A stretch of DNA of 38,958 nucleotides from Thermoleophilia bacterium (GTDB lineage: Bacteria; Actinomycetota; Thermoleophilia; Gaiellales; Gaiellaceae): contig JAICGP010000003.1 in assembly GCA_025923055.1 (NCBI GenBank), positions 1 through 38,958 on the forward strand, in the 5' to 3' direction. A model generated the notes under the pieces. The model was not told the origin of the DNA, made no database searches, and saw nothing but the letters and a program-made list of their open reading frames with translations. The number at the start of each line of letters is the position of its first letter. The stretch's first letter is position 1. This document shows positions 1 through 38,958 of the stretch, piece after piece. The translations under genes were made by a program, and so were the position numbers.

Positions 1-93
1 GATCGTAGTGCCGTCCGCAGGCGTCGCAACGGCGCCCGTGCAGAGACCGGCCGCCGTGGCGGTCACGGTCAGCAGCCGCTTCGATCCGGGCAC
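1..93 (-). CDS. Possible 5' part of a CDS running off the left edge (VPGSKRLLTVTATAAGLCTGAVATPADGTTI...)
   Basis: Open minus frame with high GC3 and a possible GTG start at 93; hydrophobic Ala/Thr-rich N-terminus. No family recognised. Confidence 0.22.
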   Translation of the reverse strand, partial: MPGSKRLLTVTATAAGLCTGAVATPADGTTI

Positions 94-162
94 GCCGTCG
101 CCTCCGGGCCATAGATACACCCGCAGGCGGCGACGGGCAAGTGTGGGACGCTCGAGGACGGG

Positions 163-612
163 CTACCCGGCCGCCCCGGCCGGGACGCCGGAGCCGCGCA
201 CGACGAGCACGGGCCTGCGGGCGTGGGTCATGACGCCGTGGGAGACGCTGCCGAGCAGGGCCGAGGCGACCGCGCCGCGGCCGCGGGAGCCGACGACGAC
301 GAGATCGGCGTCCTTCGCCTCGGCGAGCTGGACGATCGTGTCGACCGTCTCGCCGGAGATGCGCTCGAGCGCGTATGTGACGCCGGCCTCCTCGGCTGCG
401 GCAGCCGCCTCCTCGAGCGCCGTCTCCGTCTCGTCGATCTCCTCGCGATGCGGGACCCCCGGGGCGGGCCCGATCCGCGTGGCTATGTACTCGGCGGGCG
501 TGACGTGGACGAAGGTGACGTCCGCGCCCTGCTCCTTGGCGAGCTCGAGGCCCACCTCGACGGCCTCACCTGCAGAGGGGGAGCCGTCCGTGGCGATGAC
601 GATGGACTTCAT
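163..612 (-). CDS. Universal stress protein (UspA family)
   Basis: [17 protein letters not shown]...[36 protein letters not shown]; canonical G-x2-G-x9-G-S nucleotide-binding signature; AGGAGG-like SD upstream. Confidence 0.95.
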
Positions 613-637
613 TGACTTCCTCCTTTCGGCTACCTGC

Positions 638-644
638 ACCCTAA
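638..644 (-). promoter_or_regulatory. Candidate -10 element TTAGGGT for the minus-strand usp gene
   Basis: Reverse complement reads TTAGGGT about 26 nt upstream of the ATG; the same TTAGGG string occurs on both strands upstream of coxB/DUF6458. Confidence 0.4.
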
Positions 645-705
645 GGCCGCCCGCCCCAGGCCCCATCCGGGAAAGCGCTGCTTCGAGGACCGTGATTCAC
701 CGCAT

Positions 706-711
706 TAGACT
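706..711 (+). promoter_or_regulatory. Candidate -10 element TAGACT, 6 nt before ATG (leaderless)
   Basis: TAGACT-tcggcgc-ATG; spacing matches transcription starting at the ATG. Confidence 0.45.
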
Positions 712-717
712 CGGCGC

Positions 718-2349
718 ATGGCGGACGGCCGCCCCCGCTTGCGAGAGCTCGTCGAGACGGGGATCGCGCTCAGCTCGGAGCTGTCCCTCGACTCCCTTCT
801 CCAGCGTCTCGTCGAGGCGGCCGCGCAGCTCACCGGCGCCCGGTACGCCGCGCTCGGCGTCATCGACCCGGCCGGGAGGGAGCTCGAGCGCTTCGTCACG
901 ACGGGTATCGACGAGGAGACGCGCGCTGCGATCGGCGACCTTCCGCGGGGCCGCGGCATCCTCGGGGTCCTCATCAGCGAGGCGACTCCGCTGCGCCTCC
1001 ACCACATCGCCGACGACCCGCGCTCGGTCGGCTTTCCTCCCAACCATCCGCCCATGGGCACGTTCCTGGGAGTCCCCGTCCTGCTCCGCGGGACCGCCTA
1101 CGGGAACCTCTACCTCACGGAGAAGGAGGGCGGCGTGGACTTCACGGACGAGGACGAGGAGCTCGTGGCCATGCTCGCCTCCCAGGCGGCCGTGGCTATC
1201 GAGAACGCCCGCCTCTACGAGTCCACCAACCGTTGGTCGCAGCAGCTCCAGGCGCTGCTCGAGGTCGGTAACGCGCTCGCCGAGGAGGTCGACCTCCCGA
1301 GGCTGCTCGACCTCATCGCGAGCCGTCTCCGGGAGCTCGTCCGCGCCCGCCTCGTCGTCGTCTGGCTACCCGCGGACGGCGGGCTCGAAGCGAGGGCGGT
1401 CTCCGGCGCCGAGGCGCACGACGTCATCGGGCTCCGGGTCGGCGTCGCCGACTCGAAAGCCGGTCTCGTCTTCAGGGAGGGACGGAGCTCGCGCGTCGAC
1501 TCGGCGCTCGACGACCCCGAGATGGACCACGAGGTCGCCAGGCGGCTCGGACTCCGGGCGGTGCTCTTCGTTCCGCTCCTGACGGGCGGGCGGACGCTCG
1601 GCGTCCTCTCCGTGATCGACAAGCAGGCCGGCGACCCCCGCTTCAGCGACGACGACCTCCGCCTCGCAGAGATCTTCGCCTACCGCGCCGCCGTGGCGCT
1701 CGATCTCTCGACCAGAGTCGCCCGCGACGCGCTCCGCCGCGTCGTCGAGGGACAGGAGCTCGAGCGGCGGCGGCTCGCGCGTGAGCTCCACGACGAGACC
1801 GGCCAGGCCCTCACCTCCATCATCCTCGGCCTCAAGTCGCTGGAGACTGCTAGAGGCGAGGAGGAGGTTCGCAGCGCAGTCGCGGAGCTGAGGGAGCTGG
1901 TCGTCGCGACGCTCGAGGACGTGCGCCGCCTCGCCGTCGAGCTGCGCCCCAAGGCGCTCGACGACTTCGGCCTCGAGGCGGCCCTGCAGCGTCTCACCGG
2001 GAGCTTCGCGGAGCAGACCGGGATCGCCGTCGACCTCGAGTCCCGGCTGCCCCGCCGGCTTCCGAGCGACCTGGAGACCGTGCTGTACCGGATCGTCCAG
2101 GAGGCGCTCACGAACGTCGTCAAGCATGCGCGCGCCGAGCGCGTCTCGGTCGTCCTGCAGAGCCGCGACGGTAGGGTGACGGCCGTGATCGAGGACGACG
2201 GGCGCGGCTTCGAGCCCGATCAGGTGCGCGAGGAGGGGCTGGGGCTGCTCGGCATGCGGGAGCGCCTCTCGCTCGTCGACGGGACCCTCCTCGTCGAGTC
2301 GCGCCGCGGTGCGGGCACGACACTCGTCGCCGAGGTGCCGCTCGGGTGA
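718..2349 (+). CDS. GAF-GAF sensor histidine kinase (HisKA_3/HATPase_c, DevS/DosS-like)
   Basis: Two GAF domains (…SVGFPPNHPPMGTFLGVPV…GNLYLTEKEGG…), H-box RRRLARELHDETGQALTSI, N/G boxes VLYRIVQEALTNVVKHA, DDGRGFEPDQ, GLGLLGMRERL. Confidence 0.93.
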   Translation: MADGRPRLRELVETGIALSSELSLDSLLQRLVEAAAQLTGARYAALGVIDPAGRELERFVTTGIDEETRAAIGDLPRGRGILGVLISEATPLRLHHIADDPRSVGFPPNHPPMGTFLGVPVLLRGTAYGNLYLTEKEGGVDFTDEDEELVAMLASQAAVAIENARLYESTNRWSQQLQALLEVGNALAEEVDLPRLLDLIASRLRELVRARLVVVWLPADGGLEARAVSGAEAHDVIGLRVGVADSKAGLVFREGRSSRVDSALDDPEMDHEVARRLGLRAVLFVPLLTGGRTLGVLSVIDKQAGDPRFSDDDLRLAEIFAYRAAVALDLSTRVARDALRRVVEGQELERRRLARELHDETGQALTSIILGLKSLETARGEEEVRSAVAELRELVVATLEDVRRLAVELRPKALDDFGLEAALQRLTGSFAEQTGIAVDLESRLPRRLPSDLETVLYRIVQEALTNVVKHARAERVSVVLQSRDGRVTAVIEDDGRGFEPDQVREEGLGLLGMRERLSLVDGTLLVESRRGAGTTLVAEVPLG

Positions 2350-2984
2350 GCGTCCGCGTCCTCATCGTCGACGACCACGCGGTCGTCCGCTCGGGCCTCA
2401 GGCTGCTGCTCGAGGCGGAGGTGGACGTCGAGGTCGTCGGCGAGGCCGGCGACGCTCGCGAGGCGGTGTTCGAGACCCGGTCGACGAAGCCGGACATCGT
2501 CCTGCTCGACGTCACCATGCCCGGGAAGAGCGGCATCGAGGCGATTCCCGACCTGCTCAAGGAGGCTCCGGAGGCGAAGATCCTCGTCCTCTCGATGCAG
2601 GACGACCCGAGCTACGTCCGTGAAGCCTTCGGCGTCGGAGCCGCCGGGTACGTGCTCAAGGAGGCGGCCGACGCCGAGGTGATCGACGCCGTGCGCCACG
2701 TCTCGGCGGGCGAGCGCTACGTCCATCCGGCGCTCGGCGCCCGGCTCGCCGCCGCCGACGCCCAGGCCGCGCGGGCCGCCGAGGAGGATCCGCTCTCGGA
2801 GCGCGAGCGCGAGGTACTCCGCCTCCTGGCCCTCGGACACACGAACCAGGAGATCGCGAAGATGCTCTACATCTCGGTGCGCACCGCCGAGACGCACCGG
2901 GCGCACATCATGCAGAAGCTCCGCCTGACGAGCCGGGCCGAGCTCGTGCGCTACGCCCTCGGCGCAGGGTTGCTCGCGGAGTAG
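2346..2984 (+). CDS. NarL/FixJ-family response regulator (REC + LuxR HTH)
   Basis: VRVLIVDDHAVVRSGLRLLL, phospho-Asp in IVLLDVTMPG, HTH LSEREREVLRLLALGHTNQEIAKMLYISVRTAETHRAHIMQKL; GTGA overlap with kinase stop. Confidence 0.95.
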   Translation: MSVRVLIVDDHAVVRSGLRLLLEAEVDVEVVGEAGDAREAVFETRSTKPDIVLLDVTMPGKSGIEAIPDLLKEAPEAKILVLSMQDDPSYVREAFGVGAAGYVLKEAADAEVIDAVRHVSAGERYVHPALGARLAAADAQAARAAEEDPLSEREREVLRLLALGHTNQEIAKMLYISVRTAETHRAHIMQKLRLTSRAELVRYALGAGLLAE

Positions 2985-4102
2985 CCCAGCCCCGCGTGCT
3001 CGGCCAGGTACGGGCCGAGGTAGCGCGCGGCGATCTTGCCGGCCGGCCACCAGAGCGGCTCCTCGGCCGCCTCCGACGTGCCGCCGCGTCCCCCGCCGAT
3101 CTCGGCGCGCAGGTAGGTCGGCCCTCCGTCGGTGAGCACGAGCCCGCGGAGCACGGGCCTGAACGGCGTCGGGTCGATCTCGGCGCCGGCCTCGGCTGCG
3201 ATCGCCTCGGCGACGGCATCGGCCTGCTGGGCCGCGAGTCCGCCCTGCTTGACGCCGAAGCTCGTGATGTCGCCGGCGGCGTAGACGCCGTCGAGGCCGA
3301 TGACGCGGCCGTGCTCGTCGACGCGCACGAAGCCGTCGCCGTCCTGCGGCACGCCGGAGACGAACTCGCCGGCCAGCCTGGGTAGGGCGACGGCGCGGTC
3401 GGCCGGGACCGGGGCGCCGGGCACGACGGTGAGGGCGTTCTGCTCGAACGCGTCGGGGTACGTTCGGAGCCGGACCGCGACGCCCTTCCGGGCCAGGAGC
3501 TCCGCGACCTTGGCGCTCGCCTCGTTGCCGAAGACGGCGAGCGGGGTCTCCTCGGGGGTCACGAGAGTGAGAGCGCTCGACGTCTCCTGGAGCCGCGCGG
3601 CGGTCATGAGGGCGAGCTCGTAGAGGGGCAGCGCCCACGTTACGCCGCCGGGGACGGCGAAGGCGAGCGCGCTGACGCGGCCGCTCTCCGCCTCCGCGAG
3701 CAGCGTCTCGTACGCGTGCACGTCCTCGGGGCCGCGAAACGTGAGGGCGCCCGGGACCGCGACGCGAGGGGCGGCGCCGAGGGCGAGCACGAGCGCGTCG
3801 TAGCGGATCGGAACGTCGCGGTTCGTGCGGATCTCGCGCTTCTCGGCGTCCACCGACCGGAGGGATCCGAGGCGGTGGCGCGCACCGCATCCCGCCGCGA
3901 GGCGCTCGAGGTCGAATCGCTGCACCTCCCCGCGTGCGAACGGCTCGGCGACGGCGAGCGGCCGGTATACGAACTCGCGGCTCGGGGCGAGAATCTCGAC
4001 GTCCACGAGCTCGCCGGCGAGCCGGCGGAGCGCGACGGCCGTCTCGAGCGCGGCGACGCCGCCTCCCGCAACGACCACTCTCGAGGACCCCGTCTGCGTC
4101 AT
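2951..4102 (-). CDS. FAD-dependent pyridine nucleotide-disulfide/NDH-2/SQR-like oxidoreductase
   Basis: MTQTGSSRVVVAGGGVAALETAVALRRL (Rossmann GxGxxA), VIGLDGVYAAGDITSFGVKQGGLAAQQADAVAEAI (second FAD motif). 3' end overlaps the response regulator convergently by 34 bp. Confidence 0.88.
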   Translation of the reverse strand: MTQTGSSRVVVAGGGVAALETAVALRRLAGELVDVEILAPSREFVYRPLAVAEPFARGEVQRFDLERLAAGCGARHRLGSLRSVDAEKREIRTNRDVPIRYDALVLALGAAPRVAVPGALTFRGPEDVHAYETLLAEAESGRVSALAFAVPGGVTWALPLYELALMTAARLQETSSALTLVTPEETPLAVFGNEASAKVAELLARKGVAVRLRTYPDAFEQNALTVVPGAPVPADRAVALPRLAGEFVSGVPQDGDGFVRVDEHGRVIGLDGVYAAGDITSFGVKQGGLAAQQADAVAEAIAAEAGAEIDPTPFRPVLRGLVLTDGGPTYLRAEIGGGRGGTSEAAEEPLWWPAGKIAARYLGPYLAEHAGLGYSASNPAPRA

Positions 4103-4159
4103 GGAGACGAGTGTGCTCGCCCCGCGCGGGCCCGGCATCCGACGCCGCGCTGAACCGAA

Positions 4160-4176
4160 GTGCGGGAAATCCGCAC
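4160..4176. promoter_or_regulatory. Inverted repeat GTGCGG-gaaat-CCGCAC in divergent intergenic region
   Basis: Perfect 6-bp arms, 5-nt spacer, between the oxidoreductase (-) and usp (+). Confidence 0.4.
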
Positions 4177-4233
4177 ACGGACCGGGCAGAGCCCCGGATG
4201 CGGCCGTCGGCGGCGTGCGGGCAGAGTGTCGGC

Positions 4234-4671
4234 ATGAAGTCCGTTCTCATCGCCACAGACGGCTCCGCCGGTGCGGCAGCCGCGGTCGGCGCGGGCCTCG
4301 AGCTCGCTCGCGACGGCGGCGGCACGGCGACCGTCGTCTACGTGCGCGAGCCGATCGGCGTCCTCGGCGAGCCCTTCTACCAGCGCAAGCTGAGCGAGCA
4401 GCTGGCCGCGGCCGATGCTGCGTTCGCCGCCGCCCGCGCGCAGGCCGAGAAGGCCGGGGTCGCCGTCGAGACCGAAGTCGTCGAGGGCGATGCCGCCGAG
4501 GCGATCGCCGACCTCGCGCACACGCGCGGCGTCGACATCGTCGTGGTCGGCTCCCGCGGACTCGGCGCAGTCTCGGGGGCTCTCCTCGGCAGCGTCTCGT
4601 CGGCCGTCGTCCGCCGGGCCGACCGCCCGGTGCTCGTCGTCAAGGACGCGGGCGAGCCGAGTGGCGCCTAG
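4234..4671 (+). CDS. Universal stress protein (UspA family)
   Basis: MKSVLIATDGSAGAAAAVGAGLELARDGG...DIVVVGSRGLGAVSGALLGSVSSAVVRRADRPVLVV. Confidence 0.95.
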   Translation: MKSVLIATDGSAGAAAAVGAGLELARDGGGTATVVYVREPIGVLGEPFYQRKLSEQLAAADAAFAAARAQAEKAGVAVETEVVEGDAAEAIADLAHTRGVDIVVVGSRGLGAVSGALLGSVSSAVVRRADRPVLVVKDAGEPSGA

Positions 4672-4978
4672 GCGCTCCTACGCGGTCGTCTGGCGGGGTC
4701 CGGACGGGATCGCCCAGCCGGGTCGGATCGCGATCGCCGACTCCGCGGTGCGCTTCGAGGGCGGCCGCGGACGGTTGTCGACCCTGACCCTTCCCTACGC
4801 CGACCTCGCCTCCGTCCGTCCGGCGCGGCCGGCGGAGCGTCTCGGCGGACGGCCGACCCTCGTCCTCGAGCGCCGCGGCGGCCGCCCACACGTGCGCCTC
4901 GCCGCGGTGGGCGGCACGGGGACGCTCGCCGAGCTCTTCGACCGGCTCGGCTCCCTCCTCCCGGTGGGGAGCGCGTGA
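4661..4978 (+). CDS. Small hypothetical protein (beta-rich, PH-like appearance)
   Basis: GTG start overlapping usp end; VAPRRSYAVVWRGPDGIAQPGRIAIADSAVRFEGG...LPYADLASVRPARPAERLGGRPTLVLERRGG; overlaps the next gene by GTGA. Confidence 0.65.
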   Translation: MAPRRSYAVVWRGPDGIAQPGRIAIADSAVRFEGGRGRLSTLTLPYADLASVRPARPAERLGGRPTLVLERRGGRPHVRLAAVGGTGTLAELFDRLGSLLPVGSA

Positions 4979-5271
4979 GCCGCCTCGTCGTCGTCGCTCC
5001 GCTGCGTCCGGGTACGCGCGGCCGCGTGGAGGAGCTCCTGCGTTCCGGTCCTCCCTTCGAGCTCGAGCAGACCGAGTTCGACCGCCATCACGTCTACCTC
5101 ACCGACGAGGAGGCCGTATTCGTCTTCGAGGGCGCTGCCGAGACGGCGACGCTGCGCCTGCCCGCGGAGAGCCTCGAGGTCCTCGAAGCCGCGGCCGCGT
5201 GGCGGGACTGCCTCGCCGGTCGGCCGCGGGTGGCCGCCTCGGCGTTCGCCTGGGAGCGCCGCCCCGGCTAG
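4975..5271 (+). CDS. Small conserved-type protein, paralogue of 5287..5604
   Basis: MSRLVVVAPLRPGTRGRVEELLRSGPPFELEQTEFDRHHVYLTDEEAVFVFEG...GRPRVAASAFAWER. Confidence 0.8.
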   Translation: MSRLVVVAPLRPGTRGRVEELLRSGPPFELEQTEFDRHHVYLTDEEAVFVFEGAAETATLRLPAESLEVLEAAAAWRDCLAGRPRVAASAFAWERRPG

Positions 5272-5286
5272 GAGATCCTCGCCGGG

Positions 5287-5604
5287 CTACTCGCCCCAGG
5301 TCTCAGGCCAGTCGTCGCCTCGCTCCCAGGAGTACGCCTCCCGGGCTACCCGCGGGAGCCCCTCGAGCAGCGGCTCCCAGTGGCGCAGAGCGCCCAGCTC
5401 GCGCGCGTTCGTGACGACCGACTTGAGGAGCTCGTCGAGCCGTCCTCCCTCGAAGACGAAGACGACCTGATCCTCCGACAGGTAGACGTGGTGACGATCG
5501 AAGCCGACCTCGCGAGGGTCGAACGGCGGCCCCGAGCTGACGAGCTCGGCGGCCTCGTCGCGGGCCCCGGGCTTGAGCTGTGCGACTACGGCTACGCGTT
5601 GCAC
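5287..5604 (-). CDS. Small conserved-type protein, paralogue of 4975..5271
   Basis: VQRVAVVAQLKPGARDEAAELVSSGPPFDPREVGFDRHHVYLSEDQVVFVFEGG...GLPRVAREAYSWER; GTG start placed by alignment to the paralogue and SD AAAGGAG. Confidence 0.8.
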   Translation of the reverse strand: MQRVAVVAQLKPGARDEAAELVSSGPPFDPREVGFDRHHVYLSEDQVVFVFEGGRLDELLKSVVTNARELGALRHWEPLLEGLPRVAREAYSWERGDDWPETWGE

Positions 5605-5718
5605 GGCGTGCTCCTTTCGTCGTTCTCCGAACGTCATGCTCGCCGAGGTCCGGCCGGGCGTCATCGGGAGCGCCGCCGATCGACCCTGCGGCGAATTACG
5701 CAGCCTCTGCGGCGGGCG

Positions 5719-8328
5719 CTACCACGTCTTGCGCTCGGCGCGCGGCGCGGCGCGGTGGAGCCGCACGCGCGCGTCGAGGGCGAGGCACCCGGACGGCAGT
5801 CCGACGACGGGGTTGAGATCGAGCTCGACGACCTCGGGATTGTCCTCCGCAAGCGCCGCGAGCCGGTGGACGAGCTGCACCAGGGCCTGGGCGTCCGCGG
5901 GCGGACGGCCGCGGTAGCCGCGCACCAGGAGGCCCGCCTTGCCGCCGAGCACGAGCTCCTCCGCGTCGGCGTCGGTCAGCGGCGCGATGCGGAACCCGGC
6001 CTCGCCGATCAGCTCGGCGAGCACGCCTCCCGGGCCGAAGGCGACGAGTGGCCCGAAGAGCGGATCCTGGACGACGCCGGCGAGCAGCTCGACGCCGCCC
6101 GAGACGAGCGGCTGGACGAGCAGCGGCGGTCCGATGCGCTCGGCGGCGGCGCGGACGGCGTCGTCGGTCCGCAGGTCGAGCTCGATGCCGGCCTTCTCCG
6201 TCTTGTGCGCTCCGGCCTCGGCGGTCTTGACGACGGCGGGAAGGCCGAGGCCTCGCGCCGCGGCAACGGCCTCTTCCGGGCTCGCGACTACGCGCTCGGG
6301 AACGACGGGGATCCCGTAGGCCTCGAGGAGCGTGCGCGTCTCGCGCGGCGGGAGCCAGCCGTCGCCGGCCTCGCCGAGCGAGGAGGCGATCACCCGCTCG
6401 GAGGCCGCCGCGTCCGCGTCCGGCCGCGGAGGGAAGGAGCCGGCCGGTCGGCGGAGCCACGCAGCGCGCTCGGCCGCCCGTGCGAGCGCCCGCGCCGCCG
6501 ACTCGGGGTACGGGAACGTGCCGGGCGGGCGCTCCGCGGCGACGACGACGGGGACGACCGGCTTCCCCCGGGTGTCGATCGCCCTGACTTCGGCGAGCAC
6601 GTCTTCGGTTCGCGTGGCGGCGGCCGGGACGAAGAGCGCGATGACGGCGTCCACCCCCGGGTCGGCGACGAGCGGCGGCAGCGCCGCCGCATAGGCCGCC
6701 GCGGTGGCCGAGCCGAGCACGTCCACCGGGTTGCCGAGCCCCGCTGCGGGCGGGAGCCCCGCCGCGAGCGCCGTCGTCGTCTCGTCGGCCAGGCGGGCGA
6801 GCTCGAGGCCGGCGCCCTCGCACGCGTCGGCGCAGAGGATGCCGAGCCCGCCCGCGTTCGTGAGCAGCGCGACGCGTGACCCGCTCGGGAGCGGGAAGCC
6901 GGCGAGCATCGTGGCCGTGTCCATGAGCTCCTCCAGGCTCTCGGCTCTGATCACGCCGGCCTGGTGGAAGAGCGCGTCGACGGCTTTCTCCGACCCCGCG
7001 AGCGCAGCCGTGTGCGAGCTGGCGGCGCGGGCGCCCGCACCGGTCGTCCCGCTCTTCACGGCGAGCACCGGCTTTCGTCGTGCGACCCGGCGGGAGATGC
7101 GGCCGAACTTCCGCGGGTTGCCGAACGACTCGAGGTAGAGGAGCACCAGGCCCGTGTCGGCGTCGTCCTCCCAGTGCTCGAGCAGGTCGTTCGAAGAGAC
7201 GTCCGCCTTGTTCCCGATGGAGACGAAGGCGGAGAAGCCGAGGCTGCGGCCGGCTGCCTCCTCGAGCAGGGCGAGGCCGAGCGCCCCGCTCTGCGAGGAG
7301 AACCCGATCGGGCCGGGCGGGAAGGGATGCGGCGCGAACGTCGCGTTCAGATGGGCGCCCGTGACCGCGATCCCGAGGCAGTTGGGGCCGATCAGACGCG
7401 CGCCCCCCGTGCGGACGAGCGCGAGCAGCCGCTCCTCCCGCTCGCGCCCTTCCGGCCCGATCTCGGCGAACCCGGCCGAGATGACGCAGAGCGCTCGGAC
7501 GCCGTGCGCGAGCGCCGCCTCGACGCCCGGCAGCACGTGCTCGGCCGGGAGGCAGACGACGACGAGGTCGACGGCCTCCTCGACCTCCCCGAGCGACCGG
7601 TAGCCGGCCAGCCCGGCGACCGGCTCGCCCGAGCGGTTGACCGGAAAGACAGCGCCCTCGAAGCCGGCGGCGACGATGTTGGCGACCACGGTCCCGCCGA
7701 TCGAGCCCGGCCGCGGGGAGGCGCCGAGAACGGCGACTGAGGAGGGCGAGAAGAAGGGGCGCAGCGATGCAACGACGGCCTCGTGGTCGCGGAGGTCGAC
7801 GGCGGCGCGGTAGGTCTCCGTGGCGGCGATCGGGAACCGCACCTCGACCTCCCCCGCCGCCAGGGTCCGCATCACCTCGAAGCCGGCCGCCTGGAAGACG
7901 CCGAGCATGGCGCGGTTCTCCGGCAGCACCTCCGCCACGAACTCCTCCACGCCCGCGGACGCCGCCGTGTCGGCGAGCTGCTCGAGCAGGCGGGTGCCCA
8001 CGCCGCGCCCCTGGTGCGCGTCGTCGACCGCGAACGCTACCTCGGCGCGGCTCACGTCCCGGAGGCGCACCCAGCCTGCGTGCGCGACGACGCGTCCACC
8101 GTCCGCTCCGAGAGTCGCGATCAGGTCGCCGTGCTCCTCCCAGTCGGGCGCCAGGAACGGCTCGACGAGGTGAGCGTCGACTGCCGGCAGCCCGTGGAAG
8201 CGCGCATGGAGGCTCTCGGGCGAGAGGCCGGCGAAGAACGCCAGGAGCGCATCTCGGTCCGCCGCCCGTGGAGCACGCAGGCGGAGCGTGCTGCCGTCGC
8301 GCAGGATGACGTCGCGGACAACCTCCAT
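5719..8328 (-). CDS. GNAT N-acetyltransferase fused to NDP-forming acyl-CoA synthetase (Pat-like lysine acetyltransferase / ACD)
   Basis: N-terminal GNAT (VAFAVDDAHQGRGVGTRLLEQLADTA), CoA-binding (SVAVLGASPRPGSIGG), ligase (IGPNCLGIAVTG…GFSSQSGALGLALLE…SSHTAALAGSEKAVDALFHQAGVI), ATP-grasp (PAVVKTAEAGAHKTEKAGIELDL). Confidence 0.93.
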   Translation of the reverse strand: MEVVRDVILRDGSTLRLRAPRAADRDALLAFFAGLSPESLHARFHGLPAVDAHLVEPFLAPDWEEHGDLIATLGADGGRVVAHAGWVRLRDVSRAEVAFAVDDAHQGRGVGTRLLEQLADTAASAGVEEFVAEVLPENRAMLGVFQAAGFEVMRTLAAGEVEVRFPIAATETYRAAVDLRDHEAVVASLRPFFSPSSVAVLGASPRPGSIGGTVVANIVAAGFEGAVFPVNRSGEPVAGLAGYRSLGEVEEAVDLVVVCLPAEHVLPGVEAALAHGVRALCVISAGFAEIGPEGREREERLLALVRTGGARLIGPNCLGIAVTGAHLNATFAPHPFPPGPIGFSSQSGALGLALLEEAAGRSLGFSAFVSIGNKADVSSNDLLEHWEDDADTGLVLLYLESFGNPRKFGRISRRVARRKPVLAVKSGTTGAGARAASSHTAALAGSEKAVDALFHQAGVIRAESLEELMDTATMLAGFPLPSGSRVALLTNAGGLGILCADACEGAGLELARLADETTTALAAGLPPAAGLGNPVDVLGSATAAAYAAALPPLVADPGVDAVIALFVPAAATRTEDVLAEVRAIDTRGKPVVPVVVAAERPPGTFPYPESAARALARAAERAAWLRRPAGSFPPRPDADAAASERVIASSLGEAGDGWLPPRETRTLLEAYGIPVVPERVVASPEEAVAAARGLGLPAVVKTAEAGAHKTEKAGIELDLRTDDAVRAAAERIGPPLLVQPLVSGGVELLAGVVQDPLFGPLVAFGPGGVLAELIGEAGFRIAPLTDADAEELVLGGKAGLLVRGYRGRPPADAQALVQLVHRLAALAEDNPEVVELDLNPVVGLPSGCLALDARVRLHRAAPRAERKTW

Positions 8329-8420
8329 CGCAGGCTTCCCGCACAGGATTGCGGACCCGGTCGGGGCCAACCCGCAGCTCGCCTCCGCGTTCGCCCGGAT
8401 GCCCGCCCGCCGCACGGGAG

Positions 8421-8426
8421 TAGATT
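8421..8426 (+). promoter_or_regulatory. Candidate -10 TAGATT, 7 nt before ATG of usp (leaderless)
   Basis: TAGATT-tgagccc-ATG. Confidence 0.45.
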
Positions 8427-8433
8427 TGAGCCC

Positions 8434-8922
8434 ATGAGCCGGATCGTCGTGGGAGTCGACGGGTCGGCAGACGCGGCCGCCGCCCTCGCCTGGACGCTCG
8501 AGGAGGCGCGCCTGCGGCGGAGCGCCGTCGACGCCGTCCACGCGTGGCGGCTCCCGCTCTACGCGGCGGCCCCGGAGCCATGGTTCGTCGGGATGCCGGA
8601 GCTCCCGCACGATCTGGACGCAAAGGTCGAGGCCGCGACCGAAGCGCACGCCCGCGACGTTCTCGACGCGGCGGTAGCCGCGGCCGAGCGCGAGGCCGCG
8701 GACGCCGGCATCCAGGTTCGCAAGGAGGTCGTTCGCGGGAACCCTGCCCACGTGCTGCTCGAAGCGGCGCGAGACGCCGACCTGCTGGTGGTCGGCTCGC
8801 GCGGCCACGGCGGCTTCGCGGGGCTCCTCCTCGGCTCCGTGAGCCAGCAGTGCGTGCAGCACGCCTCGTGCCCGGTCGTCGTCGTGCGCGCCCCCGCCGG
8901 CGCGGACGGAGGGGCCGGCTGA
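8434..8922 (+). CDS. Universal stress protein (UspA family)
   Basis: MSRIVVGVDGSADAAAALAWTLEEARLR...DLLVVGSRGHGGFAGLLLGSVSQQCVQHASCPVVVV. Confidence 0.95.
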   Translation: MSRIVVGVDGSADAAAALAWTLEEARLRRSAVDAVHAWRLPLYAAAPEPWFVGMPELPHDLDAKVEAATEAHARDVLDAAVAAAEREAADAGIQVRKEVVRGNPAHVLLEAARDADLLVVGSRGHGGFAGLLLGSVSQQCVQHASCPVVVVRAPAGADGGAG

Positions 8923-8925
8923 GGC

Positions 8926-9309
8926 GTGGACGTCGTCGTCGGCTACGACGGCTCCGACGCGTCGAAGCGAGCGCTCGTCCTCGCCGCGAAGCTGACGGGC
9001 GACGGCCGCCTCACGGTCGTCAACGTCGCTCCGGCTCTCCGCTTCGGGTTCCCCGACCCGCTCTTCGCCCAGGAGCAGGGCGCGCTCCTCGACGAGGCCC
9101 GCCGGCTGCTCGGCGAGCCCGCGCGGACGGAGACGGTGAGCGCGGTCGGGGACGCCGCTCACGAGCTCGTCGAGGCGACCGCTGCCGCAGGAGCCCAGCT
9201 GCTGGCGGTCGGCACCCACGGTCGCGGCGCCGTGGGGCGCTTCGTGCTCGGATCGGTCTCGCTTGCCGTGGCCCGCGACGCGCCGTGCAGCGTCCTGCTC
9301 GTCCCGTGA
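8926..9309 (+). CDS. Universal stress protein (UspA family)
   Basis: GTG start; [23 protein letters not shown]...[36 protein letters not shown]. Confidence 0.93.
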
Positions 9310-11687
9310 CGGCGGCCGGGCGACGGGGGCTGAGCGAGGACCAGGCCGCCCGCCGCCTCGCCGAGCGCGGACCGGTCGAGACGCCGGCGACGAGCCGCTC
9401 CTACCTGAGCATCGTCCGAGCCAACGTCTTCACGGTCTTCAACGCGATCCTGGCCGTCTTCGGGGCGCTGACGCTCGCCTTCGGCGACTGGCGCGATGCG
9501 CTCTTCCTGGGGATCCTCGTCGCCAACGCGGGGATCGGCATCGTCCAGGAGGTGCGGGCGAAGCGGGCGCTCGACCGCCTCGCCGCGCTCGTCGCCCCGA
9601 CGGCGAGGGTGGTCAGGGACGGCCGTGCTCGCCGCCTCGGCGTCGCGGACGTCGTCCCGGACGACGTCGTACTGCTCGAGGCGGGCGACCAGCTCGTCGC
9701 CGACGGGCGGGTCGAGGAGGCGAGCGGGCTGCGCCTCGACGAGTCGATTCTCACCGGCGAGTCGGAGTCCGTCGGGCGCGGAGCGGGAGACGAGGTGCGC
9801 TCCGGGTCCTTCGCCGTCGAGGGTGTCGGCAGCTACGTCGTCACGGCGGTCGGCGCCGAGAGCTACGCGGAGCGCATCGCGGGCGAGGCTCGCGCCTTTC
9901 GCCACCCGCGTTCGCCGCTCGAGCGCGCGCTCAACCGGCTGCTCCTCATCCTCGTCGGCGTCATGGTGCCGCTCGGCCTCGTGCTCGGCTTCGCGCTCTG
10001 GGAGCTCGACGTCGACGTCGACGAGGCGGTGCCGCGCTCCGTCGCCGCCGTGGTCAGCCTCGTCCCCGAGGGTCTCATCCTCCTCACGAGCCTCACGTAC
10101 GCGGTCGCGGCGCTCCGGATGGCCCGCCGGGGGGCCCTCGTGCAGCAGCTGAACGCGATCGAGTCGCTCGCCGCCGTCGACGTCGTCTGCCTCGACAAGA
10201 CGGGGACGTTGACCGAGGGCTCGCTCCGAGTCGTCGAGCTCGTACCCGCGGGCTCCGACGGCTCGGAGGACCTCTCCAGGGAGCTGGCGCGCTTCGCGGC
10301 CAGCTCTCCGAGCCGCAACACGACTCTCGAGGCGATCGCCGCGGCCCGCGCGGCCCAGCCCGAGCAGGTGGCCGCCCACGTCCCCTTCGCCTCGCGCCGC
10401 GGGTGGAGCGCCGTCAGGCTCGACGGCACCGGCTACGTCCTCGGCTCGCCGGAGCACTTTCCGCTCGGAGCTCTCGCGGAGCGGGCGGCGTCGGAGGCGA
10501 GGAGCGGGCGGCGGGTGCTCGCCTTCGGGACGACGACGGCGGCATTGACGGAGGCCGACCCGCAGGCGCCGCCGGCGCCGCTCGACCCGCTGGGGCTCAT
10601 CGTGCTCGCCGAGCGCCTGCGTCCTGACGCGCGCGAGACGGTGGCGTTCTTCCGCGCGCAGGGGATCGAGCTGAAGGTGATCTCGGGCGACGCGCCCGAC
10701 ACGGTGGCGGCGATCGCCGCCGACGCCGGGATCCCGTCCGGACCACCGCTCGACGGACGCGAGCTGCCCGCCGACGACGACGAGCTCGAGCGGCTCGCCC
10801 GGGACGCCTCCGTCGTCGGCCGGATCTCGCCCGAGGGAAAGAAGCGCGTGGTCGAGGTGCTTACGCGCTCGGGCCGCTACGTGGCGATGGTGGGGGACGG
10901 TGTCAACGACGTGCCGGCGCTGAAGGCGGCGCGCCTCGCAGTCGCCCAGGGCGGCGGCGCGCAGATCGCGAAGAGCGTCGCCGACCTCGTGCTCGTGCGG
11001 GGAGACTTCTCGGCGGTGCCCTCGATGGTGGAGGAGGGCCGCAAGATCCTCCGCAACCTGCAACGGGTCGCCAAGCTCTTCGTCACGAAGTCGGCCTTCG
11101 CCGCGTTCCTCATCCTCTCGGTCGGCCTCACGCCGATCGCGTACCCGCTCCTGCCGCGCCACCTCAGCCTGGCCGCGACGCTGGCCGTCGGGATCCCCGC
11201 GTTCTTCCTCGCGCTGGCGCCCAGCTCCGGGCGGCTGCCCCGCTCCGGCTTCCTCCGGGACGTCGGCCACTTCGCGGTCCCGGCCGGGACGGCGGCCGGG
11301 CTCGGCGTGCTCTCCGGCTACTTCTTCTCGTTCTACGTCCTCGACCTCGGCCTCGTGGCGGCGCGGACGGTGGCGACGACCGTCCTCATCGTCGTCGGCC
11401 TCTACCTCATCCTCGTGCTGGAGGCCTCGGGCCGGCGGCGTGGCGCTGCCGTGGGAACGCTGTGCGTCGCGCTCGCGGCCGCGTACGGCGTCGTCCTCGC
11501 CGTACCGTTCGCGCGCGAGTTCTTCGAGCTCGCCGTTCCGGGCGTCGCCGCCTCGCTGACCGCCGCGGCCGGCGCCGGGCTCGCCGTCGCCGGGCTGTGG
11601 CTGACGGACGAGCGCTTCACGCCCGGCGGCGAGGTGCGGCTCGGCCGGGCCGAGGACGGAGCATCTGAGAGGATGCCGACGTGCTGA
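9306..11687 (+). CDS. HAD-IC family cation-translocating P-type ATPase (CtpE/MgtA-like)
   Basis: [13 protein letters not shown] (actuator TGES), DKTGTLTEG (phospho-Asp loop), [15 protein letters not shown] (hinge), several TM segments; GTGA overlap with the upstream usp. Confidence 0.93.
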
Positions 11688-12052
11688 TGCGCCTCCTCTT
11701 CGGCTGGCTCTCGAACGTCGTCGCGCTCTTCGTGGCCGCCTGGATCGTTCCCGGCGTCGGCTACGGCGACGACTTCTGGGTCCTGTTCATCGCGGGTCTG
11801 GTGTTCGCGGTCGTGAACATGTTCGTCCGTCCCCTCGTCATCCTGCTCGCGCTGCCCGCCGTCATCCTCACCCTCGGGCTCGCCCTCCTCCTCATCAACA
11901 CGTTCATGCTCTACCTGACCGACTGGCTCGTCCCCGAGTTCGAGACCGGCAGCTTCTGGTCGACGCTCGGCGCTGCCGTGATCGTCTGGATCGTCAACCT
12001 GATCCTGAGCGCCGTCCTTCGCCCCGACGACCGTCTGGCGGCCCATGGCTGA
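11681..12052 (+). CDS. Phage holin family 4 / PF04020-type membrane protein
   Basis: [77 protein letters not shown] pattern. Confidence 0.82.
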   Translation: MLMRLLFGWLSNVVALFVAAWIVPGVGYGDDFWVLFIAGLVFAVVNMFVRPLVILLALPAVILTLGLALLLINTFMLYLTDWLVPEFETGSFWSTLGAAVIVWIVNLILSAVLRPDDRLAAHG

Positions 12053-13478
12053 CGAGCCGGTCCCGACGCAGCCTGCTCCGCCTCCGCGCCGCGGCCTGAG
12101 CGGCGGCCGCATTGCGCTCATCGTCGTCGGCTCGCTCGCGGCGCTCGTCGCCCTGGCGCTCCTCGTCGCGGGCGGGGCGCTCCTCTGGCTCGACCAGACC
12201 CAGCGCGACGAGGACGGGTTCTTCACCTCGTCGACCGAGCGCTTCGAGACGGACGCCTACGCCCTGACCTCCGACGGCTTCGACATCGCCGCCGACGCGT
12301 CAGGGGAGGACGTGCCGGACTGGCTCCTCGACGAGGGCCGGCTCGCGACGGTGCGCGTCCGGGCCGCCGCGGCGGACGGCGGCGAGGTCTTCGTCGGGAT
12401 CGGCCCGGAGGACGAGGTGCGCTCCTACCTCGACGGCGTCGCCTACGACGAGGTCGTCGACGTCGACCTGGATCCCTTCGAGGCGGAGTACCGCCGCAGC
12501 GGGGGGTCGGGCCAGCCGGAGCCGCCGGGCGAGCAGGGGTTCTGGGCGGCGGAGGCCTCGGGCGCGGGCACCCAGGTCGTCGAGTGGCCGATCGAGGGGG
12601 GCCGCTGGGCGATCGTGGTCATGGATCCCGCCGTCGAGGAGGGCGTCGCCGTCGACCTCGACCTCGGCGCCGACGTCTCCTTCGTCCTCTGGGTGGCGAT
12701 CGGGCTGCTCGTGGCGGGAGCCCTGCTCCTCGCCGCCGGCGCGCTCATGATCGCGCTCGGCTTCCGCTCGCGAGGCGGCGAGGACGAGGGCTTCCCCGAG
12801 GCCGTGCCGCCCGCTCCCCTGCCCGCCGAGACGGCCGAGGCGGCCGAGCCCTACCCGGTCTCGGTCGAGGGAAGCCGCGACGCGGAGCTGAACCGCTGGC
12901 TGCCACTCGTCAAGTGGATCCTCGTCATCCCGCACGTGATCGTCCTCGCCCTCCTGTGGCTCGCCTTCTTCGTGCTGACGGTCGTCGCGGGGTTCGCGAT
13001 CCTCTTCACGGAGCGCTACCCGCGTGCCATCTTCGACTTCAACGTCGGCGTCCTGCGCTGGACGTGGCGCGTCCTCTTCTACGCCTACGGCGCGCTCGGA
13101 ACCGACCGCTACCCGCCCTTCGCGCTCGGCCCCGCCGACTACCCCGCGACGCTCGACGTGCCCTATCCGGAGCGGCTCTCGCGCGGGCTCGTGCTCGTGA
13201 AGTGGTGGCTGCTCGCGATTCCGCACTACATCGTCGTCGGCGTCATCGCAGGCGGCGGGCCGTGGTGGTGGGGGTGGGACGAGAGCGGCTGGGGCTGGTG
13301 GGGCGGCGGGCTGATCGGGGTGCTGGCCCTCGTGGCGGGCGGCGGTCTGGTCCTCTTCGGGCGCTATCCGGCGGGCGTCTTCCCGCTTCTGCTCGGGCTC
13401 AACCGCTGGGTCTTCCGCGTGGCGGCCTACGCCGGCCTGATGCGCGACGAGTACCCGCCCTTCCGGCTGGGTCGCTAG
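12045..13478 (+). CDS. DUF4389-containing membrane protein
   Basis: Tandem blocks ...NRWLPLVKWILVIPHVIVL...LFTERYPRAIFDFNVGVLRWTWRVLFYAYGALGTDRYPPF... and ...RGLVLVKWWLLAIPHYIV...LFGRYPAGVFPLLLGLNRWVFRVAAYAGLMRDEYPPF. Confidence 0.85.
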   Translation: MADEPVPTQPAPPPRRGLSGGRIALIVVGSLAALVALALLVAGGALLWLDQTQRDEDGFFTSSTERFETDAYALTSDGFDIAADASGEDVPDWLLDEGRLATVRVRAAAADGGEVFVGIGPEDEVRSYLDGVAYDEVVDVDLDPFEAEYRRSGGSGQPEPPGEQGFWAAEASGAGTQVVEWPIEGGRWAIVVMDPAVEEGVAVDLDLGADVSFVLWVAIGLLVAGALLLAAGALMIALGFRSRGGEDEGFPEAVPPAPLPAETAEAAEPYPVSVEGSRDAELNRWLPLVKWILVIPHVIVLALLWLAFFVLTVVAGFAILFTERYPRAIFDFNVGVLRWTWRVLFYAYGALGTDRYPPFALGPADYPATLDVPYPERLSRGLVLVKWWLLAIPHYIVVGVIAGGGPWWWGWDESGWGWWGGGLIGVLALVAGGGLVLFGRYPAGVFPLLLGLNRWVFRVAAYAGLMRDEYPPFRLGR

Positions 13479-13486
13479 ATCGGCGG

Positions 13487-13512
13487 CCGGGCCGCTCAAG
13501 CGGCGGCGCCCG
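13487..13512 (+). terminator. Weak hairpin after DUF4389 gene
   Basis: GCCGC-TCAA-GCGGC (13491-13504) with partially pairing flanks ccggg…cccgg. Confidence 0.3.
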
Positions 13513-13530
13513 GGAGCCGATTCTCCCCCG

Positions 13531-14556
13531 ATGGCTCCGGCCCACCGGTTTCAGGCTCTGCTCGACCTCTCGCGGGCGCTCTCCTCGAGCCTCGACCTGC
13601 GTGAGGTGCTGCGCGAGTTCGCGACCCGCGCCGCCGAGCTGACCGGCGCCACGGCGGCGCAGCTCTCGACGTACGACCCGGCGCGGGGCGCCGTCGTCAT
13701 GCTCGTCGAGTACCAGCAGGGCCGGGACGAGATCACCGAGCGCGGCGGTCGCATCTACGACCTCGCCGACTTCCCCGCCACGCGGCACGTGATCGAGTCG
13801 CAGGAGGCCGTGCAGGTCCGCGTCGCGAGCGCCGAGGACGACCCGGCCGAGCGGGCGCTGCTCGAGGAGCAGGGCCACCGCTCGCTCCTCATGCTGCCGC
13901 TCGTCGCACGCGGCGAGACGATGGGCCTCATGGAGATCGTCGACACCGAGGACCGCTCCTGGGACGACACCGACGTCGACTTCTGCCGGGCCCTCTGCGA
14001 CATCGTCGCGATCGCGATCCGCAACGCCTACCTCTTCGCGGAGCTCCAGGAGAGCGCCGCGCGGGACAAGCTCACGGGCCTCTACAACCGGCGGCTCTTC
14101 GAGGAGCAGTTCGAGGCGGCGGCGGCGCACGCTCTTCGCAGCGGCGAGGACTTGACGCTCCTCGTCGTCGATCTCGACGGGCTCAAGCGCATCAACGACC
14201 TGGGCGGCCACGGCGCCGGCGACCTGGCGCTGCGGGCGCTCGCCGACGCGCTCCGCTCCTCGATCCGCGCCGCCGACGTCGCCTGCCGGCTCGGCGGCGA
14301 CGAGTTCGCCGTCGTCCTGCCGGCGTCAACGGCTGAGGACGCGGTCAAGGTCGCCGAGCGGGCGCAGGACGCCCTCGCGGAGATCGGTCGCGGGCAGTAC
14401 AGCTTCTCGGGGGGGATCGCTCGCGTCACCGCGGCGCAGTTTTCAGCCGAGGACGTCTACCGTTCGGCCGACCTGGCCGCCTATAGGGCGAAGGCGGCGG
14501 GCGGCGCGAGGACGCTGCTGGCCGTCGAGACGCGGGCGTCGGCCGAGAGCGTCTAG
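13531..14556 (+). CDS. GAF-GGDEF diguanylate cyclase
   Basis: GAF N-terminus; DKLTGLYNRRLFEEQ...LLVVDLDGLKRINDLGGHGAGDLAL...RAADVACRLGGDEFAVVLP. Confidence 0.93.
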   Translation: MAPAHRFQALLDLSRALSSSLDLREVLREFATRAAELTGATAAQLSTYDPARGAVVMLVEYQQGRDEITERGGRIYDLADFPATRHVIESQEAVQVRVASAEDDPAERALLEEQGHRSLLMLPLVARGETMGLMEIVDTEDRSWDDTDVDFCRALCDIVAIAIRNAYLFAELQESAARDKLTGLYNRRLFEEQFEAAAAHALRSGEDLTLLVVDLDGLKRINDLGGHGAGDLALRALADALRSSIRAADVACRLGGDEFAVVLPASTAEDAVKVAERAQDALAEIGRGQYSFSGGIARVTAAQFSAEDVYRSADLAAYRAKAAGGARTLLAVETRASAESV

Positions 14557-14643
14557 TCCTTCCGACCCGCCGCGATGCGGGGCGCGGTCGTCACGCGTCG
14601 CAGCCCCAGCGCTGCAGACCAGTCAGGTTGCTTCGCGGGCGGT

Positions 14644-14656
14644 TAAGCTCCGCTTA
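14644..14656 (+). promoter_or_regulatory. TAAGC-tcc-GCTTA inverted repeat overlapping -10 (TAAGCT) and start codon of lysR
   Basis: 5-bp perfect arms; TAAGCT lies 6 nt before ATG. Confidence 0.4.
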
Positions 14657-15585
14657 TGCTCGACGTCCGCCGCCTCCGCGTCCTCCGGGAAGTCGCCCTG
14701 CGGGGCTCGATCGCCCGGGCTGCCGACGCCCTCGGCTACACGCCGTCCGCCGTCTCCCAGCAGGTCGCCAAGCTCGAGCGGGAGGCCGGCGTCCCGCTCG
14801 TCGAGCGCGGTCCGCGCAGCGTCCGCGTGACGACGGCGGGCCGGCGTCTCGTCGAGCACGCCGAGGCGATCCTCGAACGGCTCGCGCAGGCCGAGGGCGA
14901 GCTGCGCGAGCTGGGCGGAGCGCCTCGGACGCTCCGGCTCGCCTCCGTCACGACGGCCGCGGTGGGCATCCTGCCGGCGGCGCTCACCCGCTTCGCCGCT
15001 GTGCGTCCCCACGTGGAGGTCGTCGTCGAGGAGGCCGACCCGCTCGTCTCGCTGGCGCGCCTGCGCAGCCGCGAGGTGGATCTCGCCGTCGTCTACGAGT
15101 ACGACGGCGTCCCGCTCCCGAGCGAGTCTCGGGTGACGCTCGACGTCCTGCTCGAGGAGCCTCTGCGGATCGTGCTCCCGGCCGGCCATCCAGCGGCCAA
15201 GCAGCGTGCCGTCCGGCTCCCCGAGCTGGCCGGCGAGTCGTGGATCCGGAGCACGCCGCGGTCGTCCTGCCACCCCTTCACCGAGCGCGTGTGCCGCGCG
15301 GCCGGCTTCGAGCCGCGCTTCCGCGTCGAGGTGGACGACTACGCCGCCATGCAGGAGCTCGTCGCGTCGGGAGCCGGCGTGGCGTTCGCGCCGGACCTGG
15401 GGCTCACCCGGGTGAACCCCGGTGTCGCAGTCCGGCCGGTCGCGTTCGGTCCCAAGCGACGGATCCTGGCCGCGTGCCGCACCGGCGAGGAGCGGTCCGA
15501 GGTGGTCGTGGCCATGCTCGTCGCCCTCCGCGAGGCGATCGCGAGCCGCGAGCCGCTCTTCCCAGCCCTAGCCGGCGCATCCTGA
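14656..15585 (+). CDS. LysR-family transcriptional regulator
   Basis: MLDVRRLRVLREVALRGSIARAADALGYTPSAVSQQVAKLEREAGVPLVERGPRSVRVTTAGRRLVEHAEAIL. Confidence 0.93.
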   Translation: MLDVRRLRVLREVALRGSIARAADALGYTPSAVSQQVAKLEREAGVPLVERGPRSVRVTTAGRRLVEHAEAILERLAQAEGELRELGGAPRTLRLASVTTAAVGILPAALTRFAAVRPHVEVVVEEADPLVSLARLRSREVDLAVVYEYDGVPLPSESRVTLDVLLEEPLRIVLPAGHPAAKQRAVRLPELAGESWIRSTPRSSCHPFTERVCRAAGFEPRFRVEVDDYAAMQELVASGAGVAFAPDLGLTRVNPGVAVRPVAFGPKRRILAACRTGEERSEVVVAMLVALREAIASREPLFPALAGAS

Positions 15586-15618
15586 CCGGTGATCGGCGCC
15601 CGGGCGCCGTCCGGTCCG

Positions 15619-15624
15619 TAACCT
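15619..15624 (+). promoter_or_regulatory. Candidate -10 TAACCT, 7 nt before GTG (leaderless)
   Basis: TAACCT-ggccgga-GTG. Confidence 0.4.
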
Positions 15625-15631
15625 GGCCGGA

Positions 15632-16825
15632 GTGACGCGATTCCTGCTCGCCGTGACCATCTTCGTCCTCCTCCTCGCCGGCTGCAGCGGCGGCGGATCC
15701 GACGGCGAGGCGGAGATGCCGCAGATCGAGACCCAGCCCACGGAGACTGCCGAGACCGACCGAACCACCACCGGCGCGGGCGAGACGACCGAGGCTCCGG
15801 AGGAGCCGGGCGACGGCGGGCCGCTCCGGCTCGAAGAGGTCGCGTCGGGGCTGACCGCCCCTGTCCACGCGGCGGCGGCGCCCGGAGAATCGGAACGCCT
15901 CTACGTCGTCGAGCAGGTCGGCCGCATCGTCGTGCTCGAGGACGGCGAGGTCAGGGGGGAGCCGTTCCTCGACATCCAGGCCGACGTGCGCAGCGGCGGC
16001 GAGCAGGGGCTCCTCTCCGTCGCGTTCCACCCCGACTACGAGGCGAACGGCCTCTTTTACGTGAACTACACGAATCAGGCCGGCGACACGCGCGTGCAGG
16101 AGTTCGAGCGCCGGTCGCGGCGCTCGGTCGCGAGGCGGACCCTGCTCGCCGTCGACCAGCCGTACCCCAACCACAACGGCGGTCAGCTCGCGTTCGGGCC
16201 CGACGGCCTCCTCTACGTCGGGATGGGCGACGGCGGCGCGGGCGGCGACCCCGAGAACCGGGCGCAGGACCCGACCAGCCGCCTCGGCAAGCTCCTCCGT
16301 CTCGACGTCGACGACCGCGGCGCGGACTGGGAGATGGTCGGGTACGGGCTGCGCAACCCGTGGCGGTTCTCGTTCGACCGGCTGACCGGCGACCTCTGGA
16401 TCGGGGACGTCGGCCAGGACGCGATCGAGGAGATCGACTTCGTGCCCGCCCGCCGGGTCGGCCAGGTGCTCAACTTCGGCTGGGACGTCTTCGAGGGCAC
16501 GCAGCAGTTCGAGGACAAGGAGCCGACGCCGGGCGGCCCCCTCGTCGAGCCGATCAGCCAGTACACGCACGAGTTCGGCTGCTCGGTCACCGGCGGCTTC
16601 GTCTACCGGGGCAGCGACGTCAGCCGCGAGGCGCGCGGGCGCTACTTCTACGGCGACTACTGCTCCGGGCGGGTGTGGAGCGTCGCGCGCTGGGAAGGCG
16701 AGGTGAGCCGCCGCGGCACGGGCTTCCGGGTTCCCTCGCTGACCTCGTTCGCCGAGGACCTGGACGGCGAGCTCTACCTCGTCTCGGCCGGGGGATCGAT
16801 CTACCGGCTGGCCCGCGGCGTCTGA
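15632..16825 (+). CDS. PQQ-dependent sugar dehydrogenase family lipoprotein (GSDH/sorbosone dehydrogenase-like)
   Basis: Lipobox LLLAGCSGG; EVASGLTAPVHAAAAPGESERLYVVEQVGRIVVL...EQGLLSVAFHPDYEANGLFYVNYT...YPNHNGGQLAFGPDGLLYVGMGDGGAGGDPENRAQDPTSRLGKLLRLDVD...LRNPWRFSFD. Confidence 0.92.
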   Translation: MTRFLLAVTIFVLLLAGCSGGGSDGEAEMPQIETQPTETAETDRTTTGAGETTEAPEEPGDGGPLRLEEVASGLTAPVHAAAAPGESERLYVVEQVGRIVVLEDGEVRGEPFLDIQADVRSGGEQGLLSVAFHPDYEANGLFYVNYTNQAGDTRVQEFERRSRRSVARRTLLAVDQPYPNHNGGQLAFGPDGLLYVGMGDGGAGGDPENRAQDPTSRLGKLLRLDVDDRGADWEMVGYGLRNPWRFSFDRLTGDLWIGDVGQDAIEEIDFVPARRVGQVLNFGWDVFEGTQQFEDKEPTPGGPLVEPISQYTHEFGCSVTGGFVYRGSDVSREARGRYFYGDYCSGRVWSVARWEGEVSRRGTGFRVPSLTSFAEDLDGELYLVSAGGSIYRLARGV

Positions 16826-16852
16826 TCGGGAACCTCGGGGCGCCTCGCGGTG

Positions 16853-16858
16853 TAGAAG
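16853..16858 (+). promoter_or_regulatory. Candidate -10 TAGAAG, 7 nt before GTG (leaderless)
   Basis: TAGAAG-aggcgca-GTG. Confidence 0.4.
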
Positions 16859-16865
16859 AGGCGCA

Positions 16866-17423
16866 GTGGAGGACCGGCCACTGGACGACGGCGACCTGGT
16901 CGCACGGGCGAAGCAGGGAGACACACGCGCCTACGGCGCGCTCATCCGGGAGCACCAGACGATCGCGTTCCACACCGCGTACCTGATCACGGGCTCGACG
17001 GCCGAGGCCGAGGACGCCGTGCAGGAAGGCCTCGTGAAGGCCTACCGCGCCCTGGGCCGCTTCCGGACCGGCGAGCCGCTCCGGCCCTGGCTCCTGGCCA
17101 TCGTCGCGAACGAGGCTCGCAACCGCCGCAGGTCGGCAGGCAGGCGCGAGCGTCTGGCGCTCCGCGCCGCCGGCGATCCGCTCTCGGGGGGCGCGGTCCC
17201 GTCCCCCGAGACGGCCCTCCTCGACGCCGAGCGTCGCCGGGAGCTGCTCGCGGCGGTGAACGAGCTCCGCGACGACGACCGCCTGGCAATCGGCTGCCGC
17301 TACTTCCTCGGCCTCTCCGAGGAGGAGACCGGCGCCGCGCTAGGTTGGCCGCGCGGGACGGTCAAGTCCCGGACGGCCCGGGCGCTCGGCCGGCTGCGCG
17401 AGCGAATGGGGGTGGAGGCATGA
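16866..17423 (+). CDS. ECF-type RNA polymerase sigma factor
   Basis: Region 2 GALIREHQTIAFHTAYLITGSTAEAEDAVQEGLVKAYRALGRFR...PWLLAIVANEARNRRRS; region 4 LSEEETGAALGWPRGTVKSRTARALGRLRERM. Confidence 0.93.
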   Translation: MEDRPLDDGDLVARAKQGDTRAYGALIREHQTIAFHTAYLITGSTAEAEDAVQEGLVKAYRALGRFRTGEPLRPWLLAIVANEARNRRRSAGRRERLALRAAGDPLSGGAVPSPETALLDAERRRELLAAVNELRDDDRLAIGCRYFLGLSEEETGAALGWPRGTVKSRTARALGRLRERMGVEA

Positions 17424-18187
17424 ACGAGCTGGAGCGCGCTCTCGCGGCGCTCGGCGACGAGCTGGCGCTGCCCGCGGCGCCGGACGTCTCCGCGGCCGTG
17501 CTCGCCCGCATCGCGGAGCCTGCGGCGCGCCGCCTGCCCGGACGTCGTCGGCCGCTCGTGCTGGCCTTCGTGGCGCTCATCGTCGCCCTGGGCGCCGCGC
17601 TGGCGGTGCCCGCGGCGCGCACGGCGATCCTCGACTTCTTCGGACTGCAGGGCGCCAGCGTGCGACGCGTCGAGACGCTCCCCGAAGCGACCGGCGAGCG
17701 CGTGCGGCTGCCACTCGGGACGCCGGTGCCGGTCCGAGACGGGATCGTGCAGGGGAAGTGGGCGCGCCTCGTCGTCCCGACGGCGCTCGGCGCTCCCGAC
17801 GCCGCCTTCTTCTCTCCCGTGCCGACCGGCGGCAAGGTCTCGCTCGTCTACGAGCCGGGGCCGGGCATCCCCCGCTCCGAGCACACGGGCGTCGGCCTGC
17901 TGGTCACCGAGTTCCGGGGCGACTTCGACCCGGGCTACATCGACAAGCTGGCCGACACTGGCACGACGGTCGAGCCGCTCACGATCGAGGGCAGTCCTGC
18001 GCTCTGGCTCGAGGGCGGCCCGCACTACGTCTTCTTCCGGGCGCGCGGCGGCGACTTCGTCGAGGAGCCGGGCCGGCTGGCGGGGAACACGCTGCTCGTC
18101 GAGCGCGGTCCGCTCCTCGTCCGGATCGAGGGCGAGATCGACCGCGAGCGGGCGGTCGCGATCGCCGAGTCGCTCGAGGCGCCCTAG
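17420..18187 (+). CDS. Single-TM protein, probable partner/anti-sigma of the ECF sigma factor
   Basis: ATGA overlap with sigma gene; short cytoplasmic N-terminus, TM PLVLAFVALIVALGAALAVPAA, extracytoplasmic C-terminus. No zinc-binding HxxxCxxC. Confidence 0.6.
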   Translation: MNELERALAALGDELALPAAPDVSAAVLARIAEPAARRLPGRRRPLVLAFVALIVALGAALAVPAARTAILDFFGLQGASVRRVETLPEATGERVRLPLGTPVPVRDGIVQGKWARLVVPTALGAPDAAFFSPVPTGGKVSLVYEPGPGIPRSEHTGVGLLVTEFRGDFDPGYIDKLADTGTTVEPLTIEGSPALWLEGGPHYVFFRARGGDFVEEPGRLAGNTLLVERGPLLVRIEGEIDRERAVAIAESLEAP

Positions 18188-18200
18188 GAGCGTCTGGCTC

Positions 18201-18521
18201 CTAGCGTACGCGCACGGGCCCGGGCTCCAACCGCAGGAAGCCGACCTCGGGGTTGAGCGCGAGGAGGCGGGCGACGCTGACGCCCTCCCGTGCGGCGAGG
18301 GCCGCCAGGGAGTCCCCGGCGCGAGCGTCGACGACGTGGGCCTCCGGCAAGTCGAGCTGGACGGGCGCCGTGTCCGAGCCGCCGCGCAGCGCCGGTCCGA
18401 CGAGCGCCAGGGCGACGGAAACCGCTGCGACGTAGGCGGCGAACGCGGTCAACCGGGCGCCGTAGAGAGGCAGTCGCTCCCCGGAGGGGTCGATGCGGGG
18501 CCGTCCGACCGGGATCGCCAT
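18201..18521 (-). CDS. Small membrane protein with C-terminal LysM-like domain
   Basis: TM FAAYVAAVSVALALVGPAL then AHVVDARAGDSLAALAAREGVSVARLLALNPEVGFLRLEPGPVRVR (LysM pattern). Confidence 0.75.
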   Translation of the reverse strand: MAIPVGRPRIDPSGERLPLYGARLTAFAAYVAAVSVALALVGPALRGGSDTAPVQLDLPEAHVVDARAGDSLAALAAREGVSVARLLALNPEVGFLRLEPGPVRVR

Positions 18522-18720
18522 GTGCGTAGGTGATGCGCACCGCTCGGTCTCCCCAAACCTCGCCCGCCGGCGGGCGCTTGTGTTTCCGTGCACGAAGTGC
18601 CTCCTGCCCCGAAAGCCCGCGCTGGCGCTTGCGCGAGGAGCGGAAGACGTGCCCCGGACGCTCGTGCGCGTGGAGCACGAAGCTGCCCGCGGGGCGTCGG
18701 GCTTCCGCGCCGGCGAAGGG

Positions 18721-19674
18721 TCAGGCGGCTGCGGCGGCCGTGCCGCCCGCCTGCTCGGCCTCGACGCGGGCGCAGACCTCCCGGGCGAGCTCGACGAAGG
18801 CGCGGGCGGCAGGCGAGCGGTAGCGGTCGCCGTGCCAGGCGATCCCGATGCGGCGCGGCGGCACGTCGGCGAGGCCGAGTACGACGGTGTCGTCGTGGCT
18901 CGTGTCCACGGTGAGGAGCGGGACGAGTGCCGCACCCACCCCGGCGGCGACGAGGCCCTGGATGGTGCCGTTGTCGTCGGAGCGAAAGACGATCCGGGGC
19001 TCGAGGCCGGCGTCGCGGAAGCGCGTCTCGACGTGGTGAATGCTCCGGCACTGGCGGTTGCCGATCAGCGGCATGCCCGCCACCTCGCGCAGCGACGGCG
19101 GCTTTGCCCGGCGTGCGAAGGGCGAGTCGGACGGCACGACGAGCACGTGCGGGTCGCGCATCAGCTCGACCGTCTCGAACGGTCCGTCCTCGACGGGGAG
19201 CATGACGAAGCTGAAGTCGAGCTCGCCGCGCTCCACGAGGTGGAGCAGGCCGCCGTCGTCCGCCGACTCGGTGAGGTGGACGGCGACGTTCGGCCACGTG
19301 TCCGAGAAGGCCCGCAGAAGCTGCGGGAGCACGCGGGCGCCGACGCTCTGGTAGGTGCCCACCCGCAGCGTCCCGGCCGATCCTTCGGCGAACGCGGCCA
19401 TGTCCGCCTGGGCCGCCTGCAGATGCGCGACGATCCCCGCCGCATGGCGGAGGAGCAGCTCGCCGGCCTCGGTCAACGATACCCGCCGCGGCCCGCCGGG
19501 GCGCTCCACGAGCCGCTGGCCGACGATTCGCTCGAGGGCCTGGATCTGCTGGCTGACGGCGGACTGCGTGTAGCCGAGACGCTCGGCCGCCCTCCCGAAC
19601 GAGGCCTCCTCGGCCACGGCCTGCAGGGCCGCGAGATGCCGCAGTTCGACGCCCAGCCATCCATCAGGTCGCAT
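18721..19674 (-). CDS. LysR-family transcriptional regulator
   Basis: LRHLAALQAVAEEASFGRAAERLGYTQSAVSQQIQALERIVGQRLVERPGGPRRVSLTEAGELLLRHA. Confidence 0.93.
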   Translation of the reverse strand: MRPDGWLGVELRHLAALQAVAEEASFGRAAERLGYTQSAVSQQIQALERIVGQRLVERPGGPRRVSLTEAGELLLRHAAGIVAHLQAAQADMAAFAEGSAGTLRVGTYQSVGARVLPQLLRAFSDTWPNVAVHLTESADDGGLLHLVERGELDFSFVMLPVEDGPFETVELMRDPHVLVVPSDSPFARRAKPPSLREVAGMPLIGNRQCRSIHHVETRFRDAGLEPRIVFRSDDNGTIQGLVAAGVGAALVPLLTVDTSHDDTVVLGLADVPPRRIGIAWHGDRYRSPAARAFVELAREVCARVEAEQAGGTAAAAA

Positions 19675-19687
19675 GATCGACTCCAAT

Positions 19688-19709
19688 CATAACCGGATTT
19701 GTGCTTATG
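19688..19709. promoter_or_regulatory. Candidate LysR operator CATAA-N12-TTATG
   Basis: Perfect 5-bp arms; left arm overlaps minus-strand -10 TATGAT (19691..19686) of the lysR gene. Confidence 0.45.
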
Positions 19710-19733
19710 GAAGACCGAGCCGACAATGAAGGC

Positions 19734-19847
19734 ATGGAACTCGTTCTGCTGACCTTCTTCCTCCTGGTGGGACCGCTCGCGCTCGCGTTCGGCGTGGACT
19801 CGCGCCTGGACGAGCGGCGGCTGCGCGGTTCCGAGTGGCGGCGCTAG
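19734..19847 (+). CDS. 37-aa single-TM peptide (not in ORF track)
   Basis: MELVLLTFFLLVGPLALAFGVDSRLDERRLRGSEWRR*; divergent from lysR, followed at once by a hairpin. Confidence 0.55.
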   Translation: MELVLLTFFLLVGPLALAFGVDSRLDERRLRGSEWRR

Positions 19848-19851
19848 GAGC

Positions 19852-19873
19852 CGGAGCCCCCGCGACGGCTCCG
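19852..19873 (+). terminator. Hairpin CGGAGCC-cccgcgac-GGCTCCG just after the 37-aa ORF
   Basis: 7-bp perfect stem starting 5 nt after the stop codon. Confidence 0.45.
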
Positions 19874-19977
19874 CCCGCGGTCGTCTGCCCGATTCCCGTG
19901 GGCTGAGCCGCCGCGGGGGCCCGCTCCAGAAGGCGATCCTGCGTGTGGCCCGCCGGTGAGGCGGGTACTCGACGGGC

Positions 19978-20604
19978 GTGGGCTTCGTCCTTCCGCGGAC
20001 GCCGCGACCCGCTGCCCGGCGTCTTCTCGATGTCGCCGTGCTCCTCTGGGCGGTCGCGTGGGTGATCGTCGGGCTGCTCGTCGCCCGGGAGGTGCGCGGC
20101 CTCACCGACCTGAGCCGCACGGTCACCGCGGCGGGCTACGCGCTCCAGGAGGCCGGCGGCGCGCTCGGCTCGCTCGAGGGCGTCCCGTTCGTCGGGGAGG
20201 ACGTCGGCGACGTCGCCGAGCGCACGGAGCGCGCGGGCCGGAGCGCCCGTGAGAGCGGCCGCTCCAGCCGCGAGAGCGTCGAGTCGCTCAGCATCCTGCT
20301 CGGCATCTCGATCGCGCTGGCGCCCTCGTTGCCCCTCATCGTGCTCTACGTCCCCATGCGGCTCGCCTGGATCCGGGAGGTGCGATCGGTCCGTCGCGCC
20401 CTGCACGCCTCGCCCGACGAGCCCGGGCTCGAGGAGTACCTCGCGCGCCGGGCGGCGATGACGCTGCCCTACGACCGTCTGAGCGCGACGGGAACCGACC
20501 CGTGGGGGGAGCTGGGCGCCGGAGAGCGCCGTCGCCTGAGCGACGCCGAGCTGCAGCGCCTCGGCATCCGCCGGCCGGACGGCCGCGTCGAAGCCGGCCG
20601 GTGA
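19978..20604 (+). CDS. Hypothetical membrane protein (two TM segments)
   Basis: LLDVAVLLWAVAWVIVGLLVAREVRGL and LGISIALAPSLPLIVLYVPMRL; GTGA overlap with MMPL gene. Confidence 0.72.
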   Translation: MGFVLPRTPRPAARRLLDVAVLLWAVAWVIVGLLVAREVRGLTDLSRTVTAAGYALQEAGGALGSLEGVPFVGEDVGDVAERTERAGRSARESGRSSRESVESLSILLGISIALAPSLPLIVLYVPMRLAWIREVRSVRRALHASPDEPGLEEYLARRAAMTLPYDRLSATGTDPWGELGAGERRRLSDAELQRLGIRRPDGRVEAGR

Positions 20605-22823
20605 GCCGCCGGGCGGAGCCTCATGGCTCCTCACGCTTCGCGCGCACCGTCGTCCGCCTCCGCTTCCTGATCGTCTTCGGCTGGATCGCCGCCGCCGTGG
20701 CGTCGGTCCTCTGGCTGCCGCGCCTGGAGGAGGCGCGCGGCGACGCCCTCGGCAGCCTCGTCCCGAACGACGCGCCCGCCTACCGTGCGCAGCTGCGTTC
20801 CGCCGAGCTGTTCCCGTTCCCCGTCCTGTCGAACACGATGGTCGTCCAGCGCAACCCGGACGGCCTCTCGCCGGCGGCCCAGGCGCGCGTCGTGCAGCGG
20901 GCGGTCGCCGTCGCCCGAGGGCAGTACCCGGACCTCCTCTCCGTGCCGTTCGCGATCCCGCTCACGAACACGCGCGGCGTCGTCCCCGGCTCGCGCGAGG
21001 CGGGCACGACGGCCGTCACCTACCTCTTCTTCGAGCCCGGGCTGGGCCTCCAGGCTCGGGACCGGCTGGCGCACTGGTTCACCGACCGGCCCGCGAGGGG
21101 CTGGCAGCCCGAGGACGGCCTCGCCGGCGTCACCGGCGTCGTTCCCGCGCGTGTCGAGCAGGGCCGGCTGATCCGCGACGCGATCCCGCTCGTCGAGGCC
21201 GCGACGGTGCTGCTGATCCTGCTCATCATCGGGCTCACGTTCCGCGCGCTCGCCGCGCCGCTGCTCACCCTCGTCGGGGTCGGGATCTCGTTCGTCGTCT
21301 CGATCGGGGTCCTCGCCGCAGTCGGCCGCCGGCTCGGGATCGCGGTCGCGAGCGAGCTCGAGCCGATCGTGCTCGTCCTCCTGCTCGGAATCGTCACCGA
21401 CTACTCGATCTTCTACCTCTCCGGCGTGCAGCACCGGCTCGTCGCGGGCGACGGGCGCCTGAGCGCGACCCTGCGCGCGAGCGGGCAGGTGACGCCGATC
21501 GTCCTGACGGCGGGCCTCATCGTCGCCGCCGGGACCGCGTCGTTGCTCGCGGCCCAGCTCGAGTTCTTCCGGGTCTTCGGGCCGGGTCTCGCCTTCACGG
21601 TGCTCGTCGGCCTCGCCGTCTCGGTGACGTTCGTCCCCGCCGCCCTGGCGGTCTTCGGCGGCGCCGCGTTCTGGCCGCGGCGGCCCGCGCCCGCTCCGAC
21701 GGGGCACCGGGGCGAGGAGCGCACGGCCCTCGTCGCCAGGCTCACGAGGTCCCGCTTCCTCTCCGCGCTCCTCGTGCTCCTCGTCGGCGCCGCGCTCCTG
21801 CTCGCGGCGCGCCCGGTGAGCGACCTCGAGCTCGGCGTCGACGCGATCTCGAGCCTCCCGGCCGGCTCCGAGCCGGCCGAGGCGGCCGAGGCGGCGGCGG
21901 AGGGCTTCGCGCCCGGCGTCCTCTCGCCGACGCTCCTCCTCGTCGAGCAGGCCGGGATCGACGGGCTCCAGCGCGAGCTCGCCGGCTTCCAGCGCCTGCT
22001 CGAGCGGCAGCCTGGCGTCGCCGGCGTGATCGGGCCCGCGACGCTGCCGGCCGCGGTGCCGCGCGGCGTGGCCGTCTCCGCCACGGGCGCCGCCGCGCGC
22101 TTCGTCGTCTTCCTCGACAGCGACCCTCTCGGGCCGGAGGCGCGAGCCGATCTCGCAGCGCTGCGAGATCGGGCTCCGCGGCTGCTCGAGCGCGCGGGCC
22201 TCGCGCCGACCACCGTGGCGTTCGCGGGAAACACGGCCCTCGCCGACGAGACGATCGCCGTCATCCTCGAGGACCTGGGGCGCATCGCGCTCGCGGCGCT
22301 TGCCGTGAACGTCGTCCTGCTCGCTCTCTTCCTCCGCTCGCTCCTCGCGCCCCTCTACCTCCTCGCGACGAGCGTGCTGGCGCTGGGTGCGGCCCTCGGG
22401 CTAACGGCGCTCGTCTTCCAGGAGGCGCTCGGCCACGAGCAGCTCACGTACTACGTGCCGTTCATGGCCGCCGTGCTGCTCGTCTCGCTCGGCTCCGATT
22501 ACAACGTCTTCCTGGTCGGCCGCATCTGGCAGGAGACGAAGAGGCGGCCCTTCGGAGAGGCGATCGCCGTCGCCGTCCCCGATGCGGCGCGCGCCATCAA
22601 CATCGCGGGCCTGGCGCTCGCCCTCAGCTTCGGCCTCCTCGCCCTCGTCCCGCTCGGCGCCTTCCGCGAGTTCGCCTTCGCGATGCTCGTCGGCGTCCTC
22701 ATCGAGGCGTTCCTCGTGCGCACGTGGCTCGTGCCCGCGCTGCTGGCCGTGGCGGGCCGGTCGAGCGCCTGGCCCGGCCGCCTGCCCCGCCTGCGCCGGC
22801 GGACGGCCCCGGCCCGGAGCTGA
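20601..22823 (+). CDS. MMPL/RND-family transporter
   Basis: 12-TM RND topology in two repeats; ...EPIVLVLLLGIVTDYSIFYLSG... and ...FMAAVLLVSLGSDYNVFLVGRIWQE.... Confidence 0.92.
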   Translation: MSRRAEPHGSSRFARTVVRLRFLIVFGWIAAAVASVLWLPRLEEARGDALGSLVPNDAPAYRAQLRSAELFPFPVLSNTMVVQRNPDGLSPAAQARVVQRAVAVARGQYPDLLSVPFAIPLTNTRGVVPGSREAGTTAVTYLFFEPGLGLQARDRLAHWFTDRPARGWQPEDGLAGVTGVVPARVEQGRLIRDAIPLVEAATVLLILLIIGLTFRALAAPLLTLVGVGISFVVSIGVLAAVGRRLGIAVASELEPIVLVLLLGIVTDYSIFYLSGVQHRLVAGDGRLSATLRASGQVTPIVLTAGLIVAAGTASLLAAQLEFFRVFGPGLAFTVLVGLAVSVTFVPAALAVFGGAAFWPRRPAPAPTGHRGEERTALVARLTRSRFLSALLVLLVGAALLLAARPVSDLELGVDAISSLPAGSEPAEAAEAAAEGFAPGVLSPTLLLVEQAGIDGLQRELAGFQRLLERQPGVAGVIGPATLPAAVPRGVAVSATGAAARFVVFLDSDPLGPEARADLAALRDRAPRLLERAGLAPTTVAFAGNTALADETIAVILEDLGRIALAALAVNVVLLALFLRSLLAPLYLLATSVLALGAALGLTALVFQEALGHEQLTYYVPFMAAVLLVSLGSDYNVFLVGRIWQETKRRPFGEAIAVAVPDAARAINIAGLALALSFGLLALVPLGAFREFAFAMLVGVLIEAFLVRTWLVPALLAVAGRSSAWPGRLPRLRRRTAPARS

Positions 22824-22840
22824 CGGCTCGGAGAGAGCTC

Positions 22841-23266
22841 CTAGCCGGAGTCCCGCAGCTCGTCGAGGAGACGCTCGACGTCCTCGCTCTCGAGCTGCTC
22901 GAGCTGCTCGAGGGCTCCGTCGACGTCCTCCTCGTCGAGCCCTTCGAGGTTCTGCTCGAGCTGGTCGGCGAGCTCCCGGTAGCGCGCGACGAGCTGCTCC
23001 TGCGCGTCCTGCACCTCCTCGGGCGCCTCGACGTCGCCGAGCTCGTCGGCCCGCTCGCGGATGGCGTCGGCCGCGTCGGCCGCCCGCTCCTCAAGCTCGG
23101 CAGCCGAGTCGGAACCGCGAAGCTCCTCGAGCTCGGCCTGCACGTCCTCCTGCGCCTCGCCCACCTCCTGCTCGAACTCCTCCCGGCTGACGGTGTCGTC
23201 GCCGCCGCAGGACGCGAGCACGAGCAGGGAGGCTGCGAGCACCACGAGTCTGATCAGGAAGGTCAT
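22841..23266 (-). CDS. Acidic coiled-coil lipoprotein
   Basis: Lipobox LLVLASCGGDD; then heptad-like Glu/Leu-rich sequence. Confidence 0.75.
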   Translation of the reverse strand: MTFLIRLVVLAASLLVLASCGGDDTVSREEFEQEVGEAQEDVQAELEELRGSDSAAELEERAADAADAIRERADELGDVEAPEEVQDAQEQLVARYRELADQLEQNLEGLDEEDVDGALEQLEQLESEDVERLLDELRDSG

Positions 23267-23294
23267 GTCCGGCGGGTACCCGCAGCGGTGCTCG

Positions 23295-23840
23295 TCAAAC
23301 GCCGGGACGCTCGAGCCGGGCGACGAGCGCCCCGACGACGATGCCCACGGCGAGCTGGATGCCGGCCGGGCCGAGCACGTGCCCGACGTCGAAAGGATGC
23401 AGGTCGAGGCGCTCCGCCTGCCGCCACTCGAAGAACGCGAGCGCGGGGAGCGAGGCGAGTGGCACGAGCGCGCCGGCGCGCAGGCCGAAGAGGAAGGCGC
23501 CCTCGACGACGGGCAGCACGAGCACGTGTCTGGCCGTCGTCCCGGCCTCGAAGGAGTAGAGCGCGACGAAGGCGGAGGCGACGATGACGTCGAGGACGAG
23601 CCCGGCCGCCGCAGACCGGCCGCGCCCGCGCAGGAGCAGCAAGGACAGCGCCGCGGCTGCGAAGGCCGCCGCCAAGAGCCAGGCGAGGCGCTCGTCCCCC
23701 GGCGGATAGTTCCCGCGCTCGACCGCCACCTCGAAGACGACCAGCGGCACCGCGGCCGCTCGGGCCCAGGCCGTCCAGCTCTCTCGCGCGTCGCGGCGCT
23801 CGAGGGACGGGTCGAGACCGGGGCTGCGACCTGCGAACAT
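23295..23840 (-). CDS. Orphan multi-TM membrane sensor-like domain protein
   Basis: WARAAAVPLVVFEVAVERGNYPPGDERLAWLLAAAFAAAAL...FEWRQAERLDLHPFDVGHVLGPAGIQLAVGIVVGALVARLERPGV*; start uncertain (23840 or 23855). Confidence 0.7.
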   Translation of the reverse strand: MFAGRSPGLDPSLERRDARESWTAWARAAAVPLVVFEVAVERGNYPPGDERLAWLLAAAFAAAALSLLLLRGRGRSAAAGLVLDVIVASAFVALYSFEAGTTARHVLVLPVVEGAFLFGLRAGALVPLASLPALAFFEWRQAERLDLHPFDVGHVLGPAGIQLAVGIVVGALVARLERPGV

Positions 23841-23853
23841 CCCCGGCACGATC

Positions 23854-24630
23854 ATGGAGACGGGTCTTTCCGGCAAGCGGGTGCTCGTGACCGGCGCCTC
23901 GGGAGGCATCGGCGCGGCGTGCGCGCGCTCCTTCGCAAGCGAGGGCTGCCGGGTCGCGCTCCACTACCACCGCGGACGCGAGCGCGCCGAGGCGGTGGCC
24001 GCCGACTGCCCGGGATCGGTCCTCGTGCAGGCCGATCTTCGCCGTGAGGAGGCGGCGGACCGGCTCTTCGCCGAGGCCCGCTCCACTCTTGGCGGCCTCG
24101 ACGCGTGCGCTGCGGTCGCCGGCGTCTGGCCCGAGGAGGACGTGCCGCTCTGGCGGCTGACGCTCGACCGCTGGCAGGAGACTCTCGCCGCCAACCTGAC
24201 GGCGACCTTCCTGACCGCCCGCGGATTCCTCCGCGAGGTCGAGCGAACCGGCGAAGGCAGCCTCGTCCTCGTGGGCTCGACGGCGGGCATCTTCGGCGAG
24301 GCCGGCCACGCCGACTATGCGGCGGCGAAGTCCGCGGTCGTGCGCGGCCTCCTCCTCAGCCTCAAGAACGAGATCGTGCGCGTAGCACCCCGCGGGCGCG
24401 TGAACGCCGTCTGCCCGGGGTGGACGCTGTCGCCCATGACGAGGACGACGCTCGACGACCCATCGCGCGTCGAGCGCGCTACGCGGACGATGGCGCTCCG
24501 CAAGGTCGCGCAGCCCGAGGACGTGGCCCGCCAGATCGTCGTGCTCGCCTCGGACGAGCTCTCCGGCCACGTCACCGGCGAGGTCGTCCTCGTGGCGGGC
24601 GGCATGGAGGGACGGCTTCTCCACGAGTAG
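23854..24630 (+). CDS. SDR-family oxidoreductase (FabG-like)
   Basis: KRVLVTGASGGIGAACARSF (TGxxxGxG), YAAAKSAV catalytic YxxxK, VNAVCPGWT, GEVVLVAGGM. Confidence 0.95.
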   Translation: METGLSGKRVLVTGASGGIGAACARSFASEGCRVALHYHRGRERAEAVAADCPGSVLVQADLRREEAADRLFAEARSTLGGLDACAAVAGVWPEEDVPLWRLTLDRWQETLAANLTATFLTARGFLREVERTGEGSLVLVGSTAGIFGEAGHADYAAAKSAVVRGLLLSLKNEIVRVAPRGRVNAVCPGWTLSPMTRTTLDDPSRVERATRTMALRKVAQPEDVARQIVVLASDELSGHVTGEVVLVAGGMEGRLLHE

Positions 24631-24700
24631 CGCTCGGGCGACGGCGGGCGGGGCCGTCGTCGGCGCCGCCGTCGGCTGGAACATCACCAACGCGGGTGCG

Positions 24701-25822
24701 GTGGCGGAGCCGCTCGCCGAGGCGTACGGGGTGGGCCTCGGCGTCGTCGGGCTCTTCACGACCTCGCTCTTCCTCGTGCACGCGCTCGTGCAGATCCCCG
24801 GAGGGCGGCAGGCCGACCGCCGCGGCGCCCACGCGGTGGCGAGCGGCGCGCTGGCGTTCGTCGCAGCCGGGAACGCGCTCCTGCTCGCGGTCGCCGACCC
24901 CGCCTTCGCCCTCGCCGCACGCGCCCTCGTCGGGGTGGGCACCGGTGCGGCCTTCGTCGCCGGCAGCGACTACGTGCGGGCCGCGGGCGGCGGCGCCGTC
25001 GCGCAGGGGGTCTTCGGCGGGAGCGCGATGGCGGGCGGCGGGCTGGCGCTCGCAGTGGTGCCGTTGCTAGACGGCCCATTCGGCTGGCGCGCGCCGTGGC
25101 TGAGCGCGTCGGCGCTGGCCGTCGCCGCCCTCGCCGTCCTGGCCTTCGGCCCGCAGTCACCTCGCACGCCGCTGCGGCGCAGTGACCGCCTCCGCGAGCT
25201 CCTCGCCGACCGGCGCCTCCACCGGCTCTCCGTCGTGCACATGGCCTCGCTGGGGCTCAACGCCGTCGTCGCGAACTGGGCGGTGACGCTCCTCGTCCGG
25301 GCGGGCGGCCTCTCCCTGCGCGCAGCCGGGGTCGTGAGCGCGCTCACTCTCGTAGCCGGCGTGGCCGCTCGGCCGCTCGGCGGCCTCCTCGCGAGCGGGT
25401 CGCGGGAACGCGCTCGCGGCGTGATCGCTGCCGGTCTCGTCGCCGGCGCCGCCGGGACTGCCGTCCTGTCGCTTGCCGAGCCGCTCGCCGTCGCCGTCGC
25501 CGGGGCCACGCTCGTCGGCCTCGGCGCCGGCCTCGCCTTTGCGCCGGTCTTCGGAGCGGCGGCGGCCTCGAGGCCCCGCGAGCCGGCCGCCGCCGTCGGC
25601 GTCGTCAACATGGCCGGGAACCTGGCCATCGTCGCCGGCGCTCCCCTCGTCGGCCTCTCGTTCGCCCTGCCGGGCGGTGGGCAGGCCGGCTTCCTCGCCG
25701 TCGCGGCGCTCTGGGCCGCCGCCCTTTTCGCGCTCCCCCGGCCGCACGAGCTCTCCGGCCGGGAGCCGGAGGAGGCCGCAACCGTTTCGGGACTTGCGCC
25801 GTTAAGCCGCCGAATCGACTAG
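24701..25822 (+). CDS. MFS transporter (N-terminus probably extends upstream of the called GTG)
   Basis: VAEPLAEAYGVGLGVVGLFTTSLFLVHALVQIPGGRQADR... 12-TM pattern; upstream in-frame GGAVVGAAVGWNITNAGA looks like TM1. Confidence 0.88.
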   Translation: MAEPLAEAYGVGLGVVGLFTTSLFLVHALVQIPGGRQADRRGAHAVASGALAFVAAGNALLLAVADPAFALAARALVGVGTGAAFVAGSDYVRAAGGGAVAQGVFGGSAMAGGGLALAVVPLLDGPFGWRAPWLSASALAVAALAVLAFGPQSPRTPLRRSDRLRELLADRRLHRLSVVHMASLGLNAVVANWAVTLLVRAGGLSLRAAGVVSALTLVAGVAARPLGGLLASGSRERARGVIAAGLVAGAAGTAVLSLAEPLAVAVAGATLVGLGAGLAFAPVFGAAAASRPREPAAAVGVVNMAGNLAIVAGAPLVGLSFALPGGGQAGFLAVAALWAAALFALPRPHELSGREPEEAATVSGLAPLSRRID

Positions 25823-25832
25823 GAGGAAGAGC

Positions 25833-25898
25833 ATGTACATCGGCGGAGGTCTTCTCGCAGTCATCCTCATCATCATCATCCTGATCCTGATCTTCTAG
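25833..25898 (+). CDS. 21-aa single-TM peptide MYIGGGLLAVILIIIILILIF (not in ORF track)
   Basis: Perfect SD AGGAGG (25821-25826) 6 nt before ATG; followed by a strong hairpin. Confidence 0.6.
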   Translation: MYIGGGLLAVILIIIILILIF

Positions 25899-25924
25899 GG
25901 AGCAGGAAACCGAAATCCTCATGT

Positions 25925-25957
25925 GCGCCGTGCGCCCCTCAAAGGGGCGCGCGGCGC
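25925..25957. terminator. Strong bidirectional hairpin GCGCCGTGCGCCCC-TCAAA-GGGGCGCGCGGCGC
   Basis: 14-bp stem with one G-T/U wobble, between a plus transcript and the 3' end of the minus CBS gene. Confidence 0.75.
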
Positions 25958-25962
25958 TCTGC

Positions 25963-26409
25963 CTACCGGCTCCACTTCCTCAGGACGGCGCGGCAGAGCT
26001 CGGCCCGCCCGAGCATGCCGACGAAGCGCTCCTCGCGGGTGACGGGCAGCGCCCCGAAGTCGCAGTGGAGGAAGCGCTCCGCGGCGTGCACCGCGCTCGT
26101 GCCCTCGTCCAGGACGACGGGCCGCTGCATGTGCTTCTCGACGGGCTCCGGAGCGAGCGTCTGCGCGCGGTCGCCGAGGATCGCCTCGTCGTCCCTCGCG
26201 AAGGCCGTGTGGCGCAGCATCGCCAGGTAGCCGGGGAAGAAGCCCGACAGCAGGTCGGCGTCCCCGAAGAGTCCCGCCACGCGGCCCTCGTCGTCGAGGA
26301 CGGCGATCGTCGTCACGGGATGGGAGACGAGCACCTCGGCCGCCTCCAGGAACGTCGCCGTGCGCGGCACCGATGCCGGGACGAGCTCGATGTCGGAGAG
26401 CGTGGGCAC
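25963..26409 (-). CDS. Tandem CBS-domain protein
   Basis: VPTLSDIELVPASVPRTATFLEAAEVLVSHPVTTIAVLDDEGRVAGLFGDADLL...VEKHMQRPVVLDEGTSAVHAAERFLHCDFGALPVTREERFVGMLGRAELCR. Confidence 0.9.
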   Translation of the reverse strand: MPTLSDIELVPASVPRTATFLEAAEVLVSHPVTTIAVLDDEGRVAGLFGDADLLSGFFPGYLAMLRHTAFARDDEAILGDRAQTLAPEPVEKHMQRPVVLDEGTSAVHAAERFLHCDFGALPVTREERFVGMLGRAELCRAVLRKWSR

Positions 26410-26414
26410 CGGTC

Positions 26415-27635
26415 TCAGAGCTGGAAGAGGAGCAGGTACACCGTAGCGATGGCGAGCGAGACGAGCGTGACCGGCAGCCCGACGGCGAGGAAGCGCCCGA
26501 ACGAGACCGGATGGCCGCTCCGGTCGAGGACGCCGGTCGCGGCGACGTTCGCGGCGGCCGCGATGAGGGTCGCGTTCCCGCCGAAGCAGGCGCCCAGCGC
26601 GAGCGCCCACCAGAGCCCGTCGTCGAACTCCTCGTTCCCGCTTTGGAGCTGCTCGACCACCGGAATCATCGCGGCGGTGAACGGGATGTTGTCGACGAGG
26701 GCGGAGCCAGCGGCGGCGCCCCAGAGGATCACCATTCCCTGACCGGCGGTCGAGCCGGTCGCCTCCGCCAGCCGGTCCGCGATCGACTCGATGACGCCGC
26801 GCTCCTCGAGGGCGCCGACCATGACGAAGAGCCCCAGGAAGAAGAAGATCGTCGACCACTCGACACGCTCGAGCGCCTCCTCGACGTCGTCGGAGGCGAT
26901 GAGGAGGAGGATCGTGGCGCCGCTCATGGCGACCACGGCGGGCTCTAGATGGAGGGGAGCGTGGAGGAAGAAGGCGACGATCGTCCCGCCGAGCACCGCG
27001 AGCGAGCGTTTCACGTAGCGGCTCTCCCGCACGTCGCGGGCCGGGTCGAGGCCCTCGAGCTCGTCGAGGCGGTCGGCCGAGACGACGAGCTGCTCGCGGA
27101 AGACGAGGTAGAGAAGCCCGGTGACGAGGAGCAGCGTGACGACGGAGACGGGCGCGAGGTTGACGATGAAGTCGTTGAACGAGAGCTCGGGAACGGCGGT
27201 GCCGATCATGATGTTCGGCGGGTCGCCGATCAGCGTCGCCGTCCCGCCGATGTTCGAGGCCAGGATCTCGACGAGCACGAGCGGGATCGGCGAGATGCGC
27301 AGGACGTCGGCGAGGAGCAGCGTGATCGGGACGATCAGGAGGATCGAGGTCAGGTTGTCGAGGAACGCCGAGGTGACGCCCGTCACGCCCGCGAGCAGGA
27401 ACACGAGCCGGAACGGCCTGCCGCGCGAGAGCTGCGCGGTGCGCAGCGCGAGGTAGGTGAAGACGCCGGTCCTCTGCGTCAGGCCGACGAGGATCATCAT
27501 CCCGACGAGCAGGCCGAGGGTGCTCCAGTCGACGGCCTCGATCGCCGCGTCGAGCTCGACGACTCCCAGGACGACGACGAGGCCCGCCCCGACGAGCGCC
27601 GCCTTCGTGCGGTGCACCCACTCGAATGCGATCAC
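26415..27635 (-). CDS. ArsB/NhaD-superfamily permease (start may be upstream at CTG 27677)
   Basis: LVGMMILVGLTQRTGVFTYLA, SAFLDNLTSILLIVPIT, NIGGTATLIGDPPNIMIG, SALVDNIPFTAAMIPVV, ACFGGNATLIAAAANVAA. Confidence 0.93.
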   Translation of the reverse strand: MIAFEWVHRTKAALVGAGLVVVLGVVELDAAIEAVDWSTLGLLVGMMILVGLTQRTGVFTYLALRTAQLSRGRPFRLVFLLAGVTGVTSAFLDNLTSILLIVPITLLLADVLRISPIPLVLVEILASNIGGTATLIGDPPNIMIGTAVPELSFNDFIVNLAPVSVVTLLLVTGLLYLVFREQLVVSADRLDELEGLDPARDVRESRYVKRSLAVLGGTIVAFFLHAPLHLEPAVVAMSGATILLLIASDDVEEALERVEWSTIFFFLGLFVMVGALEERGVIESIADRLAEATGSTAGQGMVILWGAAAGSALVDNIPFTAAMIPVVEQLQSGNEEFDDGLWWALALGACFGGNATLIAAAANVAATGVLDRSGHPVSFGRFLAVGLPVTLVSLAIATVYLLLFQL

Positions 27636-27747
27636 CGCGAGCGCGGCGGCGAAGATGATGACTGCGACGACGTCCAGGCTGGCTCGGCTCCCCTCCGTGC
27701 ATCAGTATCCGAACGGGATGCCCCGCGTCGGAAGAGGCGGACCGGGC

Positions 27748-27753
27748 TAGAAT
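27748..27753 (+). promoter_or_regulatory. Candidate -10 TAGAAT for the cation exchanger
   Basis: TAGAAT 57 nt upstream of GTG; predicts a leader of about 50 nt. Confidence 0.45.
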
Positions 27754-27763
27754 CGCGCCGCCA

Positions 27764-27810
27764 CGAAGGTCGCAGAGCCGGGCCGGTCGCCGGCGGCTGT
27801 GTGACCTTCG
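27764..27810 (+). promoter_or_regulatory. Structured 5' leader: 11-bp hairpin abutting the GTG start
   Basis: CGAAGGTCGCA (27764-27774) pairs with TGTGACCTTCG (27800-27810), one G-U; the 25-nt loop is GC-rich with internal complementarity. Confidence 0.5.
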
Positions 27811-28752
27811 GTGCAGATCGCGCTTCAGGCCTTCCTCTTCGCCGGCGGCCTCGGGGTCGCGCTCGTCGCGAGCGACCGCGCAGTCGCCTACACGCGCGCC
27901 CTCGCCGCGGCCCTCGGCGCGCCGGCCTTCGTCGTCGGCGTCGCCCTCGTCTCGATCGGGACAGACCTCCCCGAGATCGCGAATTCCGTCGCCGCGCACC
28001 TCCAGGACGAGGGGGACGTCAACGTCGGCGACTCGGTCGGCTCGACCCTCACGCAGTACACCCTCGTCCTCGCGCTCTTCCCCTTCGTGGCCGGGGCGCT
28101 CGTCGTCGGCCGCAGGCAGGTGGCCGTCGTCACGGTGCTGACGATGGCGGGGCTCGTCCTCACGTCGCTCTTCGTCGCCGACGGCTGGCTGGCCCGCTGG
28201 GAGGGCGGCACGCTCGTCTTCGCCTGGGCCCTCTTCACCTGGCTCGTCGTCCGCTTGCTGCCCGGGCTCCCCCAGGACGAGGCGCCCGAGGTTGCGCGGC
28301 AGGGCCGGCTCCAGCAGGCGGCGATCGTCCTCGTCGCCCTCGGGTTCGTCGGCTTCGGCGCGACGGTGGCGGTCCGCGCGCTCGTCCGGATCGCGGAGCT
28401 CGCCGGCGTGCCCGAGTTCGTGATCGCGTTCTTCGGGGCGTCGCTCGGGACCTCGGCGCCCGAGGTCGTCGTGGACGTGACGGCGCTTCTGCGCGGCTCG
28501 CCGGGCATCGCCCTCGGCGACGCGCTCGGCAGCTCTCTCGTCGACGCGACCCTCTCGATCGGCGCCGGCCCGCTCGTGGCGCCCGCCGCGGTGACGACCC
28601 GCCTGGCCCTCGCGGGAACTCTCTACACCTTCGTCGCGGTCGGGGTCGTCGGCGCGCTGCTCGCCGCCCGCCGTCGCCTCGATCGTCGCGCGGCTGCCGT
28701 TCTGGGCGGCCTTTACGCCCTCGCCTACGTCGTGCTGCTCTCGGCCGACTGA
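27811..28752 (+). CDS. Sodium/calcium exchanger (CaCA) family protein
   Basis: Two alpha-repeats: VGVALVSIGTDLPEIANSV...VGDSVGSTLTQ and IAFFGASLGTSAPEVVVDVTALLRGSPGIALGDALGSSLVD. Confidence 0.92.
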   Translation: MQIALQAFLFAGGLGVALVASDRAVAYTRALAAALGAPAFVVGVALVSIGTDLPEIANSVAAHLQDEGDVNVGDSVGSTLTQYTLVLALFPFVAGALVVGRRQVAVVTVLTMAGLVLTSLFVADGWLARWEGGTLVFAWALFTWLVVRLLPGLPQDEAPEVARQGRLQQAAIVLVALGFVGFGATVAVRALVRIAELAGVPEFVIAFFGASLGTSAPEVVVDVTALLRGSPGIALGDALGSSLVDATLSIGAGPLVAPAAVTTRLALAGTLYTFVAVGVVGALLAARRRLDRRAAAVLGGLYALAYVVLLSAD

Positions 28753-29936
28753 GACCCGAGCCGCCGCTCGATCCAGCGGGCGCCGACGGTGTCGGTGAGG
28801 CCGTGCGCGAGGATCGAGGCGAGGATGACGAAGGAGGCGACGTCGAAGACGAGTGTGCGGTCCGGCGCTGTCGAGTTGAGCGCGAAGAGCGCGAAGAGCA
28901 TGGAGGCGACCCCCTTCGGCCCGAACCAGGCGATGAAGAGCTTGTGGGGCATCGGCATGCGGACGCCGAGGAACGAGACGAGCACTGCCGCGGGGCGCGC
29001 GACGAGCAGCGCGAAGGCGATGAAGACGAGTAGCGGCCACAAGGACCACTCCCAGCCCGTCGCGACGACGAGCGCGCCGAACACGAAGAAGGTGGCCACC
29101 TGGAAGACGGCGCTGACGCTCTCGTTGAACTCTCCGAAGGCGTCCGGGATCTCGTGCTTCGCGGCGGCGAGGGCGATTCCCGCGACGAATGCGGCGATCA
29201 GGCCGTTGCCGTAGGTGGCGTCCGCGAGGCCGAAGGCGAGGAAGCCGAGCCCGAGCGCGTACGTGCCCTCGTACTTGAGGGTCATGCCGCCGCCCGGGAC
29301 GTGCGGGAGGAGGCGCCCGGCGGCGACCGCGAGAGCGACGCCGATGAGCGCGCCGACGAGCGCCTCGGCGGCCAGCTGGCCCGCCTCCCCCGCCGCGTTG
29401 TCCTGCGCCGTCGCGAGCACGAGGAAGAAGAGGACGAACGGCAGGGCGAGGCCGTCGTTGAGCCCCGATTCGAGGTTCAGCGTGTGGCGGATGAGGCGGG
29501 GAACGCGCGGGGCCGAGACGACCGCAGACGTGACCACCGGGTCGGTGGGCGAGAGCACGGCTCCCAGGAGAAAGGCCTCCGCCCACGTGAGCTCCGGGAA
29601 GAGCGCCTTGCCGGCGAGCGCGAGGAGTACGAGCGTCACGGGCATGGCGATCACGAGCGCCCGGGCCGGCGGTCCCCAGTGCTCTCGCAGGAGCTCGGAC
29701 TCCACCAGCAAGCCGTCGGAGAAGAGCGTCAGGATGAGGGCGAGCTCGACGAGCAGGATGACGATCTGCGCGCCCGGGTTGGCGTTGACGACGTCGACGA
29801 GCGCGAGGCCGACGCCGGCGACGACCGAGAGCACGGAGATCGAGAGGACGGTGCCGTGGAGCCAGCCCGAGAGCGCCGCCGCGACGGCGAGCAGGAGCCC
29901 CAGGATGAGGAGCGCCTCGGCGAACCCGATGTCCAC
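28725..29936 (-). CDS. CPA1-family Na+/H+ antiporter (NhaP-like)
   Basis: LILTLFSDGLLVESELL, AFLLGAVLSPTDPVVTSAVV, LESGLNDGLALPFVLFFL, FIAWFGPKGVASMLFALFAL. Confidence 0.93.
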   Translation of the reverse strand: MDIGFAEALLILGLLLAVAAALSGWLHGTVLSISVLSVVAGVGLALVDVVNANPGAQIVILLVELALILTLFSDGLLVESELLREHWGPPARALVIAMPVTLVLLALAGKALFPELTWAEAFLLGAVLSPTDPVVTSAVVSAPRVPRLIRHTLNLESGLNDGLALPFVLFFLVLATAQDNAAGEAGQLAAEALVGALIGVALAVAAGRLLPHVPGGGMTLKYEGTYALGLGFLAFGLADATYGNGLIAAFVAGIALAAAKHEIPDAFGEFNESVSAVFQVATFFVFGALVVATGWEWSLWPLLVFIAFALLVARPAAVLVSFLGVRMPMPHKLFIAWFGPKGVASMLFALFALNSTAPDRTLVFDVASFVILASILAHGLTDTVGARWIERRLGSQSAESSTT

Positions 29937-29974
29937 GCGCGGAGCCTAGTGTCCGACCAGGAGGCAGGGGCGAA

Positions 29975-30006
29975 CGAGAAGGGGCGGCAGCTGCCGCCCC
30001 TTCTCG
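29975..30006. terminator. Perfect 32-bp palindrome CGAGAAGGGGCGGCAGCTGCCGCCCCTTCTCG
   Basis: Self-complementary over its full length; lies downstream of DUF6458 gene and upstream of the antiporter. Confidence 0.65.
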
Positions 30007-30027
30007 GGTGGAGGAGGATGGGGAGGT

Positions 30028-30261
30028 CTAGTAGGGAGGAGGCCGGTCGTACGGGTCCCTGTGGACGACCGTGTCGCGCCTGTAGCCGCCGAAGCCGCCC
30101 CACGTCGACCAGAAGAGCAGCGAGACGAGGAGCCCGACGATCCCCACGATCATCAGGATCCAGCCGACCGTCGAGATGTCCACGCCGCTGACCTCTGCAG
30201 TCACGGCGAACGCGAGGATCGCGCCGACCGCGACGAGGAAGATGCTTGCGCCGATACCCAT
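30028..30261 (-). CDS. DUF6458-type small membrane protein
   Basis: MGIGASIFLVAVGAILAFAVTAEVSGVDISTVGWILMIVGIVGLLVSLLFWSTW, Tyr/Arg-rich tail. Confidence 0.85.
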   Translation of the reverse strand: MGIGASIFLVAVGAILAFAVTAEVSGVDISTVGWILMIVGIVGLLVSLLFWSTWGGFGGYRRDTVVHRDPYDRPPPY

Positions 30262-30292
30262 TGCTCGGTGTTCCCTCCTTCGGGGTTCGGTG

Positions 30293-30335
30293 CCCTAACG
30301 GTCGAGCGCCGCCCCGGGATACGCTTGCGTTAGGG
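30293..30335. promoter_or_regulatory. CCCTAACG-N27-CGTTAGGG inverted repeat in the DUF6458/coxB divergent promoter
   Basis: Perfect 8-bp arms; each arm reads TTAGGG(T/C), a plausible -10, in the direction of the divergent gene. Confidence 0.5.
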
Positions 30336-30367
30336 TCCTGCCGGGCCGCGAAGACCCTCGTTTCAAC

Positions 30368-31384
30368 GTGCGGAAGCGCTCGATCATCCAGATGACGCTG
30401 GTCGGGGTGGTGGTGGGCCTGGCCCTCGCCGCCGTCGCGTTCTTCATCCCGTGGCTCCCGGACGCCGCCTCCGAGCAGGCCGACATCATCGACTCCGTCT
30501 ACTGGGTCGTGACGGTGATCTGCGTCGCCATCTTCGCGCTCGTCGCAGGCGTCGCCGTCTACGCGGTCTGGAAGTTCCGCGCCGCCCCGGACGACATGGA
30601 CGACGGCTCCCCCATCCACGGGCACACCGGCCTGGAGATCGTCTGGACGCTCGTACCGACCGTGCTCGTGACGTTCATCGCCGTCTACTCGGGCGTGGCG
30701 CTCGCCCAGGCGGAGGACCTTCCCGACGACCACCGGGTGGTCGAGGTGACGGGCGAGCAGTTCGCCTGGACGTTCACGTACCCGGACGTTGAGCTCGAGA
30801 ACGGCGAGCCGCTCGCCTCCGGTGAGCTCGTGCTCCCGGTGGGAGAGCCGGTCGAGTTCCTGATCACGTCGAAGGACGTGATCCACTCCTTCTGGGTGCC
30901 CGAGTGGCGCATGAAGCAGGACGCCGTACGGGGCGTCACGACGCGGACGGTCGTGGAGCCGTCGAAGGTCGGCACCTTCGAGGTGATCTGCACGGAGCTC
31001 TGCGGTCTCGGCCACGCCGTCATGCGGAGCCGGGCCCGGGTGCTGTCGGCAGGTGACTTCTCCGCCTGGGTCGAGGAGCAGCGCCGGCTCGCCGCCGAGG
31101 GCGGCTCCGTCCAGGGCGAGGCGCTCTTCTCGGCCCAGTGCGCGAGCTGCCACGTCCTCGAGGAGGCCGGCAGCCAGGGCCAGGTCGGCCCGAACCTCGA
31201 CGAGTCGCTCGAGGGCGCCGAGGAAGACTTCGTCCGGGAGTCGATCGTGGAGCCCAACGCTACGATCGCGGAAGGCTTCCAACCCGACGTGATGCCGCAA
31301 AACTACGGAGAGCTGTTCACGGACGAGCAGATCGACGGCCTCGTCGAGTACCTGCTCGAGGCGACCGGAGGGGGAGGGCGCTAG
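30368..31384 (+). CDS. coxB: Cytochrome c oxidase subunit II with C-terminal cytochrome c domain (caa3-type)
   Basis: CuA motif CTELCGLGHAVM; heme motif CASCH; GEALFSAQCASCHVLEEAG...GPNLD...MPQNYGELFTDEQIDGLVEYL. Confidence 0.96.
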   Translation: MRKRSIIQMTLVGVVVGLALAAVAFFIPWLPDAASEQADIIDSVYWVVTVICVAIFALVAGVAVYAVWKFRAAPDDMDDGSPIHGHTGLEIVWTLVPTVLVTFIAVYSGVALAQAEDLPDDHRVVEVTGEQFAWTFTYPDVELENGEPLASGELVLPVGEPVEFLITSKDVIHSFWVPEWRMKQDAVRGVTTRTVVEPSKVGTFEVICTELCGLGHAVMRSRARVLSAGDFSAWVEEQRRLAAEGGSVQGEALFSAQCASCHVLEEAGSQGQVGPNLDESLEGAEEDFVRESIVEPNATIAEGFQPDVMPQNYGELFTDEQIDGLVEYLLEATGGGGR

Positions 31385-33336
31385 TGGCCGTCGAGATCGA
31401 GCACGCGACCGAGCACCACCCGGCGCACGCGCCGCCGCCGCCGCGGCGTGGGCTTCGCCGCCTGACCGGCGCCGGCTGGCTCCGCGTCCTCTGGGTGATG
31501 CCGCTCAGCTTCGGGCTCGCGACGCTCCTCGTGATCGGCGCGCGCGCCGCCATGGGCTTCGACCCGCTCTGGGAGCTCCAGGTCCTGATCGTCGCGTGGA
31601 CGGTCGTCGTCCCGCTTGGATTCCTCGCGGCCCTCGGGGGCTTCGACTACTGGGCGTACTGGATCTCGGGGAAGCCGACCCGGCCCGAGGACCACTCGGG
31701 CCACGGCGCCAGGACGTGGAAGGACTACTTCCGCGTCAACACCGACCACAAGGTCATCGGGATCCAGTACCTCGTCACGACGATCTTCTTCTTCGGCGCG
31801 GCGGGCCTGATGGCGATGTTCATGCGCGCCGAGCTGGCGCGGCCCGGCATGCAGTACGTGGACACGAACACGTTCAACGGGCTCTTCTCGGTGCACGCGT
31901 CGCTGATGATCTTCCTCTTCATCATCCCGGCGTTCGCGGGCCTCGGGAACTACGTCATCCCGCTCATGTTGGGCGCGCCGGACATGGCCTTCCCGCGCCT
32001 GAACGCCCTCTCGTTCTGGCTCCTGCCGATCGCCGGCCTGATCATGATGTCGAGCTACCTGGTGCCGGACGGGGGCGCGTTCGCGGCCGGGTGGACGAAC
32101 TACGTGCCGCTCGCCGTGCAGCAGCCGGACGGGAACCTCATGTTTCAGATGGGCGTCCAGTGGGCGGGCGCGTCCTCGATCATGACGGCGCTCAACTTCC
32201 TGGTCACGATCATCACCATGCGCGCGCCGGGGATGTCCTTCTGGCGCATGCCGCTGCTCGTGTGGGCGAACTTCGCCACCTCGACGCTCGTCGTCCTCGC
32301 GACGCCGTTCGTGGCCGGCTCGCAGTTCTTCATCATGTTCGACCGGGTCCTGCACACGAACTTCTTCAACCCGGAAATGGGCGGCGACGTGATCGCCTAC
32401 CAGCACATCTTCTGGTTCTACTCGCACCCGGCCGTCTACATCATGATGCTGCCCGGATTCGGCATCGCCTCGGAGGTGATCTCCGTCTTCGCGCGGAAGC
32501 CGATCTTCGGGTACCGCCTGATGGCGCTCTCGCTGATGGCGATCCTCATCCTCGGATTCTCCGTCTGGGCGCACCATATGTTCGTCTCCGGCATGCAGTC
32601 GTGGATCCGCATCCCGATGATGGTGACGACGCTCGTGATCGCGGTGCCGACCGGGATCAAGGTGTTCAGCTGGCTGGCGACGCTCTGGGAAGGCCGGATC
32701 AGATTCGCGACGCCCATGCTCTTCGCCCTGGGCTTCGTGACCATGTTCGTGATCGGCGGCCTCTCCGGGATCTACCTCGGCTCCGTGCCGGTCGACATCC
32801 ACGCGAGCGACACCTACTTCGTCGTCGCCCACATCCACTACGTCCTCTTCGGCGGCTCGCTCTTCACGATCTTCGCCGGGATCTACTACTGGTTCCCGAA
32901 GATGACCGGCCGCATGTACGACGAGCGGCTCGGGAAGATCCACTTCTGGCTGACGTTCGTCGGCTTCAACGTGACCTTCTTCCCGATGCACTGGGTCGGG
33001 CTCCAGGGGATGCCGCGGCGCGTCGCCGACTACGCGCCCGAGTTCGGCAACTGGAACCTCGTCATCTCGATCGCGTCGTTCGGCCTCGGCGCCTCGACGC
33101 TCGTCTTTCTCTACAACATGATCGTGAGCTGGCGCGCCGGCGCGCCCGCGGGGCCGAACCCGTGGCGCGCGCTGACGCTCGAGTGGCAGGTCTCCTCGCC
33201 GCCGCCGATCTTCAACTTCCACGAGATCCCGCAAGTCGTCGGGAGCCCCTACGAGTACGGAGTGCGCGGCGCGCGCCACGCCGTCCTGAACGGCGACCGC
33301 GCCGCCGTCGAGGAGCGCGAGAAGGTGGAGGCGTGA
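31384..33336 (+). CDS. coxA: Cytochrome c oxidase subunit I
   Basis: TDHKVIGIQYLVTT, VHASLMIFLFIIPAFAGLGNYVIPLMLGAPDMAFPRLNALSFWL, QHIFWFYSHPAVYIMMLPGFGI, VAHIHYVLFGG. Confidence 0.98.
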   Translation: MAVEIEHATEHHPAHAPPPPRRGLRRLTGAGWLRVLWVMPLSFGLATLLVIGARAAMGFDPLWELQVLIVAWTVVVPLGFLAALGGFDYWAYWISGKPTRPEDHSGHGARTWKDYFRVNTDHKVIGIQYLVTTIFFFGAAGLMAMFMRAELARPGMQYVDTNTFNGLFSVHASLMIFLFIIPAFAGLGNYVIPLMLGAPDMAFPRLNALSFWLLPIAGLIMMSSYLVPDGGAFAAGWTNYVPLAVQQPDGNLMFQMGVQWAGASSIMTALNFLVTIITMRAPGMSFWRMPLLVWANFATSTLVVLATPFVAGSQFFIMFDRVLHTNFFNPEMGGDVIAYQHIFWFYSHPAVYIMMLPGFGIASEVISVFARKPIFGYRLMALSLMAILILGFSVWAHHMFVSGMQSWIRIPMMVTTLVIAVPTGIKVFSWLATLWEGRIRFATPMLFALGFVTMFVIGGLSGIYLGSVPVDIHASDTYFVVAHIHYVLFGGSLFTIFAGIYYWFPKMTGRMYDERLGKIHFWLTFVGFNVTFFPMHWVGLQGMPRRVADYAPEFGNWNLVISIASFGLGASTLVFLYNMIVSWRAGAPAGPNPWRALTLEWQVSSPPPIFNFHEIPQVVGSPYEYGVRGARHAVLNGDRAAVEEREKVEA

Positions 33337-34211
33337 GCGAGAGCGCGGGCGACCCCTACGCCGCGCAGCCCGAGCCGCCCGCCGCCGAGCGGCCGCGGCA
33401 CGTCCTCGTCGTCGCCAACGAGACCGTCGCCGGCCGGACGCTCATCGACGCGATCGCCGAGCGGGCGGCCGCGGGGCCGATCCGGGTCACCGTCGTCTGC
33501 CCCCAGAACGACCCCCGGGCCGGCTATGTCGTCTACGAGGAGAGCCGGCGCTCGAGCGCCGACCGGCGGCTCCGCCGCACGCTCGACCTCCTCCACGAGG
33601 CGGGGATCGCCGCGCGGGGCGCCGTCGTGGCGCCCGACCCGCTGGACGCGCTCCGCGACGCGCTCCACCAGTACGCCCCGGTGGACGAGGTCGTCATCTC
33701 GACCCATCCGGGCGCCGTCCGCTCGAGCTGGCTGCGGGCCGGTCTCGTCGAGCGGGCGCGCAAGGCGGCCGGCGACATCCCCGTCTCGCACGTCGAGGTC
33801 GACCTCGCCGCCCCGCGCGAGCGCGCGCACGTCCTCGTAATCGCCAACCAGACGATCGTCGGGGGGCCGCTGCTCGCGGCGATCCGCGAGCGCGCGCAGG
33901 CTTCGCCGGCCGAGTTCACGCTCGTCGCCCCGGCCGACCAGCCCGGCGTGCAGCGCCGGCTCGCGCGGGCGCTCGCCCAGCTCCGCGAGGCGGGCATCGA
34001 GGCGACCGGCCACATCGGCGACCCGGACCCGGTCAACGCCGCCCTAAACGCGGTGCACGACGAGCGCGTCGACGAGATCGTCGTCTCGACGTTCCCGGAG
34101 GCGACGTCCGGCTGGCTGCAGCGGGACGTCGTCGGCCGGATCGAGAAGGGCGCCGACCTGCCGGTCCGCCACGTCGTCGTCGAGGCCGCCCAGGCCGAGG
34201 CCCTGACGTGA
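33333..34211 (+). CDS. Tandem Usp-like (non-canonical) domain protein inside the oxidase operon
   Basis: Domain 1 RHVLVVANETVAGRTLIDAI...DEVVISTHPGAVRSSWLRAGLVERARK...PVSHVEVDL; domain 2 AHVLVIANQTIVGGPLLAAI...DEIVVSTFPEATSGWLQRDVVGRIEK...PVRHVVVEA; GTGA overlap with coxA. Confidence 0.85.
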   Translation: MSESAGDPYAAQPEPPAAERPRHVLVVANETVAGRTLIDAIAERAAAGPIRVTVVCPQNDPRAGYVVYEESRRSSADRRLRRTLDLLHEAGIAARGAVVAPDPLDALRDALHQYAPVDEVVISTHPGAVRSSWLRAGLVERARKAAGDIPVSHVEVDLAAPRERAHVLVIANQTIVGGPLLAAIRERAQASPAEFTLVAPADQPGVQRRLARALAQLREAGIEATGHIGDPDPVNAALNAVHDERVDEIVVSTFPEATSGWLQRDVVGRIEKGADLPVRHVVVEAAQAEALT

Positions 34212-34221
34212 GGGTGCGCTG

Positions 34222-34827
34222 ATGGCCTCCGTCGCGCACGCACACGACCACCCGCCCGCGGCGCACCAGAGCTCCCGCGTCGACTCGCGCCTGCTCGGCA
34301 TCTACTTCTTCATCGCCTCCGAGGTGATGCTCTTCGGCTCCTTCTTCAGCGCATACTTCTTCGCGCGGGTCGTCGTCGGGGCCGAGGGCGGCTGGCCGCC
34401 CGAGGGCTTCGAGCTGCCGGTCTACCTCGCCCTCCTGAACACGATCATCCTCGTGACCTCGAGCTTCACGATGCACTGGGCCCTGCAGGCGGTGAAGCGC
34501 GGCAACCGCTCCGGCCTCGTCGCGGGCCTGACCCTCACCTTCCTCCTCGGCCTCACGTTCCTGCTCATCCAGGCCCGCGAGTACACGCGCCTCGGCTTCG
34601 CGCCCTACGACAACGCGTTCGGCTCGACGTTCTACGGCCTCACGGGCCTCCACGGAGCGCATGTCTTCGTCGGCCTCAACCTGCTGCTCTACGCGCTCAT
34701 CCGCTCGCTCCGCGGCCACTTCGGGCCCGAGCCTGAGAAGCACCTCGGCGTCGAGCTGCCGGGGATCTACTGGCACTTCGTCGACGTAATGTGGATCATC
34801 GTGTACGTCACGGTGTATGTGATCTAG
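34222..34827 (+). CDS. coxC: Cytochrome c oxidase subunit III
   Basis: RLLGIYFFIASEVMLFGSFFSAYFFAR, FYGLTGLHGAHVFVGL, GIYWHFVDVMWIIVYVTVYVI. Confidence 0.96.
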   Translation: MASVAHAHDHPPAAHQSSRVDSRLLGIYFFIASEVMLFGSFFSAYFFARVVVGAEGGWPPEGFELPVYLALLNTIILVTSSFTMHWALQAVKRGNRSGLVAGLTLTFLLGLTFLLIQAREYTRLGFAPYDNAFGSTFYGLTGLHGAHVFVGLNLLLYALIRSLRGHFGPEPEKHLGVELPGIYWHFVDVMWIIVYVTVYVI

Positions 34828-34849
34828 GCCTTCTCAGAAGGGGGGCGCC

Positions 34850-35518
34850 ATGCGCAATCCGATCCGCACCGAGGCCGAAGCCTTCACCTTCGTCCTCGTC
34901 TGCGCCGTCCTCTTCGCCGCCGTGGCCGTCGCCGGCGTGCTCGGCGGCGGCTGGGTCGCCCTCGGCGTCTTCCTCGCCCTCGGGCTGGGCGTCGCCATCG
35001 GCATCTACATGAAGACCGAGCCGAAGGAGGCGGAGCCGGCCGTGTGGGCGCGTGGGCGGGACGACCGCCGGCGCCTGCTCGTCGTGGCCAACGAGACGGT
35101 CGCCGGGCGGGCGCTGCGCGACGAGGTGGTCCGGCGTGTGCGCGGCGGCGAGGACGTCCTCGTCGTCTGCCCGGCGCTGAACAGCCAGCTGCGCCACTGG
35201 ACGTCCGACGAGGACCGGGCGCGCGGCGAGGCGCAGGCCCGCCTGGAGGAGTCGCTCGCCGCGCTGGCCGACGAGGGCGTCCGCGCCCGCGGTCAGGTCG
35301 GCGACGCCGACCCCGTGCAGGCGGTCGAGGACGCCCTCCGGACGTTCGGCGCCGACGAGATCGTCGTCTCCACCCATCCGCCGGGACGCTCGAACTGGCT
35401 GGAGCGGGGCGTCGTCGAGCGGGTGCGCGAGCGCTTCCCCTGCCCGATCCACCACGTCGTCGTCGACCTCGAGGCGGAGCGGGGCGCCGCCCGCGCCGGG
35501 GTCGACGAGGCTTCCTAG
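34850..35518 (+). CDS. Two-TM subunit-IV-like segment fused to a Usp-like domain
   Basis: MRNPIRTEAEAFTFVLVCAVLFAAVAVAGVLGGGWVALGVFLALGLGVAIGIYMKTEPKE then RRRLLVVANETVAGRALRDEVV...DEIVVSTHPPGRSNWLERGVVERVRERFPCPIHHVVVDLE. Confidence 0.85.
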   Translation: MRNPIRTEAEAFTFVLVCAVLFAAVAVAGVLGGGWVALGVFLALGLGVAIGIYMKTEPKEAEPAVWARGRDDRRRLLVVANETVAGRALRDEVVRRVRGGEDVLVVCPALNSQLRHWTSDEDRARGEAQARLEESLAALADEGVRARGQVGDADPVQAVEDALRTFGADEIVVSTHPPGRSNWLERGVVERVRERFPCPIHHVVVDLEAERGAARAGVDEAS

Positions 35519-35967
35519 CCGCCGGCCTGGGTCGTCTCGGCCGCGCCGGTGCCCGTGCCGCCGCGGTCGCCGCTGGGGTCGCAGCCCTCGATGTCCTTCC
35601 CTGCGACGCTCGCCACGTAGGCGGCGACGTCCACCGCGTCCTGGCCCGTGACGAGATCCGAGGGCATGTTCCCGCGGGCTAGGTCGATCTGCCGGAGGAC
35701 GACCTCGTAGATCGTGTCCTCCTCGAACCCCTGGGCGCACGAGAAGCCGAGCGCCGTGTCGAGGTTGGGGCCGACCGTCCCGGCGGCGCCGGCGTCGGCG
35801 AGAACGTGACACGAGCCGCACGGCTGCTTGCCGTCCGCCCCGGCGAGGAAGAGCTCCCTGCCGTTCGTCGTGTCCGCGCCCTCGAGGCCCGTCGTCTCCT
35901 CGCCGCCGCAGCCCGCCACCACCAGCGCGCCGAGGACGAGCGGGAGGGCGAGCAGCCGGCCGAGCAC
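35515..35967 (-). CDS. Cytochrome c lipoprotein
   Basis: Lipobox ALVVAGCGG; heme motif CGSCH in NGRELFLAGADGKQPCGSCHVLADAG...GPNLD; distal Met in ARGNMPSDL. Confidence 0.9.
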   Translation of the reverse strand: MLGRLLALPLVLGALVVAGCGGEETTGLEGADTTNGRELFLAGADGKQPCGSCHVLADAGAAGTVGPNLDTALGFSCAQGFEEDTIYEVVLRQIDLARGNMPSDLVTGQDAVDVAAYVASVAGKDIEGCDPSGDRGGTGTGAAETTQAGG

Positions 35968-35972
35968 CGTCC

Positions 35973-36338
35973 CTACTGGCTCGGGGCTTCGACCGCCGCG
36001 GGGGCCTCGAGAGCCTCCGCCCGTGTCGCGTGGATCGGGAAGACCCGGTTCAGGCCCGTGATCTCGAAGATCTTCGTGATGTTGCGGTCGCTGCAGACGA
36101 TCGAGAGCCGGCCCTCGTGAGGGCGAAGCCGCTTGACGCCGCCGACGAGGACGCCGAGGGTCGTCGAGTCGATGAAGGTCGTATCCGTGAGGTCGACGAC
36201 GACGTGCTTCGCCCCCTGCCCGATCACGTCGAGGAGCTGCTGCTTGAAGTCGGGCGCCGTGTAGAGGTCGATCTCTCCCGTCAACGCGATGACGAAGGTC
36301 TCGCCCGACACCTGCTCCGTCTTGATGTCGAAGTTCAT
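35973..36338 (-). CDS. STAS-domain anti-sigma factor antagonist
   Basis: VIALTGEIDLYTAPDFKQQLLDVIGQGAKHVVVDLTDTTFIDSTTLGVLVGGVKRLR; conserved Ser in DSTTLG. Confidence 0.93.
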   Translation of the reverse strand: MNFDIKTEQVSGETFVIALTGEIDLYTAPDFKQQLLDVIGQGAKHVVVDLTDTTFIDSTTLGVLVGGVKRLRPHEGRLSIVCSDRNITKIFEITGLNRVFPIHATRAEALEAPAAVEAPSQ

Positions 36339-36378
36339 GTATCCCCTTCTCCTGAGTGGCGGGTGCGTACCTTAGCCG

Positions 36379-37194
36379 CTACCGGCCGTCCGAGCCGCCC
36401 TCCGACCCGCCGTCCCCGCCCTGGCCGGGCTGGGACGCGCCCCCGCCGGAGATCACCTCGAGCGCGTCGATGCGCTCCCGGATCTGCTCGGCGTTCGGGT
36501 TGTTCGGAGCGAGCTCGAGGAACCGCTCGTAGGCCGTGACGGCCGACTCGTAGTCCTGGGCGTTCTCGGAGGCCTGCGCGAACTGGATCCAGAGGAGCGG
36601 GTCGTCGTCCGCGAGCAGCGTCAGATCCTGGTAGACGTCGAGCTGGAGGCTCGAGAGCCGCTGCGCCTCGGTGTTCGCCGCTGCGGCGCGGGCCTCGGCC
36701 TGGGAGCTGATCGAATCCGTGATCGAGTTGCCGAGGACCTCCTGCAGGAATGGGCTGTCCTGCGGCGCGAACGTCCTCGGGAGGGAGGCCTGCTGCGCCT
36801 CGCCGGAGGCGATGGCCGCGCGCTCCTGCGCCTGCGCGATCTGCTGGCCGTAGAGCGCCGCGAGGGAGCGGAGCGCGTCCTCGTCGCGAGGGCGCATGGC
36901 GCGGTAGCTCTCGTAGGCGGCGATCGACTCGTCGATCTGCCCCTCCCGCTGGGCGGCGCGGGCGAGGTCGAGGCGCGCCTCGGGGTCGTTGGGTCGCTCC
37001 TCGACTGCCTCGCGCGCGTCCTCGAGCTCGGGGCCCTGGGTCGAGATGGGCCTGTTGAGAAGGTCCGCGAAGTAGTCGCCGATGCCCGAGCCGGCGCCCG
37101 TGCCGACGCCGAAGATGAGGAAGCCGCCGCCGAAGAAGATGGCGAGGACGAGAAAGACCCACTTCGCCCGGCGGCGAAGCTTGGGGAAGAACAT
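36379..37194 (-). CDS. Membrane-anchored TPR protein
   Basis: TM WVFLVLAIFFGGGFLIFGVG; TPR-like RPNDPEARLDLARAAQREGQIDESIAAYESYRAMRPRDEDALRSLAALY and ENAQDYESAVTAYERFLELAPNNPNAEQI. Confidence 0.85.
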   Translation of the reverse strand: MFFPKLRRRAKWVFLVLAIFFGGGFLIFGVGTGAGSGIGDYFADLLNRPISTQGPELEDAREAVEERPNDPEARLDLARAAQREGQIDESIAAYESYRAMRPRDEDALRSLAALYGQQIAQAQERAAIASGEAQQASLPRTFAPQDSPFLQEVLGNSITDSISSQAEARAAAANTEAQRLSSLQLDVYQDLTLLADDDPLLWIQFAQASENAQDYESAVTAYERFLELAPNNPNAEQIRERIDALEVISGGGASQPGQGGDGGSEGGSDGR

Positions 37195-38501
37195 CAGGTC
37201 TTCGGCGCTCTTGGCGCTTCGCTGAGCAGGCGGGCGCGTGCGGCGCTTGCGCTGCGTCGAAGCTCGGGCCACTCGAAACCTCCCTTCTCGTACCGCGCCT
37301 CGCCGTCGACGAGCGTGAGGAGCACCCGCTCGGGCGAGCCGCCGAAGACCACGGCGGTGGTTGGGTCCTCCCAGGGGAGGAACGGCGAGCCGGCGAGCGA
37401 GACGACCGTGAGGTCGGCCCGCTTTCCGGCGGCGAGCGAGCCCGCCTCGTCCTCGAGTCCGAGCGCGCGCGCCGAGCCAAGAGTAGCGAGTTCGAGAGCG
37501 GCGCTCGCCGACAGTGCGTCGGGCGTCTGCTCGCGCGCGCGCGCGGTGTAGACGGCGGTGCGCATCTCCTCGAAGAGGTCGAAGGAGGGCGTCGAGGCGG
37601 GGCTGTCCGTGCCGAGCCCGACCCTGACCCCGGCTGCGAGGAGCTCGGCCAGCGGCGCCGTCCCGCAGCCGAGGATCGCGTTGGAGCGCGGACAGTGCGC
37701 GACCGCGACGTCGTGCTCGGCGAGCAGCGCCACCTCGTCCGCGTCGACGTGCACGCAGTGGGCCGCGAGGACGCCCGGGCCGAGAAGGCCGCGCTCGGCG
37801 AGCAGCCGCACGCCGGTCGTCCTCGGGGGAGGGACGAGGAGGTCGGCCGCGGCGGCCATGGCGCCGCGCCCGTGCACGAGCCAGTCCTGCTCCGCCGGGC
37901 TCTCGGCGAGGTGCGTGACGAGCGGGAGACCGAGGCCGGCGCAGGCGGCGTAGACGTCGGCCGACGTCGTGTAGGGCGCGTGCGGCGAGACACCGAGCCT
38001 GACGCGCTCGGAGACGGAGGCGCCGACGGCCTCATGCAGGCGCTCGACGCGGGCGAGGGCGGCGTCCGGGTCGTCGCCGAACACCTCGATGTGGACGACG
38101 GCGTGCAGGCCGAGGTCGGCGCAGGCCGGCGCCGCCGCGCCCGTGAAGCTCGCGTCCGCGAGCGTCGTCACGCCGGAGCGGAGGCATTCGGCCGCCCCGA
38201 GCCGCGCAATGGCGACCGCGTCGCCGTCCAGGAGCCGCCGCTTGCGCGTCACGTGGAGGTCGATCCAGGGCGGGAAGGCGAGCCCGTCGCCGAAGCCGGC
38301 GTAGACGGCGTACTCGAGGTGGGTGTGCGCGTTGACGAAGCCCGGGAGGAGAACGGCGTCCGGGAAGCGCCGCCGCTCGCCTTCGAGCTCCGCGGCCGGC
38401 CCGACGGCTTCGATGCGCCCGTCCGTGACGGCGACGCCTCCGCCGCGCACGGGGTCGCCCTCGACCGGGACGATCCAGTCGGCCTCGTAGACGACGGGCA
38501 C
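37194..38501 (-). CDS. Amidohydrolase-superfamily deaminase (MtaD/SsnA/aminodeoxyfutalosine deaminase-like)
   Basis: LLPGFVNAHTHLEYAVYAG (HxH), LGVSPHAPYTTS, LVTHLAES, VAAHCVHVDADEVALLAEHDVAVAHCPRSNAILGCGTAP, VGLGTDSPASTPSFDLFEEMRTA. Confidence 0.9.
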   Translation of the reverse strand: MPVVYEADWIVPVEGDPVRGGGVAVTDGRIEAVGPAAELEGERRRFPDAVLLPGFVNAHTHLEYAVYAGFGDGLAFPPWIDLHVTRKRRLLDGDAVAIARLGAAECLRSGVTTLADASFTGAAAPACADLGLHAVVHIEVFGDDPDAALARVERLHEAVGASVSERVRLGVSPHAPYTTSADVYAACAGLGLPLVTHLAESPAEQDWLVHGRGAMAAAADLLVPPPRTTGVRLLAERGLLGPGVLAAHCVHVDADEVALLAEHDVAVAHCPRSNAILGCGTAPLAELLAAGVRVGLGTDSPASTPSFDLFEEMRTAVYTARAREQTPDALSASAALELATLGSARALGLEDEAGSLAAGKRADLTVVSLAGSPFLPWEDPTTAVVFGGSPERVLLTLVDGEARYEKGGFEWPELRRSASAARARLLSEAPRAPKT

Positions 38502-38550
38502 TAGTGCCCCGTCGGGTGATGCTGCCCCAGGTGTACCGCCTGATGCGGCA

Positions 38551-38958
38551 CTACGTGTCGCTGCTCGCGAAGGCCTCGCGCCTCGCCTCGATCTTCGCCG
38601 CCCAGCGGCGCTCGAAGAAGGCCGCGAGCGCCACGGAGAACGCGTAGAGGAGGAGGAGCGGGACGACCTCGAAGGCGAGCGAGACCGGGTCGACCGTCGG
38701 CAGGAGCGCGGCGGCTACGACCACGACGGCGACCCCGACGCGCCAGTTCCGGCGCAGCTGGGCCGACGTGACGATGCCGAGGCGGACGAGCGCGAGGATG
38801 AAGACGGGCATCTCGAACATGACTCCGATCCCGAAGAGGGCGAGCGACACGAAGGAGTAGTACGCCGACGCCCGGAGCTGGATGTCGAAGAGGTCGGCGT
38901 TGTAGGTGGTGAGGAAGCCGAGCGCCTTCGGCAGGACGACGTAGTAGCCGAACGCCAC
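38551..38958 (-). CDS. tatC: Sec-independent protein translocase TatC (partial, runs off right edge)
   Basis: MAFGYYVVLPKALGFL...ASAYYSFVSLALFGIGVMFEMPVFILALVRLGIVTSAQLRRNWRVGVAVVVVAAALLPTVDPVSLAFEVVPLLLLYAFSVALA. Confidence 0.95.
   Translation of the reverse strand: MAFGYYVVLPKALGFLTTYNADLFDIQLRASAYYSFVSLALFGIGVMFEMPVFILALVRLGIVTSAQLRRNWRVGVAVVVVAAALLPTVDPVSLAFEVVPLLLLYAFSVALAAFFERRWAAKIEARREAFASSDT

What the first reader, a model, noticed from the sequence alone, without database searches (positions are those of the whole stretch)
34850..35518. Apparent fusion of a small oxidase membrane subunit to a soluble Usp-like sensor domain
The first ~60 residues form two TM helices at the position where actinobacterial operons usually carry a small subunit IV. 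The rest (RRRLLVVANETVAGRALRDEVV...) is the Usp-like domain. This would tether the soluble domain to the oxidase complex. The subunit-IV assignment rests on position and topology, not on detected homology.
Basis: partly seen in the sequence, partly recalled or inferred. Interest (0 to 1): 0.7.

Follow-up and report, generated by a model that had tools for sequence, protein, structure and literature searches.

The report
Oxidase-operon membrane peptide fused to Usp domain
In a group of uncultured soil actinobacteria, a tiny membrane protein encoded at the end of the respiratory-oxidase operon has gained a soluble "universal stress protein" domain, which probably holds a cytoplasmic sensor against the oxidase; the gene arrangement is well supported by comparison, but physical attachment and function are untested.

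Summary
Window 34850-35518 encodes 222 aa: two membrane helices (res 8-32, 34-55), then a Usp-fold domain (res 75-205). It follows coxC by 22 nt in coxB-coxA-doubleUsp-coxC-fusion, a caa3-type operon.

The fusion is not an accident of one genome. It recurs directly behind coxC for 55 of the 62 fused genes on named Thermoleophilia contigs. The membrane part is a separate conserved module (signature NPLRSEAEAFRF). Behind coxC it also occurs alone: 55-72 aa in three relatives of the same family, 66-95 aa in family f8, and 35-40 aa with one helix in families f10/f11 (Solirubrobacterales-like). The module is therefore separable from the Usp tail and tied to this oxidase operon.

It shows no significant homology to any oxidase subunit IV family (Pfam, NCBIfam, PDB, profile-profile against CtaF). 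"Subunit IV" remains a positional and topological assignment. The Usp domain is closest to Thermus TT0030 (2IEL), lacks the canonical ATP motif, and groups with freestanding single Usp proteins, not the neighbouring double Usp.

Best reading: a small accessory oxidase subunit or assembly peptide carrying a cytoplasmic ligand- or partner-binding Usp domain. Binding to the oxidase and the ligand are inferred.

The parts
34850..35518 (+). fusion gene, 222 aa: 2-TM module + Usp domain
34850..35020 (+). NPLRSE-type membrane module (res 1-57; helices 8-32 and 34-55)
   Evidence: AF2; hydropathy; stand-alone homologues
35072..35467 (+). Usp-fold domain (res 75-206), freestanding-Usp subfamily
   Evidence: Pfam PF00582; 2IEL; tree
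30368..31384 (+). coxB/ctaC, subunit II with C-terminal cytochrome c (caa3 type)
   Evidence: COX2_TM, COX2, Cytochrom_C
31381..33336 (+). coxA/ctaD, subunit I; COX1 domain begins at residue 126, the N-terminal extension has hydrophobic stretches
33333..34211 (+). double Usp-like protein (292 aa), soluble, between coxA and coxC; found in several families of the class
34222..34827 (+). coxC/ctaE, subunit III lacking the first part of the COX3 model (matches model positions 77-255 of 258)
35515..35967 (-). convergent small cytochrome c (CGSCH), lipoprotein-like N terminus; usual neighbour of the operon

Best explanation
The gene encodes a small accessory protein of the Thermoleophilia caa3-type oxidase whose membrane hairpin has acquired a cytoplasmic Usp domain. 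The hairpin (signature N-P-L-R-S-E-x-E-A-F-R-F at the start of the first helix) probably packs against subunit III/I as a minor subunit or assembly peptide. Two helices with arginines at the N terminus and K/R after helix 2 put both ends, and so the Usp domain, in the cytoplasm. The Usp domain most likely binds a small ligand or the co-encoded double Usp protein, and modulates assembly, stability or turnover of the oxidase, as TeaD does for a transporter. Shown: gene structure, predicted fold, operon conservation, separability of the two halves, lineage of the Usp domain. Inferred: physical binding to the oxidase, topology, ligand, direction of regulation.
For: Same gene order with the fusion behind coxC for 55 of 62 fused genes on named contigs, median gap 17 nt in match coordinates. 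A search by the TM-module sequence alone across 199 class genomes led to 20 loci read outside the window's family; 15 carry a stand-alone module within about 300 nt downstream of coxC on the same strand. Within the family the module is unfused in L037 (72 aa), L038 (59 aa) and L071 (55 aa), and carries a decayed Usp tail in L041, L044 and L045. The double Usp between coxA and coxC is conserved in several families of the class. Confident AF2 fold; nearest solved fold 2IEL, then many Usp proteins including TeaD, MSMEG_3811-cAMP and KdpD-Usp-c-di-AMP. TeaD is the regulatory subunit of transporter TeaABC (PMC8280820).
Against: No sequence relation to a known oxidase subunit. Operon neighbours need not bind each other. 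Some fusions (L195, L196, L213; L211 and L128 at 3 kb; L130, L132 and L145 with no coxC on the stretch held) are not beside coxC, so the module may also act elsewhere. CoxA has a 125-residue N-terminal stretch before the COX1 domain that could supply extra helices. The canonical Usp ATP motif is absent in all 245 domains examined, so nucleotide sensing is not supported by sequence. Several relatives dispense with the Usp tail.
Confidence: 0.5

Rival explanations
1. The module is an assembly factor or maturation peptide for CoxC/CoxA and not a subunit of the finished enzyme; the Usp domain acts as a chaperone-like or stress-dependent brake on assembly.
For: Position directly behind coxC; tiny conserved peptide of 35-40 aa in families f10/f11; conserved charged/aromatic NPLRSEAEAFRF segment.
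Against: Nothing sequence-based separates this from a subunit.
Confidence: 0.25
2. It is a true subunit-IV/CtaF homologue diverged beyond recognition, supplying the two helices that CtaE-type subunit III lacks.
For: CoxC matches only model positions 77-255 of COX3. In M. smegmatis CtaE lacks TM1-2 and CtaF supplies them (PMC8361435). PF12270 is absent from the own genome. hhalign places the module on the first CtaF hairpin.
Against: hhalign probability 6.6% and 1.8% with the wider alignment; the f10/f11 forms have only one helix, so they cannot supply two; CoxA's N-terminal extension is an alternative source of helices.
Confidence: 0.15
3. The membrane part is only a generic anchor for a Usp signalling protein that shares the operon for co-regulation and does not touch the oxidase.
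For: TM-Usp fusions away from cox genes exist (L195, L196, L213).
Against: The module without any Usp domain is kept behind coxC in several families, which a Usp anchor would not explain; a specific signature is conserved in it.
Confidence: 0.1

Closest known systems
TT0030 of Thermus thermophilus (PDB 2IEL), Usp-like single-domain protein
   Same: Closest solved sequence (E 8.8e-9) and fold (E 9e-9) to the soluble domain; shares the ST-PPG-S-WL segment
   Different: A 138-residue chain with no membrane module; deposited as a hypothetical protein
Universal stress protein family (PF00582), e.g. TeaD of the TeaABC transporter, KdpD Usp domain
   Same: Fold; Usp domain serving a membrane protein
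   Different: Lacks G-2X-G-9X-G(S/T); tethered by a module linked to an oxidase operon
Actinobacterial cytochrome c oxidase subunit IV, CtaF (PF12270)
   Same: Small hydrophobic protein encoded beside coxA/coxC; in L224 directly after coxC
   Different: CtaF is about 130 aa with two hydrophobic hairpins; no significant sequence or profile match
Mitochondrial COX subunit IV with nucleotide-binding soluble domain
   Same: Idea of a soluble domain on a small subunit controlling the oxidase (ATP/ADP effect: Napiwotzki and Kadenbach 1998, seen only as a reference title in PMC8361435)
   Different: No homology; analogy only

Membership tests
Universal stress protein (PF00582) | Five-stranded alpha/beta Usp fold | tested here: met
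   AF2 model and Foldseek to many Usp structures; Pfam above its cut-off by 1 bit
Universal stress protein (PF00582) | G-2X-G-9X-G(S/T) ATP-binding motif of the ATP-binding subgroup | tested here: not met
   0 of 245 unique domains. Not decisive for binding: TTHA0350 binds ATP without a detectable motif (PMC12159084)
Actinobacterial oxidase subunit IV CtaF (PF12270) | Match to the PF12270 profile | tested here: not met
   hhalign 6.6%
Actinobacterial oxidase subunit IV CtaF (PF12270) | Gene inside the cox operon next to coxA/coxC | tested here: met
   CtaF positions
Any oxidase small subunit | Physically part of the purified oxidase | not testable with these tools
   needs purification and mass spectrometry or a structure
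Other small oxidase subunits with solved structure (e.g. Thermus caa3 subunit IV) | Sequence similarity to chains in the PDB | tested here: not met
   profiles A1 and A4 against all PDB chains, E up to 10: the only oxidase chain was 9wcx 'cytochrome c oxidase polypeptide 4' at E 0.57 with A1, and none with A4

The most novel reading that the evidence does not exclude
Thermoleophilia oxidases carry an undescribed class-specific micro-subunit (NPLRSE peptide, 35-72 aa), and in Gaiellaceae-like bacteria this subunit holds a Usp ligand sensor on the cytoplasmic face which, together with the co-encoded double Usp protein, forms a Usp assembly that controls the terminal oxidase according to a cytoplasmic signal: a bacterial parallel to allosteric control through mitochondrial subunit IV.
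Probability: 0.25. Interest if true: 0.75.

Novelty: new variant of a known kind. Interest (0 to 1): 0.55.

Why it matters
Control of a bacterial haem-copper oxidase by a built-in soluble sensor domain would be unusual, and a fusion is a strong hint of a physical link between Usp proteins, whose targets are mostly unknown, and a defined respiratory enzyme. The double Usp gene inside the same operon across the class makes that link testable in cultured relatives such as Gaiella or Solirubrobacter.

Tried and rejected
Subunit IV by homology: Pfam and NCBIfam, single and per-member scans, PDB profile searches with the family alignment and a wider alignment, and profile-profile against seven CtaF-type proteins: no significant hit. 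Recent duplication of the neighbouring double Usp: rejected, because the double-Usp domains (with the f2 single domains of the same operon slot) form their own starred group (98; 32 rows) and mostly carry R where fused and freestanding domains carry E at position 185. Pfam's NTP_transf_3 hit to the double Usp protein is taken as spurious. DUF2244 weak hits (13 of 27 members, best E 7.5e-4, below cut-off) judged generic two-TM similarity. Distribution outside the class: none in the other classes among 247 genomes of the phylum at E 1e-4. Literature: no paper found in the held library linking Usp proteins to this oxidase operon. No complex prediction is offered by the tools.

Full report
Observation. 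Window 34850-35518 (+) is an intact 222-codon gene starting 22 nt after the coxC stop. Hydropathy and an AlphaFold2 model built from 37 fused sequences (mean pLDDT 87.5) give two membrane helices at 8-32 and 34-55, a less certain linker, and an alpha/beta domain at 75-205. The domain is Usp-like: PF00582 just over its cut-off, PDB 2IEL at E 8.8e-9 by sequence and as best fold match, followed by many Usp structures.

Neighbourhood. Upstream on the same strand are coxB with a C-terminal cytochrome c domain, coxA, a 292-aa protein made of two Usp-like domains (GTG start at 33333, overlapping the coxA end) and coxC. Downstream, convergent, are a small cytochrome c with a lipoprotein-like N terminus and an anti-sigma-factor-antagonist-like protein (named from its sequence, not searched); the same neighbours recur in most relatives.

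Conservation of the fusion. Of 61 genomes searched, the window's own included, 45 have matches. Reading the loci shows coxB-coxA-doubleUsp-coxC-fusion again and again. On contigs of named genomes (Gaiella sp. FR_16, Candidatus Gaiellasilicea maunaloa, Gaiellaceae bacterium KatS3mg012 and many Thermoleophilia or Actinomycetota MAGs) 62 genes are fused, and 55 of them lie just behind coxC on the same strand. Of the other seven, one lies 3.4 kb away and six are on stretches where no coxC was found.

The two halves are separable. In three relatives of the same family the membrane module stands alone (L037 72 aa, L038 59 aa, L071 55 aa), and in three it carries a decayed Usp tail (L041, L044, L045). 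A profile of the module alone, run over 199 genomes of the class, found short ORFs in other families. I read 20 loci around such hits. Fifteen have a stand-alone module close downstream of coxC on the same strand (4-59 nt in most, 178 nt in L197, 304 nt in L208): 35-40 aa with a single helix (for example MLNPLRSEEEAFRFLLYAIAVIAVIVGAILLARSLL) in families f10 and f11, and 66-95 aa with two hydrophobic stretches in family f8. One (L210) is a stand-alone module on a stretch where no coxC was found. The other four are TM-Usp proteins: L211 lies 3 kb from coxC, and L195, L196 and L213 are not near cox genes. P4, E8 and F12 of the signature are invariant in the wider alignment A4. None was found in other classes among 247 genomes of the phylum. 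The search used only the module's sequence, so its return to the coxC flank is independent support that the module belongs to this oxidase operon. The 20 loci were chosen from the stronger hits and are not a random sample.

Is it subunit IV? By position and topology it could be; by homology it cannot be shown. For the membrane part no Pfam or NCBIfam family reaches its cut-off. PDB profile searches give only chance-level hits, among them 9wcx 'cytochrome c oxidase polypeptide 4' at E 0.57; hhalign against seven CtaF-type proteins gives 6.6%. PF12270 is absent from this genome and passes its cut-off in 1 of 119 class genomes. CoxC here matches COX3 from position 77 on, like CtaE, whose missing helices 1-2 are supplied by CtaF in M. 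smegmatis (PMC8361435). The module might fill that place, but the single-helix forms and the 125-residue N-terminal extension of CoxA argue against a simple equivalence.

Origin of the Usp half. In a tree of 91 domains the double-Usp domains, with the single domains that family f2 has in the same operon slot, form a supported group (98) that excludes the fused domains. The fused domains lie among or next to freestanding single Usp proteins, one group of which (family f2, L035/L036) is 61-63% identical to the fused domain. Position 185 is mostly E in fused and free domains and mostly R in double-Usp domains. So the fused domain is not a recent copy of its neighbour. With 137 columns for 91 rows the tree leaves the number of fusion events open.

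Function. N81-E82-T83, P108, R131, T175-H176-P177, S181, W183 and H202 are invariant or nearly so across cox-linked fusions, which suggests a conserved pocket. The canonical motif G-2X-G-9X-G(S/T) is absent from all 245 domains; this does not exclude nucleotide binding (TTHA0350, PMC12159084). Arginines before helix 1 and basic residues after helix 2 indicate that both ends are cytoplasmic (inference from the positive-inside rule). Usp domains acting on membrane proteins are known: TeaD on TeaABC, and the Usp-like inner lobe of KCC transporters (PMC8280820). On this basis the best explanation is an oxidase accessory peptide that carries a cytoplasmic Usp binding domain, working with the co-encoded double Usp protein to adjust assembly or activity. 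Binding to the oxidase, the ligand and the sense of regulation are not shown.

Verdict. The architecture is real and conserved; the tethering idea is strengthened by the free-standing module behind coxC; the label subunit IV is not supported by homology. I rate it a new variant of a known kind (Usp domain attached to a membrane complex).

Noticed in passing
window 33333-34211: A two-domain Usp-like protein is encoded between coxA and coxC in several families of Thermoleophilia; family f2 has a single domain there. It may be as important for the oxidase as the fusion.
   Followed up: partly
L194, L197-L203, L206, L207, L212: A conserved micro-protein of 35-40 aa with one TM helix (NPLRSExEAFRFL...) follows coxC in families f10/f11; likely to be missed by gene callers because of its size.
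   Followed up: yes
window 31381-33336: CoxA has about 125 residues before its COX1 domain, with hydrophobic stretches that look like two extra TM helices.
   Followed up: no
L223, L227-L233: In several other actinobacterial families a CtaF-like C-terminal hairpin (PF12270 positions 61-127) lies in a long open frame between coxA and coxC, possibly fused to CoxA.
   Followed up: no
window 35515-35967 and 35973-36338 (- strand): A convergent lipoprotein-like cytochrome c and an anti-sigma-factor-antagonist-like protein flank the oxidase operon and recur together in most relatives.
   Followed up: partly
L195, L196, L213: TM-Usp fusions lie away from cox genes; the L196 open frame runs 392 aa.
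   Followed up: no
L034 (G000:C34:11210-11626): The own genome has a further freestanding single Usp protein, 47% identical to the fused domain, outside the oxidase operon.
   Followed up: no
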